Source: Psychrobacillus vulpis (GTDB lineage: Bacteria; Bacillota; Bacilli; Bacillales_A; Planococcaceae). Taken from it: a stretch of 64,000 nucleotides of DNA. The position numbers and the translations under genes are program-made. How positions within the stretch are numbered: the first letter of the stretch is position 1; every line of letters begins with the position of its first letter. This document shows, in pieces, positions 1 through 64,000 of the stretch. A model generated the notes under the pieces. The model was not told the DNA's origin and made no database searches. It saw only the letters and a program-made list of their open reading frames with translations. The stretch is from contig NZ_VDGI01000003.1 in the NCBI RefSeq assembly GCF_006861825.1, positions 257,989 to 321,988 of the forward strand, read 5' to 3'.

Positions 1-1024
1 AGTCATTCAAACAGAAGACGAAATAGCTGCAGCAACAATGGCAATTGGATCAAACTACGGCGGTGTACGAGCGTTTACGGCATCTGCAGGACCGGGCCTT
101 TCACTTATGATGGAAGCAATAGGCTTATCCGGTATGACAGAGCAGCCACTTGTAATAGTGGATACACAACGTGGTGGTCCTTCAACTGGTCTTCCAACTA
201 AACAAGAGCAATCTGACTTAATGCAAATGATTTATGGAACACATGGTGAAATTCCAAAAGTAGTTATTGCACCAAGTACAGGAGAAGAAGCGTTTTTTGA
301 TACGATTCAAGCATTTAATATTGCAGAAGAATTACAACTTCCTGTCATTATCTTGTCTGACTTACAATTATCACTTGGTAAACAAACCGTTGATCCATTT
401 GATTATTCAAAAATTGAAATTAGACGCGGTAAATTAGTTCAAAACGAAGAAATCCCTGAATCAGTGGATAAATCGTATTTTAAACGTTTTGAAGTAACAG
501 AAGACGGTGTTTCTCCACGTGTTTTACCAGGAACAGCACATGCTATTCACCACGTAACAGGTGTCGAGCACGATGAAACTGGAAAGCCATCAGAAGCAGC
601 TACAAATCGTATAGCTCAAATGGACAAGCGTATGAAAAAATTAAAGCATGTTCAATTTAATGAACCTGTATATAAAAATGTACCTTACGAAGAAGCAGAT
701 ATCTTATTTGTTGGTTTCAATTCAACTAGAGGTGTATTAGAGGAATTACAACAAACACTGATATCACAAGGAATGAAAGTGAATCATGCACATATCCGAT
801 TAATTCACCCATTCCCTGTAGAGGAAATGCAACCATTAGTAGCAAATGCAAAAAAAGTAGTTGTTGTAGAAAATAATGCTACAGGGCAACTAGCGAACAT
901 TTTAAAAATGAATGTTGGTGGACATGACAAAGTAGTAAATGTAACAAAATACGACGGTACACCATTTTTACCATTACAGCTTGAAAAACAAGTAAAGGAG
1001 TTGCTAGCAGATGGTAACATTTAA
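1..1024 (+). CDS. korA: 2-oxoacid:ferredoxin oxidoreductase subunit alpha (5' truncated by window)
   Basis: This is the C-terminal 340 residues of the alpha subunit of a 2-oxoglutarate (2-oxoacid):ferredoxin oxidoreductase, which decarboxylates 2-oxoglutarate with CoA and reduces ferredoxin. The reading frame is open from base 2, upstream of the first visible ATG at 38, so the gene starts outside the window. The visible part begins in the pyrimidine-binding domain (TASAGPGLSLMMEA, then TQRGGPSTGLPT) and ends with the C-terminal transketolase-like domain. It overlaps korB by 14 bases, so the two are co-translated. Family membership is clear. The exact substrate (2-oxoglutarate rather than pyruvate or branched-chain oxoacids) is inferred from the two-subunit KorAB form usual in Bacillales. 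Confidence 0.9.
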   Translation, partial: VIQTEDEIAAATMAIGSNYGGVRAFTASAGPGLSLMMEAIGLSGMTEQPLVIVDTQRGGPSTGLPTKQEQSDLMQMIYGTHGEIPKVVIAPSTGEEAFFDTIQAFNIAEELQLPVIILSDLQLSLGKQTVDPFDYSKIEIRRGKLVQNEEIPESVDKSYFKRFEVTEDGVSPRVLPGTAHAIHHVTGVEHDETGKPSEAATNRIAQMDKRMKKLKHVQFNEPVYKNVPYEEADILFVGFNSTRGVLEELQQTLISQGMKVNHAHIRLIHPFPVEEMQPLVANAKKVVVVENNATGQLANILKMNVGGHDKVVNVTKYDGTPFLPLQLEKQVKELLADGNI

Positions 1025-1877
1025 GGATTTTAGAAATAATGTAAAGCCAAACTGGTGCCCTGGGTGTGGTGACTTTTCTGTTCAAGCAGCAATTCAACGC
1101 GCAGCAGCAAATGTTGGAATCCAACCACATGATTTAGCTGTTATTTCTGGTATTGGTTGTTCTGGACGTATTTCTGGGTACATCCATTCTTACGGATTCC
1201 ATGGTATCCATGGACGTGCATTACCTATTGCACAAGGCTTAAAAATGGCCAATAAAGATCTTCATGTTATTGCCTCAGGAGGAGACGGAGACGGATTCGC
1301 AATTGGTCTTGGACATACTATCCACTCGATACGTCGTAACATTGATTTAACATACGTAGTAATGGATAACCAAATTTACGGATTAACAAAAGGGCAAACT
1401 TCTCCAAGGTCAGCAGAAGGATTTAAAACAAAATCAACACCAGGCGGTGCAATTGAGCCCTCTCTTAAACCTCTTGAATTAGCGCTAACATCAGGTGCAA
1501 CTTTTGTAGCACAAGGATTTTCATCTGATATTAAAGAGTTGACTGCAATCATCGAAGCGGGGATTAATCATAAAGGGTTTTCTTTTATAAATGTATTCAG
1601 TCCATGCGTAACGTACAATAAAGTAAATACGTATGATTGGTTCAAAGAAAACCTAACAAAACTTTCCGATGTGGAGGGTTATGATCATACAAATCGCGAA
1701 GAAGCAATAAAAGTTGTGATGGAAAATGAAGGACTAGTGACTGGAATTATTTATCAAAACGAAGAAGCACCTTCATATCAAGCACAGGTACCTGGATATG
1801 CAGATACACCACTTGTTGACCAAAACTTGAAGATGAGTGAACAAGAATTTAACACTTTATTACAAGACTTTATGTGA
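1011..1877 (+). CDS. korB: 2-oxoacid:ferredoxin oxidoreductase subunit beta
   Basis: This is the 288-residue beta subunit, which carries thiamine diphosphate and the [4Fe-4S] cluster. Seen: the N-terminal WCPGCGDF motif (Cys16, Cys19), a further cysteine at 50 and one near 200 (FSPCVTYN) as likely cluster ligands; the TPP motif GGDGDGFAIG at about 90-99 followed by MDNQIYGLTKGQ. The ATG at 1011 follows AAGGAG inside the korA 3' end. Together with korA it forms the cytosolic enzyme that can replace or supplement 2-oxoglutarate dehydrogenase. Transcription should stop at the hairpin at 1884-1908 and/or at its copy at 2071-2095. Confidence 0.92.
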   Translation: MVTFKDFRNNVKPNWCPGCGDFSVQAAIQRAAANVGIQPHDLAVISGIGCSGRISGYIHSYGFHGIHGRALPIAQGLKMANKDLHVIASGGDGDGFAIGLGHTIHSIRRNIDLTYVVMDNQIYGLTKGQTSPRSAEGFKTKSTPGGAIEPSLKPLELALTSGATFVAQGFSSDIKELTAIIEAGINHKGFSFINVFSPCVTYNKVNTYDWFKENLTKLSDVEGYDHTNREEAIKVVMENEGLVTGIIYQNEEAPSYQAQVPGYADTPLVDQNLKMSEQEFNTLLQDFM

Positions 1878-1883
1878 TATCCT

Positions 1884-1908
1884 AGACTGCCAATGCAATC
1901 GGTAGTCT
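1884..1908 (+). repeat. Left copy of the korB terminator hairpin, without T-tract
   Basis: Stem-loop AGACTGCC...GGTAGTCT, 25 nt, seven bases after the korB stop. It matches 2071-2095 at 24 of 25 positions. The single difference (CCAAT for CCGAT) breaks one inner pair. No U-tract follows, because the sequence goes straight into the inserted element. Confidence 0.85.
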
Positions 1909-2070
1909 CAGACTGTTGACAAACGCTTTCATTCTTCGTTACTTGCATTTCGTTGTAAGCTCATGAACTTTAGTTCTATTCGCTTCCGCCTCATGCGTCG
2001 TGCCTCGACTGACAAGCGTTTTCAAGTCAGTCTGAAGTGGTCTTCGAAACATGATTTTGTCTACAACCCG
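1909..2070. mobile_element. 162-bp insert between two copies of the korB terminator
   Basis: The insert is bounded exactly by the two hairpin copies. Its left end (CAGACTGTTGACAAA) and the reverse complement of its right end (CGGGTTGTAGACAAAA) share the core TGTnGACAAA, so it has imperfect terminal inverted repeats. The 572-bp insert at 48466-49037 has the same kind of ends and the same kind of flanking repeat. No protein is encoded. I infer a non-autonomous mobile element with a long target duplication. Confidence 0.65.
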
Positions 2071-2095
2071 AGACTGCCGATGCAATCGGTAGTCT
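2071..2095 (+). terminator. Intrinsic terminator, right copy (intact)
   Basis: AGACTGCCGAT-gca-ATCGGTAGTCT forms an 11-bp stem with one G-U pair and runs into a T-tract (to about 2101). It is the functional copy of the hairpin also found at 1884-1908. Confidence 0.85.
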
Positions 2096-2213
2096 TTTTT
2101 TATGTCTAATTAAGTACTTTTCATGTTTAATCCTTGTAGCACTAGTATGCTATTCAGTATAATAATAGGATGGATATTCGTATTACCATCGAATGAAAGA
2201 AAGGAGAGTTCTT

Positions 2214-3761
2214 ATGAACGAAGAATCCCGTTTACAAAGTGCTCAAATAAAAGAATCTAATTCTCCGGACAAAAAATCCGAGAAGGATTATAGTAAATAT
2301 TTTCAAGCCGTATACACTCCGCCTTCCTTAAAAGAAGCGAAAAAACGAGGAAAAGAAGAAGTAACTTATCATAACGATTTTGCCATTGCGGAAGAATTTA
2401 GAGGTATGGGTCAAAACCGCAAATTTTATATACGTACGTATGGCTGTCAAATGAATGAGCATGACACAGAAGTTATGGCAGGTATCTTCATGCAGCTTGG
2501 ATACGAGCCAACTGATACAGTGGACGATGCAAATGTCATTCTTTTAAACACATGTGCCATTCGTGAAAATGCGGAAAACAAAGTGTTTGGTGAACTTGGA
2601 CATTTAAAGCATTTAAAACAAAATAATCCAGATGTTTTAATCGGTGTCTGTGGTTGCATGTCTCAGGAAGAATCTGTAGTAAATAAAATTCTTAAAACGT
2701 ATAACCAAGTCGATATGATTTTCGGAACACATAATATTCATAGACTTCCGAACATATTAAATGAGGCGTACCTTTCGAAAGAAATGGTTGTTGAAGTTTG
2801 GTCTAAAGAAGGCGACGTTATTGAAAACTTGCCGCGAGTTAGAAAAGGCTCTATTAAAGCTTGGGTTAATATTATGTATGGCTGCGATAAGTTCTGTACA
2901 TACTGCATTGTTCCTTACACACGAGGAAAAGAGCGCAGTAGACGACCAGAGGATATTATTCAAGAAATTAGACATCTTGCAGCTCAAGGCTATAAAGAAG
3001 TAACATTACTTGGTCAAAATGTTAATGCGTACGGAAAAGACTTTGAAGACTTAGATTATCGTTTTGGAGATTTAATGGATGACCTTCGTAAAATAGATGT
3101 AGCACGTATTCGTTTCATGACAAGTCATCCAAGAGACTTCGATGATCATCTCATTGAAGTACTTGCAAAAGGTGGAAACTTAGTCGACCATATTCATTTA
3201 CCTGTTCAATCAGGATCTTCCGATATTCTAAAAATAATGGCTCGCAAATACACAAGAGAACATTATTTAGAACTAGTTCGTAAAATAAAAGAAGCGATTC
3301 CAACCGCATCGTTAACAACAGACATAATTGTTGGATTCCCAAATGAAACAGATGAGCAATTTGAGGAAACAATGTCGTTATATAAAGAAGTTGGTTTCGA
3401 AATTGCATATACGTATATTTACTCTCCACGTGAAGGTACACCGGCTGCAAAAATGGTGGATAATGTACCAATGGAAGTGAAAAAAGAGCGTCTTCAACGC
3501 TTAAATGCACTTGTAAATGAAATGTCTGCGGAAGCAATGAAAAAGTATGAAGGTCAAATTGTCGAAGTACTAGTAGAAGGAGAAAGTAAAAATAATCCCG
3601 ATGTACTTGCAGGATATACGCCAAAAAGCAAGCTAGTTAACTTTGTTGGACCAAAAGAAATCATTGGTCAGCTTGTACAAGTGAGAATTACTGATGCAAA
3701 AACATGGTCACTTACTGGAGAACTAGTAGAAGTACCAAATGGACAAAAGGTGGGAATATAA
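2214..3761 (+). CDS. miaB: tRNA-2-methylthio-N6-dimethylallyladenosine37 synthase MiaB
   Basis: This radical-SAM methylthiotransferase converts i6A37 to ms2i6A37 in tRNAs reading UNN codons. Seen in order: the N-terminal UPF0004 domain with its three cluster cysteines ([31 protein letters not shown]), the radical-SAM motif GCDKFCTYC, and a C-terminal TRAM domain. The start at 2214 is chosen because AAAGGAG lies at 2200-2206. The in-frame ATG at 2193 has no ribosome site. This gives 515 residues, close to the B. subtilis protein (about 509). The stop overlaps the ricA start by one base (TAATG), so the two are translationally coupled, as in other Bacillales. Confidence 0.96.
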
Positions 3762-4195
3762 TGACTACAAAATATACAAGAGACGATATTATCGAGAAAG
3801 CAAAAGAAATTGCAACAATGATTGCAAATACAGAAGAAGTAGATTTCTTCAAGCGTGCTGAAGCACAAATTAATGAAAATCAAACAGTTCGTGAAAAAAT
3901 TGCTAGCCTGAAAAGCTTACAAAAACAAGCAGTGAACTTTCAACATTTAGGAAAAGAAAAAGCGTTAAAAATGATCGAAGGTAAAATTGAAGCTATTGAA
4001 GCTGAAATTGATGAACTACCAATCGTTCAAGAGTTTAAACAATCACAAGGAGATGTGAACAGTCTCTTACAGTTGGTTGCAAACTCTATTTCCAACAGTG
4101 TAACTAATCAAATTATTGAAGCAACAGAAGGCGATTTGCTACGAGGAGAAACAGGTTCAAAAGTTCAAAATACAAATCCAGGTAGCTGCTCTTAA
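3761..4195 (+). CDS. ricA: RicA (YmcA), subunit of the RicAFT complex
   Basis: This is a 144-residue cytosolic helical protein of the YlbF/YmcA family. In B. subtilis RicA joins RicF (YlbF) and RicT (YaaT) in an Fe-S complex that stimulates RNase Y mRNA maturation and is needed for sporulation, competence and biofilm formation. Seen: the family motif EEVDFFKRAEAQINEN at the N-terminus and the cysteine-containing tail NPGSCS, which carries one of the expected cluster ligands. The ATG at 3761 follows AAGGTGGG. Miab-ricA order matches B. subtilis, but cotE, normally next, is 17.6 kb away here. Confidence 0.93.
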   Translation: MTTKYTRDDIIEKAKEIATMIANTEEVDFFKRAEAQINENQTVREKIASLKSLQKQAVNFQHLGKEKALKMIEGKIEAIEAEIDELPIVQEFKQSQGDVNSLLQLVANSISNSVTNQIIEATEGDLLRGETGSKVQNTNPGSCS

Positions 4196-4218
4196 TTCAA
4201 AAATAGATTCTCAATTAG

Positions 4219-4262
4219 AACATACATTACATCTGAAAAGATATAGTGTATGTTTTTTTTTA
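4219..4262 (+). terminator. Intrinsic terminator after ricA
   Basis: AACATACA...TGTATGTT stem with a mostly paired interior (TACATCT/AGATATA), followed by a run of nine T. It ends the miaB-ricA unit. Confidence 0.85.
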
Positions 4263-4302
4263 TGATTTAAACATTATGAAAACACCGAATTCACATAATA
4301 GG

Positions 4303-4331
4303 TTGACAATTGAAAGCGGTTTTATGTTAAT
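4303..4331 (+). promoter_or_regulatory. Probable SigA promoter of the TAXI-TRAP operon
   Basis: TTGACA at 4303-4308. A weak -10 (GTTAAT at 4326-4331, or TTAATA one base on) lies 17-18 bases downstream. The transporter start is about 45 bases further on. Confidence 0.5.
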
Positions 4332-4376
4332 ATTATTATGTGCATGGGGAATCTACATAAAAAGGGAGGAATTGGA

Positions 4377-5384
4377 ATGAAGAGAAAACAATTTAAATTG
4401 CTAACAATTTTGAGCTTATTTGCTCTATTAGTATTATCAGCATGTGGAACTACTGAAAGTGGATCAGGAAGTACAACAGATAGCGATGCTGATAAGGATT
4501 CTGGTAAAACAAAAGTAGATTACAAATTTTTAAGTCTATTAACTGGTGGAACTCAAGGTACATATTATCCACTTGGCGGAACATTTGCAGAATTAATTAC
4601 AACGGATACTGGGGTTAAAACTACTGCCGAAGTTTCTCAAGCATCAGCTGCAAATATGACAGCTTTGCAAAATGGCGAAGGTGAAATTGCTTTCGTTCAA
4701 ACTGACATAGCGTACTATGGTACTGAAGGGATACTAATGTTCGAAGGTAAAAAGACGGACTCAGTATCTGCACTAGGTGCTCTTTACCCAGAAACAATTC
4801 AATTGGTAACTTTAGAAAATTCAGGAATTACTTCATACGATGACCTAAAAGGTAAAAAAGTCTCTGTAGGTGCTCCAGGTTCTGGTACTTACGCAAACGC
4901 TGAACAATTACTTGAAATTCATGGTTTATCAATGAAAGATATCCAAGCACAAAATTTAGATTTCGGTGAGTCAACAGAAGGTATCCAATCAGGACAAATC
5001 GACGCAGCATTTATCACAGCTGGTTATCCTACAAGTGCAGTTGAAGCGTTAAATGCAACGAACAAAGTTTCAATAATTCCAGTAAGTAATGACAAAGCAG
5101 AAGCATTAATAGAAAAATATCCATATTATGCGAAAGATGCAATTCCTAAAGGAACTTACGGTTTAGATTCAGAAGTGCCAGCTGTATCTGTTTTAGCGAT
5201 GCTAGCAGTTAAAAAGGATCTTCCAGAAGACCTAGTATATGAAATTACAAAAGCGATTTATGACAACACAGATAAAATTAGCCACGCAAAAGGTGAATTC
5301 ATTAAAGCTGAAACTGGATTAGATGGTATTGGTATTGAAGTTCATCCAGGCGCACAAAAATATTTTGACGAAGTAAAAAAATAA
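4377..5384 (+). CDS. TAXI-family TRAP transporter solute-binding lipoprotein
   Basis: This 335-residue extracytoplasmic substrate receptor feeds a TRAP transporter. Seen: a lipoprotein signal ending in LSAC with Cys23 as the lipidation site, a Ser/Gly/Asp-rich linker, and the TAXI fold with the GGTQGTYYPLGG motif and the KVSVGAPGSGTYANAE segment. The ATG at 4377 follows GGGAGG; the upstream in-frame ATG at 4338 lacks a ribosome site. The next two genes encode the DUF1850 accessory protein and the fused permease, the standard TAXI set. The substrate cannot be read from sequence. Some characterised TAXI receptors bind glutamate or oxoacids, and the proximity to korAB is only suggestive. Confidence 0.9.
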   Translation: MKRKQFKLLTILSLFALLVLSACGTTESGSGSTTDSDADKDSGKTKVDYKFLSLLTGGTQGTYYPLGGTFAELITTDTGVKTTAEVSQASAANMTALQNGEGEIAFVQTDIAYYGTEGILMFEGKKTDSVSALGALYPETIQLVTLENSGITSYDDLKGKKVSVGAPGSGTYANAEQLLEIHGLSMKDIQAQNLDFGESTEGIQSGQIDAAFITAGYPTSAVEALNATNKVSIIPVSNDKAEALIEKYPYYAKDAIPKGTYGLDSEVPAVSVLAMLAVKKDLPEDLVYEITKAIYDNTDKISHAKGEFIKAETGLDGIGIEVHPGAQKYFDEVKK

Positions 5385-5397
5385 TCAAAGAGTAAAA

Positions 5398-5437
5398 AAG
5401 GGGGCTCAGTTGCGAATAGCTTCGAGCCTCTTTTTTA
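5398..5437 (+). terminator. Attenuator-like hairpin between binding protein and permease genes
   Basis: GGGGCTC...GAGCCTC stem followed by TTTTTT. Its place after the lipoprotein gene is typical of operons that make more receptor than permease. It may be a leaky terminator. Confidence 0.6.
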
Positions 5438-5441
5438 TTAA

Positions 5442-5969
5442 GTGGGGTTTAGTCAACAAGTGAAAAAAATACTTGTGATACTAATCATTTTCATTATTTG
5501 TAGTATATTTTTTATTCCATTTTGGCAGGTGTTTACTTTTACAGAAACACGAAATGAATATCCAGACCTCCACTATATATCGATAAATGGCGGAAATGAC
5601 TTTCAAATAATTTTTACGCATTCTATTCATCTAACCGATGTTATTGAAAGTTATAGAGTACTAGATACGAATGAAATTCGTTTAATGTCTATGCAATACA
5701 GCGATGTTGCAATCGGTATGCCGGGTTATGCTGAGGAAGGTCAAACGTTATTGTACAAGGATGGAATTTACACATTGCAATACGATGAAGCGATATTAAA
5801 GGATTTTACTATACATATTGGTGATGTTGACTATAAGTTGAATTTCAAATATGGTACAAAATATTTTGATTTAAAAGAAGAGCTTGTGAAAGGAAAGTCG
5901 TATTTATTCGAAGTAAAGAATATATCTTTATATGAAATACTGAAAGGAGTCAAATTAAATGGACGATAA
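5442..5969 (+). CDS. DUF1850 protein of the TAXI-TRAP operon
   Basis: This protein of up to 175 residues has one N-terminal membrane segment (about 9-27) and then a DUF1850-like extracytoplasmic domain (FTHSIHLTDVIESY, SMQYSDVAIGMPGYAEEG). The family is repeatedly found with TAXI-TRAP permeases, but its role is not established. Both candidate starts are GTG: 5442, directly behind the hairpin, and 5460, which would place GTGGGG upstream as a weak ribosome site. It overlaps the permease gene by 11 bases, so coupling is likely. An assembly or regulatory partner of the permease is a guess from context. Confidence 0.8.
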   Translation: MGFSQQVKKILVILIIFIICSIFFIPFWQVFTFTETRNEYPDLHYISINGGNDFQIIFTHSIHLTDVIESYRVLDTNEIRLMSMQYSDVAIGMPGYAEEGQTLLYKDGIYTLQYDEAILKDFTIHIGDVDYKLNFKYGTKYFDLKEELVKGKSYLFEVKNISLYEILKGVKLNGR

Positions 5970-7977
5970 GAACAACACGAAATTACAAACAAATCAGTTT
6001 GAAGAATTGTCTGTTGAGGATCAACAGGCTATTCTAGAAAAATACGATCTTGAATCGAATACGCGTACTTTAGGCGGGGTATTGAAACATGTTATTTTCT
6101 TTGGTTTAATGGCATTTTCTTTATTTCAACTGTACACAGCTATTTTTGGACAATTTCCAGCTCAAATACAACGAACGGTACACTTAGGATTCGGTTTAGT
6201 TTTTATTTTCTTATTGTTTCCAGCAAAACGTAAACTTTCGAAGACTAAAATTCCGTTTTATGATTTTATTTTAGCAATAGGGGCAATTCTAGTTGGAAGC
6301 TATTGGACGATAAATTATCATCGTTTAGTACAGAGCTTGGGACAGCTAGAGGGAATGGACTTTTTCGTAGGTTTGCTTGCAATACTACTTGTTTTAGAAG
6401 CAGCAAGACGTGCAGTAGGATTGCCTATTACAATCATTGCTTCCTTGTTCTTAGTGTATGCGTATTTAGGTCCTTATTTCCCGGACTTTATGGCTCACCG
6501 AGGACAAAGTATTGATAATATCGTCAATTTAATGTTCTTTACGACAGACGGAATTTTAGGAACACCGCTTGCCGTTTCTTCCACGTATATTTTTGCATTC
6601 TTATTATTCGGAGCTTTCTTGGTGAAAACTGGAGTTGGGCAATATTTTAACGATTTATCTGTTGCGGTTGCTGGAAAGTTAACCGGTGGTCCGGCAAAAG
6701 TTGCTATCTTCTCATCTGCACTTCAAGGGACTATTTCAGGTAGTTCTGTAGCAAACGTTGTTACGTCTGGTGCATATACTATTCCGATGATGAAGTCACT
6801 CGGCTACAAGAAGGAGTTTGCTGGTGCGGTTGAGGCATCTTCTTCAACTGGTGGTCAGCTAATGCCTCCAATAATGGGGGCAGCAGCGTTCTTAATGGTT
6901 GAATTTATCGGCCGTGGAGTGACGTATTGGGATATTGCAAAAGCTGCTGCAATTCCTGCTTTACTTTACTTTACAGGTATTTGGATTATGACCCATTTCG
7001 AAGCAAAACGATTAGGACTTCGTGGGTTAACTGATGATCAAATGCCAGATCGCAAAGAAATATTTAAAAAGCTTTATTTAATTTTACCGATTTTCTTAAT
7101 TATCGTGTTAATGATGGTAGGAGTTCCTGTCATTCACTCTGCACTGTACGGAATAGTTGCGTGTATCGTAGTTAGTATGTTTAACAAAGATACACGAATA
7201 GGTCCACTTGATATTTTAGATGCATTAGTGGATGGTGCTCGTACAGCTCTAGGTGTAGTAGCTGCTACGGCATGTGCTGGCATTATAGTAGGAGTTGTTG
7301 TTAAAACTGGATTAGGATTAAGTTTAGCGACGAGCTTAGTGAAACTTGCTGGAGGAAGTATTTTATTAACATTGTTCTTTGTTATGATTGCATCGCTTAT
7401 TTTAGGTATGGGTGCTCCTACAACGGCAAACTATGTTATTACTTCAACAATTGCAGCACCAGCTATTATTGCATTATTAGCACCTGACACACCTCAAAGT
7501 GCTGTCCCAATCGTTGTGTTATTATCAGCGCATTTCTTCGTGTTCTATTTCGGAATAATAGCCGATATAACCCCTCCTGTTGCCCTTGCCGCATTTGCAG
7601 CATCAGGTATATCTGGTGGGGATCCAATAAAAACGGGAGTGCAAGCATCGAAATTAGCTATAGCAGCTTTTATTATTCCTTATATGGTCGTATTCTCTCC
7701 AACCTTGTTAATGGTTGATACAAATTTATGGGAGATAATATGGGTTGTCTTTACTGCACTAACTGGAATGATAGCTATTGGGGCAGGGATGATTGGTTAT
7801 TGGTATCGTAAAGTTACCTGGATTGAAAGAATTCTCGCAGTTGGAGCTGGTCTATTATTGATCTATCCTGAAAGTTTTTCTGATATTGCCGGCTTAATTC
7901 TATTTGCTGTTCTTTTCACGATCCAATATATGACGCGTGAAAAAACTGATCAAAATAAAAAAGCTGTAATAGCTTAA
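5959..7977 (+). CDS. TRAP transporter permease, fused 4TM/12TM (DctQ-DctM) type
   Basis: This 672-residue polytopic membrane protein fuses the small (4TM) and large (12TM) TRAP permease subunits, as is usual in TAXI systems. Seen: many hydrophobic segments from about residue 40 to the end; conserved stretches SALQGTISGSSVANVVTSGA, ASSSTGGQLMPPIMGAAAF and GMGAPTTANYV, typical of DctM-like permeases. It should drive Na+- or H+-coupled uptake of the solute delivered by the lipoprotein at 4377. The ATG at 5959 follows AAAGGAG. The operon ends at the composite terminator 7984-8074. Confidence 0.93.
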   Translation: MDDKNNTKLQTNQFEELSVEDQQAILEKYDLESNTRTLGGVLKHVIFFGLMAFSLFQLYTAIFGQFPAQIQRTVHLGFGLVFIFLLFPAKRKLSKTKIPFYDFILAIGAILVGSYWTINYHRLVQSLGQLEGMDFFVGLLAILLVLEAARRAVGLPITIIASLFLVYAYLGPYFPDFMAHRGQSIDNIVNLMFFTTDGILGTPLAVSSTYIFAFLLFGAFLVKTGVGQYFNDLSVAVAGKLTGGPAKVAIFSSALQGTISGSSVANVVTSGAYTIPMMKSLGYKKEFAGAVEASSSTGGQLMPPIMGAAAFLMVEFIGRGVTYWDIAKAAAIPALLYFTGIWIMTHFEAKRLGLRGLTDDQMPDRKEIFKKLYLILPIFLIIVLMMVGVPVIHSALYGIVACIVVSMFNKDTRIGPLDILDALVDGARTALGVVAATACAGIIVGVVVKTGLGLSLATSLVKLAGGSILLTLFFVMIASLILGMGAPTTANYVITSTIAAPAIIALLAPDTPQSAVPIVVLLSAHFFVFYFGIIADITPPVALAAFAASGISGGDPIKTGVQASKLAIAAFIIPYMVVFSPTLLMVDTNLWEIIWVVFTALTGMIAIGAGMIGYWYRKVTWIERILAVGAGLLLIYPESFSDIAGLILFAVLFTIQYMTREKTDQNKKAVIA

Positions 7978-7983
7978 TATAAA

Positions 7984-8074
7984 AATAAAAACACGTGCCT
8001 TTGAACTGCACCCCCATTGTTAGACAACATCTAGCATTTGGAGGTGCAGTTCACTTTTGGGTTCGTGTTTTATT
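7984..8074 (+). terminator. Composite terminator of the TRAP operon with an inserted palindrome
   Basis: An outer stem (AATAAAAACACG at 7984-7995 against CGTGTTTTATT at 8064-8074) resembles the operon's own terminator. Its loop is occupied by a separate 52-nt inverted repeat at 8002-8053 (TGAACTGCACC.../...GGTGCAGTTCA). The inner ends recall IS3/IS150-group termini, from memory and unverified. Confidence 0.6.
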
Positions 8075-8186
8075 AAAAGATAAGAAAGTATAGAAACTTG
8101 GTATGTCATGAACACAGGTATCATGGTCTTTTGTCAAAGGATTCCGTTACAAGTGGAGGCTTTCCGCGGCAGTTGCTTCAGTTCGA

Positions 8187-8485
8187 GGCCACTGAAAAAG
8201 TGTTATTCAAATAAATGTTCTATCAAATAGTCGTTAAGAGAATTTATCGCTTTGGCATTCGCTTTCCGCAGGTCAGCGAAGAGCCTCCGCGGGCCAACAC
8301 GATGTTGGTCATGAAGGCGTTGCCTCAGGAAGAGGCGCCCTTAGCCTTCCTTCCTCTCTGCTGCTTCGTGCGGGGTCTCGTCTGTCTCGCTTTCCCGCAG
8401 GAGTCTCATGCGTTGCGCTAAATTCTCTTAAATAAATTCAGCAAATAGTTCCTACAAAAATACTAATTCGAGTTTTTTAGTGGCC
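8187..8485. mobile_element. 299-bp insertion with GGCCACTGAAAAA ends
   Basis: Terminal inverted repeats GGCCACTGAAAAAG (8187-8200) and TTTTTTAGTGGCC (8473-8485). The same type of end recurs at 8862/9074 and 14777/15571. The interior holds the GC-rich unit 8234-8431. No transposase is present, so it would be non-autonomous. Confidence 0.6.
8234..8431. repeat. GC-rich unit with 17-bp terminal inverted repeats
   Basis: TTAAGAGAATTTATCGC (8234-8250) pairs with 8415-8431 with one mismatch. Between them is the GC-rich core shared by all units in this window (CTTTCCGC...GGCCAACA...GCCTCAGG...CCCGCAGGAGTC). It lies inside the insertion 8187-8485. A 68-codon open frame across it is a by-product of GC-richness. 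Confidence 0.7.
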
Positions 8486-8861
8486 TCCTCGGCACAGCTG
8501 GCGTGTCTTCGACTAATGCTTAACCCTCAGGAGTCGCCGCTTGTAAAGAAATCCATCTAGTTTAGAAGAATGTAATCATGCTCCGTCTATTTATTGATTT
8601 TACGGAGTACTTCCTTCTGCATTTATCGTGATAATTGTAGACATACATAGATGAGTCGAATCTTTTGAGCAAGTTTTTCTCTTTTTAGAAATAGAGTAAA
8701 AGAAGTAGTCATGCTATCTTTGTTTCGCTTACGATTCAAATGTTCGTCATTTTACTTATAAACAGCTGCAATTATGAATAGTTCCATATTAGTTGATTAG
8801 AGCGCAGGTGGCGACTTCTGCTGGAATAGCATTAGCATAAGGCCCTGTAGGAACGTAGTGA

Positions 8862-9074
8862 GGGCACTGAAAAACTGTCTATTTTACATTTCTAGAAAAT
8901 CGTTGAAAAAGGGGACACTCCAGCGGGAATAGCGTTAGTCGAAGACCCCGCAGCGAAGCGAGGAGACTGAGGCAACGCCCGCGGAAAGGGAGCCGTTTCA
9001 ACGATTTTCTTATTAATGGACTATTGGACAATCTCATCTGGCACCGTAGAATTATTGGGATTTTTTCAGCGCCC
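8862..9074. mobile_element. 213-bp insertion with GGGCACTGAAAAA ends
   Basis: GGGCACTGAAAAA at 8862-8874 and TTTTTCAGCGCCC at 9062-9074 are inverted repeats with one mismatch. The insertion sits in the middle of the GC-rich unit 8792-9139 and itself carries the GC-rich unit 8894-9010. Confidence 0.65.
8894..9010. repeat. 117-bp GC-rich unit, AGAAAATCGTTGAAA ends
   Basis: Perfect 15-bp terminal inverted repeats, AGAAAATCGTTGAAA (8894-8908) and its complement at 8996-9010, enclose the core CCAGCGGGAATAGCG...GAAGACCCCGC...GCCCGCGGAAAGGGAG. Relatives with the same ends are at 13396-13457 and split over 14826-15639. Confidence 0.75.
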
Positions 9075-9275
9075 TCAACGCAGTGACGAGGAGACTGAAG
9101 CCATGCCTGCGAAAAGCGTCCTACGTAACGGAAATCAACGGTATTTCTACGGTTACTCTTCTTATAAGGGAAGGGCGTCTTTTGCCCGGTTTTTCTTACA
9201 TTTCCCCTTCCTTTTTGTGGTAAGATATTACTATTATAATACGAATGTTAAGAATAATAGAAATGAGGATATTAA

Positions 9276-10277
9276 ATGGCACTAAAATTTATTGATGCTG
9301 AAAAACATATAAATGATACGATTATTTTTCCTTCGTTCAGTTTAGATGTTTTACCGAATGAAGTCGCAGCAATTTGTACAAGTGTGAACGTTCGGGAGCA
9401 GCTTATTGATATATTGCTAGGTACAAAGTTGTTATCAAATGGTAATATACAAAATCTTTCCGAAAAGAGATTAGCATTCTTTTTTCTTAACGATGGTCTA
9501 TATGAACGCCTTTCGGTGAATGAGTTATTGAAATTTTACCAACAGCTATATCAGTCAGATGAATCAACAGAAAATATTATTCGAATTGTACAATTGGATT
9601 TGAAAAAAAATAAAAAAATAAAAGACCTTACATACTCTGAAAAAAAACGAGCTCAGCTAGCATGTATTCTCTTACAAAATTCAGAAGTTTACATAATGGA
9701 AGAACCCGATCAAAATCTAGATGTTGAGTCAAAAAGGATATTCATATCAGTGCTAAACCAACTTCGATTAACAAAAAAAACGGTACTCATATTAACGAGT
9801 CATCTCGAAAGTGCAGTAACTGTTGCTGATAAAACATATCGGTTAGACGAAAAAGGACTTCACATAGTACAAACAGAGGAAGTGCAACAAAACGTTTCTG
9901 ATGTAGAGATAGAAAAGGAAGATAAAGGAATTCAACCAATTCGATTCGAGAAAATACCTACAAAAGTAAATGAAAAAATCGTTTTATTTAATCCACCTGA
10001 AATCGATTTTATAGAAAGTACAGACGGACAATCGTTTATACATATTAAAGGAGAAAATTTCCCTTGTAGTTTTACATTAAATGAATTAGAAGAACGGCTA
10101 TTACCATTTGGATTTTTTCGATGCCATCGATCGTATATCGTGAATTTACAAAAGGTCCGAGAAGTAATTACATGGACGAGAAATAGTTTTAGTCTTGTTT
10201 TAGAGGATGAAAAAACGTCTGTACCGTTGTCCAAAACAAAAATGGCGGATTTAAAAGGAATTTTGGGGCTTAAATAA
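9276..10277 (+). CDS. LytTR-domain regulator with a degenerate ABC-ATPase-like N-terminal domain
   Basis: A 333-residue protein. Residues 1 to about 200 follow an ABC-ATPase plan, but the Walker A region (AAICTSVNVREQLIDILLG) has no GxxGxGKS/T and the signature is LTYSEKKR instead of LSGGQ. A Walker B-like VYIMEEPDQNLD and a switch-like LTSHLE remain. Residues about 230-330 form a LytTR DNA-binding domain, with the hallmark FRCHRSYIVNLQKV. Known: LytTR domains bind paired direct repeats. Such a pair lies at 10281-10310, just before the ABC exporter at 10396. I infer a DNA-binding regulator of that exporter whose ATPase fold now senses rather than hydrolyses. The ATG at 9276 follows GAGG. Confidence 0.85.
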   Translation: MALKFIDAEKHINDTIIFPSFSLDVLPNEVAAICTSVNVREQLIDILLGTKLLSNGNIQNLSEKRLAFFFLNDGLYERLSVNELLKFYQQLYQSDESTENIIRIVQLDLKKNKKIKDLTYSEKKRAQLACILLQNSEVYIMEEPDQNLDVESKRIFISVLNQLRLTKKTVLILTSHLESAVTVADKTYRLDEKGLHIVQTEEVQQNVSDVEIEKEDKGIQPIRFEKIPTKVNEKIVLFNPPEIDFIESTDGQSFIHIKGENFPCSFTLNELEERLLPFGFFRCHRSYIVNLQKVREVITWTRNSFSLVLEDEKTSVPLSKTKMADLKGILGLK

Positions 10278-10280
10278 GCT

Positions 10281-10310
10281 CCATTCACCCCTAAAATAAC
10301 TCCTTTCACC
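10281..10310 (+). promoter_or_regulatory. Candidate LytTR operator (direct repeats 21 bp apart)
   Basis: CCATTCACC (10281-10289) and CCTTTCACC (10302-10310) are direct repeats differing at one position. The 9-bp half-sites have a 12-bp gap, which is the geometry LytTR dimers recognise on one DNA face. The pair sits between the LytTR gene and the exporter it should control. Confidence 0.6.
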
Positions 10311-10395
10311 TGAAATATGATGTTATCCCTCTAAAAATCTCTTAATCTAATGGTGTAGAAACGAAATGTTCAACCAAACAATTAGGAGGATGGTT

Positions 10396-11244
10396 ATGGA
10401 AAATGCAATTGAAGTAAAAGGTTTAGCAAAATATTTCTCAAATTTTAGAGCAGTGGAAAGCATCGATTTTCATGTGAAAAAAGGAGAGATTTTTGGATTT
10501 CTTGGTCCAAGTGGATCTGGAAAAACAACGACGATAAAAATTTTAACTGGTCAACTAGATCCAACAGTTGGAGAAGCATTTGTTTTTGGAGAAAAGGTTT
10601 CAAAATTAAAAAATTCGAATGCACGAAAACGCTTCGGTGTTTTAACAGATAATAGTGGACTTTATGTAAGGCTATCTATTTTTGATAACTTAAAGTTATA
10701 TTGTCAGCTATATGATTTGCCTATCTCGAAAATTGATGAAGCACTTGGTTTTGTGAATTTAAAGGAAGCTAGTAAAAAGAAAGTTTCCGAATTATCTAAA
10801 GGAATGATGCAACGGGTATTATTAGCAAGAGCAATTCTACATGAACCGGAGCTATTGTTTTTAGATGAACCCACTTCAGCTTTAGATCCTGTGAATACAC
10901 TTCACATATATGAAGGATTACGTGCATTAAATAAAAAAGGGACGACAATCTTTTTAACGACACATGACATGCATGAAGCGGATACATTGTGTGACAGAGT
11001 TGCATTTTTAAATAAAGGGAAAATCCAGCTAATGGATGAACCAAGGAATTTAAAAAAGCAATATGCGGATTCCACAATAACGATGGAGTTGACGAATGAC
11101 GAGCAAGTTACGATACGAAAAGATGCAGCAGGTGCTGAAGCAATGTATCAATTGATGATGGAAAATCGTTTAGTAACCGTACATTCCAATGAGCCAACAT
11201 TAGGAGATATTTTTGTTAGGGTAACAGGAGGAGAATTAGTATGA
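10396..11244 (+). CDS. ABC transporter ATP-binding protein (exporter)
   Basis: This 282-residue ABC ATPase is paired with the permease at 11241. Seen: Walker A GPSGSGKTT, Q-loop region, signature LSKGMMQR, Walker B LLFLDEPTSALD and switch TTHDMHEA. The start at 10396 is set by AGGAGG at 10384-10389, which leaves too little space for the ATG at 10390. The C-terminal 60 residues are typical of CcmA/NatA-like exporters. The last bases overlap the permease start (ATGA). It energises export of an unknown substrate, perhaps an antimicrobial or Na+ as in NatAB-like pumps. The LytTR regulator upstream suggests drug- or peptide-induced expression. Confidence 0.9.
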   Translation: MENAIEVKGLAKYFSNFRAVESIDFHVKKGEIFGFLGPSGSGKTTTIKILTGQLDPTVGEAFVFGEKVSKLKNSNARKRFGVLTDNSGLYVRLSIFDNLKLYCQLYDLPISKIDEALGFVNLKEASKKKVSELSKGMMQRVLLARAILHEPELLFLDEPTSALDPVNTLHIYEGLRALNKKGTTIFLTTHDMHEADTLCDRVAFLNKGKIQLMDEPRNLKKQYADSTITMELTNDEQVTIRKDAAGAEAMYQLMMENRLVTVHSNEPTLGDIFVRVTGGELV

Positions 11245-11948
11245 CATTTTCATGGAAACGCGTAAACGCAATTTTTCAAAAGGATTTAAAAGATTTCTCA
11301 AGAAATTTAGCTGTATCGGTTGTAGTTTTTTTACCACTTATTCTTGCACTATTTAATGGTCGTGCAGGGGAAAATACAATAACTGGGCATTTTATGACGA
11401 TTAATATTGCTTTTACACTTATTGCAACTTACGTACAATGCTGTTTAATAGCAGAAGAAAAAGAGAAAAATACGCTACGTGGATTGATGTTATCTCCTGC
11501 AAATACGTTAGAAATTCTTGCTGGTAAAAGCCTATTATCATTTGTCTTAACAATAATCGTAATATTTTTTAGTGCATACTTATCAGGATATAACCCACCT
11601 AATATTTGGATGATTTCCATGGCAATTATTCTATCTTCTATCTTTTATATTGGTTTAGGAACATTACTAGGGCTTGTTGCAAAATCAGTAATGGACTCAT
11701 CTGTTATCGTTCTTCCTGTTATTGGGATCTTTTCAATCGGATCTTTTGTTCTGTTATTGGTCGATAAATACCCAATCTTAAAAATTGCTGAATATTTGCC
11801 GAATGTCCAATTAATTGAACTAGCAGAAAAAATTGAGGTTGGTGCTGAGTTCTCTGAAGTCCTTTCAAACTTAGGTATTATTAGTATTTGGGTAATTGCA
11901 GTTATACTATTAACGATTGTTGTATATAGAAAACGCATGGTTGATTAA
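11241..11948 (+). CDS. ABC-2 type permease
   Basis: This 235-residue integral membrane protein has about six hydrophobic segments and no nucleotide-binding motif. It has the ABC-2 exporter layout: an N-terminal amphipathic stretch (WKRVNAIFQKDLKDFSRN), a first membrane segment at about 25-40, then a charged loop EEKEKNTLRGLMLSPA. The start overlaps the ATPase stop by four bases, so the two are translationally coupled and form one exporter. The substrate is unknown. A strong hairpin at 11985-12017 follows. Confidence 0.87.
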   Translation: MTFSWKRVNAIFQKDLKDFSRNLAVSVVVFLPLILALFNGRAGENTITGHFMTINIAFTLIATYVQCCLIAEEKEKNTLRGLMLSPANTLEILAGKSLLSFVLTIIVIFFSAYLSGYNPPNIWMISMAIILSSIFYIGLGTLLGLVAKSVMDSSVIVLPVIGIFSIGSFVLLLVDKYPILKIAEYLPNVQLIELAEKIEVGAEFSEVLSNLGIISIWVIAVILLTIVVYRKRMVD

Positions 11949-11984
11949 TGAATTGATTGTAAAACAAAATGGAAGACAAAGATT

Positions 11985-12030
11985 AGAAGAAACTTTAGAT
12001 CCCCCAAAGTTTCTTCTGCTTGTTTATTTA
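11985..12030 (+). terminator. Hairpin terminator after the LytTR-linked ABC exporter
   Basis: AGAAGAAACTTT (11985-11996) pairs with AAAGTTTCTTCT (12006-12017), a perfect 12-bp stem with a 9-nt loop. The T-tract is imperfect (GCTTGTTTATTT). Confidence 0.7.
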
Positions 12031-12112
12031 TAAAGGAGCTTTTTTGAATGAACTGTCCAATTTAATCCCTCAGATCAATAAACTTAAATGATCAATTAAA
12101 CGGGGGATAAAA

Positions 12113-13312
12113 ATGAAATTAAATAAAAATTTTCTTTTTTTAATGCTTGGCCAATCTGTTGCTAATATAGGAGATGTTTTTTATATAGTTAGCATCATCA
12201 GTATGTTATATCAATTAACTAACTCTGCTACTATATCAGCATTTGTACCATTTACAATTACCACAGCTATGTTTGTTTCAAGTATTCTGACACCTTTAGC
12301 TATAGGGAAATGGCGATTAAAAACTCTTTTATTAGGTTCCCAAATTGCCAAAACGATTTTATTGTTTGGTCTTAGTTTTTTTGTTTTATTCTTTTTACAT
12401 GAAGCGAATTATTATATCATCTTTTTGGTAATTGCAGTTATTGCATTTCTCGATGGATGTTCAAATCCAATTTTGCGTGCTTTAGTTCCTTACTATGTGC
12501 AGCAGGATCAATTAGTGAAAGCAAATAGTATTGCCGAAACAATTACACAACTGATTCAAATTGGTGCTTGGCTAGTTGGTGGTCTTTTATTACTACTTAT
12601 GTCTCCTATTCAATTAGTATGGCTCGTGATTGTCTTTTTTGTTCTTTCATGCATACTTTTAAGTTTCATTCAGCATGTGAATCATGTAGAAGAACAAGAC
12701 CAAAAACTATGGATACAGCTTACTCAAGGATGGAAGAGTATTGGAGCTACACCAGTATTGAAGAAAATTATTCAAATGGATTTTTTAGAAACAATTGCAG
12801 GAACTGTGTGGATTGCAGCAATTGTATATGTATTTGTCGAGCAGGCTTTACATGTTGGAGAGCAATGGTGGGGATTAATAAATGGTGCGTTTTTTGTCGG
12901 CTTATTAGTTGGAAGTCTATTTTGTGTAAAATTTCCGCAAGTAGTAGAGAATTATATGTACCAGTTTATTTTTCTTGGAGCTTTGCTCTGCAGCTTATTG
13001 ACTATACTTTTTGGTACTACAAGTCATCCCCTTATCGCACTAATATTGTCAGCAGGAATTGGAATTTTTGGGCAGCTCAAAAATATTCCTCAGCAAACTG
13101 TTATTCAAAGAAGTGTCCCAACTGATAAACTAGTAACGGTATATACCTCCATGGGAACTGTTACAATGGGTGTCTTTGGTGTTTCTTCTTTATGTATCGG
13201 GATACTAGCAGATTTAGTGGGAGTCAGAGCAGTATTTGTAATTTCAGGTTTGTTGCTTGCAGCAGTGAGTTTAATAGCATTTAAAAGCAAAAGCTTATTG
13301 ATGAAAATGTAA
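12113..13312 (+). CDS. MFS transporter (macrolide-efflux-like)
   Basis: This 399-residue protein has about twelve hydrophobic segments and the layout of the MFS_3/MefA-like drug efflux group (MLGQSVANIGDVFYIVSI at the N-terminus, DGCSNPILRALVPYYV around residues 118-133). It should be a proton-coupled efflux pump in the cytoplasmic membrane; the substrate is not predictable. The ATG at 12113 follows a GGGGG run. It has no obvious operon partner and ends at the hairpin 13344-13378. Family assignment is good, drug specificity is a guess. Confidence 0.83.
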   Translation: MKLNKNFLFLMLGQSVANIGDVFYIVSIISMLYQLTNSATISAFVPFTITTAMFVSSILTPLAIGKWRLKTLLLGSQIAKTILLFGLSFFVLFFLHEANYYIIFLVIAVIAFLDGCSNPILRALVPYYVQQDQLVKANSIAETITQLIQIGAWLVGGLLLLLMSPIQLVWLVIVFFVLSCILLSFIQHVNHVEEQDQKLWIQLTQGWKSIGATPVLKKIIQMDFLETIAGTVWIAAIVYVFVEQALHVGEQWWGLINGAFFVGLLVGSLFCVKFPQVVENYMYQFIFLGALLCSLLTILFGTTSHPLIALILSAGIGIFGQLKNIPQQTVIQRSVPTDKLVTVYTSMGTVTMGVFGVSSLCIGILADLVGVRAVFVISGLLLAAVSLIAFKSKSLLMKM

Positions 13313-13343
13313 TTCTTTGAAGAGTTGTCTAAAAAGCTAAAAA

Positions 13344-13387
13344 GTAGAGGGGGAACTTCAATAGTTCCCACACTCTACTCTACTTTT
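13344..13387 (+). terminator. Intrinsic terminator after the MFS gene
   Basis: GTAGAG-GGGAACT...AGTTCCC-CTCTAC stem followed by TCTACTTTTT. It lies directly before the short repeat at 13396. Confidence 0.75.
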
Positions 13388-13395
13388 TCATTTTT

Positions 13396-13457
13396 AGAAA
13401 ATCGTTCAAAAAGGCGATATCCCTGCGGGAGAAAGGGAGCCGTTTCAACGATTTTCT
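13396..13457. repeat. 62-bp internally deleted GC-rich unit
   Basis: The left end is AGAAAATCGTTCAAA and the right end TTTCAACGATTTTCT, the same terminal inverted repeats as the 117-bp unit at 8894-9010 apart from one base. Only CCTGCGGGA and AAAGGGAGCCG of the core remain. Confidence 0.7.
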
Positions 13458-13592
13458 TACTTATTGGAAAGCCCTTTTTTTCAATAAAAGAATTCTTGTC
13501 ATAATATCCTCACAACTTCTTACATAGTGGGACTTGTATAGTTGAAATGATTTCTTCTATCATTGTAGGAGACAGCAAGGGGGTTAGCGGAT

Positions 13593-14648
13593 ATGTTAAA
13601 CGAAGCAAAAGAATTTTTGAATATTTTTTATGAAGAAACTGGGCGACCTAATAATGAAATGCTAGATAGGTTAGTCGAAATCGAACAACAAATTAATAAA
13701 CAAGGGTTTTACGAGCAAACGACAGATGAACTAGAGTATGGTGCTAAAGTGGCATGGCGAAATAGTAATAAATGTATTGGTCGCTTGTTTTGGCAAAGCT
13801 TGCATGTTATAGATAAGAGACATTTGCGCACAGAGGAAGAAATTTTTGAAGCACTTCTAGAACATATACAGTTTGCAACGAACAAAGGAAGAATTCGTCC
13901 AACAATCACAGTTTTTTCACCACATTCCGTTCGAATTTGGAATCATCAATTGGTTCGTTATGCAGGATATGAAACAGAGAATGGAATAGTTGGAGATCCG
14001 GATTCTGTGACTTTTACGGAAATATGTGAGAATTTAGGATGGGAAAGTAAAAGGGGACCTTTTGATGTGCTGCCGCTTGTTATTCAAATGAGTGGCAAAA
14101 AACCGAAAATGTTTGATATCCCAAAAGAGCATGTATTAGAGGTGCCGATTCGTCATCCAGAATATAATTGGTTTGATGATTTTCAATTGAAATGGTACGC
14201 AGTTCCGATGATTTCAAGCATGAAATTAGAGGTTGGGGGTATCACTTATGCAGCTGCTCCATTTAACGGCTGGTACATGGGAACAGAAATAGGAGCACGT
14301 AATTTAGCGGATAGTGATCGGTATAATATGTTGCCATCCATAGCAGAACGTATGGGATTGAATACAAAATCAAATGCTTTACTATGGAAGGATCGTGCTT
14401 TAGTTGAACTGAATGTAGCTGTATTACATTCATATAAGGAAGATAGTGTTAGTATTGTCGATCATCATACGGCGGCGCAACAATTCAAACGGTTCGAGAC
14501 AAATGAGAAAGATGCAGGACGTGATGTTACTGGTAATTGGGCATGGCTCATCCCACCGATATCTCCTGCTACTACTCATATTTTTCATAAGCCATATGAT
14601 AATGAGAAGAAAACACCCAATTATTTCTATCAAAAATCGCCTTATTAA
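13593..14648 (+). CDS. nos: Nitric oxide synthase, oxygenase domain only (bacterial NOS)
   Basis: This 351-residue enzyme oxidises L-arginine to NO and citrulline using haem, tetrahydrofolate/biopterin and electrons from a separate reductase. Seen: the proximal haem cysteine in [10 protein letters not shown] (about residue 63), the substrate glutamate in [12 protein letters not shown], and the conserved tail [20 protein letters not shown]. Known: Bacillus NOS protects against oxidative stress and antibiotics. The length matches bacterial NOS, which lacks the zinc-binding N-terminal hook and the reductase domain of animal enzymes. It is flanked by terminators, so it is a single-gene unit. The GGGGG-containing ribosome site lies about 10 bases before the ATG. 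Confidence 0.96.
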
Positions 14649-14650
14649 AT

Positions 14651-14693
14651 AAAAGAGGAATTAGCAAAGAAATTTTGCTGATTCCTCTTTTTA
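14651..14693 (+). terminator. Intrinsic terminator after nos
   Basis: AAAGAGGAATtAGCAAA...TTTTGCTgATTCCTCTTTTT, about 17 paired bases, with a T-tract. Confidence 0.9.
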
Positions 14694-14865
14694 TAAAGAT
14701 AAGAAAGTATATAAAATTGATGGACTATGAACCCAGTCTTTATAGTACTTTTACTAGGATTAGTAATGACTTGTAAGGGCGCTGAAAGAGTGTCATTCCA
14801 GGGTTGACCAATAGTCCAATTAATAAGAAAATCGTTGAAACGGCTCCCTTTCCGCGGGCGTAGCC

Positions 14866-15335
14866 TCAGCCTCCCTTACGGGTCTGTTTTATTCTTTTCA
14901 AGGCCAAGTGTCCTGCTGGACAAACAAACATGCCTGCATCTTTATTAAACTCAAATACGTTATCATGCTTTCGGTTTCCTTGTGTAATAATCGGATGAAG
15001 TTTGGAGATCAGTTCCATCCTCTCTTTTTTTATGAAAGATAAATTGTCTCTTTTTCTGAATAAACTGTATCCCCAATGATTGTTTTGATTTTCATGCCCG
15101 CCTGTTTTGTTTTCTTGATTAATTCTTGTTATATTTCCCATCACTTTTTTCTGCGGTTGTAATCACCGCTGCAGTAATAATTCGTTCATCGCTCATGGCA
15201 AGATGTGTTTTATATCCAAAGAAAGAAGAATCCGCAGTTTTATGACCAACGCGTGCTTCGTTATCTGTTGAATAGGAAGGGGATAAATGTTCATGAAAAT
15301 CTTCTACAACTTCTTTGGATGCTAGTTGATTGGAG
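14866..15335 (-). pseudogene. IS1182-family transposase remnant
   Basis: Only the middle of the transposase survives, in at least two frames. The upstream piece (about 15335 to 15119) reads DNEARVGHKTADSSFFGYKT, the DDE-transposase signature of the IS1182 family. The downstream piece (about 15120 to 14866) reads EFNKDAGMFVCPAGHLALKR, also diagnostic. Both the N-terminal third and the C-terminus are missing, replaced by GC-rich repeat sequence at each side. It cannot be functional. It may mark the autonomous parent of the small insertions with GGSCACTGAAAAA ends; that link is inference. Confidence 0.85.
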
Positions 15336-15485
15336 GGGAAGGTGGCGACTCCAGCCGGAATAGCATGAGCTGAAGACCCTGGACTGAGCGTAGCGAAATT
15401 AATTTTTGCGACGAGCTTGCGCAGGAGCAAGGGAAGCGGCTGAAGCCATGCCGGCGGAAAGCGTCCGCCTGGAACGGAAATCAAC
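15325..15485. repeat. 161-bp GC-rich unit, GTTGATT ends
   Basis: GTTGATT (15325-15331) and AATCAAC (15479-15485) bound a core almost identical to the unit at 22469-22629, including the AT-rich island GAAATTAATTTTTGCGACGA. Both units are 161 bp. It is inserted in the IS1182 transposase remnant. Confidence 0.75.
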
Positions 15486-15691
15486 GATTTCCCAATAAAA
15501 AGAGAGTATGTGAACAACTTGTCATTCACCATACTCTCTATGAAATCTCTTGAAGGACTTTTTCAGTGCCCTCCCGTAGCATGGGGGTCTTCGACTAACG
15601 CTATTCCCGCAGGAGTGTCACCTTTTTCAACGATTTTTAAGAAATATTTCAAACGGGCGGCGGACAAATGACAGCCAAAGGATTACCGAAA

Positions 15692-15731
15692 AAGAGGGAC
15701 GGGAAGTGGCTTGCCACTTCCCGTCCCTCTT
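15692..15731 (-). terminator. Perfect 19-bp-stem terminator for the minus-strand MFS gene
   Basis: AAGAGGGACGGGAAGTGGC, a 2-nt loop, and its exact complement. On the minus strand it is followed by TTT, placing it about 100 bases after the stop of the gene at 15829-17031. A weaker outer pairing (ATTACCG/CGGTAAT) surrounds it. Confidence 0.75.
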
Positions 15732-15828
15732 AAAGCATATCCGGTAATAAGATGGCCGACATGCTGTCCAATGCACGCTAGAAACGATGAAGAGAAGATG
15801 CGGTTAATGGCGCACACGCATTTCTAAT

Positions 15829-17031
15829 TTAGTGTTCGGCGGAAACAAATCGATCTCTTCCTGCATGCATTCCTGAAAGAAATAATAGTATAACTGTTAC
15901 GATAAATAAAATAAGCGGGATAAACCAACTAGATGTAGCATCGTGCAAGTAACCAAAAAAGACAGGTCCTAGTGCAGCCAAAAGGTATCCAATTGACTGA
16001 GCAGTTCCTGAAAGTTCTGCTGCTTCCATAGGAGTTCGTGTACGAAGTGAGAAAAACATCATAACTAAACTAAACGAAGCGCCACCCGCTAGTCCAAGTA
16101 AGACCATCCAAATTATCGCAAAAGTTGTGCTACTTGCTAAAATTCCAATAAACCCGATTAAATACAAAACCGTATACAATACGATCAAGGGACGTTGATC
16201 TTTCATACGTCCTGCGATAATGGGAATAAGAAATGTCATTGGTAATTGAGAGAGTTGCATAAGTGATAGCATCCAACCTGATTGGTCAGCACTCATTCCC
16301 TGTGATTGTAATATCTCAGGTATCCAGGCAGCGGTCGTATAAAAAATCAGAGACTGAAACCCCATACATAATGTAATGCTCCATGTTAAAGGAGATGATA
16401 ATAGAGATTTCGAATTGCTTTCTACTGTAGTATTTTGTGTTTCTGCATTTAATTTTCGATTATTAATTTGAGGTACCCAAACAAAAATAGCGACTAATGC
16501 TAATATTGCCCAGCACCCAAGTGCACCTTGCCATCCAAATTTTGTTCCTTCTGCAATTGGATAACTTATTCCTGCTCCAATGCCAGCAGACAAATTCATA
16601 GAAACCGTAAATATTGCTGTTAATAAACCAACTTGAAGAGGAAACTTTAATTTTATCAAACTTGGCAATAATACATTTCCGAAAGATATTGCGATTCCGA
16701 TTAATGCTGTACCAATGAGCAATAATGGGGCATTTCCTAGTGATCGGATAATTATTCCTACTGTTAACAAAATAATAGAGAAAAACAGTGTCAACTCTAT
16801 GCCTAAGCGTCGTGAAATTTTTGGTGCAAATGGTGAAATAATTGCAAATGCAATAAGTGGAATGGTAGTTACAAATCCTGCTAAAACATTTGAAATAGCT
16901 AGCCCCTCTCTAATATGGGAAATAATAGGTCCTACTGATGTTAGAGGGGACCGAAGCGTACTAGAGATAAAGATTATACCGATTACTAGTAAAATAATTT
17001 TACTTTTGTTTTGTTCTTGTTCAGTTGACAA
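15829..17031 (-). CDS. MFS transporter, CynX/NimT family
   Basis: This 400-residue membrane protein has about twelve hydrophobic segments. The N-terminal motif FISSTLRSPLTSVGPIISHI is characteristic of the CynX/NimT (cyanate / 2-nitroimidazole) branch of the MFS. The start is a TTG at 17031, chosen because AGGAG lies nine bases upstream (17041-17045) and no in-frame ATG has a ribosome site. It is a single gene on the minus strand with its own terminator at 15692-15731. The substrate is unknown; family relatives export small anionic or nitro compounds. Confidence 0.85.
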   Translation of the reverse strand: MSTEQEQNKSKIILLVIGIIFISSTLRSPLTSVGPIISHIREGLAISNVLAGFVTTIPLIAFAIISPFAPKISRRLGIELTLFFSIILLTVGIIIRSLGNAPLLLIGTALIGIAISFGNVLLPSLIKLKFPLQVGLLTAIFTVSMNLSAGIGAGISYPIAEGTKFGWQGALGCWAILALVAIFVWVPQINNRKLNAETQNTTVESNSKSLLSSPLTWSITLCMGFQSLIFYTTAAWIPEILQSQGMSADQSGWMLSLMQLSQLPMTFLIPIIAGRMKDQRPLIVLYTVLYLIGFIGILASSTTFAIIWMVLLGLAGGASFSLVMMFFSLRTRTPMEAAELSGTAQSIGYLLAALGPVFFGYLHDATSSWFIPLILFIVTVILLFLSGMHAGRDRFVSAEH

Positions 17032-17242
17032 AAGAGTTCTCTCCTAACGATGAAATTCAAAAAAATAGCTCTATGCAAGACTAACATTTTTTCTATGAAA
17101 AGTTAAACATATATGAACTTTAAATAAAAGAAACATTCATAATTTAGAATATTTCTTTTTTCTCTTAAAATAACATGTATAATTAACAATATATGAGAAA
17201 AATGGTAATTCAATAGAAGAACTTAATAGATAGGAGCTTTTT

Positions 17243-18037
17243 ATGAACAATGAAAAAGTATTGTGCTTAACTGATCTAACAATGAGTTTTGGAAACAAAC
17301 GTGTTTTGAATGGTGTAAATCTTGAGGTTTATAAAGGGCAAATTATAGGCTATATAGGTCCAAATGGTGCTGGTAAAAGTACTACCGTTAAAATAATGCT
17401 TGGTTTAATAGAAGGTTACCATGGAACAATTGAAATCTTTGGGGAAAATATTGCAAGAGGTGACTTCGCTTATAAACGAAAAATTGGATATGTTCCTGAA
17501 ACTGCAGAAGTATATGATAATTTAACTGCCTGTGAATATTTAACCTTTACAGGAGAGTTATTTGGTTTAAGTAGTGTAGAAGCAGAAAAAAAAGCTTTTA
17601 ATTTGATGAAAGAATTTAACCTTGAATCTGTGTTTCATCAACGATTGTCTTCCTTTTCAAAAGGAATGAGGCAAAAGGTATTAATTATCTCTAGCTTATT
17701 ACATGATCCTGATTTGTTGTTTTTTGATGAACCTTTAAGTGGGTTGGATGCAAATAGTGTAATGATTATAAAAGAAATACTCAATCAGCTTGCAGCCCGT
17801 GGAAAGACTATCTTCTATTCATCGCATATTATGGATGTTGTAGAGAAGATAAGTAATCGAATTATTTTACTTGTAGAAGGCAGAGTAGTAGCTGATGGAA
17901 CCTTTGCAGAATTACAAGCGCAGAATAAAGAAGGTACATTAGAAGAGATTTTTAACCAAATTACTGGTATTAATAATCATAAAGAGATTGCAGAAAAATT
18001 CGTGGGAATTGTTAGTGAGGGAAGCAACCATGGATGA
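17243..18037 (+). CDS. ABC transporter ATP-binding protein
   Basis: This 264-residue ATPase belongs with the large permease that follows. Seen: Walker A GPNGAGKST, signature FSKGMRQK, Walker B LLFFDEPLSGLD and the switch SSHIMDVVEK. AGGAG precedes the ATG at 17243. The gene overlaps the permease start by eight bases, so it is a two-gene exporter resembling Bacillus YthP-YthQ and EcsAB-like systems. The substrate is unknown. The upstream 200 bases are AT-rich and should hold the promoter. Confidence 0.9.
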   Translation: MNNEKVLCLTDLTMSFGNKRVLNGVNLEVYKGQIIGYIGPNGAGKSTTVKIMLGLIEGYHGTIEIFGENIARGDFAYKRKIGYVPETAEVYDNLTACEYLTFTGELFGLSSVEAEKKAFNLMKEFNLESVFHQRLSSFSKGMRQKVLIISSLLHDPDLLFFDEPLSGLDANSVMIIKEILNQLAARGKTIFYSSHIMDVVEKISNRIILLVEGRVVADGTFAELQAQNKEGTLEEIFNQITGINNHKEIAEKFVGIVSEGSNHG

Positions 18038-19673
18038 TTTTAAATCACTTCAAGTATTAGATCGCTTTAAATGGATATTTCAAAAGTTTCATATTGATTA
18101 TGAAATAATGCGTAAGATTTTACAGTTGAAGCTTACAATGGATGGTAGACGAATGCCTACTGTATTTAATGGTTCCAAAGTAAAAAAAGAAGGAAATCAG
18201 TTTATTAAATCTTTATGGATGTACGGATTTTTGGGGCTTTTGACGTTAACGCCATTTTTATTTCTAGGTGATCAATTTATTTTTTTCACAAGCATCATGA
18301 TGAGCATTTTAATGTTTATATTAATGACACTGATGGTTTCTGATTTTTCTGCTGTACTGTTGGATGTTCGAGACAAAAATATACTTCACTCAAAACCTAT
18401 TAGTACAATAACGATTAATGCTGCGAAAATAGTTCACATACTCATTTATATGTTTTTATTAACAGGCTCATTTGTCGCGATTCCATTAGTAGTAAGCATT
18501 TTCAAACATGGTATTGGATTTGCTCTTATTTTTGCAATAGAAATAATATTTATCGGTTGTTTAGTTGTTGTGTTAACTGCATTTGTATACTTATTTATTT
18601 TACGCTTTTTTAGTGGTGAGAAGCTTAAAGATATAATCAATTATGTCCAAATTTTTTTATCTATAGCTGTGATAGTCGGTTATCAACTAGTGGCTCGCTC
18701 TTTCGAAATTGTGAATCTAAATATTTCGTATACTTTTGATTGGTGGCATTTGCTATTACCACCTATTTGGTTTGGTGCTCCATTTGAATTGTTGTTAAAC
18801 AAAGACTTTTCGTTTCATATTATTCTATTGACAATATTTGCCGTTTTAACTCCAATTTTTTCAGTCATGCTTTATATTCGACTCATGCCAGCTTTTGAAC
18901 GAAATTTAGTAAAATTATTAAGTGATTCGAATAGAAAGAAAAAGAAATCTCGCAAAATAGCAAAATTGTGGTCAAAGGTTTTATGTAGAACGACAGAAGA
19001 ACAAACTTTTTTCTCATTTTCATCGCTGATGATGAAGCAAGAGCGCGATCTAAAATTGAAAATTTATCCTCAGCTTGGTATTGCCTCAATCTTTCCATTC
19101 ATATTTTTATTTAATGATATAAGGATGGATTCTTATGAAGTGGCAGTAACAGGGAATGGCTTTATGTTTGTTTATTTTAGCTTATTAATGATCCCCAACG
19201 TAGTGCATATGTTGAAGTTTTCAAGCAATTTTAAAGGTCATTGGATATACAGAGCTGCTCCTATTGAAAATGAGTTCTCTATATATAGAAGCACCTTGAA
19301 AGCTTGTATTGTAAACTACTTTTTACCTGTTTATTTCTTAGTAAGTGCAATTTTTATCTACATTTTCTCTGTGCGCATTATACCCGATTTACTAATTGTT
19401 TTACTTGTGGCAATTGCGATGACATTATTTGCATACGTAGTATTAAATGGAGAAACGTATCCATTTTCCAATACACACGAGCACTCGCAGGATATAAGTA
19501 CATTTAAGGTTTTGGGAAGTATACTTTTTATTGGTATATTTGCTTTAGTTCATTTTTTCGTATTGAAAATTACTTATGGAATATATGTGTACATGATTTT
19601 ACTCGTGATAGGTAATGTAATTGGTTGGAGATTAGTATTTCCAAGGAAAATAAAAAAGATTCAAGTGCTATGA
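18030..19673 (+). CDS. ABC transporter permease (YthQ-like)
   Basis: This 547-residue membrane protein has an amphipathic N-terminal 50 residues and about a dozen hydrophobic segments in two clusters, separated by a basic cytosolic loop (NRKKKKSRKIAKLWSK, near residue 310). The start is the ATG at 18030, with GAGGG about ten bases upstream; an upstream in-frame TTG has no ribosome site and would lie inside the ATPase. It is the membrane half of the exporter begun at 17243. The function is unknown beyond transport. Confidence 0.85.
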   Translation: MDDFKSLQVLDRFKWIFQKFHIDYEIMRKILQLKLTMDGRRMPTVFNGSKVKKEGNQFIKSLWMYGFLGLLTLTPFLFLGDQFIFFTSIMMSILMFILMTLMVSDFSAVLLDVRDKNILHSKPISTITINAAKIVHILIYMFLLTGSFVAIPLVVSIFKHGIGFALIFAIEIIFIGCLVVVLTAFVYLFILRFFSGEKLKDIINYVQIFLSIAVIVGYQLVARSFEIVNLNISYTFDWWHLLLPPIWFGAPFELLLNKDFSFHIILLTIFAVLTPIFSVMLYIRLMPAFERNLVKLLSDSNRKKKKSRKIAKLWSKVLCRTTEEQTFFSFSSLMMKQERDLKLKIYPQLGIASIFPFIFLFNDIRMDSYEVAVTGNGFMFVYFSLLMIPNVVHMLKFSSNFKGHWIYRAAPIENEFSIYRSTLKACIVNYFLPVYFLVSAIFIYIFSVRIIPDLLIVLLVAIAMTLFAYVVLNGETYPFSNTHEHSQDISTFKVLGSILFIGIFALVHFFVLKITYGIYVYMILLVIGNVIGWRLVFPRKIKKIQVL

Positions 19674-19686
19674 AAGAGGTAATATT

Positions 19687-20268
19687 TTGGATATTGAAAC
19701 AGAAGAAGATGTAGTTCGAATAATACAACAAGATGATTGGATGATGAGCGTATTAAGGGCTGCAAAAACATTAAATCTTCCAGATTGGTGGATTTGTGCA
19801 GGTTTTCTTCGATCAAAGATATGGGATACTTTGCATGGCTTTGAGGAAAGGACAGTATTATCAGATATTGACATCATTTATTTTGATCCTACTAATACTG
19901 ATGAAAATTTTGAAAAAAAGTTGGAAGCTAAGTTAAGGGAGATCATTCCTAACATCCCGTGGTCAGTAAAAAATCAAGCAAGAATGCATATAGTGAATAA
20001 CTTACAACCCCATTCTTCTGCAGTAGTTGGTATAGCTAATTTCCCAGAGACGGTAACAGCATTAGGAGCGAAATTAGACGAAGAAAACAATGTGATACTT
20101 ACCGCTCCACATGGAATTCATGATGTGCTTAATCTAGTAGTAAAACCTACACCACCATTTCTTACAACAGTGAAATTACGAGCAATTTACGAAAATCGGG
20201 TGCAGCAAAAGAATTGGTCATCTATTTGGACGAAAGTCAAAATTTTTTATATGGAAAAATTCGAATAG
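19687..20268 (+). CDS. Nucleotidyltransferase-fold protein (DUF925/NTP_transf_6 type)
   Basis: This 193-residue cytosolic protein has the GFLRSKIWDTLHGF...SDIDIIYFDPTN pattern of the nucleotidyltransferase family formerly called DUF925. The paired aspartates in SDIDIIYFD are the expected metal ligands. No substrate is known for the family. The start is TTG at 19687, with AAAGAGG seven bases upstream. It lies 13 bases after the permease gene and 10 before the lipoprotein, so it is probably the third gene of that operon, though a functional link to the exporter is not obvious. Confidence 0.75.
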   Translation: MDIETEEDVVRIIQQDDWMMSVLRAAKTLNLPDWWICAGFLRSKIWDTLHGFEERTVLSDIDIIYFDPTNTDENFEKKLEAKLREIIPNIPWSVKNQARMHIVNNLQPHSSAVVGIANFPETVTALGAKLDEENNVILTAPHGIHDVLNLVVKPTPPFLTTVKLRAIYENRVQQKNWSSIWTKVKIFYMEKFE

Positions 20269-20278
20269 GAGAGTATGG

Positions 20279-20869
20279 ATGAGAAGAATACTGTTAACCT
20301 TTCCAGTAGTATTGTTAGCAATTGCTTTATGGGGTTGTACGAATAATACATTAGCAGATAATGGTGTATTTGAAGTTGAACTAACGGATAGAGAGGAATT
20401 TCTTCTAAATACTACTACCGACAAGTATTTTGTTTTTGACTTTCAAGTAAGTAATGGGTATAAAAATTTGTCTCTGTGGGTTGATAAATATGAATTTGGC
20501 CAATTAGTAGAAGAAGAGATTAATTATTTGTCCATGAATATTGAAAAAAAGGGGACGATTATTTTTACAACCTCTGAAATTATGAAAAATCCAAAAGAGT
20601 TTTCTTTTAACTTAAGTATTTCTAGCAACGGTACGTTTAGTAGAGGCAATACACAACTTAAAATGCCGTCAATGGTGCAAAGTACTTGGGGAAGTAACCC
20701 TTTAGAAAATAATCCTATTTCAGATGATATGATATTAGCTAGTATCTGCTATTCAAATGGTAATGGTATGAGTTCACTCTCTAAAGAATTTTATACTGAC
20801 TTGGATAGTCATTTAGACGAGATAGAAGGATATGATGTTGTCTATGTACTGCGAAGCAAGTTTCATTAA
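20279..20869 (+). CDS. Putative secreted lipoprotein of unknown function
   Basis: This 196-residue protein begins with a lipoprotein signal peptide (basic MRR, hydrophobic core, LWGC with Cys20), so it should be anchored on the outer face of the membrane. The mature part has many beta-prone stretches and no motif I recognise. AGGAG lies seven bases before the ATG. It is the last gene of the 17243-20869 run, followed by a bidirectional terminator at 20922-20966. Confidence 0.75.
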   Translation: MRRILLTFPVVLLAIALWGCTNNTLADNGVFEVELTDREEFLLNTTTDKYFVFDFQVSNGYKNLSLWVDKYEFGQLVEEEINYLSMNIEKKGTIIFTTSEIMKNPKEFSFNLSISSNGTFSRGNTQLKMPSMVQSTWGSNPLENNPISDDMILASICYSNGNGMSSLSKEFYTDLDSHLDEIEGYDVVYVLRSKFH

Positions 20870-20921
20870 TACTTCGTTTTCATAACACAAAAATAATTAA
20901 TAAAACGTTTATTTTCATATT

Positions 20922-20966
20922 AAAGAACCATTGAAAATCCTTAGTGGAGTTTTCAATGGTTCTTAT
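20922..20966. terminator. Bidirectional terminator between convergent genes
   Basis: AAGAACCATTGAAAA (20923-20937) pairs with TTTTCAATGGTTCTT at about 20950-20964. It lies between the lipoprotein gene (+) and nagB (-), with A/T runs on both sides. Confidence 0.85.
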
Positions 20967-20981
20967 CTGTTTATAAAATTT

Positions 20982-21686
20982 TTAGTCAATTAAAATATCA
21001 GTAATAACCGTCACATGAGGATGTTTTTTCAAAACAGTTATAGGCAATTGTTCGGTAATTTTGTCCCCAAGTAAAGCTTCAATAGCTAATCGTTTCTTTT
21101 CTCCAAAAGCCAATAAAATTATTTTTTTTGCGTTCATAATTGAAGCGATTCCCATCGTAAATGCAGTATTTGGAATTTTCTCGTCATCATCAAAAAATTG
21201 ACTATTTACACCTAGAGTAGAATCAGTCAAATTCGCTACATGTGTGACAGAATCAAAGGGAGTTCCTGGCTCGTTAAATGCAATATGTCCATTTTCTCCA
21301 ACTCCTAAAAATTGAATATCTAATGGATGTTCATTTAATTTGTTTTCATATCTCGCACATTCCACTTCTAGATCTTCCGCTACTCCATTTTGAATATTCG
21401 TTTCCTTAAACTTCTTCTTTGAAAATAAATGCTCATGCATAAAATAAGCATAACTATTTTTATTTGTAGGTGTTAATCCAACGTATTCATCTAAGTTAAA
21501 AGCAGTTACTAGTGAAAAATCTAATGGTGACTCCACTATTTTTTTATATACTGGAATCATCGTACTTCCAGTTGCTAAACCTATCACGTTTAGTGTTCCT
21601 TCATGCAAATCTTTTGCTAGTTTATCCACAACAACGGACGCTGCCTGCTGTTGGGTTTCAACTTTTATTACTTCAAAAAATGGCAT
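20982..21686 (-). CDS. nagB: Glucosamine-6-phosphate deaminase
   Basis: This 234-residue enzyme converts glucosamine-6-P to fructose-6-P and ammonia, the last step of amino-sugar catabolism. Seen: phosphate-binding GLATGSTM, catalytic FNLDEYVGL and GVGENGHIAFNEPG with its histidine. The ATG at 21686 is preferred over an in-frame start 34 codons upstream because GAGGT lies seven bases before it and the family starts here. No nagA or NagR gene is adjacent. A promoter (21718-21746) lies on the minus strand, divergent from cotE. Confidence 0.93.
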   Translation of the reverse strand: MPFFEVIKVETQQQAASVVVDKLAKDLHEGTLNVIGLATGSTMIPVYKKIVESPLDFSLVTAFNLDEYVGLTPTNKNSYAYFMHEHLFSKKKFKETNIQNGVAEDLEVECARYENKLNEHPLDIQFLGVGENGHIAFNEPGTPFDSVTHVANLTDSTLGVNSQFFDDDEKIPNTAFTMGIASIMNAKKIILLAFGEKKRLAIEALLGDKITEQLPITVLKKHPHVTVITDILID

Positions 21687-21717
21687 TCTATGACCTCGCA
21701 ATTCTATTGATGTAATA

Positions 21718-21746
21718 AGTGTATTAGCAAACTTTCGAAAGGTCAA
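21718..21746 (-). promoter_or_regulatory. Probable SigA promoter of nagB
   Basis: On the minus strand TTGACC (21746-21741) and TACACT (21723-21718) are separated by 17 bases, with a transcription start expected about 25 bases before the nagB ATG. Confidence 0.6.
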
Positions 21747-21822
21747 TGAATTATCTAAACAGATGAACCTATTGGGCACATTGTGCATATGATGTTATGA
21801 CTTGAATACAAGGAGGAAGAAA

Positions 21823-22365
21823 ATGAAAATCATGCGACAAATCGTGACGAAAGCTGTTGTTGCTAAAGGAAAAAAGAGAACGGAATCTTGTGAAGTTCTT
21901 TGTCCGCCAAATACGCCATCTAGTATTTTAGGGTGCTGGGTAATCAACCATTCGTGTCAATCGAAAAAGCACGGGAGATATGTAGAAGTAACTGGTAAAT
22001 TCGATATAAATGTTTGGTATGCACATCATGACCATTCCAAAACGTCTGTTTTTACAGAAACAATCAATTATAAAGACAAAATAAAATTACATTATCGAGA
22101 TAAAGAATCTACAGGGGAAGAAGTACATGTGCGAGTACTTCAACAACCGAATTGTACAGAAGCGATTATAATTGAAAACGGTACAAAATTCCAAGTTACA
22201 GTGGAACGTGAGCTGCTTGCAGAAGTAGTTGGGGAAACAACTGTATGTATTCAAGTACTTGAGCAAGATTTCGAAGAAGAATGGGCATTCAACGAAGAAA
22301 GCTCTTCCATCTCTTCAAGACCGTCTAGCACACATAGTGAACATAATCCATCTTCATCGATTTAA
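21823..22365 (+). CDS. cotE: Outer spore coat morphogenetic protein CotE
   Basis: This 180-residue protein nucleates assembly of the outer spore coat. Seen: the family's N-terminal IVTKAVVAKGKKRTE, PSSILGCWVINH, DINVWYAHHDHSKT and REFLAEVVGET-like RELLAEVVGETTV. The B. subtilis protein ends with a strongly acidic tail; here an acidic patch is followed by a Ser-rich tail (SSSISSRPSSTHSEHNPSSS), which may change partner binding. AAGGAGG precedes the ATG at 21823. cotE sits next to mutS as in B. subtilis, but ricA, its usual upstream neighbour, is 17.6 kb away. Sporulation-specific expression (SigE/SigK) is known for the family; I could not place the promoter with confidence. Confidence 0.95.
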   Translation: MKIMRQIVTKAVVAKGKKRTESCEVLCPPNTPSSILGCWVINHSCQSKKHGRYVEVTGKFDINVWYAHHDHSKTSVFTETINYKDKIKLHYRDKESTGEEVHVRVLQQPNCTEAIIIENGTKFQVTVERELLAEVVGETTVCIQVLEQDFEEEWAFNEESSSISSRPSSTHSEHNPSSSI

Positions 22366-22367
22366 CA

Positions 22368-22399
22368 AGCCGGCCAGAAGTTCCGGCTTTTTTTTTTTA
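22368..22399 (+). terminator. Intrinsic terminator after cotE
   Basis: AAGCCGG...CCGGCTT with an 8-nt loop and a run of eleven T. Confidence 0.92.
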
Positions 22400-22468
22400 G
22401 ATGGCTATTTAACAGTCAATCTTATATGAATACTTTATTATTGTTCGAAAATATGAAGTTCTATTTTT

Positions 22469-22629
22469 GTTGATTGAAGCGGAAGGAGGTGACTCCAGCG
22501 GGAATAGCTTGAGCGGAAGACCCTGGACTGAGCGTAGCGAAATTAATTTTTGCGACGAGCTTGCGCAGGAGCAAGGGAAGCGGCTGAAGCCAAGCCCGCG
22601 GAAAGCGTCCGCCTGTAGCGTAAATCAAA
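22469..22629. repeat. 161-bp GC-rich unit, GTTGATT ends
   Basis: GTTGATT at 22469-22475 and AATCAA at 22623-22628 bound a core reading GGTGACTCCAGCGGGAATAG...CCGCGGAAAGCGTCCGCCTG. It is the near-identical sister of 15325-15485. It lies between the cotE terminator and mutS; open frames across it are spurious. Confidence 0.75.
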
Positions 22630-22785
22630 CGTTCGCTTTTTCAATTGAAATAGGTAATTATGAAATTGACTCAGTTAGCTGTAATTATACTATGTAGAAG
22701 AACGTTGAAGCAGGGAGGCGTCTGCCGTTTTTCTTTATATTTTGTTATAATAAATATAGAAGTATAGAAGAGAGAAGGATTTATA

Positions 22786-25365
22786 ATGACAACACATACT
22801 CCCATGATGCAGCAATATTTAAAAATCAAAGAAGACTACATAGATGCTTTTTTATTTTTTCGACTAGGAGATTTTTATGAATTATTTTTCGACGATGCTA
22901 TTAAGGCAGCTGCAATTTTAGAAATTACTTTAACAAGTCGAAAGGATAATATTCCGATGTGTGGTGTACCTCATCATGCAGCGCAAAATTATGTTGAATC
23001 ACTAATAAGTAAAGGTTATAAAGTCGCTATTTGCGAGCAAGTGGAAGACCCTAAGCATGCAAAAGGGGTCGTGAAAAGAGAAGTGATTCGACTCGTAACT
23101 CCTGGAACGATAATAGAAGGGAAAGGGATGCAAAATAAAACAAATTATTTTATCGCATCTGCAGATTTACTACAAACAAACGAAGTTGCTTTCTCGTATT
23201 TAGATGTCTCAACTGGAGATGGTTTTACTACAATTATTAAAGGGAATGAAAAAGAAGTCATTCAGGAATTATTGGCTTTGCAAGCAAAAGAATTAATTGT
23301 AAGTGAACAACTATATGTATTGATTAATGATTTGTCGACTACACATGATTTTACTTTATCCATTGAAAAAGAGGAGTTAAGTAATGATGAGGTAGTTAAG
23401 TACATCGTAAATCACCCAGAAGAAACGCATCAAACAGTCAAAAGATTACTTCAGTACATTCAAAAAACTCAAAAACGATCCCTTTTACACATTCAGCCTT
23501 TTACCTTTCAAAAAAGAGATTCCTTTTTAACAATTGATTATCATTCGAAACGGAATTTAGAGCTAATATCTTCTATTCGAAGTGGTGACCAAAAAGGCAC
23601 TTTATTATGGTTACTAGACGAAACTGTAACTGCAATGGGAGGTCGAAAGCTGAAGCAATGGATACATCAGCCACTTGCACATAAACAATCTATTGAGACT
23701 CGTTTAGAAGTTGTGACAAGCTTTTTAGAAGATTTTATGCTAAGAGAAGAAATAAAAGAATTATTTAAAGAAGTATATGACCTTGAACGTTTAGTAGGAA
23801 GAATTGGTTTTGGTAGTGCAGGTGGAAGAGATCTTGCTCAACTTAGACAATCTCTATCAAAAATCCCTTCTATAAAACACTTGTTAGTAAATTCAAGTAA
23901 TTCAGCTCTAATAAAATTAGGACAAGCAATAGAGGATTGTCAGGATATTTGGAGAAAGTTAGAAGTAGCTATTAGTGAAAATCCTCCAATTTCTGTGAAA
24001 GACGGTGGGGTAATAAGAGATGGCTATAATGAGCATCTAGACAAGCTACGTGATGCCTCTGTAAACGGTAAAAGGTGGATTGCTGAACTAGAACAAAAAG
24101 AGCGGGAAATGACAGGAGCAAAAAATTTAAAAATAGGGTATAACCGAGTCTTCGGTTACTATATTGAGTTAACCAAATCCTATATCCATTTAGCGGACGA
24201 GGAAAGATATATGCGAAAGCAAACATTAGCAAACGCAGAGCGCTATATTACGGACGAGTTAAAAGAAAAAGAATCATTAATTCTTTCAGCCGAAGATGAA
24301 AGCTTATTGCTAGAATACGAACTATTTACTCAGTTAAGAGAAGAAATAAAAGCATATATTCCTCGTGTACAGCAATTGGCTAAACAAATAAGTGAATTGG
24401 ACGTTTATATAGCATTTGCACAAGTCTCTGATAAACATCGTTTAACGAAACCAATTTTCCATGAATCAAATGCGATGGAAATTAAAGAAGGAAGACATCC
24501 TGTTGTAGAAAAAATGATGAACAATCAATTGTATGTGCCAAATGATTGCGTGTTATCAGTAGATGAAAACATGCTATTAATAACTGGTCCTAATATGTCA
24601 GGTAAAAGTACATTTATGAGACAAGTGGCTATAACAGTAATTATGGCGCAAATTGGCTGTTACGTTCCTGCTGAAACTGCAATTTTACCAATTGTTGATA
24701 AAATATTCACTCGTATCGGAGCAGCAGATGATTTAGCTGGGGGTCAAAGTACATTTATGATTGAAATGATGGAATCTCAGCATGCCATTATGAATGCTAC
24801 GAGTAATAGTTTACTTCTTTTTGATGAAATTGGTCGTGGAACATCCACGTACGACGGAATGAGCTTAGCTCAAGCGATGATGGAGTATATTCATGATCAT
24901 ATTGGAGCTAATACACTTTTTTCTACTCATTATCATGAGCTAACGGACTTGGAACAAACTTTACCAAAACTACGTAATGTTCATGTTTCTGCAACTGAAA
25001 AAGATGGTAAAGTAGTGTTTCTTCATAAACTAAAAGATGGCCCTGCAGATAAAAGCTATGGAATCCATGTAGCAGAGCTTGCTGAACTACCAGAAGAAAT
25101 TATTACAAGAGCTCGTGAAATTTTAGAAACATTTGAACTTCAAGAGAAAACAGGATCAACAGAGCTTGTTAATGAAGAGAAACAACTTTCATTTTTTGAT
25201 GAACAAATAAACCAACCAGTTGAAACAAAAGTAGTTGAAACAAAAGTAGTGGAAAGTAGTTCAGCGGATAAGGTAATGAAAAAACTCAAAAAAATTAATA
25301 TTTCTGGAACAACACCACTGGAAGCACTTCAGTTATTATTTGAACTTCAAAATGAAATAGAATAA
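22786..25365 (+). CDS. mutS: DNA mismatch repair protein MutS
   Basis: This 859-residue protein recognises mispairs and small loops and recruits MutL. Seen: the mismatch-binding FxE motif in RLGDFYELFFD (about residues 25-35), Walker A TGPNMSGKST, Walker B LLLFDEIGRGTSTYDG, and the C-terminal dimerisation region. The tail contains a short repeat (VETKVVETKVVE) before it. An AGAAGG ribosome site precedes the ATG, and TATAAT at 22746-22751 is a likely -10. It is the first gene of a tightly packed run through mutL, glpK, glpD, a lipase, miaA and hfq. Confidence 0.97.
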   Translation: MTTHTPMMQQYLKIKEDYIDAFLFFRLGDFYELFFDDAIKAAAILEITLTSRKDNIPMCGVPHHAAQNYVESLISKGYKVAICEQVEDPKHAKGVVKREVIRLVTPGTIIEGKGMQNKTNYFIASADLLQTNEVAFSYLDVSTGDGFTTIIKGNEKEVIQELLALQAKELIVSEQLYVLINDLSTTHDFTLSIEKEELSNDEVVKYIVNHPEETHQTVKRLLQYIQKTQKRSLLHIQPFTFQKRDSFLTIDYHSKRNLELISSIRSGDQKGTLLWLLDETVTAMGGRKLKQWIHQPLAHKQSIETRLEVVTSFLEDFMLREEIKELFKEVYDLERLVGRIGFGSAGGRDLAQLRQSLSKIPSIKHLLVNSSNSALIKLGQAIEDCQDIWRKLEVAISENPPISVKDGGVIRDGYNEHLDKLRDASVNGKRWIAELEQKEREMTGAKNLKIGYNRVFGYYIELTKSYIHLADEERYMRKQTLANAERYITDELKEKESLILSAEDESLLLEYELFTQLREEIKAYIPRVQQLAKQISELDVYIAFAQVSDKHRLTKPIFHESNAMEIKEGRHPVVEKMMNNQLYVPNDCVLSVDENMLLITGPNMSGKSTFMRQVAITVIMAQIGCYVPAETAILPIVDKIFTRIGAADDLAGGQSTFMIEMMESQHAIMNATSNSLLLFDEIGRGTSTYDGMSLAQAMMEYIHDHIGANTLFSTHYHELTDLEQTLPKLRNVHVSATEKDGKVVFLHKLKDGPADKSYGIHVAELAELPEEIITRAREILETFELQEKTGSTELVNEEKQLSFFDEQINQPVETKVVETKVVESSSADKVMKKLKKINISGTTPLEALQLLFELQNEIE

Positions 25366-25398
25366 ACGGCAACATTTCAAAGAGAAGGTGAAAAAAGT

Positions 25399-28711
<3,313 letters not shown>

Positions 28712-30367
28712 ATGAAATCTTCTGTAGAACGTGAACAAATATTAAATACATTAAATTTTTATGAATTTGATGTACTAGTAATTGGTGGTGGTATTACGGG
28801 GGCTGGTATTGCACTTGATGCAGCGACAAGAGGTATGTCGGTAGCCCTTGTAGAAATGCAAGACTTCGCTGCTGGAACTTCAAGTAGATCAACAAAACTC
28901 GTACACGGTGGTTTACGTTATTTAAAACAATTTGAAGTGAAGATGGTAGCAGAAGTTGGGAAAGAAAGAGAAATTGTGTATGAAAATGCTGTACATGTAA
29001 CAGAACCTGAATGGATGTTACTTCCGTTTCATAAAAAAGGGACATTTGGTCCAATGACTACATCTGTTGGTTTAAAAATGTATGATTTTTTAGCCCGCGT
29101 TAAAAAAGAAGAAAAACGTCAAATGCTATCGCCAGATGAAACAATTCAAAAAGAACCGTTATTAAGAAGTAAAGGTCTTCTTGGTGGTGGTTATTATGTT
29201 GAGTATCGAACAGATGATGCAAGATTGACTTTGGAAGTCATCAAAAAAGCAAATGAAAAAGGTGCAGTATGTTTAAACTATGCAAAAGTAAAATCATTTG
29301 TATATAACGACGAAAATGATGTTATTGGAGCAGAAGTAATAGATCAAGTAAAAAATAGAAAAGTAACCATTCATGCCAAAAAAATTGTAAATGCAACAGG
29401 TCCTTGGGTTGATACAGTTAGAGCTCTTGATGCAATAGATAATAATAAAAAATTGAAATTGACAAAAGGTGTTCACATAGTTATCGATCAAAAACATTTT
29501 CCTCTTCAACAAGCTATTTATTTTGACACGCCAGATAAACGTATGATCTTTGCAATTCCACGAGAAGGAAAAACATATATTGGAACAACAGATACATTTT
29601 TTGAAGGAGATATACAAAATCCTGTAGCTTCGAAGGAAGATGTTCAATACTTACTCCAAGCAATACATTACATGTTTCCGACAGTTCAAATTTCAGAACT
29701 AAACGTGGAATCGACTTGGGCTGGTGTTCGTCCACTAATTTTTGAAGAAGGAAAAGATCCTTCTGAAATATCACGAAAAGATGAAGTTTGGCAGTCCAAC
29801 TCAGGTTTGTTTACTATTGCAGGAGGTAAACTGACAGGATATCGAAAAATGGCGGAGTCCATTGTAGACATCATATCGAAACAGTTAGGAGATCATCATT
29901 ACGGACCATGTGTGACAAAGCATCTAGTGCTATCAGGAGGAAATATAGGGGGCTCTGAAAATTTTGCTGCATTTATCACTAGTAAAGAGCAGCTTGCATT
30001 GTCCTATGGGCTATCTATAGAAGAGGGTAGATATCTTGCAAAATTTTATGGTTCGAATGTAGATAAAATATTTCAATATGCTCATTTATTAAAAACATCT
30101 ACAACTTCTACCTTGCCATTACATGTATTAGCGCAATTATATTATGCTATTCATGATGAAATGGCGTATTCTCCAGTTGACTTTCTAGTACGTAGAATTG
30201 GAATGCTTTATTTTCATGTAGACCAATACAAGGCATACAAGGATGAAGTATTACAAGTAATGAAAAATTTACTTAATTACTCTGAGCAAGAAATGCTGAA
30301 ATTTCAAAAACAGTTAGATAATCTTCTAATGCAAGCTACTTTGAAAGAAAGCAGGGAGACCATTTGA
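28712..30367 (+). CDS. glpD: Aerobic glycerol-3-phosphate dehydrogenase
   Basis: This 551-residue membrane-associated flavoprotein oxidises glycerol-3-P to dihydroxyacetone-P and passes electrons to menaquinone. Seen: the FAD-binding VLVIGGGITGAGIALDAATR, SSRSTKLVHGGLRYL, and the WAGVRPL and GGKLTGYRKMAE segments of the family. The ATG directly follows the glpK stop, with the GAGGTGG ribosome site inside glpK. With GlpK it completes the entry of glycerol into glycolysis. The following lipase gene overlaps by four bases and may supply glycerol. Confidence 0.96.
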   Translation: MKSSVEREQILNTLNFYEFDVLVIGGGITGAGIALDAATRGMSVALVEMQDFAAGTSSRSTKLVHGGLRYLKQFEVKMVAEVGKEREIVYENAVHVTEPEWMLLPFHKKGTFGPMTTSVGLKMYDFLARVKKEEKRQMLSPDETIQKEPLLRSKGLLGGGYYVEYRTDDARLTLEVIKKANEKGAVCLNYAKVKSFVYNDENDVIGAEVIDQVKNRKVTIHAKKIVNATGPWVDTVRALDAIDNNKKLKLTKGVHIVIDQKHFPLQQAIYFDTPDKRMIFAIPREGKTYIGTTDTFFEGDIQNPVASKEDVQYLLQAIHYMFPTVQISELNVESTWAGVRPLIFEEGKDPSEISRKDEVWQSNSGLFTIAGGKLTGYRKMAESIVDIISKQLGDHHYGPCVTKHLVLSGGNIGGSENFAAFITSKEQLALSYGLSIEEGRYLAKFYGSNVDKIFQYAHLLKTSTTSTLPLHVLAQLYYAIHDEMAYSPVDFLVRRIGMLYFHVDQYKAYKDEVLQVMKNLLNYSEQEMLKFQKQLDNLLMQATLKESRETI

Positions 30368-31284
30368 AATCTATTTTAGAAGTGGAACTATCTGATAACC
30401 ATCTAATCCACGTAGTGAAATATACTCCTGAACAAGCTCCTATCGGTCATGTTCATATATTACACGGAATGGCAGAGCATATGGCAAGATATGAGGAGTT
30501 CGCTCTATTTCTAGTAGACAAGGGATATGTAGTAAGTGGTCATGATCATAGAGGTCACGGGCAAACGGCTGGAAAAAATGGCCAGCTAGGATTTTTTGCA
30601 AAATCTAATGGATTTGAACGTGTAACTGAAGATGTACGAGAAGTATTAGGGAGAATTCGTGAAAATTTAGCAGATGTTCCACTTATTTTGTTCGGTCATA
30701 GTATGGGTTCTTTTATTGCTCGTAGGTATATGCAAAAGTATAGTGAATCTCTTTCTCAAGTAGTTATTTGTGGCACTTCTTTTAATCCAGGAGTACTTGG
30801 TGATTTTGGGTCCATTATCGGAAAAATAGCTTCTAAATTTCAATCTCCTGAAACGGAAAGTAAAATTCTGAATCAGTTATCTTTTGGTGGCTTTAATAAA
30901 CAAATTAAAGATACTCAATCTTCTTTTGATTGGTTAAATACAGATGCTACAGAAGTGAAAAAATATATGGACGATCCAATGTGTGGATTTGTACCTTCCA
31001 ATCAATTTTATATCGATTTGTTTTATGGTTTAAAAACGATTCATAAAACCGATGAGATTGCTCGAATTAGAAAAGATTTGCCTGTTTTTATAATAGGTGG
31101 AACGGAAGATCCAGTAGGGAAAAATGGGAAAGATTTATTTAAAGTAGCGAAAGGTTTGACAAATGCCGGAATGAAAAATGTAACTGTACAATTAGTGGAA
31201 AATGCACGACATGAAATATTATTAGAGAAAAATAAAGTGGACACTTTTGAAGTTATTGCAAATTGGATGAAGAATAATGAATGA
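30364..31284 (+). CDS. Alpha/beta hydrolase, monoacylglycerol lipase / lysophospholipase-like
   Basis: This 306-residue Hydrolase_4 family protein has no signal peptide. Seen: [14 protein letters not shown] (oxyanion region), HDHRGHGQT, nucleophile Ser in GHSMGS, acid in GGTEDPVG and the final catalytic His in NARHEIL. The start is TTG at 30364, overlapping glpD by four bases, with GGGAG upstream. Lying directly behind glpKD, it could release glycerol or glycerophospho-compounds from lipids for that pathway; this is inference from position. The 3' end overlaps miaA by eight bases. Confidence 0.85.
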
Positions 31285-32197
31285 GAAGCCATCTGTTATA
31301 GCGATAGTAGGACCGACAGCTGTCGGAAAAACAGCACTTAGTATTGAACTTGCAAAGTCTTTTAATGGAGAAATCATAAATGGAGATTCCATGCAAGTTT
31401 ATCGAGGTTTATCTATTGGAACGGCTAAAATTGAGCCAAATGAGATGGAAGGTGTTCCGCATCATTTATTAGACATTAAAGACCCAACTGATAATTTTTC
31501 GGTAGCCGAATATCAAAAGCTTGTCCGAGAGAAAATAGATGAGATTGCTTCACGTAACCGAGTCCCTATCATAGTAGGAGGCACGGGTTTATATATACAA
31601 TCAGTTTTATACGATTTTAGATTCACACAAGAGAAAAAAACAGATAATGCTTTATTGAATGAGCTGGAGCAGCTATCACCAGAAGATTTGTATGATCGAT
31701 TAACGATATTAGATCCGATTGCTGCAGAAGAAATTCATCCAAACAATGTGCAAAGGGTCATAAGAGCTATTGAGCGAGTGGAATTAAGTGGGAAAAGAAA
31801 AGACGAAATAGAACAAGATCAAGGACATGAAAAAATTTACCCACACTATATTATTGGGCTTTCCATCGATCGCGCACTTCTATATGAAAGAATTAATAAG
31901 CGAGTGGATATAATGATCGAAAAAGGGCTACTAGATGAAGTGAGTGGACTCCATAAACAAGGTATCCGACAAGTTCAATCAATTCAAGCGATTGGCTATA
32001 AAGAAATTTACGAGTATTTGGATGGTCATATCACTTTAGAGGAAGCAATAGACAAATTAAAGCAAAATTCCAGAAGGTATGCGAAACGACAACTTACGTA
32101 TTTTCGAAACAAAATGGATATTCATTGGTATAATCCATTTACAGATATGGAAAGAATAATAAAAGAAATTCAAGCATTTTTGCAGGAGAATTATTAA
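31277..32197 (+). CDS. miaA: tRNA dimethylallyltransferase MiaA
   Basis: This 306-residue enzyme adds the dimethylallyl group to A37 of tRNAs reading UNN codons, making the i6A that MiaB (at 2214) then thiolates. Seen: P-loop [27 protein letters not shown] with the catalytic aspartate, GGTGLYIQS, and the C-terminal [13 protein letters not shown] tRNA-binding helix. The start overlaps the lipase gene by eight bases. hfq follows 64 bases later, the usual miaA-hfq pair. Confidence 0.96.
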
Positions 32198-32261
32198 TTA
32201 CAGCGAATATTAAGTGGTGGAGAGTCTTTTAGAGGCAAAATGTATATTGGGGGTAATTGAA

Positions 32262-32483
32262 ATGAAACCTATGAATATTCAAGACAATTATTTAAATCAG
32301 CTGAGAAAAAGTGATATTTTTGTAACTGTATTTTTATTAAATGGATTTCAATTAAAAGGTTGTATTAAGTCGTATGATAATTTCACTGTATTATTAGAAT
32401 CTGATGGTAAGCAACAGTTAATTTATAAACATGCGATTTCTACCTTTGCACCCTCAAAATCCGTAAATATCAATATCGAATAG
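32262..32483 (+). CDS. hfq: RNA chaperone Hfq
   Basis: This 73-residue hexameric Sm-like RNA chaperone has a length identical to B. subtilis Hfq. Seen: the Sm1 region ([20 protein letters not shown]) and Sm2 motif ([10 protein letters not shown]). The start is the ATG at 32262, 7 bases after a GGGGG ribosome site. An earlier in-frame start would add 16 residues absent from the family. It follows miaA and is likely cotranscribed with it. Confidence 0.96.
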
Positions 32484-32493
32484 TTTTGATTTA

Positions 32494-32522
32494 TTGACAG
32501 ATGAATTTACTCCTATTATTAT
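32494..32522 (+). promoter_or_regulatory. SigA promoter of the rhodanese gene
   Basis: TTGACA (32494-32499), a 17-base spacer and TATTAT (32517-32522). It lies just after hfq and gives a leader of about 27 bases. Confidence 0.75.
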
Positions 32523-32555
32523 TTGTATGAGTATACAGGGGAAGTGGAGATAAAA

Positions 32556-32855
32556 ATGAATATTATTACAACAGAAGAACTTTTACAAAAGATAGATGCT
32601 GGAGAAGAACTGAGTTTAATCGATGTACGTGAAAGCGAAGAAGTTGCAACAGGTATTATACCAGGTGCTAAACATATTCCGCTTGGTCAAGTAGAAACAA
32701 GTATGAACCAAATAGATAAGTCTGTTCCACAATATATCATTTGTAAAGCTGGCGGACGCAGTGCAATGGCTTGTGAAATTTTAGAAGAAAACGGTTTTAC
32801 AGTTACCAATGTAGTAGGTGGTATGCTAGATTGGGAAGGCGAATTAGAATTTTAA
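32556..32855 (+). CDS. Single-domain rhodanese-like sulfurtransferase
   Basis: This 99-residue cytosolic protein is built from one rhodanese domain. Seen: DVRESEEVATGIIPGAKHIP and the active-site loop CKAGGRS with the persulfide cysteine at about residue 74. Known family role: carrying sulfur as a persulfide; the specific acceptor is not deducible. The start at 32556 has GTGGAG nine bases upstream. It has its own promoter and ends before the hairpin at 32925-32958. Confidence 0.88.
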   Translation: MNIITTEELLQKIDAGEELSLIDVRESEEVATGIIPGAKHIPLGQVETSMNQIDKSVPQYIICKAGGRSAMACEILEENGFTVTNVVGGMLDWEGELEF

Positions 32856-32871
32856 AGTCAAAAGTGTAAGT

Positions 32872-32902
32872 GCATGTTTCAGCTAAGAGAGATGAAAACA
32901 TG
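32872..32902 (+). other. Stem-loop downstream of the rhodanese gene
   Basis: GCATGTTT...AAAACATGC hairpin without T-tract, followed by the 12-bp palindrome CTAGACGTCTAG at about 32911-32922. Both precede the true terminator. The role is unknown. Confidence 0.5.
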
Positions 32903-32924
32903 CGCGAGTGACTAGACGTCTAGG

Positions 32925-32963
32925 AAAGGCTAATTTCAATTATTGAGATTAGCCTTTTCTGTT
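32925..32963 (+). terminator. Intrinsic terminator after the rhodanese gene
   Basis: AAAGGCTAAT...ATTAGCCTTTTCTGTTTT, a 10-bp stem with a partly paired loop (TTCAAT/ATTGAGA). Confidence 0.8.
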
Positions 32964-32997
32964 TTGGGATGAATCTGCATAATTGGGAGAGAATGAA

Positions 32998-34248
32998 ATG
33001 CAATTTACAACAACTTTATCTGAAACGGTATTAGAATTAGCAGAAGAAGCAGAATTGAAAATCGCAAGTTTTCATAAAGAAGTTGAGAAAATAGCGTTTT
33101 TCAATCAACAAAAAGTCATGAATGCTTTTAAGAATCATCATGTTAGTGATCATCATTTTCATCCGTCTACAGGATATGGATATGATGATGAAGGAAGAGA
33201 TACATTAGAAAAGGTTTATGCCACTACGTTTGGTGCAGAATCCGCACTTGTTCGTCCTCAAATTATTTCTGGGACTCATGCTATTTCAATTAGTTTGTTT
33301 GGAGTACTTCGTCCAAATGATGAACTATTATACATAACTGGAAAACCATATGATACTCTACAGTCGATTGTGAGCGGTAATGGGGAAGATACAGGTTCTC
33401 TGGAAGATTTCGGGGTAACTTATCAGCACGTTGACTTATTAGATTCAGGATTGATCGATTGGAATGCAGTAGAAGAGAAGGTTAAAAGTAATACAAAAGT
33501 TATTGCTATACAGCGTTCTAAAGGATATGCTGTCCGACCTTCTTTTACAATAGAGCAAATTAAAGAAATGGTGCAGAAAATTAGAAAGATAAAAGAAGAC
33601 GCTATTATTTTTGTAGACAATTGCTATGGTGAATTTGTAGAAGAACTAGAGCCGACCGATGTTGGAGTAGATTTAATGGCAGGTTCGCTTATTAAGAATC
33701 CTGGTGGTGGTCTCGCTAAAACAGGGGGATATATTGCTGGAAAGAGTGAATTTGTAAAAAAATGCGCTTTCCGAATGACTTCTCCTGGGATTGGAGCAGA
33801 GGCAGGAGCGTCTCTTCATACATTAATGGATATGTACCAAGGATTTTTCTTAGCTCCTCATATTGTATCCCAAGCTGTGAAAGGTGCTATATTTACTTCC
33901 GCTGTTTTAGAAGAAGTTGGAATGACAACAGAACCACATTATTCTGAGAAAAGAACAGATCTCATCCAATCCGTGTCCTTCCAAACTGCTGAACAAATGA
34001 TTCAATTTTGCAAAGCCATACAAATGCATTCTCCCGTAAATGCTCAATTTGCTCCGGAACCTGCATATATGCCAGGTTATGAAGATGATGTTATTATGGC
34101 AGCGGGAACATTTATACAAGGATCGAGTATGGAACTAACAGCAGACGGTCCAATTAGACCTCCATTTACCGCTTTTATTCAAGGTGGTTTAACATACGAA
34201 CATGTAAAATATGCTATTTTGGGAGCAGTACAAACATTGGGTAAATAA
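32998..34248 (+). CDS. ynbB: YnbB: PLP-dependent Cys/Met-metabolism-like protein (aluminium resistance family)
   Basis: This 416-residue fold-type I PLP protein is of the family annotated as methionine gamma-lyase-like or aluminium resistance. Seen: the PLP lysine in GSLIKNPGGGLAKTGGYIAG, DNCYGEFVEE with the cofactor-contacting aspartate, and HHFHPSTGYGYDDEGRDTLE near the N-terminus. The ATG at 32998 has GGGAGA seven bases upstream; an upstream in-frame TTG overlaps that site. It lies directly upstream of glnRA, as in B. subtilis. The true reaction is unproven. Confidence 0.9.
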   Translation: MQFTTTLSETVLELAEEAELKIASFHKEVEKIAFFNQQKVMNAFKNHHVSDHHFHPSTGYGYDDEGRDTLEKVYATTFGAESALVRPQIISGTHAISISLFGVLRPNDELLYITGKPYDTLQSIVSGNGEDTGSLEDFGVTYQHVDLLDSGLIDWNAVEEKVKSNTKVIAIQRSKGYAVRPSFTIEQIKEMVQKIRKIKEDAIIFVDNCYGEFVEELEPTDVGVDLMAGSLIKNPGGGLAKTGGYIAGKSEFVKKCAFRMTSPGIGAEAGASLHTLMDMYQGFFLAPHIVSQAVKGAIFTSAVLEEVGMTTEPHYSEKRTDLIQSVSFQTAEQMIQFCKAIQMHSPVNAQFAPEPAYMPGYEDDVIMAAGTFIQGSSMELTADGPIRPPFTAFIQGGLTYEHVKYAILGAVQTLGK

Positions 34249-34257
34249 GCTTGAACG

Positions 34258-34291
34258 CCACTTTCATTTAGTTAAAGAAAGTGGTTTTTTT
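34258..34291 (+). terminator. Intrinsic terminator after ynbB
   Basis: CCACTTTC...GAAAGTGG stem with TTTTTTT. Confidence 0.88.
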
Positions 34292-34307
34292 CATGTTTAA
34301 AATTTTA

Positions 34308-34324
34308 CGTAAGTTTTTCTTACA
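34308..34324 (+). promoter_or_regulatory. GlnR/TnrA box 1
   Basis: CGTAAGTTTTTCTTACA fits TGTNA-N7-TNACA with one mismatch. It lies upstream of the -35 of glnRA, like glnRAo1 in B. subtilis. Confidence 0.75.
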
Positions 34325-34329
34325 TGACA

Positions 34330-34358
34330 TTGACAACGAAGCTTACATAGCATATATT
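34330..34358 (+). promoter_or_regulatory. glnRA promoter overlapped by GlnR box 2
   Basis: TTGACA (34330-34335), a 17-base spacer and TATATT (34353-34358). The second GlnR box, TGACAACGAAGCTTACA (34331-34347), has one mismatch to the consensus and covers the -35, so binding would block RNA polymerase. This matches the known autoregulated glnRA control. Confidence 0.75.
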
Positions 34359-34386
34359 ATTAGTATATCCAATAGGAGGTGCAGTG

Positions 34387-34770
34387 ATGGAGAAAGAATG
34401 GAGACGTTCCATGCCTTTATTATCGATGAATATTGTAATGCAGTTAACAGGTTTGACAGCAAGGCAAATTCGTTATTATGAGGAGCATGAGCTTGTTCAC
34501 CCTGCACGAACTGAAGGAAAACAACGCATGTTTTCGCTAGATGATATAGATGTATTGTTGGAAATAAAAGATATGTTATCTACTGGAGTTAATATTGCGG
34601 GTATAAAACAAATTTTTGAAATGAAAAACAATCCAGCTGCTAAAAAAGAAGTTCGCCAAGTAATTTCAGATATACAGCTAAGAGCGATTGTTAAAGAAGA
34701 GATGCAGCTTGCACAAAGACAACAACGAGCATCTCTAAGACAAGGGGACCTCTCTCGATTCTATCGTTAA
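34387..34770 (+). CDS. glnR: Transcriptional regulator GlnR (MerR family)
   Basis: This 127-residue MerR-type regulator represses glnRA and other nitrogen genes when glutamine is plentiful, activated by feedback-inhibited glutamine synthetase. Seen: the winged-helix segment MQLTGLTARQIRYYEEHELV and the C-terminal LRQGDLSRFYR tail, which in B. subtilis is autoinhibitory. The start at 34387 is set by AGGAGGT at 34374-34380; the GTG three bases earlier is too close. It is cotranscribed with glnA. Confidence 0.96.
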   Translation: MEKEWRRSMPLLSMNIVMQLTGLTARQIRYYEEHELVHPARTEGKQRMFSLDDIDVLLEIKDMLSTGVNIAGIKQIFEMKNNPAAKKEVRQVISDIQLRAIVKEEMQLAQRQQRASLRQGDLSRFYR

Positions 34771-34810
34771 ATCGAGGTTTGAATATAAAAATCATTAGGA
34801 GAGTGAAACA

Positions 34811-36145
34811 ATGGGCAAGTATACAAAAGAAGATATTAAAAAATTCGTTCAGGATAACGAGGTGAATTTTATTCGTCTTCAGTTTACTGACATCCTCGGT
34901 ACAATTAAAAACGTTGAAATTCCAGTGAGTCAGCTCGATAAAGCTCTCGACAATAAAATGATGTTCGATGGATCTTCTATTGAAGGATTCGTTCGTATTG
35001 AAGAATCAGATATGTACTTAGTTCCTGACTTAGATACATGGGTTGTATTCCCTTGGATTACTGGTAAAGGGAAAGTTGCTCGTCTAATCTGTGACGTAAA
35101 CAAAGCAGATGGTACACCATTTGAAGGTGACCCAAGAAACAACTTAAAACGCATCTTGAAGGAAATGGAAGAGTTGGGATTCACAAGCTTTAACCTAGGG
35201 CCAGAGCCTGAGTTTTTCCTATTCAAACTAGATGCACAAGGGGAACCTACTTTAGAATTAAATGACCACGGTGGTTATTTTGACTTAGCGCCAGTGGATT
35301 TAGGTGAGAACTGTCGTCGTGATATCGTACTAGAGCTTGAAGAAATGGGCTTTGAAATTGAAGCATCTCACCATGAAGTTGCTCCGGGTCAACACGAAAT
35401 CGACTTTAAATATGCAGATGCTGTATCAGCATGTGACAATATTCAAACATTTAAACTTGTAGTTAAAACGATTGCACGCAAACATGGATTACATGCTACA
35501 TTTATGCCAAAACCACTTTTCGGAGTAAATGGTTCTGGAATGCACTTTAACGTATCACTATTTAAAGGAAATGAAAATGCATTCTATGACGAATCTGCTG
35601 ACATGAAAATGAGTGAAACATCTATGCAATTTATGGCTGGTGTATTAAAACATGTTCAAAGCTTTACAGCAATTACAAACCCAACTGTAAACTCATACAA
35701 ACGATTAGTACCTGGTTACGAAGCTCCTTGCTACATTGCATGGTCAGGTCAAAACAGAAGTCCGTTAATCCGTATTCCTTCATCAAGAGGTTTAAGTACG
35801 CGCATTGAAGTTCGCTCTGTAGACCCTGCTGCAAATCCATATCTTGCAATGGCAGTAATTTTACAAGCAGGTCTAGACGGTATTAAAAACAAATTAACAC
35901 CACCACCTGCTGTAGATCGCAATATTTATGTGATGTCTGAAGAAGAAAGAATTGAAAATGGAATTCACAACTTGCCATCTTCTTTACATTCAGCACTACA
36001 AGAGCTTGGTAAGAGCGAAGTAATTCGTGGAGCAATAGGTGAGCATATTTATGCTAACTTTGTTGAAGCGAAAGAAATTGAATGGGATATGTTTAGAACA
36101 ACTGTACACCCATGGGAACGCGAACAATATCTAAAAATGTATTAA
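34811..36145 (+). CDS. glnA: Glutamine synthetase type I (GSI-alpha)
   Basis: This 444-residue dodecameric enzyme makes glutamine from glutamate, ATP and ammonia. Seen: the metal-site GPEPEFFLF and [24 protein letters not shown], the ATP-site [20 protein letters not shown] and RIPSSRG. The length fits the GSI-alpha class, which lacks the adenylylation loop and is instead feedback-inhibited and acts on GlnR/TnrA. The 3' end (bases about 36109-36144) is duplicated as a decayed fragment 4.2 kb downstream at 40365-40400. Confidence 0.97.
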
Positions 36146-36246
36146 GCTTGAAAACACTGTATTTATAGGGTTTTTAAATGGGGGCTTTACTTAAATTTGA
36201 TTGTAGAAAATCATATATGCCCCCAATAATTATAAATAAATTATTT

Positions 36247-36299
36247 GAAAACATCGTTCAGTCGTGAGTTGACTCGTTCGGTGTTTTTCTTTTTTAATT
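36247..36299 (+). terminator. Terminator downstream of glnA
   Basis: AAAACATCGttcAGTC...GACTcgttCGGTGTTTTTC with a long T-rich tail. A longer GGGGGC...GCCCCC pairing precedes it at about 36180-36227. Confidence 0.75.
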
Positions 36300-36344
36300 T
36301 CTTTGATACATGTGCTTGGTAGCTTTCCGCATCTATCTTACCTT

Positions 36345-36557
36345 TTAATTTAGATTTAAGGATCTTTTTGATCTTTTGAAGATGATTGATATTAGTAAAA
36401 TAATGCCGCTAAAAATGAATATATAACCAATAGGTAGTAAAAAGAATGGTTCTGTCAAAGTGCCATCTGCTTCAACTTTCCCGCCAATAATATTAAAAGT
36501 GACAAAACAAATTAAACCTAGAATTAAAGATGTAAAAGCTAATATGTGTTTCTTCAT
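36345..36557 (-). CDS. Small membrane protein (DUF3955-like)
   Basis: This 70-residue protein has two hydrophobic segments (about 5-20 and 42-60) joined by a short polar loop with EADGTLTEPFFLLPIGY, and a basic C-terminal tail (KRSKRSLNLN). The layout is like the DUF3955 group of Bacillales membrane proteins; the function is unknown. The start at 36557 has GGAGG seven bases upstream on the minus strand; a longer in-frame start has no ribosome site. Confidence 0.7.
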   Translation of the reverse strand: MKKHILAFTSLILGLICFVTFNIIGGKVEADGTLTEPFFLLPIGYIFIFSGIILLISIIFKRSKRSLNLN

Positions 36558-36706
36558 GATATTCCTCCATTTTTCTTTTATTTGTTTATTTGAATACTTA
36601 ATAAATGATAGCAAATTCTCATCTTCATTCCATTGAAATAAGTTTCAATAGCCTTACACATATGAAAGTTATTATTCATTTCCTGTAATTGGGTTGTTGA
36701 TTTTGT

Positions 36707-36734
36707 TTGTGAAACAAACGTTTGTTCTTATAAT
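36707..36734 (+). promoter_or_regulatory. Promoter with a LexA-box-like palindrome
   Basis: TTGTGA (36707-36712), a 16-base spacer and TATAAT (36729-36734). The spacer holds the 14-bp perfect palindrome AACAAACGTTTGTT (36713-36726), which overlaps CAAACGTTTGTTCT, two mismatches from the Gram-positive SOS box CGAAC-N4-GTTCG. Confidence 0.55.
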
Positions 36735-36756
36735 AAGTGGGAAGGAGGGAACGATA

Positions 36757-36874
36757 GTGATGTTCGAAACTAAAGCCTATAGAAGTTAGTGGCGCTCGGT
36801 TAAAAGTTGCTAAAGAAGAAATAGGGATAAATATTATTCACATTAAAGAAATGAAAGTAACGGAACTTAGATAA
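36757..36874 (+). pseudogene. Decayed short ORF behind a LexA-like promoter
   Basis: A good ribosome site (AAGGAGG at 36743-36749) precedes GTG 36757/ATG 36760, but that frame stops after nine or ten codons. A second frame continues with about 35 codons containing KPIEVSGARLKVAKEEIGIN and ending at 36874. One frameshift would join them. I do not recognise the product. A terminator at 36880-36917 follows. Confidence 0.4.
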
Positions 36875-36879
36875 CCCTT

Positions 36880-36917
36880 AAACCACCTTCCAACCAGTGT
36901 TTGGAAAGTGGTTTTTT
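36880..36917 (+). terminator. Intrinsic terminator
   Basis: AACCACCTTCCAA...TTGGAAAGTGGTT followed by TTTTTG. The stem sequence is related to the hairpin at 38314-38343. Confidence 0.85.
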
Positions 36918-37155
36918 GTATATATGCATTTCACTTCCACAAGAAATTAAGTAAAGAGTATGCATTTTTGTTCTTACGATGTCAAAAATACTTTATCTAA
37001 AACTATATGTTTATTTTAAAGATGAAGATAGCATACTTTCTCTAGGATTAAAGAAAAAATAAGGAAGATAACGAAGTGATTTTTCACTTAGTATATAGTC
37101 ATGCCTCATGAAACGAGAAAAAGAGTTTATTTATTAGTTGGAGGAAAAAGGAAGT

Positions 37156-38252
37156 GTGAGTGACGTGGCGAAAACAGTAATTAGCGTTAGACATTTACAA
37201 TAATAGTTACTTTTTTTGTAATAGGGACATCAATATTAATTATACCTGGGAGTATAGCTTCAGAGGCTAAGCAGGATGCTTGGATAACTTGTATTATAGG
37301 AATTTTATTAAACTTACTACTGGTAAAATTATATATCACTGTAGGAAATCTTGCGCCAGAAATGTCATTAGTAGAGGTGAGTGAACAAGTTTTAGGTAAA
37401 TGGTTTGGAAAACTACTTTCTTTTACCTTTTTTTTATTTAGCTTTATTACTGCTGGAGAACTAGTATATATTGTTAGTAATTTTTTAAGGACGGAAGTCA
37501 TGCCTGAAACACATGCATATCCGATAAATATACTTTTTATTCTCGTTATCGTCTATGGGTCTTATTTGGGATTAGAAACAATTGCCCGTACTGGTGAATT
37601 ATTATTTCCCATTTTTGTTCTTTTATTTACTATTTTTGTTATTTTAATATCTCCTCAAATAGATGCAAAACAATTTCAACCTATTTTAGAAACCCAATTG
37701 AAACCCCTAGTATACAGTGTATTAATATTTAGTAGTACCTTTTCACTCCCTTTGGTTGTAATGTTAATGCTATTTCCCGTTTCTATCAATGATAAAAAAG
37801 TTGCACAAAACGCATTTTATATTGGCACCATATTAGGTGGATTTGTTTTACTCATAATAGTTTCCTTGTCAATATCCGTATTAGGGGCTGATGAAACTTC
37901 TGTTCGTTCATTCCCTAGTTATGCATTAGCTCAGGGAATATCATTAGGGAATTTTATAGATAGAATTGAAATTATTATGGCTTCAATGTGGTTTATTACA
38001 ATATTTATTAAAACATTATTCTATTTCTATGCAGCAGTTATAGGTCTAGGACAAATACTTAAAGTAAAAGATCATCGTTCTCTTATACTACCTCTTGGAA
38101 TGATTCTAGTAGTGGTTTCTCTAATAATACATCCAAGTGTGGTTCATTCTAACGAATACAACAAAGATACTTGGATTCTATATGTATCAGTTTATGGTCT
38201 TTTTCTTCCATTATTATTAATGATGGTGAATAAAATTCGAAAAGTCTTTTAA
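37156..38252 (+). pseudogene. GerAB/GerKB-type germinant receptor permease, frameshifted near its start
   Basis: The long open part (from about 37191) encodes an APC-like permease of the spore germination family, with about ten membrane segments (FFVIGTSILIIPGSIASEAK, WITCIIGILLNLLLV, SLVEVSEQVLGKWFGKLLSF). The expected N-terminus, a GTG start at 37156 behind GGAGG encoding VSDVAKTVISVRH, is in a different frame. One missing base near 37192-37195 would restore a full-length protein of about 365 residues. No gerA or gerC partner lies alongside. It is either a true frameshift or a sequencing error; if translated from the internal ATG at 37362 the first two membrane segments would be lost. Confidence 0.75.
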
Positions 38253-38313
38253 TCGAAAAAAACATATTGAAATTGTAAATTAAATAAAATGATTTTACTT
38301 TTTTCAACAATAT

Positions 38314-38343
38314 AACCACCAACCATTAATTTGGAAGGTGGTT
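38314..38343. terminator. Terminator between convergent genes
   Basis: AACCACC...GGTGGTT stem with T-rich flank, between the gerAB-like gene (+) and the aminotransferase (-). Confidence 0.7.
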
Positions 38344-38360
38344 TATTTTCTGGAACTGAT

Positions 38361-39470
38361 TTAATTAAAGAAATCACGAATTTTAGATACTATAAATCTT
38401 TGGGTATCTTCATTTAATTCCGGATAAATTGGTAGAGATAAAACTTCCTTAGAAGCTTTTTCAGTCTCTGGCAGGTCACCATCTTTATAATCAAGATACT
38501 TGAAAACTGGTTGAAGATGAAGAGGCAATGGATAGTATATCGTAGTTTCAATTCCATGTGCTTCTAAATATTCTTGTAGTTCTGATCGCTTATCGACTCT
38601 AATTGTATATTGATGATACACATGATAGCTATTATTAATTTCTTTCGGTAGTGCTACCTGCGATAAGCCGTATTGATCAAATAAATAAGAATAATAATCA
38701 GCTTTCTTTCTTCGAAGTTCATTCCATTCTTTTAGTTTTGGAAACTTTATGTTTAGTATAGCAGCTTGCATTTCATCTAACCTGCTATTGTAGCCGAGTA
38801 CATGATGATAATACTTCGGTTTAGCACCATGTACTCGAATTACCCGCATTCTATCAGCTATTTCATCGTCATTAGTAATAATCATTCCGCCGTCGCCATA
38901 AGCACCTAAGTTTTTAGAAGGGTAAAAACTAAATGTGGCAGCACTACTTAATTCACCTGGAGACTTGCCAGCAAATTTAGCACCAATAGCCTGTGCTGCA
39001 TCTTCTATAATAATTAAATTATGCTTTTTGGCAATTTTATAGACGGACTCCATATCTGCCATTTGACCATATAGATGGACAGGAAGTATTGCTTTTGTAT
39101 TGTTTGTAATTGCACTCTCAATTTTTTTTACATCGATATTAAAAGTTATTGGATCGATATCAACAAATACAGGCTTAGCACCTGCTCGAACAATTGAACC
39201 TGCTGTTGCAAAAAATGTGAATGAAGTTGTAATTACTTCATCTCCAGGACCTACACCAGAAGCTTCAAGTGCAATATGTATCGCATCACTTCCATTCGAG
39301 CATCCAATTCCATGATTAACTTTGTTTAAATTAGCAACGTTTTTCTCTATTTGTTTAACGTTCTCTCCAATAATAAAAATTGAAGAGCTCATAACTTCGT
39401 CCAGTATTTTTAATAATTCTGGTTTTAACTCTTCATATTGCTCTTTAGTATCCACCATAGATATTTTCAT
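38361..39470 (-). CDS. DegT/DnrJ/EryC1/StrS family aminotransferase
   Basis: This 369-residue PLP enzyme of the sugar-nucleotide aminotransferase family transfers an amino group from glutamate to a keto-sugar nucleotide. Seen: the PLP lysine in SFYPSKNLGAYGDGG, EDAAQAIGAKFAGK with the pyridine-contacting aspartate, and GYNSRLDEMQAAIL. GGAGG precedes the ATG at 39470. Such genes usually sit in polysaccharide or glycoprotein clusters; here it is alone, with no dehydratase, acyltransferase or glycosyltransferase nearby, which suggests a relic or a mobile acquisition. The exact sugar is not predictable. Confidence 0.88.
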   Translation of the reverse strand: MKISMVDTKEQYEELKPELLKILDEVMSSSIFIIGENVKQIEKNVANLNKVNHGIGCSNGSDAIHIALEASGVGPGDEVITTSFTFFATAGSIVRAGAKPVFVDIDPITFNIDVKKIESAITNNTKAILPVHLYGQMADMESVYKIAKKHNLIIIEDAAQAIGAKFAGKSPGELSSAATFSFYPSKNLGAYGDGGMIITNDDEIADRMRVIRVHGAKPKYYHHVLGYNSRLDEMQAAILNIKFPKLKEWNELRRKKADYYSYLFDQYGLSQVALPKEINNSYHVYHQYTIRVDKRSELQEYLEAHGIETTIYYPLPLHLQPVFKYLDYKDGDLPETEKASKEVLSLPIYPELNEDTQRFIVSKIRDFFN

Positions 39471-39873
39471 ATAGAATCCTCCAAATAATTATCATTAATA
39501 ACTACAGCTAAAGAATATTTATTAAATACATGTTTCTTATATAAAGTTTGAAAAATTATATTTTTCTATATATTCAGTCGCTATTATAATGTCATATAAT
39601 TCAACGAATATGTCAATATTTTCTTTTTGTAAGTACTAAAAGTTCAACTAATGCTAAATATTACTATTGATCTTCTTCGGCAGTCGAGAGGTGGTGACTA
39701 ATACCTTGTATAAAATAGATAATTTTTAAGTCGCACCCCACTTATAACCCCAACAAATACAGTGTTTTCAAACTCGCCCTTATGATAATTCGTTCGCATG
39801 TAATAACTAGAAGTTATAAGATCCCATCTTACTTGAATATATCTAGATAAAGAATGTAATTGGAGGGCTATTT
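39471..39873. other. 403-bp intergenic region with an inverted fragment of the glnA downstream sequence
   Basis: The region is AT-rich and has no gene. At 39755-39771 lies an exact inverted copy of the 17 bases just after glnA (36148-36164, TTGAAAACACTGTATTT); weaker similarity continues for about 12 bases. The rest should hold the divergent promoters of the flanking genes, which I could not place with confidence. Confidence 0.5.
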
Positions 39874-40341
39874 ATGGCTTTAGTTTCGATTTATACTGTT
39901 GGTAGGCTAAATCACCCCCATGACCACCCTGCTTCTCGGGAGTTTTTTGAAGTGGGATATGAAGTATTTCGTCAGGCTTCTAAATCAGGACATCTAATAG
40001 AGGCATTTTCATCCAATGGAGTGCCTTTCCCTGGAGATGCAATTAAAGGGGAAGGTTTACCTATTCTTACACTAACGGTATGGAAAAGCCTTCAATCCTT
40101 ATATAGTTTTACGTATTCAGGTCAGCATAGACAAGCTTTGCGAGATAGGAGCAAATGGATGGAGTCTTATCAAGAGAAACACCTTTCATATGTTGTATGG
40201 TGGACAGATAAGGTGAAGGATGTCTCATGGGAGGAGGCTTTCAAGAGATACAGCTATTATATTCAGAATGGACCTACTCCTTTTGCGTTTGACTTTAATC
40301 ATGCATTTGATGAAAAAGGGGAGAAATGTTTGGTTAAGTAG
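39874..40341 (+). CDS. DUF3291 family protein
   Basis: This 155-residue cytosolic protein resembles DUF3291, a ferredoxin-like alpha/beta-barrel fold related to antibiotic-biosynthesis monooxygenases. Seen: YTVGRLNHPHDHPASREFFE at the start and the family ending LSYVVWWTDK...NGPTPFAFDFNHAF. No activity is established. GGAGGG lies before the ATG. It is followed immediately by the decayed glnA 3' fragment. Confidence 0.8.
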   Translation: MALVSIYTVGRLNHPHDHPASREFFEVGYEVFRQASKSGHLIEAFSSNGVPFPGDAIKGEGLPILTLTVWKSLQSLYSFTYSGQHRQALRDRSKWMESYQEKHLSYVVWWTDKVKDVSWEEAFKRYSYYIQNGPTPFAFDFNHAFDEKGEKCLVK

Positions 40342-41167
40342 CAGGGGGTCTCTTTGTTCAACCGTGGGAACGCAAATAAAATTTAAAAATGTATTAATAA
40401 TAATGCGTTGGGGCTCTGAGCTTCCAGCGTCTTTTTCTTTTTGCTTAATCCAACTTAGGTTTACCTAATTCATGAGAATTCATGAAATCATCTAATTGGT
40501 CCATTAATTTTTTGTTCAAAGCTTTCAGAATTATGTAAGTAAATATCAGCCGTTGCTTGTCTGTTTATAAAGTAATGGATGAATTTTTAAAGTATGAATA
40601 TAGAGGTTATAATGGTTGGTCGTAATATGGGCTAGAAGAAATTAACTAAAGAATGATTAACAATAAATATTTACTTCAAATTATAAATTGGAAGTGTTGG
40701 TTAAAATTGTGTATTATTTCAATTTAATTCTGATACAATAAAAGGAAATGGGGTGATGGGATTAATAATATTAGACGGAACTTCATTAGGTTGATCTACG
40801 TGATTGAAAGATAATAAGACTCGTAGGGACTGTATACGTTTTTATCAGACTTGGAACAAAACTATTTTAATTTGACTGAATTTTCTGATGTTACTGCCGC
40901 TATTCGAGAGTAGTTTCCATTACTACCGTTGGAAGAATCAATTGTAAAGACAACGGTTTTCGTATTAGTAGGTCAATTGTGGCATTGTTATCGAGCTAGA
41001 GATTAATAAAGAAATAACGTGAAATATTAGCTTTATTCATGATTATCAAAATTTACGAGATTGTGATGTTGCAGACTAGCATTTGCCATTCGGCAGTTGT
41101 AACGCTCTTTTATCATTTCCTAGCTTAAGAAATTCAAAGATATGCTGGAGGACTTGGGGGGATGCAT
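40342..41167. other. 826-bp region without an intact gene
   Basis: It holds the glnA fragment, a hairpin (about 40405-40439) and a probable decayed ORF at about 40755-41010. The decayed ORF starts with ATGGGATTAATAATATTAGA behind a GGGGTG site and continues, in another frame with one stop, as LSDLEQNYFNLTEFSDVTAA and ESIVKTTVFVLVGQLWHCYR. I do not recognise the product. Confidence 0.45.
40365..40400 (+). pseudogene. Decayed copy of the glnA 3' end
   Basis: 31 of 36 bases match the last codons of glnA (36109-36144), encoding PWER-K-stop-NLKMY where glnA has [11 protein letters not shown]. One substitution makes an internal stop. The rest of this glnA copy is absent. A hairpin with a T-tract follows at about 40405-40439. 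Confidence 0.75.
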
Positions 41168-42289
41168 ATGTGGAAGATTTTAAAGACCTGTTTTATCTTA
41201 GAGAAATCAAATAAAAAAAATATTTTTGCTTGTATTATCGTTGCAGTATTTGTTTTTGGTTTAGTTTTATTTGTGAAGACTGAGGACTTAGGAAACACAA
41301 TAAAAGAAAAATCGGGTGAGTATCAATCGCTTTCTTCAGCGTTGAGTAAATTTCAAAATGTAGATGCTACTGATAGTGGGAATGGCAGCGACTTATATAA
41401 GAATTTAGTTCTTCAGCGACATTATGTATCTAAGCAAAGTATGGCAATAAAAATGGACAAACCTGAAATGTATTTAGATACTGCGATACTGCTTGTAAAT
41501 TTAAGAGCTGACTCCTTTGATATGGAGGGATTTCAAAATGTTGCGAGTTATCTACCTTCAAAAATAGAAAATCAATTGGATAGTGTATTCTATCAATATA
41601 TGAAGAAAACAGGAATTTCTTTGTCTATGAATTCATTATCTTATTTTCAATTTCTTGCTTATCTTATTGGAGTGCTAGGTTCAGTTTGGTTTATTTTCAT
41701 GAGTATTTATTCAAGTGGGGTCATGATAGAAGATTTCCAACACTCTTCATTAATTAAGGGTTATCCTATTACGTTTGATAAGTACGTTGTAGCTAAATGT
41801 ATCTCATTAATGCTCATAGTAGGAGTATTTCTTCTGGAATTATTTATTTTTAGCCTGCCATTAGTTTATTTTAAAGGATTAGGAAACCCATCCTATCCTA
41901 TTGCTATTTTTATTGATGGTACTTCTGAAGTTTATCCAATCTACAAATACTTAGGTTTATCTTTACTGTATATGATAAGTATTTCCATTTTTACAATACT
42001 TCTATCTGTAATTTTTAACGTATTATTGAAGAATATGTATTTGACGCTTTTTTTGGAATTGTTATTGTATATTTTCCCTATCTTATTTCCAAGCATGATA
42101 AGTCTTATTCCGTTTAATCCGTTTAACTATTTGAATTTTCCTAACCTATTAAATGGGCAGATGTTCGAGCTTACAAACTCAGTTGACTTAAATAGCACGC
42201 ATGGACTTATTTATATCGGGATTAGTATTGCCATAATGGTAGTCGCTGTAAAGCTATTCTTGACTACTGGGAAACTAAAAAAGGTATAA
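41168..42289 (+). CDS. ABC exporter permease subunit 1
   Basis: This 373-residue ABC-2-like membrane protein has one N-terminal membrane segment (about 20-38), an extracytoplasmic loop of about 100 residues, and five or six segments from about 160 on. The ATG at 41168 has the better spacing from the GGGGGG run; the ATG at 41162 is also possible using GGAGG further up. It is the first of three genes (two permeases, one ATPase), a layout common in bacteriocin/lantibiotic self-protection or peptide exporters. No peptide gene is visible, so this role is inference. Confidence 0.8.
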   Translation: MWKILKTCFILEKSNKKNIFACIIVAVFVFGLVLFVKTEDLGNTIKEKSGEYQSLSSALSKFQNVDATDSGNGSDLYKNLVLQRHYVSKQSMAIKMDKPEMYLDTAILLVNLRADSFDMEGFQNVASYLPSKIENQLDSVFYQYMKKTGISLSMNSLSYFQFLAYLIGVLGSVWFIFMSIYSSGVMIEDFQHSSLIKGYPITFDKYVVAKCISLMLIVGVFLLELFIFSLPLVYFKGLGNPSYPIAIFIDGTSEVYPIYKYLGLSLLYMISISIFTILLSVIFNVLLKNMYLTLFLELLLYIFPILFPSMISLIPFNPFNYLNFPNLLNGQMFELTNSVDLNSTHGLIYIGISIAIMVVAVKLFLTTGKLKKV

Positions 42290-42301
42290 GGGAGTGAGAT
42301 A

Positions 42302-43489
42302 ATGTGGGCATATTTTAAGTTTGAATTTTTTCAATTTTTTAGCAATAAGAAGAATATCGCGATTTATGTCATTCTACTTTTCTTTTCGTGTTATTATGCA
42401 CTAAAAATAGCTCCAACATATATCCCTATTGAAAAAGTAGATGTAAATGAAATTGAGGCGCGGTATCTAACTAGGGAAGAATTTCTAAATAATGTTGAAA
42501 TTAATGAAGGAACACACCATTTAACGAGATTTGCAGCTACAATATTCCCGGAATGGAATGAGTATGATAAAGAAAGATTAGACTCTATCGAACAGCACAA
42601 TCTGAAAGAGTATGCTGAGGCTACATATAAGTGGTATGCCTACTCTGATGAGATGATTTTTCGTTATGGAGGTGGGTTCCTATTCTACAATCCGGGATAT
42701 TACACATATGGAAATAATTACGCAACAATGGACGGGCACTATGCGTATTTATATTCTGCAAGTCGGTACGAAGGATATTCAGAAGGGACATCGAATTTAT
42801 CTGTCAAGGTTTTTGAGGAAAGGACAGCGTTACAAACTTTGCAACGTTTGTTACACGCTTACCTGCCGCTAATTCTCATTGTTAGCTGTATATTATTCAC
42901 TGTGGATATCGTGTTGAAGGATCGGCAGAATCCAACATTATTACAAGGTTTACCACTTTCCGATTGGAGAAGGTTGATTGTTAAAGGAGGAGTTTCCTTA
43001 CTAGGTAGTATCCTAGCAATTCTCCCGCTTTCCGTTGGTCTATTAATAATAGGGGCTCGAAATGGATTTGGTGATTTTGATTTACCTGTTCCGATTTATT
43101 TTTTAGGTGAATTTTCAAATATTACAATTGGCAAATATTTAATTCAGAACATGCTATTCATAGTTTTCTGGTTTGTGTTCATTATTTCATTACTACTATT
43201 TGTAAGTGTGACGATAAAAAACGAGTTTGCAAATTTATTGGTAGGTTGCGTGTTTGTAATTGCTGAATTTATCTACTTTGCTAGAGGAGTTGCTGTTGTT
43301 TGGAATGTTCAGTGGTATCCAACGAGTTATGTTCAGGTAGGACAGATTATTTCGGGGTATCGGAACTACCTCTATGGTACCGAAGCACTTACATTTGGCA
43401 ATGGACTATACGTAATGGGATTGTGTGCGTGTATTTTTCTGTTCTTCACTTTCTTGATCAGTAATCGAAGAAAGTTTAAGCTACTTTAG
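42302..43489 (+). CDS. ABC exporter permease subunit 2
   Basis: This 395-residue membrane protein has the same plan as the preceding subunit: a first membrane segment at about 18-36, a long extracytoplasmic region rich in Tyr and Gly (FLFYNPGYYTYGNNYATMDG at about 122-141), then five or six segments to the end. GGGAGTGAG precedes the ATG. The two permeases probably form a heterodimer energised by the ATPase at 43513. The function is unknown. Confidence 0.8.
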   Translation: MWAYFKFEFFQFFSNKKNIAIYVILLFFSCYYALKIAPTYIPIEKVDVNEIEARYLTREEFLNNVEINEGTHHLTRFAATIFPEWNEYDKERLDSIEQHNLKEYAEATYKWYAYSDEMIFRYGGGFLFYNPGYYTYGNNYATMDGHYAYLYSASRYEGYSEGTSNLSVKVFEERTALQTLQRLLHAYLPLILIVSCILFTVDIVLKDRQNPTLLQGLPLSDWRRLIVKGGVSLLGSILAILPLSVGLLIIGARNGFGDFDLPVPIYFLGEFSNITIGKYLIQNMLFIVFWFVFIISLLLFVSVTIKNEFANLLVGCVFVIAEFIYFARGVAVVWNVQWYPTSYVQVGQIISGYRNYLYGTEALTFGNGLYVMGLCACIFLFFTFLISNRRKFKLL

Positions 43490-43512
43490 TTTGATAGAGA
43501 TGGAGAGAAGTT

Positions 43513-44421
43513 ATGATTGAATTAAAAAATATTGGAGTACAGTTCTCAGGTAGAGACATTTTAAAAGATGTTTCTGTGATGTTCAATCCGGGAGAAATAA
43601 TTGGTTTAGTAGCTCCCAATGGGACGGGAAAGTCAACGCTTATGAATGTAATCATGAATTATATCAATCCAAATAACGGGAAAGTCATCTTAAATCATGA
43701 GTTAGAATATACAAATAAAAAAAATGAAGTGAAAATCCATCAATTAGTATCCATGATGCCTGATCAAAGTGACTTGTACAATCAGATTTCCGGAAAAGAG
43801 CATTTAAAAATTTATTCTTCTATGTGGAATAGTAATCGAAAATTGATTGAAAGTACGATAAAAGAACTAGGAATGAAGTCATATATAAAAAAGAATACAG
43901 GAACGTATTCTTTGGGAATGCGCCAAAGACTTTGTTTTGCGATGCAAATTGTTTCTGATACCCAAGTCATGTTAATGGACGAAGTGATGAATGGATTGGA
44001 CCCTACTCATGTTGAACTTATTTCGCAAATACTAGTAAAAAAGAAGTCCGAAGGAAAAACGGTTATTGTAGCTTCTCATTTACTAGAAAATTTAGAAAAA
44101 TACGCGGATCGCATTTTCTTTATGAAAAATGGTGAGTTAATACTAGTAAATGCCGTATCCCCGGGGTTTGACGAAAGAGAAATCACAACCGTTCGAGTAA
44201 CAGACCTGACAGATAAGATAAAAGAAAAGTTTTCAAAAGAGTTTCCAGAAAGAAACGTTCGAACATTGTCAAATGGCGTTACTCTAATTGATGTCCGTGA
44301 ATATGATTCAGGGAGATTAGGAAAAGTTGTAGAATTTCTTAAAGAAAATCAAATAAAAGAGTTTAGCATTGGGAAAGAAGCATTAACTGACTTGTATTCA
44401 ATGTATTATCAAGAACGATGA
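43513..44421 (+). CDS. ABC exporter ATP-binding protein
   Basis: This 302-residue ATPase completes the three-gene exporter. Seen: Walker A APNGTGKST, signature SLGMRQRL, and Walker B VMLMDEVMNGLD, where the usual proline after the catalytic glutamate is valine. The switch is ASHLLENLEK. The C-terminal 90 residues form the accessory domain typical of drug or bacteriocin exporters. Terminator at 44491-44520. Confidence 0.88.
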   Translation: MIELKNIGVQFSGRDILKDVSVMFNPGEIIGLVAPNGTGKSTLMNVIMNYINPNNGKVILNHELEYTNKKNEVKIHQLVSMMPDQSDLYNQISGKEHLKIYSSMWNSNRKLIESTIKELGMKSYIKKNTGTYSLGMRQRLCFAMQIVSDTQVMLMDEVMNGLDPTHVELISQILVKKKSEGKTVIVASHLLENLEKYADRIFFMKNGELILVNAVSPGFDEREITTVRVTDLTDKIKEKFSKEFPERNVRTLSNGVTLIDVREYDSGRLGKVVEFLKENQIKEFSIGKEALTDLYSMYYQER

Positions 44422-44490
44422 GGTTATAGGATGGACATATTTTCGTTCACATGACAATAGACAAACTAAACCAATACAACGGATTATTTG

Positions 44491-44520
44491 GAGGATTGCT
44501 AAATGCAATCCTCTTATTTT
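44491..44520 (+). terminator. Intrinsic terminator after the three-gene ABC exporter
   Basis: GAGGATTGC...GCAATCCTC, a 9-bp stem with a 5-nt loop and a T-rich tail. Confidence 0.85.
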
Positions 44521-44611
44521 TGATTTTTTTACATCGTGGAAGCATTCTGAAAGGGTTTTTTTATACTTTATAGAATTAGAAAGATAAACAATTGTGATAG
44601 GAGGTAATAGG

Positions 44612-44960
44612 ATGGGAATTGTAGAAAGAATAGATACAGTGTGTTTAAAGGTAAGTAACATCGAAAGGGCTAGTCTATGGTATGAGGAAATATTAGGCTT
44701 AAAAGTGAGTTTTAAGGATGAACATTATGTGATATTGAGTGTAGAAGGTACTGGTGTACCTTTGACGTTAGAGCGAGGTGTGCCAAGTCCTAATGAAAAC
44801 ACAACGTATCCAATCTTTTTTTCTGCCAATTTGACTGAGACGTTTCGTGTTCTTCAGGAAAATAAAGTAGAAGTATCTGAGATTCAGATAGATGGAGTAA
44901 AAAATTTTTAAATTTTACGATTTAGACGGAAACAAATTACAAGTTTGTTATTGGGAATAG
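44612..44960 (+). pseudogene. VOC/glyoxalase-family protein with a 3' frameshift
   Basis: This is a vicinal-oxygen-chelate domain of about 115 residues. The first 99 codons (DTVCLKVSNIERASLWYEEI...) run to a premature stop at 44911. One frame away, the expected C-terminal strand KFYDLDGNKLQVCYWE continues to 44960. The shift falls in the homopolymers A6-T5 at about 44899-44909, a slippage or sequencing-error site. The missing piece normally holds a metal-ligand strand, so the short form is unlikely to work. AGGAGG precedes the ATG at 44612. Confidence 0.75.
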
Positions 44961-45036
44961 TCAAGTTGTACGCAAAAAATTGGAAAGAGGGAATCGAGTA
45001 TCTACTTATAGCAGATAGTAGAATTTTACTACAACC

Positions 45037-45186
45037 TTAAAGTGCTAGTCGCTCTTCTTGGTTCAAAAGAGTCAAAGCTTCGTTTAAGAGGTTGATATCT
45101 AAAAGTATTTGTTCTTTAATTAATAAATTATCACATTTACTATAATCTTCTTTTAAGTGATTAAGTTCATTCAAAATAAAAATCAT
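45037..45186 (-). CDS. Possible 49-residue protein
   Basis: A minus-strand ORF of 50 codons with AAGGAG about nine bases before its ATG. The product is Leu/Asn/Glu-rich and probably helical or coiled-coil (NELNHLKEDYSKCDNLLIKE). Its size recalls Spo0E-like phosphatases, but their SxxxD motif is absent, so I assign no function. The rest of 44961-45358 shows nothing else. Confidence 0.4.
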   Translation of the reverse strand: MIFILNELNHLKEDYSKCDNLLIKEQILLDINLLNEALTLLNQEERLAL

Positions 45187-45358
45187 ATGATAATTCTCCT
45201 TTATGTAGTTCTAATTAATTATTATGGACTATTTTTAGTGGAAAAGAAACTGTTTAATCTAATGGGCAAAAAAAAAGTTAGCTAGTTAGCCATATTTACT
45301 ACATCAATATATGTTAGAATAGTTTGATAACTACAAATAGAGAAAAGGGGAGCGTAAT

Positions 45359-45796
45359 ATGAGTATTCAAAAAGCAACATTAAACGATCTAGAAGCTTTA
45401 ACAGAGTTATTTGACCTATACAGATTATTTTACAATCAAAATTCTGATATTAAAGGCGCAAGAATCTTTTTAGAAGAAAGGCTAATGAACAATGATTCAG
45501 TAGTATTTATTGCTTTTGAGGAGGGTACTCCAGTTGGTTTTGTACAATTGTTCCCATCATTTTCATCTGTAAGTATGAAAAGATTATGGGTTTTAAATGA
45601 TCTATATGTGAAAGAGAATGTTCGAAGAAAAGGAATCGCTGAAAAGCTAATAAAAAAAGCGATAAGTTTTGCTGAAGAAACAAAAGCAAAAGGAATTTTA
45701 CTTGAGACAGCTCAGGATAATTTAAATGCACAAAAATTGTACGAAAAAATTGGTTTTTTAAAAGACTCTAGTTACTATTACTATTTTACCATTTAA
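45359..45796 (+). CDS. GNAT family N-acetyltransferase
   Basis: This 145-residue acetyl-CoA-dependent transferase has the CoA-binding motif VRRKGIAEKL (about 89-98) and the C-terminal NAQKLYEKIGF characteristic of GNATs. The acceptor is unknown. GGGGAGCG precedes the ATG at 45359. It has no operon partners. A weak hairpin (AACTTTTG/CAAAAGTT, 45827-45852) follows. Confidence 0.85.
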   Translation: MSIQKATLNDLEALTELFDLYRLFYNQNSDIKGARIFLEERLMNNDSVVFIAFEEGTPVGFVQLFPSFSSVSMKRLWVLNDLYVKENVRRKGIAEKLIKKAISFAEETKAKGILLETAQDNLNAQKLYEKIGFLKDSSYYYYFTI

Positions 45797-45900
45797 ATTT
45801 TTTGAATAGAGTATGTTTATTTCTGTAACTTTTGTCTTTTTTATCAAAAGTTCTTTGTATCTATAAAAATAGTAATTCTCTCGGAAGTATTAATAATATT

Positions 45901-45928
45901 TTGCTCAAACCGATAATGATATTATAAT
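45901..45928 (+). promoter_or_regulatory. Probable SigA promoter
   Basis: TTGCTC (45901-45906), a 16-base spacer and TATAAT (45923-45928), 20 bases before the start of the 123-residue protein. Confidence 0.55.
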
Positions 45929-45947
45929 GTGCTAAGGAGATAGATAC

Positions 45948-46319
45948 GTGGATATGAGTGAATTAGTTAAAAAAGTAAATGCAAGTATGGATAATCTTGA
46001 TTTGATATCTGCTAGAAGGCTTATAGAAGAAAATATAGATTTGATTAATGAAAATAGGCATCATCTTCGTAGTAATGCAAGATCTATGTTTGATATTGTA
46101 AAGAATAATACGGAATCAGTCATAAACACATTGAATCGAAAAGAAATGAATGTGATTTATTCGATAAATGCTTATGCAACAAAATTTGATATTAGGGGTT
46201 TAAAATTGTCTATCAAAAATAATCCAGAACTTTTGGTAAGAAAAGATATACAGCACTATTTAAATGAGGATGCTAAAACGATACTAACTGGAATGAAAGT
46301 GATAAGTATTAATGAATAG
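45948..46319 (+). CDS. Hypothetical helical protein, 123 residues
   Basis: The GTG start at 45948 has AAGGAG eight bases upstream. The product is soluble, rich in Asn/Ile/Leu and almost certainly all-helical (SARRLIEENIDLINENRHHL, IRGLKLSIKNNPELLVRKDI), with no motif I recognise. It has its own promoter and terminator (46330-46357), and lies directly upstream of the SOS-type yolD operon. Function unknown. Confidence 0.7.
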   Translation: MDMSELVKKVNASMDNLDLISARRLIEENIDLINENRHHLRSNARSMFDIVKNNTESVINTLNRKEMNVIYSINAYATKFDIRGLKLSIKNNPELLVRKDIQHYLNEDAKTILTGMKVISINE

Positions 46320-46329
46320 CATGTGTTTT

Positions 46330-46357
46330 GAACGTCCATTAGGGCGTTCTTTTTATT
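46330..46357 (+). terminator. Intrinsic terminator
   Basis: GAACGTCC...GGGCGTTC followed by TTTTTATTTT. Confidence 0.85.
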
Positions 46358-46378
46358 TTCTCATACCAACATTTACCG

Positions 46379-46422
46379 TTGATAAAAAAACGTACGTTTG
46401 CATATAATAGAACAAATGTTCT
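46379..46422 (+). promoter_or_regulatory. SOS-type promoter with two LexA boxes
   Basis: TTGATA (46379-46384), an 18-base spacer and TATAAT (46403-46408). AGAACAAATGTTCT (46409-46422) is a perfect palindrome with two mismatches to CGAAC-N4-GTTCG. AAAACGTACGTTTG (46387-46400) is a weaker second box in the spacer. LexA would block the promoter. Confidence 0.7.
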
Positions 46423-46438
46423 TCGGTGGAGGGTTAAT

Positions 46439-46660
46439 ATGAGAGAAAGTCTTGCTAAATCGATGCGGTATGGCCAAATTTTAGCTGTTATATATTTATC
46501 CAAAAATGGTGTAATTACAAAAAGGCGAATAAAAGTGACGGATTTACAAAAAGAGACATTTCAAGCGTATTGTTTCACTCGAAATGCAAAACGAACTTTC
46601 CTTATCGATAATGTTCTTGCATGTATTCCTATCATTCCTAGAGAGAGGGATGTTATCTAA
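46439..46660 (+). CDS. Small WYL-like partner of YolD
   Basis: This 73-residue protein is of the type found next to yolD genes and Y-family polymerase genes in Bacilli (layout like YqjX/YozL). Seen: ILAVIYLSKNGVITKRRIKV and AYCFTRNAKRTFLIDNVLA, a pattern resembling a shortened WYL domain. The function is unknown. GGAGGG precedes the ATG at 46439. The stop overlaps the next start by one base, so it is coupled to yolD. It is under LexA boxes; no UvrX/PolYB-type polymerase gene is present. Confidence 0.7.
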   Translation: MRESLAKSMRYGQILAVIYLSKNGVITKRRIKVTDLQKETFQAYCFTRNAKRTFLIDNVLACIPIIPRERDVI

Positions 46661-47034
46661 TGTCTTATTTTGATGGAATGATGGATGAAAAACTAGACTT
46701 ATCAAAAGTACGTGATAGAGGAAGTAAAAAATGGGTAGCAATGATGCTACCAGAGCATGTGAAAATGCTGAGAGAATATAATGAAAATATGAAAAAAATG
46801 CCAAAGCCAGAGCTCGACGAATGGGATTTAGCGACAATTCAAGAGCAAATAGAAATTGCCTTGAAACGAAATGTAGAAATCGAGTTTAAATTGTGGAAGG
46901 AAGGCGAAATCATTTGCCGTGTTTGTCGGATAGAGCGAATAGATTTAAACAAAAAAATAATTGAAGTAGAAAATATATATAGATCGTTTACATTAAAAAT
47001 AGAAGATATAGTAAGTATTACAATACTAGAATAG
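46660..47034 (+). CDS. YolD-like family protein
   Basis: This 124-residue YolD-like protein shows the family's RDRGSKKWVAMMLPEHVKML (about 21-40) and the C-terminal beta-rich half. Known: YolD-like genes usually accompany translesion polymerases (UvrX, YqjW) and are SOS-controlled; their role is not established. Here the pair 46439-47034 stands alone. The TAATG overlap shows coupling to the upstream gene. Confidence 0.85.
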   Translation: MSYFDGMMDEKLDLSKVRDRGSKKWVAMMLPEHVKMLREYNENMKKMPKPELDEWDLATIQEQIEIALKRNVEIEFKLWKEGEIICRVCRIERIDLNKKIIEVENIYRSFTLKIEDIVSITILE

Positions 47035-47636
47035 AAAAAAGAAAAAATTTATAGCTGGTAAAAAAGGAATTAGTTTTTAGTGTCTCGAATAAAAAGTGAA
47101 AGAGGAAGATTGCAAATGGAAAAAGGAAAGCTAAAATTGAGAATTCTCACCTTTTATAAGTTTCTGAACTAGAAATATCATAGCAATACTAGCGAGATGT
47201 TTTGGGGCGTGAAGTAAAATGATGTTTGGGCTGTACGGGACGATTTTGGTCTAGGAATAAAATTAATCCAAGTGAAATGTATACGCAATGTTCAAGACCA
47301 TCCAGGGTTTGATTAATTATTTGATGAATTGTCACGAAGTGGGGATCAGTTATATAAAATAAGGTCTGGAAATTACTGAACATAACCGGTGAGGATGGAA
47401 TTAGTTTTCATTTAGAGATAATTACGAGACCTCTCTGTCAGCAAGATAGAGAAGTCTTTTTAAACAGTAGACTCTCAAAATAAGAATTTGAATGACTCCT
47501 ATCACTAGAAAATATAGATAGTAAAGGTAATTATAATTGACTATGCAATTGAACGAATCTCTGCATTTATTAATAAAGAGTAGATAAAATAGAGTTGGTA
47601 ATTGCTGCTTGAAAAAAGAAGAAGGGAGGAAATGAT
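47035..47636. other. 602-bp region with a decayed ORF and a terminator
   Basis: Around 47215-47375 one frame, broken by three stops, reads NDVWAVRDDFGLGIKLIQVK and CIRNVQDHPGFD / LFDELSRSGDQLYKIRSGNY, clearly once coding but unrecognised. A hairpin with T-tract lies at 47426-47462 (AGACCTCTCT...AGAGAAGTCT). Nothing else is evident. Confidence 0.45.
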
Positions 47637-48236
47637 ATGTTTATTAGACCATGTGAAGGTCGAATTACTTCTCGCTTTGGTCAATTGCGAAAAGATACGG
47701 CTACCGGTGTTTGGAGGGCGCATAAAGGGGTCGACTTTGGTAAGGATGGAAATCCAGTCATTAAAGCATCTGCAAATGGGACTGTGACAAGAGCCAAACT
47801 TATTGGTGGTTATGGAAATGCGGTAACTATAGCACATGTAATCGACGGTAAAAAGTACGAAACATTATATGCTCACCTAAATACAATTTCGGTAAAAGTG
47901 GGACAAGTCGTGAAACAAGGTCAACAAATTGGGATAAAAGGTAATACGGGTAATAGTACCGGAACCCATCTGCATTTTGAAATCCACATTCCTTCGTACG
48001 GTCCTGGTCAGCCAAATGCTGTAAATCCTTTACATTATATGTACGATTTTAGTGTGGAAGAGATGCAAAAACTTTTAGTGAAAATTGGTTACAAGTTAAC
48101 TGTGGATGGAATAGAAGGACAAGTAACGGAAGCTGCTATTAAAGCATTTCAGCAGTCAAAAGGATTAACAGTAGATGGAATAATAGGACCCGTTACTTTA
48201 GAAGCACTTAATAAGGCAATTGAATTGCAGAAGTAG
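47637..48236 (+). CDS. M23 endopeptidase with C-terminal peptidoglycan-binding domain (endolysin-like)
   Basis: This 199-residue protein has a LytM/M23 metallopeptidase domain (about 5-130) with zinc motifs HKGVDFG (His29 and Asp33) and HLHFEIH, followed by a PG_binding_1 domain (about 138-198, VEEMQKLLVKIGYKLTVDGI...GLTVDGIIGPVT). It cleaves peptide cross-links of peptidoglycan. There is no signal peptide, which is typical of phage endolysins released by a holin and not of exported housekeeping hydrolases. AGGAGG precedes the ATG. The sequence just after the stop carries frameshifted coding debris, so a longer ancestral protein or a prophage lysis cassette is likely. Confidence 0.85.
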   Translation: MFIRPCEGRITSRFGQLRKDTATGVWRAHKGVDFGKDGNPVIKASANGTVTRAKLIGGYGNAVTIAHVIDGKKYETLYAHLNTISVKVGQVVKQGQQIGIKGNTGNSTGTHLHFEIHIPSYGPGQPNAVNPLHYMYDFSVEEMQKLLVKIGYKLTVDGIEGQVTEAAIKAFQQSKGLTVDGIIGPVTLEALNKAIELQK

Positions 48237-48439
48237 TATCCAAATGTGGATGAACAAAAGCCAACTCTAGCTCAAGAAATGATACGTCAAGAAGCTATTA
48301 GATTAAAAAAACATCGATGGAAAAGACCCATTTAAAGCAACCAATCAATTCTATTCTTGGACTAGTGCATTACCGCTAGCGAAAAATAGAGGAACTTGAA
48401 AAATGGTTATCAGACTTGGAAAAGAATTAAGTACTAAAA
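48237..48439 (+). pseudogene. Frameshifted coding debris behind the endolysin
   Basis: Frames across this stretch read NVDEQKPTLAQEMIRQEAIR and then, one shift on, KATNQFYSWTSALPLAK. They look like the tail of a phage-type lysin, but no intact frame remains. Confidence 0.45.
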
Positions 48440-48465
48440 AGACTTGTCCCTTATGGGGCAAGTCT
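48440..48465 (+). repeat. Left copy of a 26-bp terminator hairpin
   Basis: AGACTTGTCCC-ttat-GGGGCAAGTCT, identical to 49038-49063 at all 26 positions, but without a T-tract because the insert follows directly. Confidence 0.9.
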
Positions 48466-48517
48466 CAGCTTGTCGATAAATGCATTTTTATGAATCAAAA
48501 TTGTGCTTTTCCTGTAG

Positions 48518-48700
48518 CAATCGCTCCAGGCGGACGCTTTCCGCGGGCTCGCGCCAAGCCTCGGGCCAACAGGATGTTGGTCATGAAAGCGTTGCCGCAG
48601 GACGCGGCGATCTTAGCCTTCCTACTTATTGCCTGCGGGGTCTTGGACTGTCTCGCTGTCCCGCAGGAGTCGCCGCCTTCCGCTTATTTTTAACTTCAAT
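48518..48700. repeat. GC-rich unit inside the 572-bp insert
   Basis: Core in the reverse orientation: GGCGGACGCTTTCCGCGGG ... CCGCAGGAGTCGCCGCC. It matches the GTTGATT subgroup in the core, but I see no clean terminal inverted repeats. Confidence 0.65.
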
Positions 48701-48837
48701 AAACAGAAAAGTGGACAATTAAAGCCTTTTCACTTGATGAGATGGGATAGTCAATCCGTTATTTTTATCAGATATTTCGAGAAACATTGATTGATCACAG
48801 CATCTTCAGATTTCCACTTTCCACTTTTGAAAAATAG

Positions 48838-48985
48838 GCAGGGCCCGCCATGGAGACTCCTGTGGGAATAGCTTGAGCTGAAGACCCCGCAGGAAAGACA
48901 CTGGCCGAACTTTATTTGGCCAGTGTCTTTGCAGTGACGAGGAGGCTGAAGCCAAGTCCACGGAAAGCGAAGTGGCGGGACCCGC
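48838..48985. repeat. GC-rich unit with GCAGGGCCCGCCA ends and an internal hairpin
   Basis: GCAGGGCCCGCCA (48838-48850) pairs with 48973-48985 at 11 of 13 positions. In the middle lies a perfect 13-bp stem, AAAGACACTGGCC/GGCCAGTGTCTTT (48894-48930), not found in sister units, which resembles a captured terminator. Confidence 0.7.
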
Positions 48986-49037
48986 TGATTCTCTTATGCA
49001 TCTCTATTCATTGTAAAACGAATTTGTCTACAGTCTG

Positions 49038-49067
49038 AGACTTGTCCCTTATGGGGCAAGTCTTTTT
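49038..49067 (+). terminator. Intrinsic terminator, right copy of the duplicated hairpin
   Basis: The 26-nt hairpin AGACTTGTCCC...GGGGCAAGTCT followed by TTTT. This is the copy with a T-tract. Confidence 0.85.
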
Positions 49068-49216
49068 CATGCTCATATTAGAATAAAAAATTTTACTGTG
49101 AATAGCTGATATTGTTTTTAAAACTGGGGAATAACTAAAGTGATGCTTCTATTTAACCTGAAAATCTGAATAAGAATGAATAGTTGACTAATGTCTAGTA
49201 TTCGGATAGGATTTAA

Positions 49217-49236
49217 TTGACTAATGAATCAGTCAA
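49217..49236 (+). promoter_or_regulatory. Probable TetR-family operator
   Basis: TTGACTAATGAATCAGTCAA is a 20-bp inverted repeat ending 15 bases before the TetR gene. A partial copy (TTGACTAATG) lies at about 49182-49191. This fits autoregulation. Confidence 0.6.
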
Positions 49237-49251
49237 GGGAGATTAATCGAT

Positions 49252-49872
49252 ATGGAGGCACAAAATAAAAGGAAAATAGAGCGAAAGAAACAACTTCAAG
49301 CTATTGCATTGGAAATGTTTGCTATGCAAGGATACGATCAGACAAAAATCTCTGATATTGTAGCAAGGGCAAATGTCTCTCAAGGAACTTTTTATTGGTA
49401 CTTTAAAAGTAAAGAGATGATAGCCAATGAAATGCTTACGCAAGGGCGTGAAGCAATCTTAAAAACCATATCCACTGGTTATCGATCAGAAAAAGGGACT
49501 ATACATGATTCGTTCATGTCTTCCAGCCGTCTTTTTGAACAACTTTTCAGTTTTGCAAAAGAAAATCATTATTTTATGATGATCCTTATAAAAGGTATTC
49601 ATTCTCAACAAACTTTACAGCTAAAAGTGGATGAGATAAAAAATGATATGCAACAAGCTTTTGCTAAAAATATTCGGAGAGCATCCGAACTGAACATGAT
49701 GCCACGGGAAGTAGATCCAGCATTACACGCTGTATTTGTAATGAGTTTGTTAGAAGGAATTTTATCTCGCTGGTTATTTCAATCATCAGAAGAGGAATGG
49801 CAGTACTTGAAATTAGAGCAATTAGTTGAAAAAACTGTTCAGTTCGAATTTTTTGGATTGTTTGGAGTTTAA
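49252..49872 (+). CDS. TetR/AcrR family transcriptional regulator
   Basis: This 206-residue regulator has the N-terminal helix-turn-helix (ALEMFAMQGYDQTKISDIVA...VSQGTFYWYFKSKEMI, about 18-58) and a helical ligand-binding domain. GGGAG precedes the ATG. It lies 18 bases upstream of an amino-acid ABC transporter operon and probably controls it together with itself, through the palindrome at 49217-49236. The inducer is unknown. Confidence 0.9.
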   Translation: MEAQNKRKIERKKQLQAIALEMFAMQGYDQTKISDIVARANVSQGTFYWYFKSKEMIANEMLTQGREAILKTISTGYRSEKGTIHDSFMSSSRLFEQLFSFAKENHYFMMILIKGIHSQQTLQLKVDEIKNDMQQAFAKNIRRASELNMMPREVDPALHAVFVMSLLEGILSRWLFQSSEEEWQYLKLEQLVEKTVQFEFFGLFGV

Positions 49873-49890
49873 ATAAAGGAGGAATATACA

Positions 49891-50703
49891 GTGAAGAAAG
49901 GTAAGTTTTTGTTAGCCGTTATTGCTACAGTAGTTTTAATCCTTGGAGCGTGTGGAAATAATTCGAAAAAAGAAAGTGATGTAGATTCATTAAAAGTTGT
50001 TCAAGATAAAGGTGAAATGGTTGTTGGGATTATGGGGACATACGCTCCATATAATTTTATGAACAAAGATAAAGCATACGATGGATTTGATGTAGACATA
50101 GCGAAAGAATTAGCAAAACGTTTAAATGTCGAAGCAAAATTTGTAGCTCAAGATTTTTCTGGTTTAATACCTGGCTTACAAAAAGGGAAATTTGATATTT
50201 TAGTTAGTCAAGTTACGATTACAGAGGATCGTGAGAAACAAATAGATTTTACTGATCCCTACATTACAAACGATGTAAAAGTTATTGTAAAAGATGATAA
50301 TACTTCAATTCAATCAGTAGAAGACTTTAAAGGAAAAAAAATCGGTGTAGGATTAGGGACGAATGATGAAGCATATTTACGAAATGATCTAATCCCACAA
50401 GTAGGCGATTTCAAAATTAATACGTACGATGATGTTATTACAACATTAAAAGATTTAGATGCAGGACGTATAGATGCAACGATTAATAATGTATATGCTC
50501 TAAAGCCGATCATTGAAGAAAATGGTTTTAAAGTGAAAGCAGTTGGTGAACCAATTAAATCCGATAAGGCTGCTGTAGCTGTTAAAAAAGGAAATACGGA
50601 GTTAGTTGATGCACTAAATAAAGCATTAAGTGACATGAAAAAAGACGGTACGTATAAAGAAATATTTGTAAAATGGTTTGATGAAGAACCAAAAGCTGAG
50701 TAA
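49891..50703 (+). CDS. Amino-acid ABC transporter substrate-binding lipoprotein
   Basis: This 270-residue SBP_bac_3 (cluster 3) receptor has a lipoprotein signal with lipobox LGAC (Cys21), then the bilobed domain with GTYAPYNFMNKDKAYDGFDV and DILVSQVTITEDREKQIDFT. It captures a polar amino acid outside the membrane and delivers it to the permease at 50722. The start is a GTG at 49891 behind AAAGGAGG. Specificity (glutamine, cystine, arginine) cannot be fixed from sequence alone. Confidence 0.92.
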   Translation: MKKGKFLLAVIATVVLILGACGNNSKKESDVDSLKVVQDKGEMVVGIMGTYAPYNFMNKDKAYDGFDVDIAKELAKRLNVEAKFVAQDFSGLIPGLQKGKFDILVSQVTITEDREKQIDFTDPYITNDVKVIVKDDNTSIQSVEDFKGKKIGVGLGTNDEAYLRNDLIPQVGDFKINTYDDVITTLKDLDAGRIDATINNVYALKPIIEENGFKVKAVGEPIKSDKAAVAVKKGNTELVDALNKALSDMKKDGTYKEIFVKWFDEEPKAE

Positions 50704-50721
50704 AGAAAGTAGGGAGTTTAC

Positions 50722-51363
50722 ATGGATATAGTAATTGATAATTTGCCCTTCTTATTGAAAGGGGCGTATTATACGTTATTAATTACAGTGGTATCTATGT
50801 TTTTCGGCTTGATTATTGGTTTAATAACAGCGATTGCTCGTTTAAAGGGCAATCGTTTCTTTCGTACAATAGCGAGAGTGTATGTATCAATTATTCGAGG
50901 AACACCACCACTTGTTCAAATTGTTATTGTATACTATGGACTTGTTGATTATGGTATTGAATTAGGCGCGTTGACAGCAGCCTATATTGCACTAAGTATT
51001 AATATTGGTGCATATGTTTCAGAGGCTTTCCGTGGAGCTATACAAGCAGTGCCAATAGGACAAACGGAAGCAGCACTAGCTACAGGTATGACAGAGGCAC
51101 AGGCCATTCGACGAGTCGTTATTCCTCAAGCAATTCGAATTGCTATTCCACCACTCGGCAATACATTTGTTGGTATGTTAAAAGAAACGTCATTAGTTTC
51201 GGTTATTGCTGTAACGGAGTTGTTGCGTTCTGCACAATTATTAGTTGCTCAATATTATGTATACATGCCATTTTATCTATCGATTGCCGTAATGTACTGG
51301 ATATTGAGCACATTATTCACATTTATATTAAGTGTTATTGAGAAACGATTATCTGTTTACTAG
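50722..51363 (+). CDS. Amino-acid ABC transporter permease
   Basis: This 213-residue HisM/GlnP-type membrane protein has about five membrane segments. The coupling loop to the ATPase is the EAA motif EAALATGMTEAQAIRRVVIPQ, and IRGTPPLVQI is a typical signature. It works as a homodimer with the ATPase at 51375 and the receptor at 49891. AGTAGGGAG precedes the ATG. Confidence 0.93.
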   Translation: MDIVIDNLPFLLKGAYYTLLITVVSMFFGLIIGLITAIARLKGNRFFRTIARVYVSIIRGTPPLVQIVIVYYGLVDYGIELGALTAAYIALSINIGAYVSEAFRGAIQAVPIGQTEAALATGMTEAQAIRRVVIPQAIRIAIPPLGNTFVGMLKETSLVSVIAVTELLRSAQLLVAQYYVYMPFYLSIAVMYWILSTLFTFILSVIEKRLSVY

Positions 51364-51374
51364 GAGGGAATGTG

Positions 51375-52121
51375 ATGATACAAGCAAATGATTTGTCAAA
51401 AAGCTTCGATCAACACGAAGTATTAAAGAATATTTCATTAAAGATTCCTGCTCATCAGGTAGTCGCTGTCATAGGTCCAAGCGGTTCCGGAAAAAGCACA
51501 TTTCTACGCTGTTTGAATGGACTTGAAATGATAACTGGTGGAACCATATCTGTCAATGATCATTTACTGCAAGCGACAGATAATAAAAAGCTTCGTCAAA
51601 AAACAATACATGCAATTCGCCAAGATACAGGAATGGTTTTTCAACAATTTAATCTTTACCCGCATAAAACAGTAATTGAAAATGTGATGGAAGCATTAAT
51701 TGTCGTGAAAAAACAATCCAAAGAACAGGCGAGAGTAATAGCTTCTCAATTAATAATGCGTGTTGGTCTACAAGAAAAAGAGGAGGTATATCCTTCCAAA
51801 CTATCAGGTGGTCAGCAACAACGTGTTGCTATTGCACGTGCACTAGCTATGGAGCCAAAAATCATGCTATTTGATGAACCAACCTCAGCATTAGACCCTG
51901 AATTAGTGGGTGAGGTTTTAAAAGTGATGAAAGAATTAGCTGATGAGGGTATGACAATGGTTATCGTAACCCATGAAATGAAGTTTGCCCAAGATGTTGC
52001 TGATCGTATTTTGTTTATGGCTGATGGACAAATCGTAGAGGATTCTGAACCAAGGAAATTCTTTGAGCAACCATCTACTGAACGTGCACAGAGATTTTTA
52101 GCAAAAGTAAATGAATTTTAA
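51375..52121 (+). CDS. Amino-acid ABC transporter ATP-binding protein
   Basis: This 248-residue GlnQ/HisP-type ATPase shows Walker A GPSGSGKST, Q-loop FQQFNLYPHKT, signature LSGGQQQR, Walker B MLFDEPTSALDPE and the switch VTHEM. The ATG at 51375 is spaced six bases from AGGAGGG; the GTG just before it is too close. Last gene of the transporter operon. Confidence 0.95.
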   Translation: MIQANDLSKSFDQHEVLKNISLKIPAHQVVAVIGPSGSGKSTFLRCLNGLEMITGGTISVNDHLLQATDNKKLRQKTIHAIRQDTGMVFQQFNLYPHKTVIENVMEALIVVKKQSKEQARVIASQLIMRVGLQEKEEVYPSKLSGGQQQRVAIARALAMEPKIMLFDEPTSALDPELVGEVLKVMKELADEGMTMVIVTHEMKFAQDVADRILFMADGQIVEDSEPRKFFEQPSTERAQRFLAKVNEF

Positions 52122-52203
52122 TCCTATACAGTAGAAGTGAATAAAGAAATTGGACGCAAACACATGCCAAGGCAAAAATTGAGTAAGGGAAAGGATGATA
52201 AAA

Positions 52204-52626
52204 ATGGAAGTTAAAGCAATATGGCAAGGGGGACGCGCTTTCGAGGCGAAAGGTCCTTCCGGCTACCCCATGCTTATGGACGCTACTGCTAATTACGGAG
52301 GAGAAGGCAAAGCTCCAACACCGACAGAAATGCTTCTAAGTTCTTTAGCTGGCTGTATCGGAATTGATGTGACAATGATATTAAAGCCACATTTAGAAAA
52401 AATAAAATCTATTGAAATTACAGTAGATGGTTCCCGTCGTGAAGAATTACCAACGGCTTTTACTGCAGCTGTACTATTATTCGAAGTAAGTGGAGATATT
52501 GACGCAAAAAAAGTAGTACGTGCCATTAAGCTCGGAGAAGAGAAATATTGTGCAGTATCTGCATCGTTAAAAGCAGAGATTTCCTATCGACTAATTTTAA
52601 ATGGGCAAGAAATCGAAATACAATAA
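52204..52626 (+). CDS. OsmC family protein
   Basis: This 140-residue OsmC/Ohr superfamily protein has the peroxidatic cysteine in SLAGCIGIDV and a second one near the C-terminus in EEKYCAVSASL, the family's two-cysteine pattern. Members reduce organic peroxides or act on related electrophiles; this YhfA-like branch is poorly defined. Start at 52204 (GAAAGG about nine bases upstream) or 52195. It follows the amino-acid transporter by 82 bases and may share its promoter. The hairpin at 52656-52687 ends it. Confidence 0.87.
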   Translation: MEVKAIWQGGRAFEAKGPSGYPMLMDATANYGGEGKAPTPTEMLLSSLAGCIGIDVTMILKPHLEKIKSIEITVDGSRREELPTAFTAAVLLFEVSGDIDAKKVVRAIKLGEEKYCAVSASLKAEISYRLILNGQEIEIQ

Positions 52627-52655
52627 TAAATGAAATCTTATTGTATAAAAAAACA

Positions 52656-52690
52656 AAACCCCTTCATCTAAAAAGATGAAGGGGTTTTTC
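52656..52690 (+). terminator. Intrinsic terminator after the OsmC gene
   Basis: AAACCCCTTCATCT...AGATGAAGGGGTTT, a 14-bp perfect stem with T-tract. Confidence 0.92.
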
Positions 52691-52788
52691 GATGATCTAA
52701 ACGAAAATGTCCACTTTTCGTTTAGATATGATATCGGCTCTACGTCATCATACTCAGTATAATAGAATCTGTCAAGTGACAGTTAGAA

Positions 52789-53409
52789 TTATTGAATGTG
52801 ACGATAAACTCCAACCACTTTCCCAAGTATTGTTACTTGATTGACAATAATTGGTTCCATTGATGAGTTTTCAGGTTGTAAACGGAAATAAGATTTTTCT
52901 TTAAAGAACCTTTTAACTGTCGCTTCATCATCCTCGGTCATAGCTACAACTATTTCGCCATTATTTGCAGATTGCTGCTGCTTTACAACTACATAGTCTC
53001 CATTCAGTATGCCGGCTTCTATCATACTATCTCCCATAATTTCAAGCATAAATAAGTGGTCATCAGAAGTGCCAAATGTTTCTGGAAGAGGGAAGAACTC
53101 TTCTACATTTTCAATTGCTGTAATTGGAAGACCAGCTGTTACTTTACCAACTAATGGAACATGTACAACACCTTGTTTTTCTACTAAAGAGTGGTCATCA
53201 TCTAATATTTCTATTGCACGAGGTTTCGTTGGATCTCTTCTTATTAATCCTTTACTTTCAAGTCTTGCTAGATGACCATGCACCGTAGAGCTTGATGCTA
53301 GTCCAACTGCCTCACCTATCTCACGAACGGAAGGCGGATATCCTTTTTTTCGAACTTCTTCTTTTATAAATGCTAATATATCTTCTTGTCTTTTAGATGC
53401 TTTCTTCAA
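52789..53409 (-). CDS. lexA: SOS repressor LexA
   Basis: This 206-residue repressor cleaves itself on contact with RecA filaments. Seen: the winged helix ([20 protein letters not shown]), cleavage site Ala-Gly in VTAGLP, catalytic Ser in MGDSMIEAG and Lys in ATVKRFF. The start is taken as TTG 53409 ([11 protein letters not shown]) because AAAGAGGTG lies six bases upstream; the GTG at 53418 overlaps that site. lexA is divergent from yneA, with SOS boxes between, as in B. subtilis. Confidence 0.95.
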
Positions 53410-53461
53410 TGCATTCACCTCTTTTTAATAATTTTTAACAGTATTTGCTTTCTTGTTTTAT

Positions 53462-53501
53462 AGTATATCAGTCTATAAAACAATATGCAAACATAGGTTC
53501 T
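53462..53501 (-). promoter_or_regulatory. lexA promoter with LexA box
   Basis: On the minus strand TTGCAT (53490-53485), a 17-base spacer and TATACT (53467-53462). The LexA box CAAACATAGGTTCT (53488-53501) overlaps the -35, giving autorepression. Confidence 0.75.
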
Positions 53502-53510
53502 GAAAAGTCG

Positions 53511-53567
53511 TTGACAAAAACAAGTGTTCGCCTTATTATAAGAACATACATTCCGAACAAACATTCT
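53511..53567 (+). promoter_or_regulatory. yneA promoter with three LexA boxes
   Basis: TTGACA (53511-53516), 17 bases, TATTAT (53534-53539). Boxes: AAAACAAGTGTTCG (53517-53530) in the spacer, AGAACATACATTCC (53541-53554) and CGAACAAACATTCT (53554-53567) after the -10. Three boxes also control yneA in B. subtilis. Confidence 0.8.
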
Positions 53568-53586
53568 ATAACGAGGGGTAATTTAG

Positions 53587-54551
<965 letters not shown>

Positions 54552-54618
54552 TAGCTTGCACTCTGTGTGTTTTTTCCTTACCTTTATATAAGAAATAAAT
54601 TTAAAGGGTGAATGTTAA

Positions 54619-54852
54619 ATGTTAAGTAAAGAAAAACTTGCACGAATTAGTGAACTTTCAAAGAAATCAAAATCAACTGGACTATCGATTGAAGAAGCGA
54701 AAGAACAAAGCGCTCTAAGAAAAGAATATTTAGAAACATTCCGCGCAACAATGCGAGATACAATTGAAAGTGTGAAAATAGTAGATCCAGCTGGTAATGA
54801 TGTGACACCACTTAAAGTCCAGGAAGCGAAAAAAGGTAAATTTCTGAATTAA
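54619..54852 (+). CDS. ynzC: DUF896 protein YnzC
   Basis: This 77-residue cytosolic protein of the UPF0291/DUF896 family has a helical hairpin with ARISELSKKSKSTGLSIEEA and the conserved end IVDPAGNDVTPLK. Belongs to the yneA-yneB-ynzC SOS operon in B. subtilis. The function is unknown. AAAGGGTG precedes the ATG. Confidence 0.92.
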   Translation: MLSKEKLARISELSKKSKSTGLSIEEAKEQSALRKEYLETFRATMRDTIESVKIVDPAGNDVTPLKVQEAKKGKFLN

Positions 54853-54939
54853 TTAATCATTTCAGAAACCATTGATAATGAATACATTGTTGTCTAAACT
54901 AGAAGTATAGAAAAAAATTAGCTCGAGAGGATGTCACAA

Positions 54940-56940
54940 ATGTCACTACATTCAGATTTACTTGCTATCAATACCATTCGTACTTTATCAATTGATGCTA
55001 TAGATAAAGCGAATTCAGGTCACCCTGGACTCCCAATGGGTGCTGCACCAATGGCTTACACGCTTTGGACAAAACACTTACGCCATAATCCAAATAATCC
55101 AAACTGGTTTAATAGGGACCGATTTGTATTATCTGCAGGTCACGGCTCTATGCTTCTTTATAGCTTATTACATCTTGGCGGTTATGACTTGCCAATGGAA
55201 GAAATAAAAAACTTTAGACAATGGGATTCTAAAACTCCTGGGCATCCGGAATTTGGTCACACTGTTGGTGTGGAAGCAACTACTGGTCCTTTAGGTCAAG
55301 GGATTGGAATGGCAGTTGGTATGGCAATGGCTGAGGCTCATTTAGCGGCAACCTATAATCGTCCAAATTATGATGTAGTGGATCATTACACATTTGCGCT
55401 TTGCGGAGATGGCGATTTGATGGAAGGTGTCGCTGCTGAAGCAATTTCACTTGCTGGACATTTGCAATTAGATAAACTTATCGTGCTTTACGATAGTAAT
55501 GATATTTCTTTAGACGGTGATTTACATAAATCATTCTCTGAAAAAGTAGAAAAAAGATTTGAATCATATGGATGGAACTATATTTTAGTAAAAGACGGAA
55601 ATGATATAGCAGAAATTTCTGCAGCTATTGAAAAAGCAAAAGCTCAAAACGATAAGCCAACACTAATTGAAGTGAAAACAGTAATAGGATTTGGGTCACC
55701 AAACAGATCTGGTAAATCAGACGCTCATGGTATGCCACTCGGAAAAGACGAGTCTTTATTAACGAAAGCTGCTTACGAATGGTCTTTTGAAGAAGATTTC
55801 TATGTACCGGAAGAAGTATATGAAACATTTAAGCAAGCCTCAAATCGTTTAGGTGTCGAAGAAGAAAATACTTGGAATGATAAATTTAATGCATATACTG
55901 CAGAGTACCCAGAACTCTCTTCAACATTAAAACAAGCGATTAAGGGCGAACTTCCTGAGAACTTCGATGAAGCGATAAAAGTATACGAAGAGGGAACATC
56001 TCATGCTACACGCTCTGCTTCAGGTGATGCGATTAATGCAATTGCACAAAATGTACCATCTTTCTTCGGAGGAAGTGCAGACTTAGCTGGTTCTAACAAA
56101 ACTACAATGAAAAATGCAGGAGATTTTTCTGCTGAAGATTATGCAGGAAAGAACATTTGGTTTGGTGTACGTGAATTTGCAATGGGTGCTGCTTTAAATG
56201 GTATGGCTTTACACGGCGGGTTGCACGTATTTGGAGGTACATTCTTTGTATTTAGTGATTACGTTCGACCTGCAGTTCGTTTATCAGCACTAATGGGTCT
56301 TCCAGTTACGTATGTATTCACTCATGATAGTATTGCAGTAGGGGAAGATGGTCCTACGCATGAACCAATTGAGCATTTAGCATCATTACGTGCAATGCCT
56401 GGATTATCTGTTATTCGTCCTGCAGATGCAAATGAAACAGCCGAAGCATGGAAGCTGGCAGTTGCTTCGAAAAATCAACCAACAGTACTTGTTCTTTCTA
56501 GACAAAACTTACCAACACTTAAAGGTTCAGTTGAGCAAGCGAGCGAAGGCGTTTCTAAAGGAGCATATGTTGTTTCTCCAAATGAAAACGCGGAAGCTAT
56601 TTTACTAGCTACTGGATCTGAAGTAAGTTTGGCGGTTGAAGCTCAAAAAGCACTTGCAAGTGAAGGAATTCAAGTTTCTGTAGTATCTATGCCATCTTGG
56701 GATTTATTCGAAAAACAAGATGAAGCTTATAAAAAATCTGTTTTACCAGCTCATTTAACAAAGCGATTAGCTATTGAAATGGGGGCTTCTCTAGGATGGC
56801 ATCGTTATGTTGGATTTGATGGGGATGTTATTGCAATCGACAAATTTGGTGCAAGTGCTCCAGGTGAGATTGTCATGAAAGAATATGGTTTCTCAGTAGA
56901 AAATGTAGTTTCTAAAATGAAAAACTTGCTTCAAAAATAA
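54940..56940 (+). CDS. tkt: Transketolase
   Basis: This 666-residue thiamine-diphosphate enzyme of the pentose phosphate pathway moves two-carbon ketol units between sugar phosphates. Seen: [14 protein letters not shown], the TPP motif [14 protein letters not shown], the pyrimidine-domain [19 protein letters not shown] with catalytic residues, and the C-terminal [14 protein letters not shown]. The start at 54940 is preferred because GAGAGG lies nine bases upstream; the ATG at 54931 abuts it. The gene order lexA-yneAB-ynzC-tkt-yneF matches B. subtilis. Confidence 0.96.
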
Positions 56941-56945
56941 GAATT

Positions 56946-56997
56946 ACGAGGTAGTTCGAATGGTCTCTTTATAAGAGACCTCGGATTACCTCTTTTT
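56946..56997 (+). terminator. Intrinsic terminator after tkt
   Basis: A long, bulged stem GAGGTA-TCGA-GGTCTC...GAGACC-TCGG-TACCTC followed by TTTTT. Confidence 0.85.
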
Positions 56998-57100
56998 ACT
57001 TAAATTAATTATAATTAAATATAGTATGAGTATTGAATCTATAGTATAATTTTCAGTGGTGTCTTGTACACGTAGACAAGATCGTAAAGGAGGAGAAAGT

Positions 57101-57319
57101 ATGGAAACATGGATTTGGATTATTATCGTAATCGTTGCATTAATCGGTGGTGCAGCAATCGGATTTTTTGCAGCACGTCAATATATGATGAAATATTTGA
57201 AAGAAAATCCACCTATCAATGAACAAATGCTTCGTATGATGATGGCACAAATGGGACGCAAGCCTTCTGAAAAACAAGTGAAACAAATGATGAATCAAAT
57301 GAATAAAATGCAAAAATAA
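57101..57319 (+). CDS. yneF: UPF0154 membrane protein YneF
   Basis: This 72-residue protein has one N-terminal membrane segment (about 4-24) and a basic, Met/Gln/Lys-rich cytosolic tail ([19 protein letters not shown]-like). UPF0154 is conserved across Firmicutes; function unknown. AAGGAGG precedes the ATG at 57101, and TATAAT at 57045-57050 may be its -10. Confidence 0.93.
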
Positions 57320-57321
57320 AT

Positions 57322-57351
57322 AAAGCACTCATTTTCGAGTGCTTTTTTATT
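57322..57351. terminator. Bidirectional terminator between yneF and the yqkD-like gene
   Basis: AAAGCACTC...GAGTGCTTT with TTTTTT on the plus strand and an A-rich stretch on the other side, between convergent genes. Confidence 0.88.
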
Positions 57352-58276
57352 TATTTAGCAAATTATTTTGTTGTAAAAAGTCTGCAACTACTTGTTCGTA
57401 TTCTTCACTATTTTCATTAAAAGATTTTGCATGTGCACCAATGTCAAATAATTTCAATGTTTTTGGTCCATTTTTCTTTTCATATAATGCTTCTGTCATT
57501 TTAGGTAGAATAAAATCATCTTGTAAACTGTGGATAAAAAGTACTGGTTTTTCTATTTTGTCAACTACATCTATTGGAGAAACAAGATTTAAAGTATACC
57601 CATCGCGCATTTTTAAAAATAAGTTTGCAAAACGTATTGCTAAACTTGAGCGAAGAGGTGTTGTTTGGGTCATAATATTATATACTTGTTCCTCAAAATT
57701 TGAGAAAGAACAATCTGAAATATAAAAATCAGCATCGTCTTTTATAGAACCCGCATATAGTAGTGTAGTTGCTGCACCCATCGATTCACCGTGTATACCG
57801 ATAATTGCCTCATCACCAACTCGTTCTCGCACAGCTTCTAAAATGGATTGTAAGTCAATCTTTTCATAGAAACCAAAACTCGTTGTTTTCCCCCCAGAAT
57901 CACCATGTCTTCTGTGATCATAAACGACACTATTAAATCCTAATCGTTCAAACATCCGCACAAATCGAAGCGAATTTATTTTGTTTTCTGTCACACCATG
58001 GCAAATGATGACGTAATTATTTGTTTCTAGTGGCTCCACAAAAATTGCTTTTAAAGAATAACCATTCTTCGATTCAATCCATTTTTCTGTTTTATTTACT
58101 TGATGAAACCAAGCATCGTCCAAACGTTTCGATGTGATTTCTCGATTCAATATAAATTCGTCTTCTTTTTTCTTCATATACATCAGCTTATTCGTGACAA
58201 AATAGCCAAAGACAGTAGCAGTAGCTGTTAGAATACTTGTTAATATACTCGTCCAAATAATGACACGTTTTTTCAT
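57347..58276 (-). CDS. yqkD: Alpha/beta hydrolase (YqkD-like)
   Basis: This 309-residue protein has an uncleaved N-terminal membrane anchor (about 7-28) and an alpha/beta-hydrolase domain. Seen: HGVTENKINSLRF (oxyanion region), YDHRRHGDSGGKT, nucleophile Ser in HGESMGAATT, Asp in HSLQDDFILP, and His in GAHAKSF. It probably faces the cell exterior. Substrate unknown. GGGGTTGATG precedes the ATG. In B. subtilis yqkD lies near yqkE, yqkF and nudF, as here. Confidence 0.87.
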   Translation of the reverse strand: MKKRVIIWTSILTSILTATATVFGYFVTNKLMYMKKKEDEFILNREITSKRLDDAWFHQVNKTEKWIESKNGYSLKAIFVEPLETNNYVIICHGVTENKINSLRFVRMFERLGFNSVVYDHRRHGDSGGKTTSFGFYEKIDLQSILEAVRERVGDEAIIGIHGESMGAATTLLYAGSIKDDADFYISDCSFSNFEEQVYNIMTQTTPLRSSLAIRFANLFLKMRDGYTLNLVSPIDVVDKIEKPVLFIHSLQDDFILPKMTEALYEKKNGPKTLKLFDIGAHAKSFNENSEEYEQVVADFLQQNNLLNK

Positions 58277-58287
58277 TGCATCAACCC

Positions 58288-59184
58288 CTATTTGCTTTTA
58301 AATAGTTTATACATCCCGGTCTCAATTGGTCTAGACACATAAGGTGCAACTGAATTGACAGCTTGTAATAATAATTCGAGATCAATACCTGTCTCTATAT
58401 TCATTTGGTGTAGCATATTCACGACATCTTCTGTCGCTACATTTCCAGTCGCACCTGGAGCAAAAGGACAACCGCCTAAACCGCCAACAGAACTATCAAA
58501 ACGGTCAACTCCCGCTTGAAGCGCAGCAAAAATATTAGCCAATCCCATTTTTCGAGTGTCGTGGAAATGTGCTGTTATTAGTGTATTTGGAAACTCCTTT
58601 TTAATAGCATCAAATAGTAAATAACTTTCTTTTGGATTAGCCATACCTATAGTGTCTGCAACACTTAATTCATTTACTCCCCATGAAACAAACTCTCTAC
58701 ATATTTCTATTGTTTTAGATGGATCAATTGCACCTTCATATGGACAATAGAAAGAAGTAGAAATGCATGCTCGTACAAAATGACCATCTTTTAGTAAACG
58801 TTCCACTATAGGTTTAAGTTCATGCATACTTTCTCTAGTTGTTTTATTAATATTTTTTTTATTAAAGCTATCCGATACTCCTACAAAAATAGCAAAGCTG
58901 TTAACGCCGGCTTGTTTTGCAAGCTCTACTCCTTTTTCATTTGGAGTTAATACAAATTGTCGCCCTACTTTTGATACACTCTCTACGATTACTTTGGCAT
59001 CCTTCATTTGAGGAACCCATTTAGGAGAGACAAAAGAGGATAATTCCATCTCTTTTACCCCTGCTATTTGAAGCTTTTCGATAAATTCTAACTTAACCTC
59101 TGTAGGTACCTCATTTTTCTCATTTTGTAATCCATCTCTTGGCCCTACCTCGATAATTGTCACTTTATTTGGTAAACTAAACAT
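58288..59184 (-). CDS. yngG: Hydroxymethylglutaryl-CoA lyase
   Basis: This 298-residue TIM-barrel enzyme of the DRE-TIM family splits HMG-CoA to acetoacetate and acetyl-CoA, the last step of leucine degradation. Seen: EVGPRDGLQNE (metal/substrate arginine), HFHDTRKMGLAN with metal-binding histidines, and the catalytic cysteine loop GLGGCPFAPGATGN. The ATG at 59184 is spaced six bases from GGAGGG; the earlier ATG abuts it. The other leucine-pathway genes are absent, but the divergent thiolase at 59413 could process the acetoacetyl-CoA formed afterwards. Confidence 0.92.
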   Translation of the reverse strand: MFSLPNKVTIIEVGPRDGLQNEKNEVPTEVKLEFIEKLQIAGVKEMELSSFVSPKWVPQMKDAKVIVESVSKVGRQFVLTPNEKGVELAKQAGVNSFAIFVGVSDSFNKKNINKTTRESMHELKPIVERLLKDGHFVRACISTSFYCPYEGAIDPSKTIEICREFVSWGVNELSVADTIGMANPKESYLLFDAIKKEFPNTLITAHFHDTRKMGLANIFAALQAGVDRFDSSVGGLGGCPFAPGATGNVATEDVVNMLHQMNIETGIDLELLLQAVNSVAPYVSRPIETGMYKLFKSK

Positions 59185-59412
59185 AATCATCCCTCCCTCT
59201 TTATTGTAAGGAATGGATGGTTAAACAAGCAAATTTTATTTTATTCAATAGAATAAAATAAAATAAAAGCCTCTGGTGGTTTTACATAGTTTATAAGGAG
59301 TTCTTCGACTCAGACTAGAAAGCGCTGTTGAAAGGATTACTTCTTTAATTAGACAGGACGTAAATACGCCAAGGCGAATTTTATAACAGGGGAAAATGAG
59401 GAGGAAATTACA

Positions 59413-60597
59413 TTGACAAATGAAGTAGTTATCGTAAGTGCAGTTAGAACTGCAATTGGATCATTTCAAGGGGCTTTAAAAGATGTTCCTGCAACAAAAC
59501 TAGGGGCTATCGTAATTGAAAAGGCATTAGAAAAAGCGGGTGTCTCGAAAGATGCTGTCGATGAAGTTATCATGGGAAATGTCCTTCAAGCAGGACTTGG
59601 GCAAAATCCGGCAAGACAAGCTTCCATCCAAGCAGGATTATCAGTAGCTGTGTCAGCACTTACAATTAATAAAGTATGTGGATCTGGCTTAAAAGCAATC
59701 CACCTTGCAACGCAATCAATTCTTGCAGGTGATGCAGATGTGATTGTAGCAGGTGGAATGGAAAACATGAGTCAAGCTCCTTATCTATTAAAAAATGCTA
59801 GAGAAGGATTCCGTATGGGAGATCAAAAGGTTGTGGATAGTATGATTTCAGATGGATTGTGGTGTGCTTTTAATGACTACCATATGGGATTAACAGCTGA
59901 AAACTTATGCGATCAATACAGCATTACAAGAGAAGAGCAAGATGCATTTGCTGCCCGTTCTCAAGCATATGCAGCAACTGCTATAGAAGAAGGTAAGTTT
60001 GCAAATGAAATTGTACCAGTAGAAATTCCACAGCGCAAAGGTGATCCAATTGTTTTTGATACAGATGAATATCCGAAAAAAGGATCAACACAAGAAAAAT
60101 TAAGTGGGCTTCGACCAGCATTTAAAAAAGATGGATCGGTAACTGCAGGAAATGCCTCTGGTATTAATGATGGGGCTGCTGCTGTAGTCGTTATGTCTAA
60201 AGTAAAAGCAGATGAGCTAGGCTTAAAACCACTAGCAACTATTGTTGCAAATGCATCTGCAGGAGTAGATCCAAGTGTAATGGGAATCGGACCAGTGGAA
60301 GCTGTGAAGAAAGTATTAAACAAATCGCAAATTTCACTTGCTGATATTGATCTAATTGAAGCAAATGAAGCATTTGCTGCACAATCGATTGCAGTAGATA
60401 GAGAACTTTCATTTAATCATGATAAACTTAATGTAAATGGTGGAGCTATAGCACTTGGTCACCCAATTGGTGCAAGTGGAGCTCGTATTTTTGTTTCATT
60501 GCTTCATGAAATGGAGAAAAGGGATGCTAAAACGGGACTAGCGACACTTTGCATTGGTGGAGGACAAGGAGTAGCTACTATCGTTAAACGTAAATAA
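59413..60597 (+). CDS. Acetyl-CoA C-acetyltransferase (thiolase)
   Basis: This 394-residue thiolase condenses two acetyl-CoA or cleaves acetoacetyl-CoA. Seen: the acyl-enzyme cysteine in [10 protein letters not shown] (about 88), the NEAFAAQ segment, the histidine in [14 protein letters not shown] and the second cysteine in LCIGGGQG. The start is TTG at 59413, behind GAGGAGG. It is divergent from HMG-CoA lyase, together suggesting leucine/ketone-body-type carbon flow. Biosynthetic versus degradative role is not decidable from sequence. Confidence 0.94.
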
Positions 60598-60611
60598 AGA
60601 AGGTGAACCAT

Positions 60612-60863
60612 TTGGCAAAGAAAAAACAAAGACAACCAGTAAAACCAACTGCACAAAAAGATGAGGGAAATGGTCTTTTCGATCAGCTTTCATCCGATGT
60701 ATTAGCAAAACTAAAAGAAACAAAGAAACAATTAGTAGCTGAAGAGCAAGAGAAAGAGGAAGAACGACAAGCACAGCTTGCTTTTGAGAAAAAGCAAAGA
60801 GAAAAAAACAAAACATTTGAAGAACTATTAGAAGAGTACGGAGATAGTGGTTCGAAGTTCTAA
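60612..60863 (+). CDS. yqkE: YqkE-like DUF3886 protein
   Basis: This 83-residue, highly charged helical protein (LKETKKQLVAEEQEKEEERQ) ends with KNKTFEELLEEYGDSGSKF, the conserved tail of the YqkE/DUF3886 family. Function unknown. The TTG at 60612 has GAAGGTG six bases upstream; a GTG nine bases earlier overlaps that site. It follows the thiolase by 14 bases and ends before the terminator 60869-60905. Confidence 0.85.
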   Translation: MAKKKQRQPVKPTAQKDEGNGLFDQLSSDVLAKLKETKKQLVAEEQEKEEERQAQLAFEKKQREKNKTFEELLEEYGDSGSKF

Positions 60864-60868
60864 CAGAG

Positions 60869-60905
60869 TTGGCCTATTCGCATTTTGCGGATAGGTCATT
60901 TTTTG
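60869..60905 (+). terminator. Intrinsic terminator after yqkE
   Basis: GGCCTATtCGC...GCGgATAGGTC followed by ATTTTTTG. Confidence 0.85.
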
Positions 60906-61424
60906 AAAGAATATAAATTTAGTATGCGGCAAACCTTTTGTTCATTTTGAAAATAGTAATCTATTGGAAGTGACATAGAGGGTATGGTGGAGACAAAATG
61001 TACTTAAAATGCGCTTGCTCTTTATCCAAAATGATCGAACTATGAATTACAACTTACACGTATAGATACAACGAACCACAATCATCATTGCTGATCAACA
61101 GCAGAAAGAAGAAATAGAAAACCTACAAAATCAAATTGATGAATAAAAAAAGATCAATCAACTGGTCCAGACATGGAGAAATTCAATGAATTATTAGAGA
61201 AAATGATTGATCGATTAGAATCAGTGGATGATACCAAAAAACAGTGCTGACATAATAAAAATTAATTATATGTGGGAATAAGGCTGTCCTAGAGACAGTT
61301 TTTTTGTTGTATAGGTAATGTTAAAACAGAACAGACAAAATTAGAATCTTGATCAATTATAGAGAAAAATAATAATAAAATTTATGATAAGATTAGTAAA
61401 ATGAAATTGAAAGGGTTGGAATAA
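60906..61424. other. 519-bp region with coding debris and a hairpin
   Basis: Around 61090-61250, broken frames encode coiled-coil-like stretches (QQQKEEIENLQNQIDE, then DMEKFNELLEKMIDRLESVD), remnants of a small helical protein. A hairpin with T-tract (CTGTC...GACAG-TTTTTTT) is at 61284-61305. No intact gene. Confidence 0.45.
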
Positions 61425-61862
61425 TTGGAAATTAGGAGACCTAATGACTCAGAGCTTAATGAAGTGTTGTTACTATCCCCGCAGGCCATTTTTGATGGCA
61501 CATTAGGTGGAGTAAAACCAACTAATCAAAAAGTAGAACAACTTATTAAACCACTACTTGAAAAGGGAAGTTATTATTTAATAGCAGTTGAAAATAATAA
61601 ATTGAGGGGCTGGGTTCTTTTAGGATCAAGTAAAGACCAGTTTACTGACCGAATGAATGGATTTATTTATGAACTATTTGTTATCGAAGAGTTCCGAGGA
61701 AATGGGATTTCCAAACTATTAATGCAAACTGCTATTGATCAACTAAAACAAAAAGGATATTTAGAAATCCGACTAAGTGCATTTGCGGGTAATCATGCAA
61801 TTAAACAATATGAAAAAATGGGCTTTCATATAAGAACAGTAGGTATGAGTTTGTCATTGTAA
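61425..61862 (+). CDS. GNAT family N-acetyltransferase
   Basis: This 145-residue acetyltransferase has the CoA-binding motif VIEEFRGNGISKLLMQTAID (about 89-108) and NHAIKQYEKMGFH near the end. The acceptor is unknown. The start is a TTG at 61425 with a GGG-containing weak ribosome site. Stands alone between the debris region and the 504-bp repeat. Confidence 0.82.
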   Translation: MEIRRPNDSELNEVLLLSPQAIFDGTLGGVKPTNQKVEQLIKPLLEKGSYYLIAVENNKLRGWVLLGSSKDQFTDRMNGFIYELFVIEEFRGNGISKLLMQTAIDQLKQKGYLEIRLSAFAGNHAIKQYEKMGFHIRTVGMSLSL

Positions 61863-62162
61863 ATAAGAAACATAAGATTAAAATTTTTATGAATCAACCT
61901 CTAATTTACAAGAAAGAGGTTGGGACAGAACTATAAAATCTTGAAGAAACACAAACATACTGATCGGCAGTAACACCACCGGATTTCCGCTTCAGGCGAA
62001 CGCTTTCCACGGGCATGGCTTCAGCTTCCTCGCGGGCAAAACCGGCCCACTGTGGGATCTTCAGCTCATGCACCTACCGCTTCGCTTTCGGTGCAGAAAA
62101 CATCTGCTATTCCCGTTGGAGTCGTCGCCTTCCGCTGCAATCCTAGGTAGAGGACCAATTAC

Positions 62163-62285
62163 AGCGGAGAAAAGTTGCGAGACTCCTGCGGGAAGAACAA
62201 GCGTACTGAGAGCCTGCAGGAGCGCCAGTGACGAAGCGGCTCAGTGCTTGCCCGCGGAAAGCGAGTAACTTTTCGCAGTGGCAGC
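62163..62285. repeat. GC-rich unit with GAAAAGTTGC-type ends
   Basis: GAAAAGTTGC near 62170 and GTAACTTTTC near 62265 are near-complementary. The core ACTCCTGCGGGAAGAAC...CCCGCGGAAAGCGAG is a diverged member of the family. Confidence 0.6.
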
Positions 62286-62324
62286 CTTATACCATCTCCC
62301 TTTTGTTCCTGCACAGTTTAAACT

Positions 62325-62383
62325 AAAAATCCGAACGATTACAGGAAGAGATAATCCATTCCTGCATAATCGTTCGGATTTTT
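62325..62383. terminator. Large hairpin inside the 504-bp element
   Basis: AAAAATCCGAACGATT (62325-62340) and its exact complement (62368-62383), plus an inner CAGGAA/TTCCTG pairing. A/T runs on both sides make it a possible bidirectional terminator. Confidence 0.75.
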
Positions 62384-62467
62384 GTTATCCCAAAGTACTT
62401 CTGTCCCAACCTCTTTAGACGTATGAGGAATTTTTGAATAAAATTCATTACAAAGTTACATTAGCAG

Positions 62468-63376
62468 TTACTTTTGTATTCTATGTTCTTCATATATGTC
62501 TTTCTTAGTAATCTCTCTTGCTTTTTGTAAAATGTCTTCAGAGACGTCCATGTTGTATGCCTGAATAGATTCTAGAAGTTGTTCGGTGCTGCTAGCTCCA
62601 ATAATCATAGAAGCGGTAACATTTTTTTGTAATACATACTGAAGTGAGACGGAAGTAATTGGTGCATCTAATGATAGAAGTTGTTCAATAGTTTCGATTA
62701 ATTCTTCCTTGGAATAAGATAAATATTCTTTTGTTGAATTTGCACGAATCAGACCGCCTGGAGTTAATAATCCTTTCGCTAGTGTTCCACGACTAAGCAA
62801 TGAAGTGTCATGTTTATCTAACAGTGAGAACCATTCTTCTGGTCTTCGATCTAACAAACTATATTGCATCATTACAGAGACCGCACTGCTTTTCTGTAAA
62901 AAACGATCTATGACATTTGGTCGAATTGAAGAGATTCCATATTCTCGGATTAGGCCCTCTTTTTTCAGCGATTCCATAGTATCGATGACTTCATCCGCAT
63001 TATCTTCCATTGTTCCGCCATGCAATTGATATACGTCAATATAATCTGTTTGAAGGCGTTTCAATGATTCATGAATCCCTTTAGTTATCCATTCTTTTGA
63101 GGGGTCCCATGTCCAACCAACACCAGAATCGTTTAATCGATTACCGACTTTCGTAGCAAGAATGATATTTTGTCGATAATTTTTTAATGCACTACCTACA
63201 ATCTTTTCGTTTTCTCCATTATCGTATAGATCCGCAGTATCAAAATATGTAATGCCATTATCGAGTGCAACTTGAATAATGTTGTTTGCCTCCTGCTGAT
63301 TAGTTGGAAGAGACATACAGCCGAAGCCAATTTCAGAAACAAGGAGATTACTTTTTCCTAATTGTCTTTTTTTCAA
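62468..63376 (-). CDS. yqkF: Aldo/keto reductase YqkF
   Basis: This 302-residue NADPH-dependent aldo/keto reductase shows the catalytic set: Asp and Tyr in YFDTADLYDNGENE, Lys in LATKVGNR and His in VYQLHGG. Known B. subtilis YqkF is an active reductase with broad substrates. The start is TTG at 63376 with AAAGGACG about 12 bases upstream, a weak signal. Divergent from nudF, which matches the yqkF/nudF neighbourhood of Bacillus. Confidence 0.92.
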   Translation of the reverse strand: MKKRQLGKSNLLVSEIGFGCMSLPTNQQEANNIIQVALDNGITYFDTADLYDNGENEKIVGSALKNYRQNIILATKVGNRLNDSGVGWTWDPSKEWITKGIHESLKRLQTDYIDVYQLHGGTMEDNADEVIDTMESLKKEGLIREYGISSIRPNVIDRFLQKSSAVSVMMQYSLLDRRPEEWFSLLDKHDTSLLSRGTLAKGLLTPGGLIRANSTKEYLSYSKEELIETIEQLLSLDAPITSVSLQYVLQKNVTASMIIGASSTEQLLESIQAYNMDVSEDILQKAREITKKDIYEEHRIQK

Positions 63377-63445
63377 GATTTTTCACGTCCTTTTCTCCAT
63401 GGTACAATGTGTAATAGATAGTTTCAAATGAGAGGGAGATTAATA

Positions 63446-63994
63446 ATGAAAAAGTTTGAAGAAAAAACAATCCAAAGTGAACTTAAATACAAAGGTAGAA
63501 TTATTACATTACTAGTAGATGAAGTTTTATTGCCAAACGGAAAGAAAGGTAATAGAGAGATTATTAAACATCCAGGAGCAGTAGCTGTCATTGCAATTAC
63601 AGAAGATAGAAAGATTATCTTAGTAGAGCAGTATAGAAAAGCACTAGAACGTTCTATAGTAGAGATTCCAGCAGGTAAAATAGAGCCAAATGAGCGACCA
63701 GAAATAACAGCACTTAGAGAGTTAGAAGAAGAAACAGGGTACACGACAGAAACGCTTCAATATATTCAATCATTTGCAACATCCCCAGGGTTTGCGGATG
63801 AAATTATTCATTTATACTTAGCAGAAAATATTGTGAAACTAGAAGAGAAGGCAGATTTAGATGAAGATGAGTTTGTGGAGTTAATGCACGTAACATTACA
63901 AGAAATGGATACAATGATTACGAATAAGGAAGTATACGATGCGAAAACAGCTTTTGCGTATCATTGGTTAAAAGACTATTTAAAACAAAACTAA
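63446..63994 (+). CDS. nudF: ADP-ribose pyrophosphatase (Nudix)
   Basis: This 182-residue Nudix hydrolase cleaves ADP-ribose to AMP and ribose-5-phosphate. Seen: the Nudix box GKIEPNERPEITALRELEEETGY with the metal-binding glutamates, preceded by VEQYRKALERSIVEIPAG, and the acidic KADLDEDEFVE segment. The ATG at 63446 is spaced from GAGGGAGA. The gene is complete; the window ends six bases after its stop. TACAAT at 63403-63408 is a possible -10. Confidence 0.95.
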   Translation: MKKFEEKTIQSELKYKGRIITLLVDEVLLPNGKKGNREIIKHPGAVAVIAITEDRKIILVEQYRKALERSIVEIPAGKIEPNERPEITALRELEEETGYTTETLQYIQSFATSPGFADEIIHLYLAENIVKLEEKADLDEDEFVELMHVTLQEMDTMITNKEVYDAKTAFAYHWLKDYLKQN

Positions 63995-64000
63995 ATTATG

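Follow-up and report, generated by a model that had tools for sequence, protein, structure and literature searches.

Small elements of Psychrobacillus vulpis, and IS1182 elements with matching ends, duplicate whole hairpins at their insertion sites

The window locus

The window (the whole stretch of 64,000 nucleotides of the Psychrobacillus vulpis genome that was analysed) carries an insert between a gene for an M23 peptidase and one for a TetR-type regulator, and this insert is bordered on both sides by the same 26-bp sequence, AGACTTGTCCCTTATGGGGCAAGTCT (Table 1). The two copies are direct repeats identical at 26/26 positions, and each folds into an 11-bp stem with a 4-nt loop (-9.4 kcal/mol; 0 of 200 shuffles were as good). 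Four T residues follow the right copy only; the left copy, which begins ~200 bp beyond the stop of the peptidase gene, runs straight into the insert. The insert starts with CAGCTTGTCGATAAAT and terminates in the reverse complement of CAGACTGTAGACAAAT, giving it inverted ends, and the list of open reading frames contains no transposase-sized frame within its 572 bp. It is a non-autonomous element (MITE), whose mobilisation in trans is inferred. A blastn search of the window stretch against plasmids returned no match.

A preliminary description made from the sequence alone had reported the exact 26-bp hairpin pair around a 572-bp insert with inverted ends and a T-tract at the right copy only, and both statements held. 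Its further claim that the duplication is precisely one hairpin held in part: the palindrome of the original target reaches four A-T pairs past the duplication, which therefore comprises the stable stem and one A-T pair and falls short of the longest palindrome. The hairpin was not picked up by a simple terminator scan, possibly through counting of the A/T-tract as stem, and the label "terminator" thus rests on the hairpin and its T-tract downstream of a gene.

Two matches to the Bacillaceae-1 RNA family lie in the window, one of them within the element. By coordinate comparison, 9 of the 34 matches in the window genome fall inside 8 hairpin-flanked elements; it is possible that the family is in part a transposon-borne repeat and not a free-standing sRNA gene.

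Table 1. Features at the insertion locus, and a further RNA match, in window coordinates.
Feature	Position	Strand	Remarks
Second Bacillaceae-1 match (RF01690)	8294-8360	-	
M23 peptidase with peptidoglycan-binding domain, upstream gene	47637..48236	+	Pfam
Left hairpin copy	48440..48465	+	T-tract lost; element directly after
MITE-like element, non-autonomous, 572 bp	48466..49037	.	ORF list, related copies
Left terminal inverted repeat CAGCTTGTCGATAAAT	48466..48481	+	
Bacillaceae-1 RNA (Rfam RF01690) within element	48566..48631	-	67.6 bits, cut-off 35
Right terminal inverted repeat CAGACTGTAGACAAAT	49022..49037	-	
Right hairpin copy	49038..49063	+	T-tract kept (49064-49067); still complete terminator
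TetR-type regulator, downstream gene	49252..49872	+	Pfam

Hairpins around the element family and at empty sites

A BLAST search with the insert gave 88 matches in the window genome, fragments counted, and thus multiple dispersed copies (e.g., 89% identity over positions 1-572 and 85% over 2-570). The end pattern CAGNYTGTMGACAAAT, allowing up to one mismatch, matched the genome 75 times, against a single match for the reversed pattern. Without any selection on the flanks, a hairpin with a stem score of at least 7 adjoined 55 of these 75 ends vs. 1351 of 20000 random positions, and one with a score of at least 9 adjoined 41/75 vs. 273/20000; the remaining 20 ends stay below a score of 7.

Pairing of facing ends 100-2000 bp apart, again blind to the flanks, yielded 17 elements. 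The preliminary description had held that copies not flanked by a duplicated hairpin would count against it; in 16 of the 17 pairs a repeat lying 0-5 bp from the element is common to both flanks (local scores 13.5-33.5, with a maximum of 9.5 among 3210 shuffled flank pairs). At 15 of the 16, this repeat is hairpin-forming, with one copy or both scoring 7 or more. The sixteenth (L135) has a common repeat that is weak as a hairpin (scores 3 and 5), and the seventeenth pair (C4:117729-118748) has unlike hairpins on its two sides. From site to site the duplicated hairpins are unrelated in sequence, while the element is conserved.

A looser, flank-assisted list comprises 33 insertions of 162 to 1685 bp with repeats of 20-36 bp, but for one of 11 bp. 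At least one copy is a palindrome in exact register (at least 6 of the outer 8 pairs) at 29 of the 33, vs. 832 of 20000 single random windows, and a T- or A-rich tail is present at 30. The copies are exact duplicates at seven insertions and have drifted at the remainder; for exact copies such as that in the window, the suggestion of a recent event is plausible. This curated set was partly picked by flank similarity and the better of the two copies was scored, and we therefore take rates from the flank-blind sets. The 11-bp case (L127, C23:154731 of the window genome) was scored with wrong boundaries (3/12); by eye, it is a 243-bp element with similar ends and only an 11-bp palindromic repeat, AAGTATATACT. 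Seventeen MITE pairs in relatives were chosen by repeat score (19 rows, leaving out a window-genome copy and the autonomous G009 element described below) and give no rate.

Elsewhere in the window genome (L146, C25:20276-20311), two terminal repeats, CAGACTGTAGACAAAT..ATTTGTCTACAGTC, form an isolated 36-bp hairpin with a T-run, beside a terminator-like palindrome.

We searched for unoccupied sites with queries composed of the left flank, one hairpin and the right flank of nine other insertions (2940 nt) in 19 genomes of the genus, the window's own included. The nine blocks were drawn from 16 joined ones (5225 nt); the window locus is in neither set, though it was among 33 earlier blocks. A single hairpin without insert was found in 25 spanning alignments (30 loci fetched) at five of the nine insertion sites (12 at L111, nine at L017, two at L115 and one each at L133 and L018). 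Because these alignments were picked as spanning, the absence of an insert follows from the choice, and what they show is that one-hairpin sites exist. The check for empty sites in relatives that the preliminary description had proposed is thus met at other sites; at the window locus itself no usable empty site or ortholog was found in the relatives examined, because the flanks there are too diverged. The left flank of L111 looks by eye like the end of a sigma-factor gene, and one relative (G011) carries a different element with a related left end inside this same terminator, which therefore appears to have been struck more than once. The remaining relatives gave one-sided matches or other DNA at the site (G011 and G016).

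Autonomous IS1182 elements, duplication edges and a loop-duplicating branch

An end-pattern search within the genus led to a 1702-bp element in another genome (G009). Its ends match the pattern, its transposase occupies two frames, and it is flanked by two identical copies of a 24-bp hairpin (1/1 copies). A search with its transposase identified six copies with an intact frame in a one-contig genome (G013), five of 1707 bp and one interrupted by ~1.8 kb outside the gene. All six are flanked by exact whole-hairpin duplications, of 29, 35, 28, 27, 24 and 22 bp, the last belonging to the interrupted copy. The 1707-bp element has the ends CAGACTGTAGACAAAC / CAGAGTGTAGACAAAA bounding one transposase gene, fitting the IS1182 criterion of about 1.5-2 kb. 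Its 458-aa transposase scores 466.1 bits against NF033551 (IS1182, NCBIfam; cut-off 270) and contains the Pfam domains DUF772, DDE_Tnp_1_6 and DDE_Tnp_1; plasmid relatives are annotated as IS1182 family transposase, and no PDB chain matched by sequence at E<=0.01. The MITE ends, CAGCTTGTCGATAAAT / CAGACTGTAGACAAAT, resemble the IS ends, CAGA.TGTAGACAAA, and both kinds of element duplicate the same type of target, a whole hairpin. The preliminary hint at IS1182 elements with long, variable duplications thus held, the autonomous element with matching ends being of that family. An intact transposase of this branch was not found in the draft window genome, only fragments, and the partnership with the MITE is consequently inferred from the common ends.

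Two further samples extend the pattern. In another genome (G014), an element with such ends breaks the assembly, and 14 contig ends (14 of 15 end matches, those at contig ends, were used) pair uniquely into seven sites. A hairpin is common to both sides at all seven, with a length difference in one pair; the body of the element was not seen in this assembly, only a degraded transposase fragment of the branch. From plasmids, 15 copies were fetched by similarity out of 1489 matching records. Eight show an exact whole-hairpin duplication of 19-35 bp, in Peribacillus, Sutcliffiella, Cytobacillus, Listeria, Enterococcus (ISEfa7), Staphylococcus arlettae, Rhizobium and Providencia, and the transposases out to Rhizobium and Providencia are ~40% identical at the protein level. 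Four (L369, L372, L374 and L376) have a hairpin on each side that is not the same one, which recombination between copies, or else a deletion mode, could account for, and no paired ends were obtained for the other three (L370, L402 and L403). Among 13 duplicated copies for which the span of the best stem was scored, 11 have a repeat of exactly that length; at L373 and L400 the repeat exceeds it by 2 and 4 bp.

Whole-hairpin duplication is accordingly the rule across insertions; empty sites hold a single hairpin, and autonomous IS1182 elements with matching ends make the same duplication.

By eye, terminator-like hairpins also lie immediately within each end of the autonomous elements (L298 in G009; L302-L315 in G014), and the terminal inverted repeat itself makes up one of these hairpins. 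A window-type MITE (L005, C34:157286) sits in a hairpin resembling the internal hairpin of the G009 element, near transposase remnants of the same branch; it may be a MITE inside the terminator of its own parent, a reading we offer only as a possibility.

We examined the position of the duplication edge at those sites that are well preserved (n = 32), of which 17 come from the 33 insertions of the window genome and 15 from autonomous copies. The first base of the duplication is A at 27/32 and the last is T at 29/32, and the first G-C pair is set in by one position from the edge at 18/32. Between 0 and 9 further pairs can form outside the duplication, where A-T pairing often continues outward. 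We therefore place the cut where the foot of the stable stem borders the A-tract and T-tract; a linear feature, the border between G+C and A-tract, could conceivably contribute to the edge.

The window genome also encodes an intact IS1182 transposase (C23:352541-353956). We considered this enzyme as the mobiliser of the MITE and rejected it, as its relatives have the ends GAGG.CACTGAAAAAG and repeats of 7-9 bp. The best 80 of 248 loci with relatives of this transposase were taken, and both ends with a repeat were found by pattern in 51; the other 29 had no such pair, and an unguided end search (68/80) chose false ends in several. Repeats are 8 bp long in 27 copies, 9 bp in 23 and 7 bp in one. 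Arms that pair beside the repeat (at least 7 of 8, in strict register) occur in 25 of the 51, vs. 1.8 on average and 8 at most over 2000 shuffles. This branch, with hosts that include Lysinibacillus, Paenibacillus and Sporosarcina (L188-L267), inserts at terminator loops and splits the hairpin; with its constant 8-9 bp, it may conceivably read linear palindromes instead. Whole-hairpin and loop transposases are 20-24% identical. A quick-method tree separates eight whole-hairpin and 20 loop transposases on the two sides of one branch (22 loop rows were prepared and two dropped as too short); long branches meet in it and the Sphingomonas row is unreliable.

Around the second Bacillaceae-1 match, GAGGCCACTGAAAAA and TTTTTTAGTGGCCTC face each other at window positions 8185-8487. 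This segment looks as if it could be a short relative of the loop-duplicating branch; a clean 8-9 bp repeat was not seen at its ends.

Mechanism, rival explanations and meaning

Hairpin targeting in the IS1182 family has precedent. IS1272 and TnSha1 of Staphylococcus target inverted repeats or terminator hairpins whatever their sequence (PMC4923244, PMC5678879), and the review by Siguier et al. (2015) reportedly says that some IS1182 members target palindromes. In IS1272, the target hairpin is lost in part or whole without duplication, whereas the window branch duplicates it entire; the IS1272 criterion of stem-loop replacement, a deleted hairpin and no duplication, is not met, since the flank-blind pairs, with the exception of one, keep their flank repeat. 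The longest open frame beside fabI on a Staphylococcus argenteus plasmid (L401, a sixteenth plasmid stretch used for protein comparison only), which we take to be IS1272, is 23-29% identical to transposases of the window branch over 147-309 aa. Closer to the window branch is ISEfa7 of Enterococcus faecium (IS1182 family), with ends CAGACTGTAGACAAAG/A and a 55% identical transposase; one of its two copies has a 21-bp whole-hairpin duplication and the other is surrounded by unlike hairpins, and its hairpin is weaker.

The stem-loop model of Wan et al. (2017) foresees the outcome seen here. In its pathway b, joining at the 5' feet of the hairpin duplicates the entire stem-loop (PMC5678879, Fig. 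13). That pathway is hypothetical, without an example in the relevant sections of the paper, whose data concern the deletion pathway; its outcome is observed in the window branch. The loop-duplicating elements (ends GAGGCCACTGAAAAAG, transposase also in the window genome) share the family and the terminator-hairpin targets, and match pathway c; unlike the window branch, they duplicate 8-9 bp at the loop and split the hairpin. REP-targeting insertion sequences and other bacterial MITEs are likewise palindrome-targeted or small, non-autonomous and intergenic (PMC1525189, PMC10969869). REP targets form sequence families, whereas the targets of the window element are unrelated in sequence. In the titles and abstract beginnings of the open-licence literature searched, we found no report of whole-hairpin duplication; ISfinder entries may already list such repeats. 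Hairpin targeting by IS1182 is thus already known, and the duplication of a whole hairpin, with a length that follows the hairpin, is likely to be new within the literature searched.

A DDE transposase joins the two 3' ends of its element to the target strands, and repair duplicates the stretch between the joints. We consider it very likely that the element is a MITE mobilised by IS1182 and targeted to hairpins, with the duplication set by the hairpin; mobilisation in trans, the cruciform substrate, the positions of strand transfer and the harmlessness of insertion are inferred. In this view, an IS1182-family DDE transposase, whose own element has matching ends (CAG..TGT.GACAAA), would move the MITE in trans and pick an intrinsic-terminator hairpin. 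On each target strand, one of the element's two 3' ends would be joined at the hairpin's 5' foot, and gap repair would then copy the complete hairpin to both sides. In the simplest picture the target would be an extruded cruciform, whose four-way junction brings the two 5' feet together however long the arms are; the length of the duplication (19-36 bp in nearly all cases) would thus depend on the hairpin instead of on a fixed stagger. Because one copy retains its T-tract and stays a complete terminator, insertion should be nearly harmless to flanking genes. The criterion for structure-dependent targeting, unrelated target sequences with a cut set by the hairpin, is met. The proposal that the element recognises terminators as folded structures best accounts for duplications that keep to the hairpin at sites of unrelated sequence; action of the transposase on an extruded structure in the cell remains an inference, with no biochemistry behind it.

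Among the rival explanations, the best supported is a transposase dimer that reads a linear palindrome as two half-sites without extrusion, terminators being the commonest strong palindromes. In its favour, duplications of the loop branch have a fixed length of 8-9 bp (50 of 51 copies) and are centred on the palindrome, as expected of a linear dimer, and an edge 1 bp outside the first G-C pair, as at 18 of the 32 sites above, is a linear landmark. Against it, the spacing in the window branch changes with the hairpin, over a range of 19 to 36 bp and in targets of unrelated sequence, where a rigid dimer predicts a constant stagger; we regard this rival as unlikely. It is also improbable, in our judgement, that recognition takes place on single-stranded DNA at a replication fork, or during transcriptional pausing at the terminator, with repair copying the hairpin. 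Hairpins do form on single strands too, and our data do not separate these cases; DDE transposases of this kind (DUF772/DDE_Tnp_1_6), however, act on double-stranded targets as far as is known.

Untargeted insertion, with selection retaining only insertions into terminators downstream of genes, would suit the intergenic position of the sites, often right after a stop codon (by eye, uncounted). Selection cannot place the duplication in register with the hairpin at site after site, nor in every intact-frame copy of G013, and we hold this explanation to be very unlikely. A reading without target duplication, in which both hairpins belong to the element or to a segmental duplication, could not be excluded from the window locus alone; it is all but excluded by hairpins that vary between sites while the element is conserved, and by the single hairpin without insert in relatives at five sites. 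A chance repeat is ruled out by the flank-blind end and pair statistics and by the empty sites.

Our preferred reading, an enzyme of the window branch acting at the feet of a folded hairpin, admits a bolder extension, for and against which the evidence is finely balanced. The target of IS1182 would generally be the folded DNA hairpin, with each transposase branch cutting at its own landmark: the 5' foot, duplicating the whole hairpin; the loop, duplicating 8-9 bp; or the 3' foot, with loss of the hairpin, as in IS1272 from the literature. The 5'-foot enzyme would grip the four-way junction of the cruciform, with the shape of the target dictating the length. If this is true, the DDE transposase of the 5'-foot branch would have no fixed stagger.

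DDE transposases usually give a near-constant duplication length, the enzyme fixing the distance between the cuts. A length of 19-36 bp that follows the hairpin points to an enzyme that recognises the shape of DNA in living cells, and provides many natural footprints of this. The findings turn a pathway that was hypothetical in 2017 into an observed rule tied to one transposase branch, and make cruciform extrusion at terminators testable. They also suggest a benign landing strategy, in which the element inserts into a terminator yet one complete copy remains, and transposons that land at the ends of genes could serve as tools.
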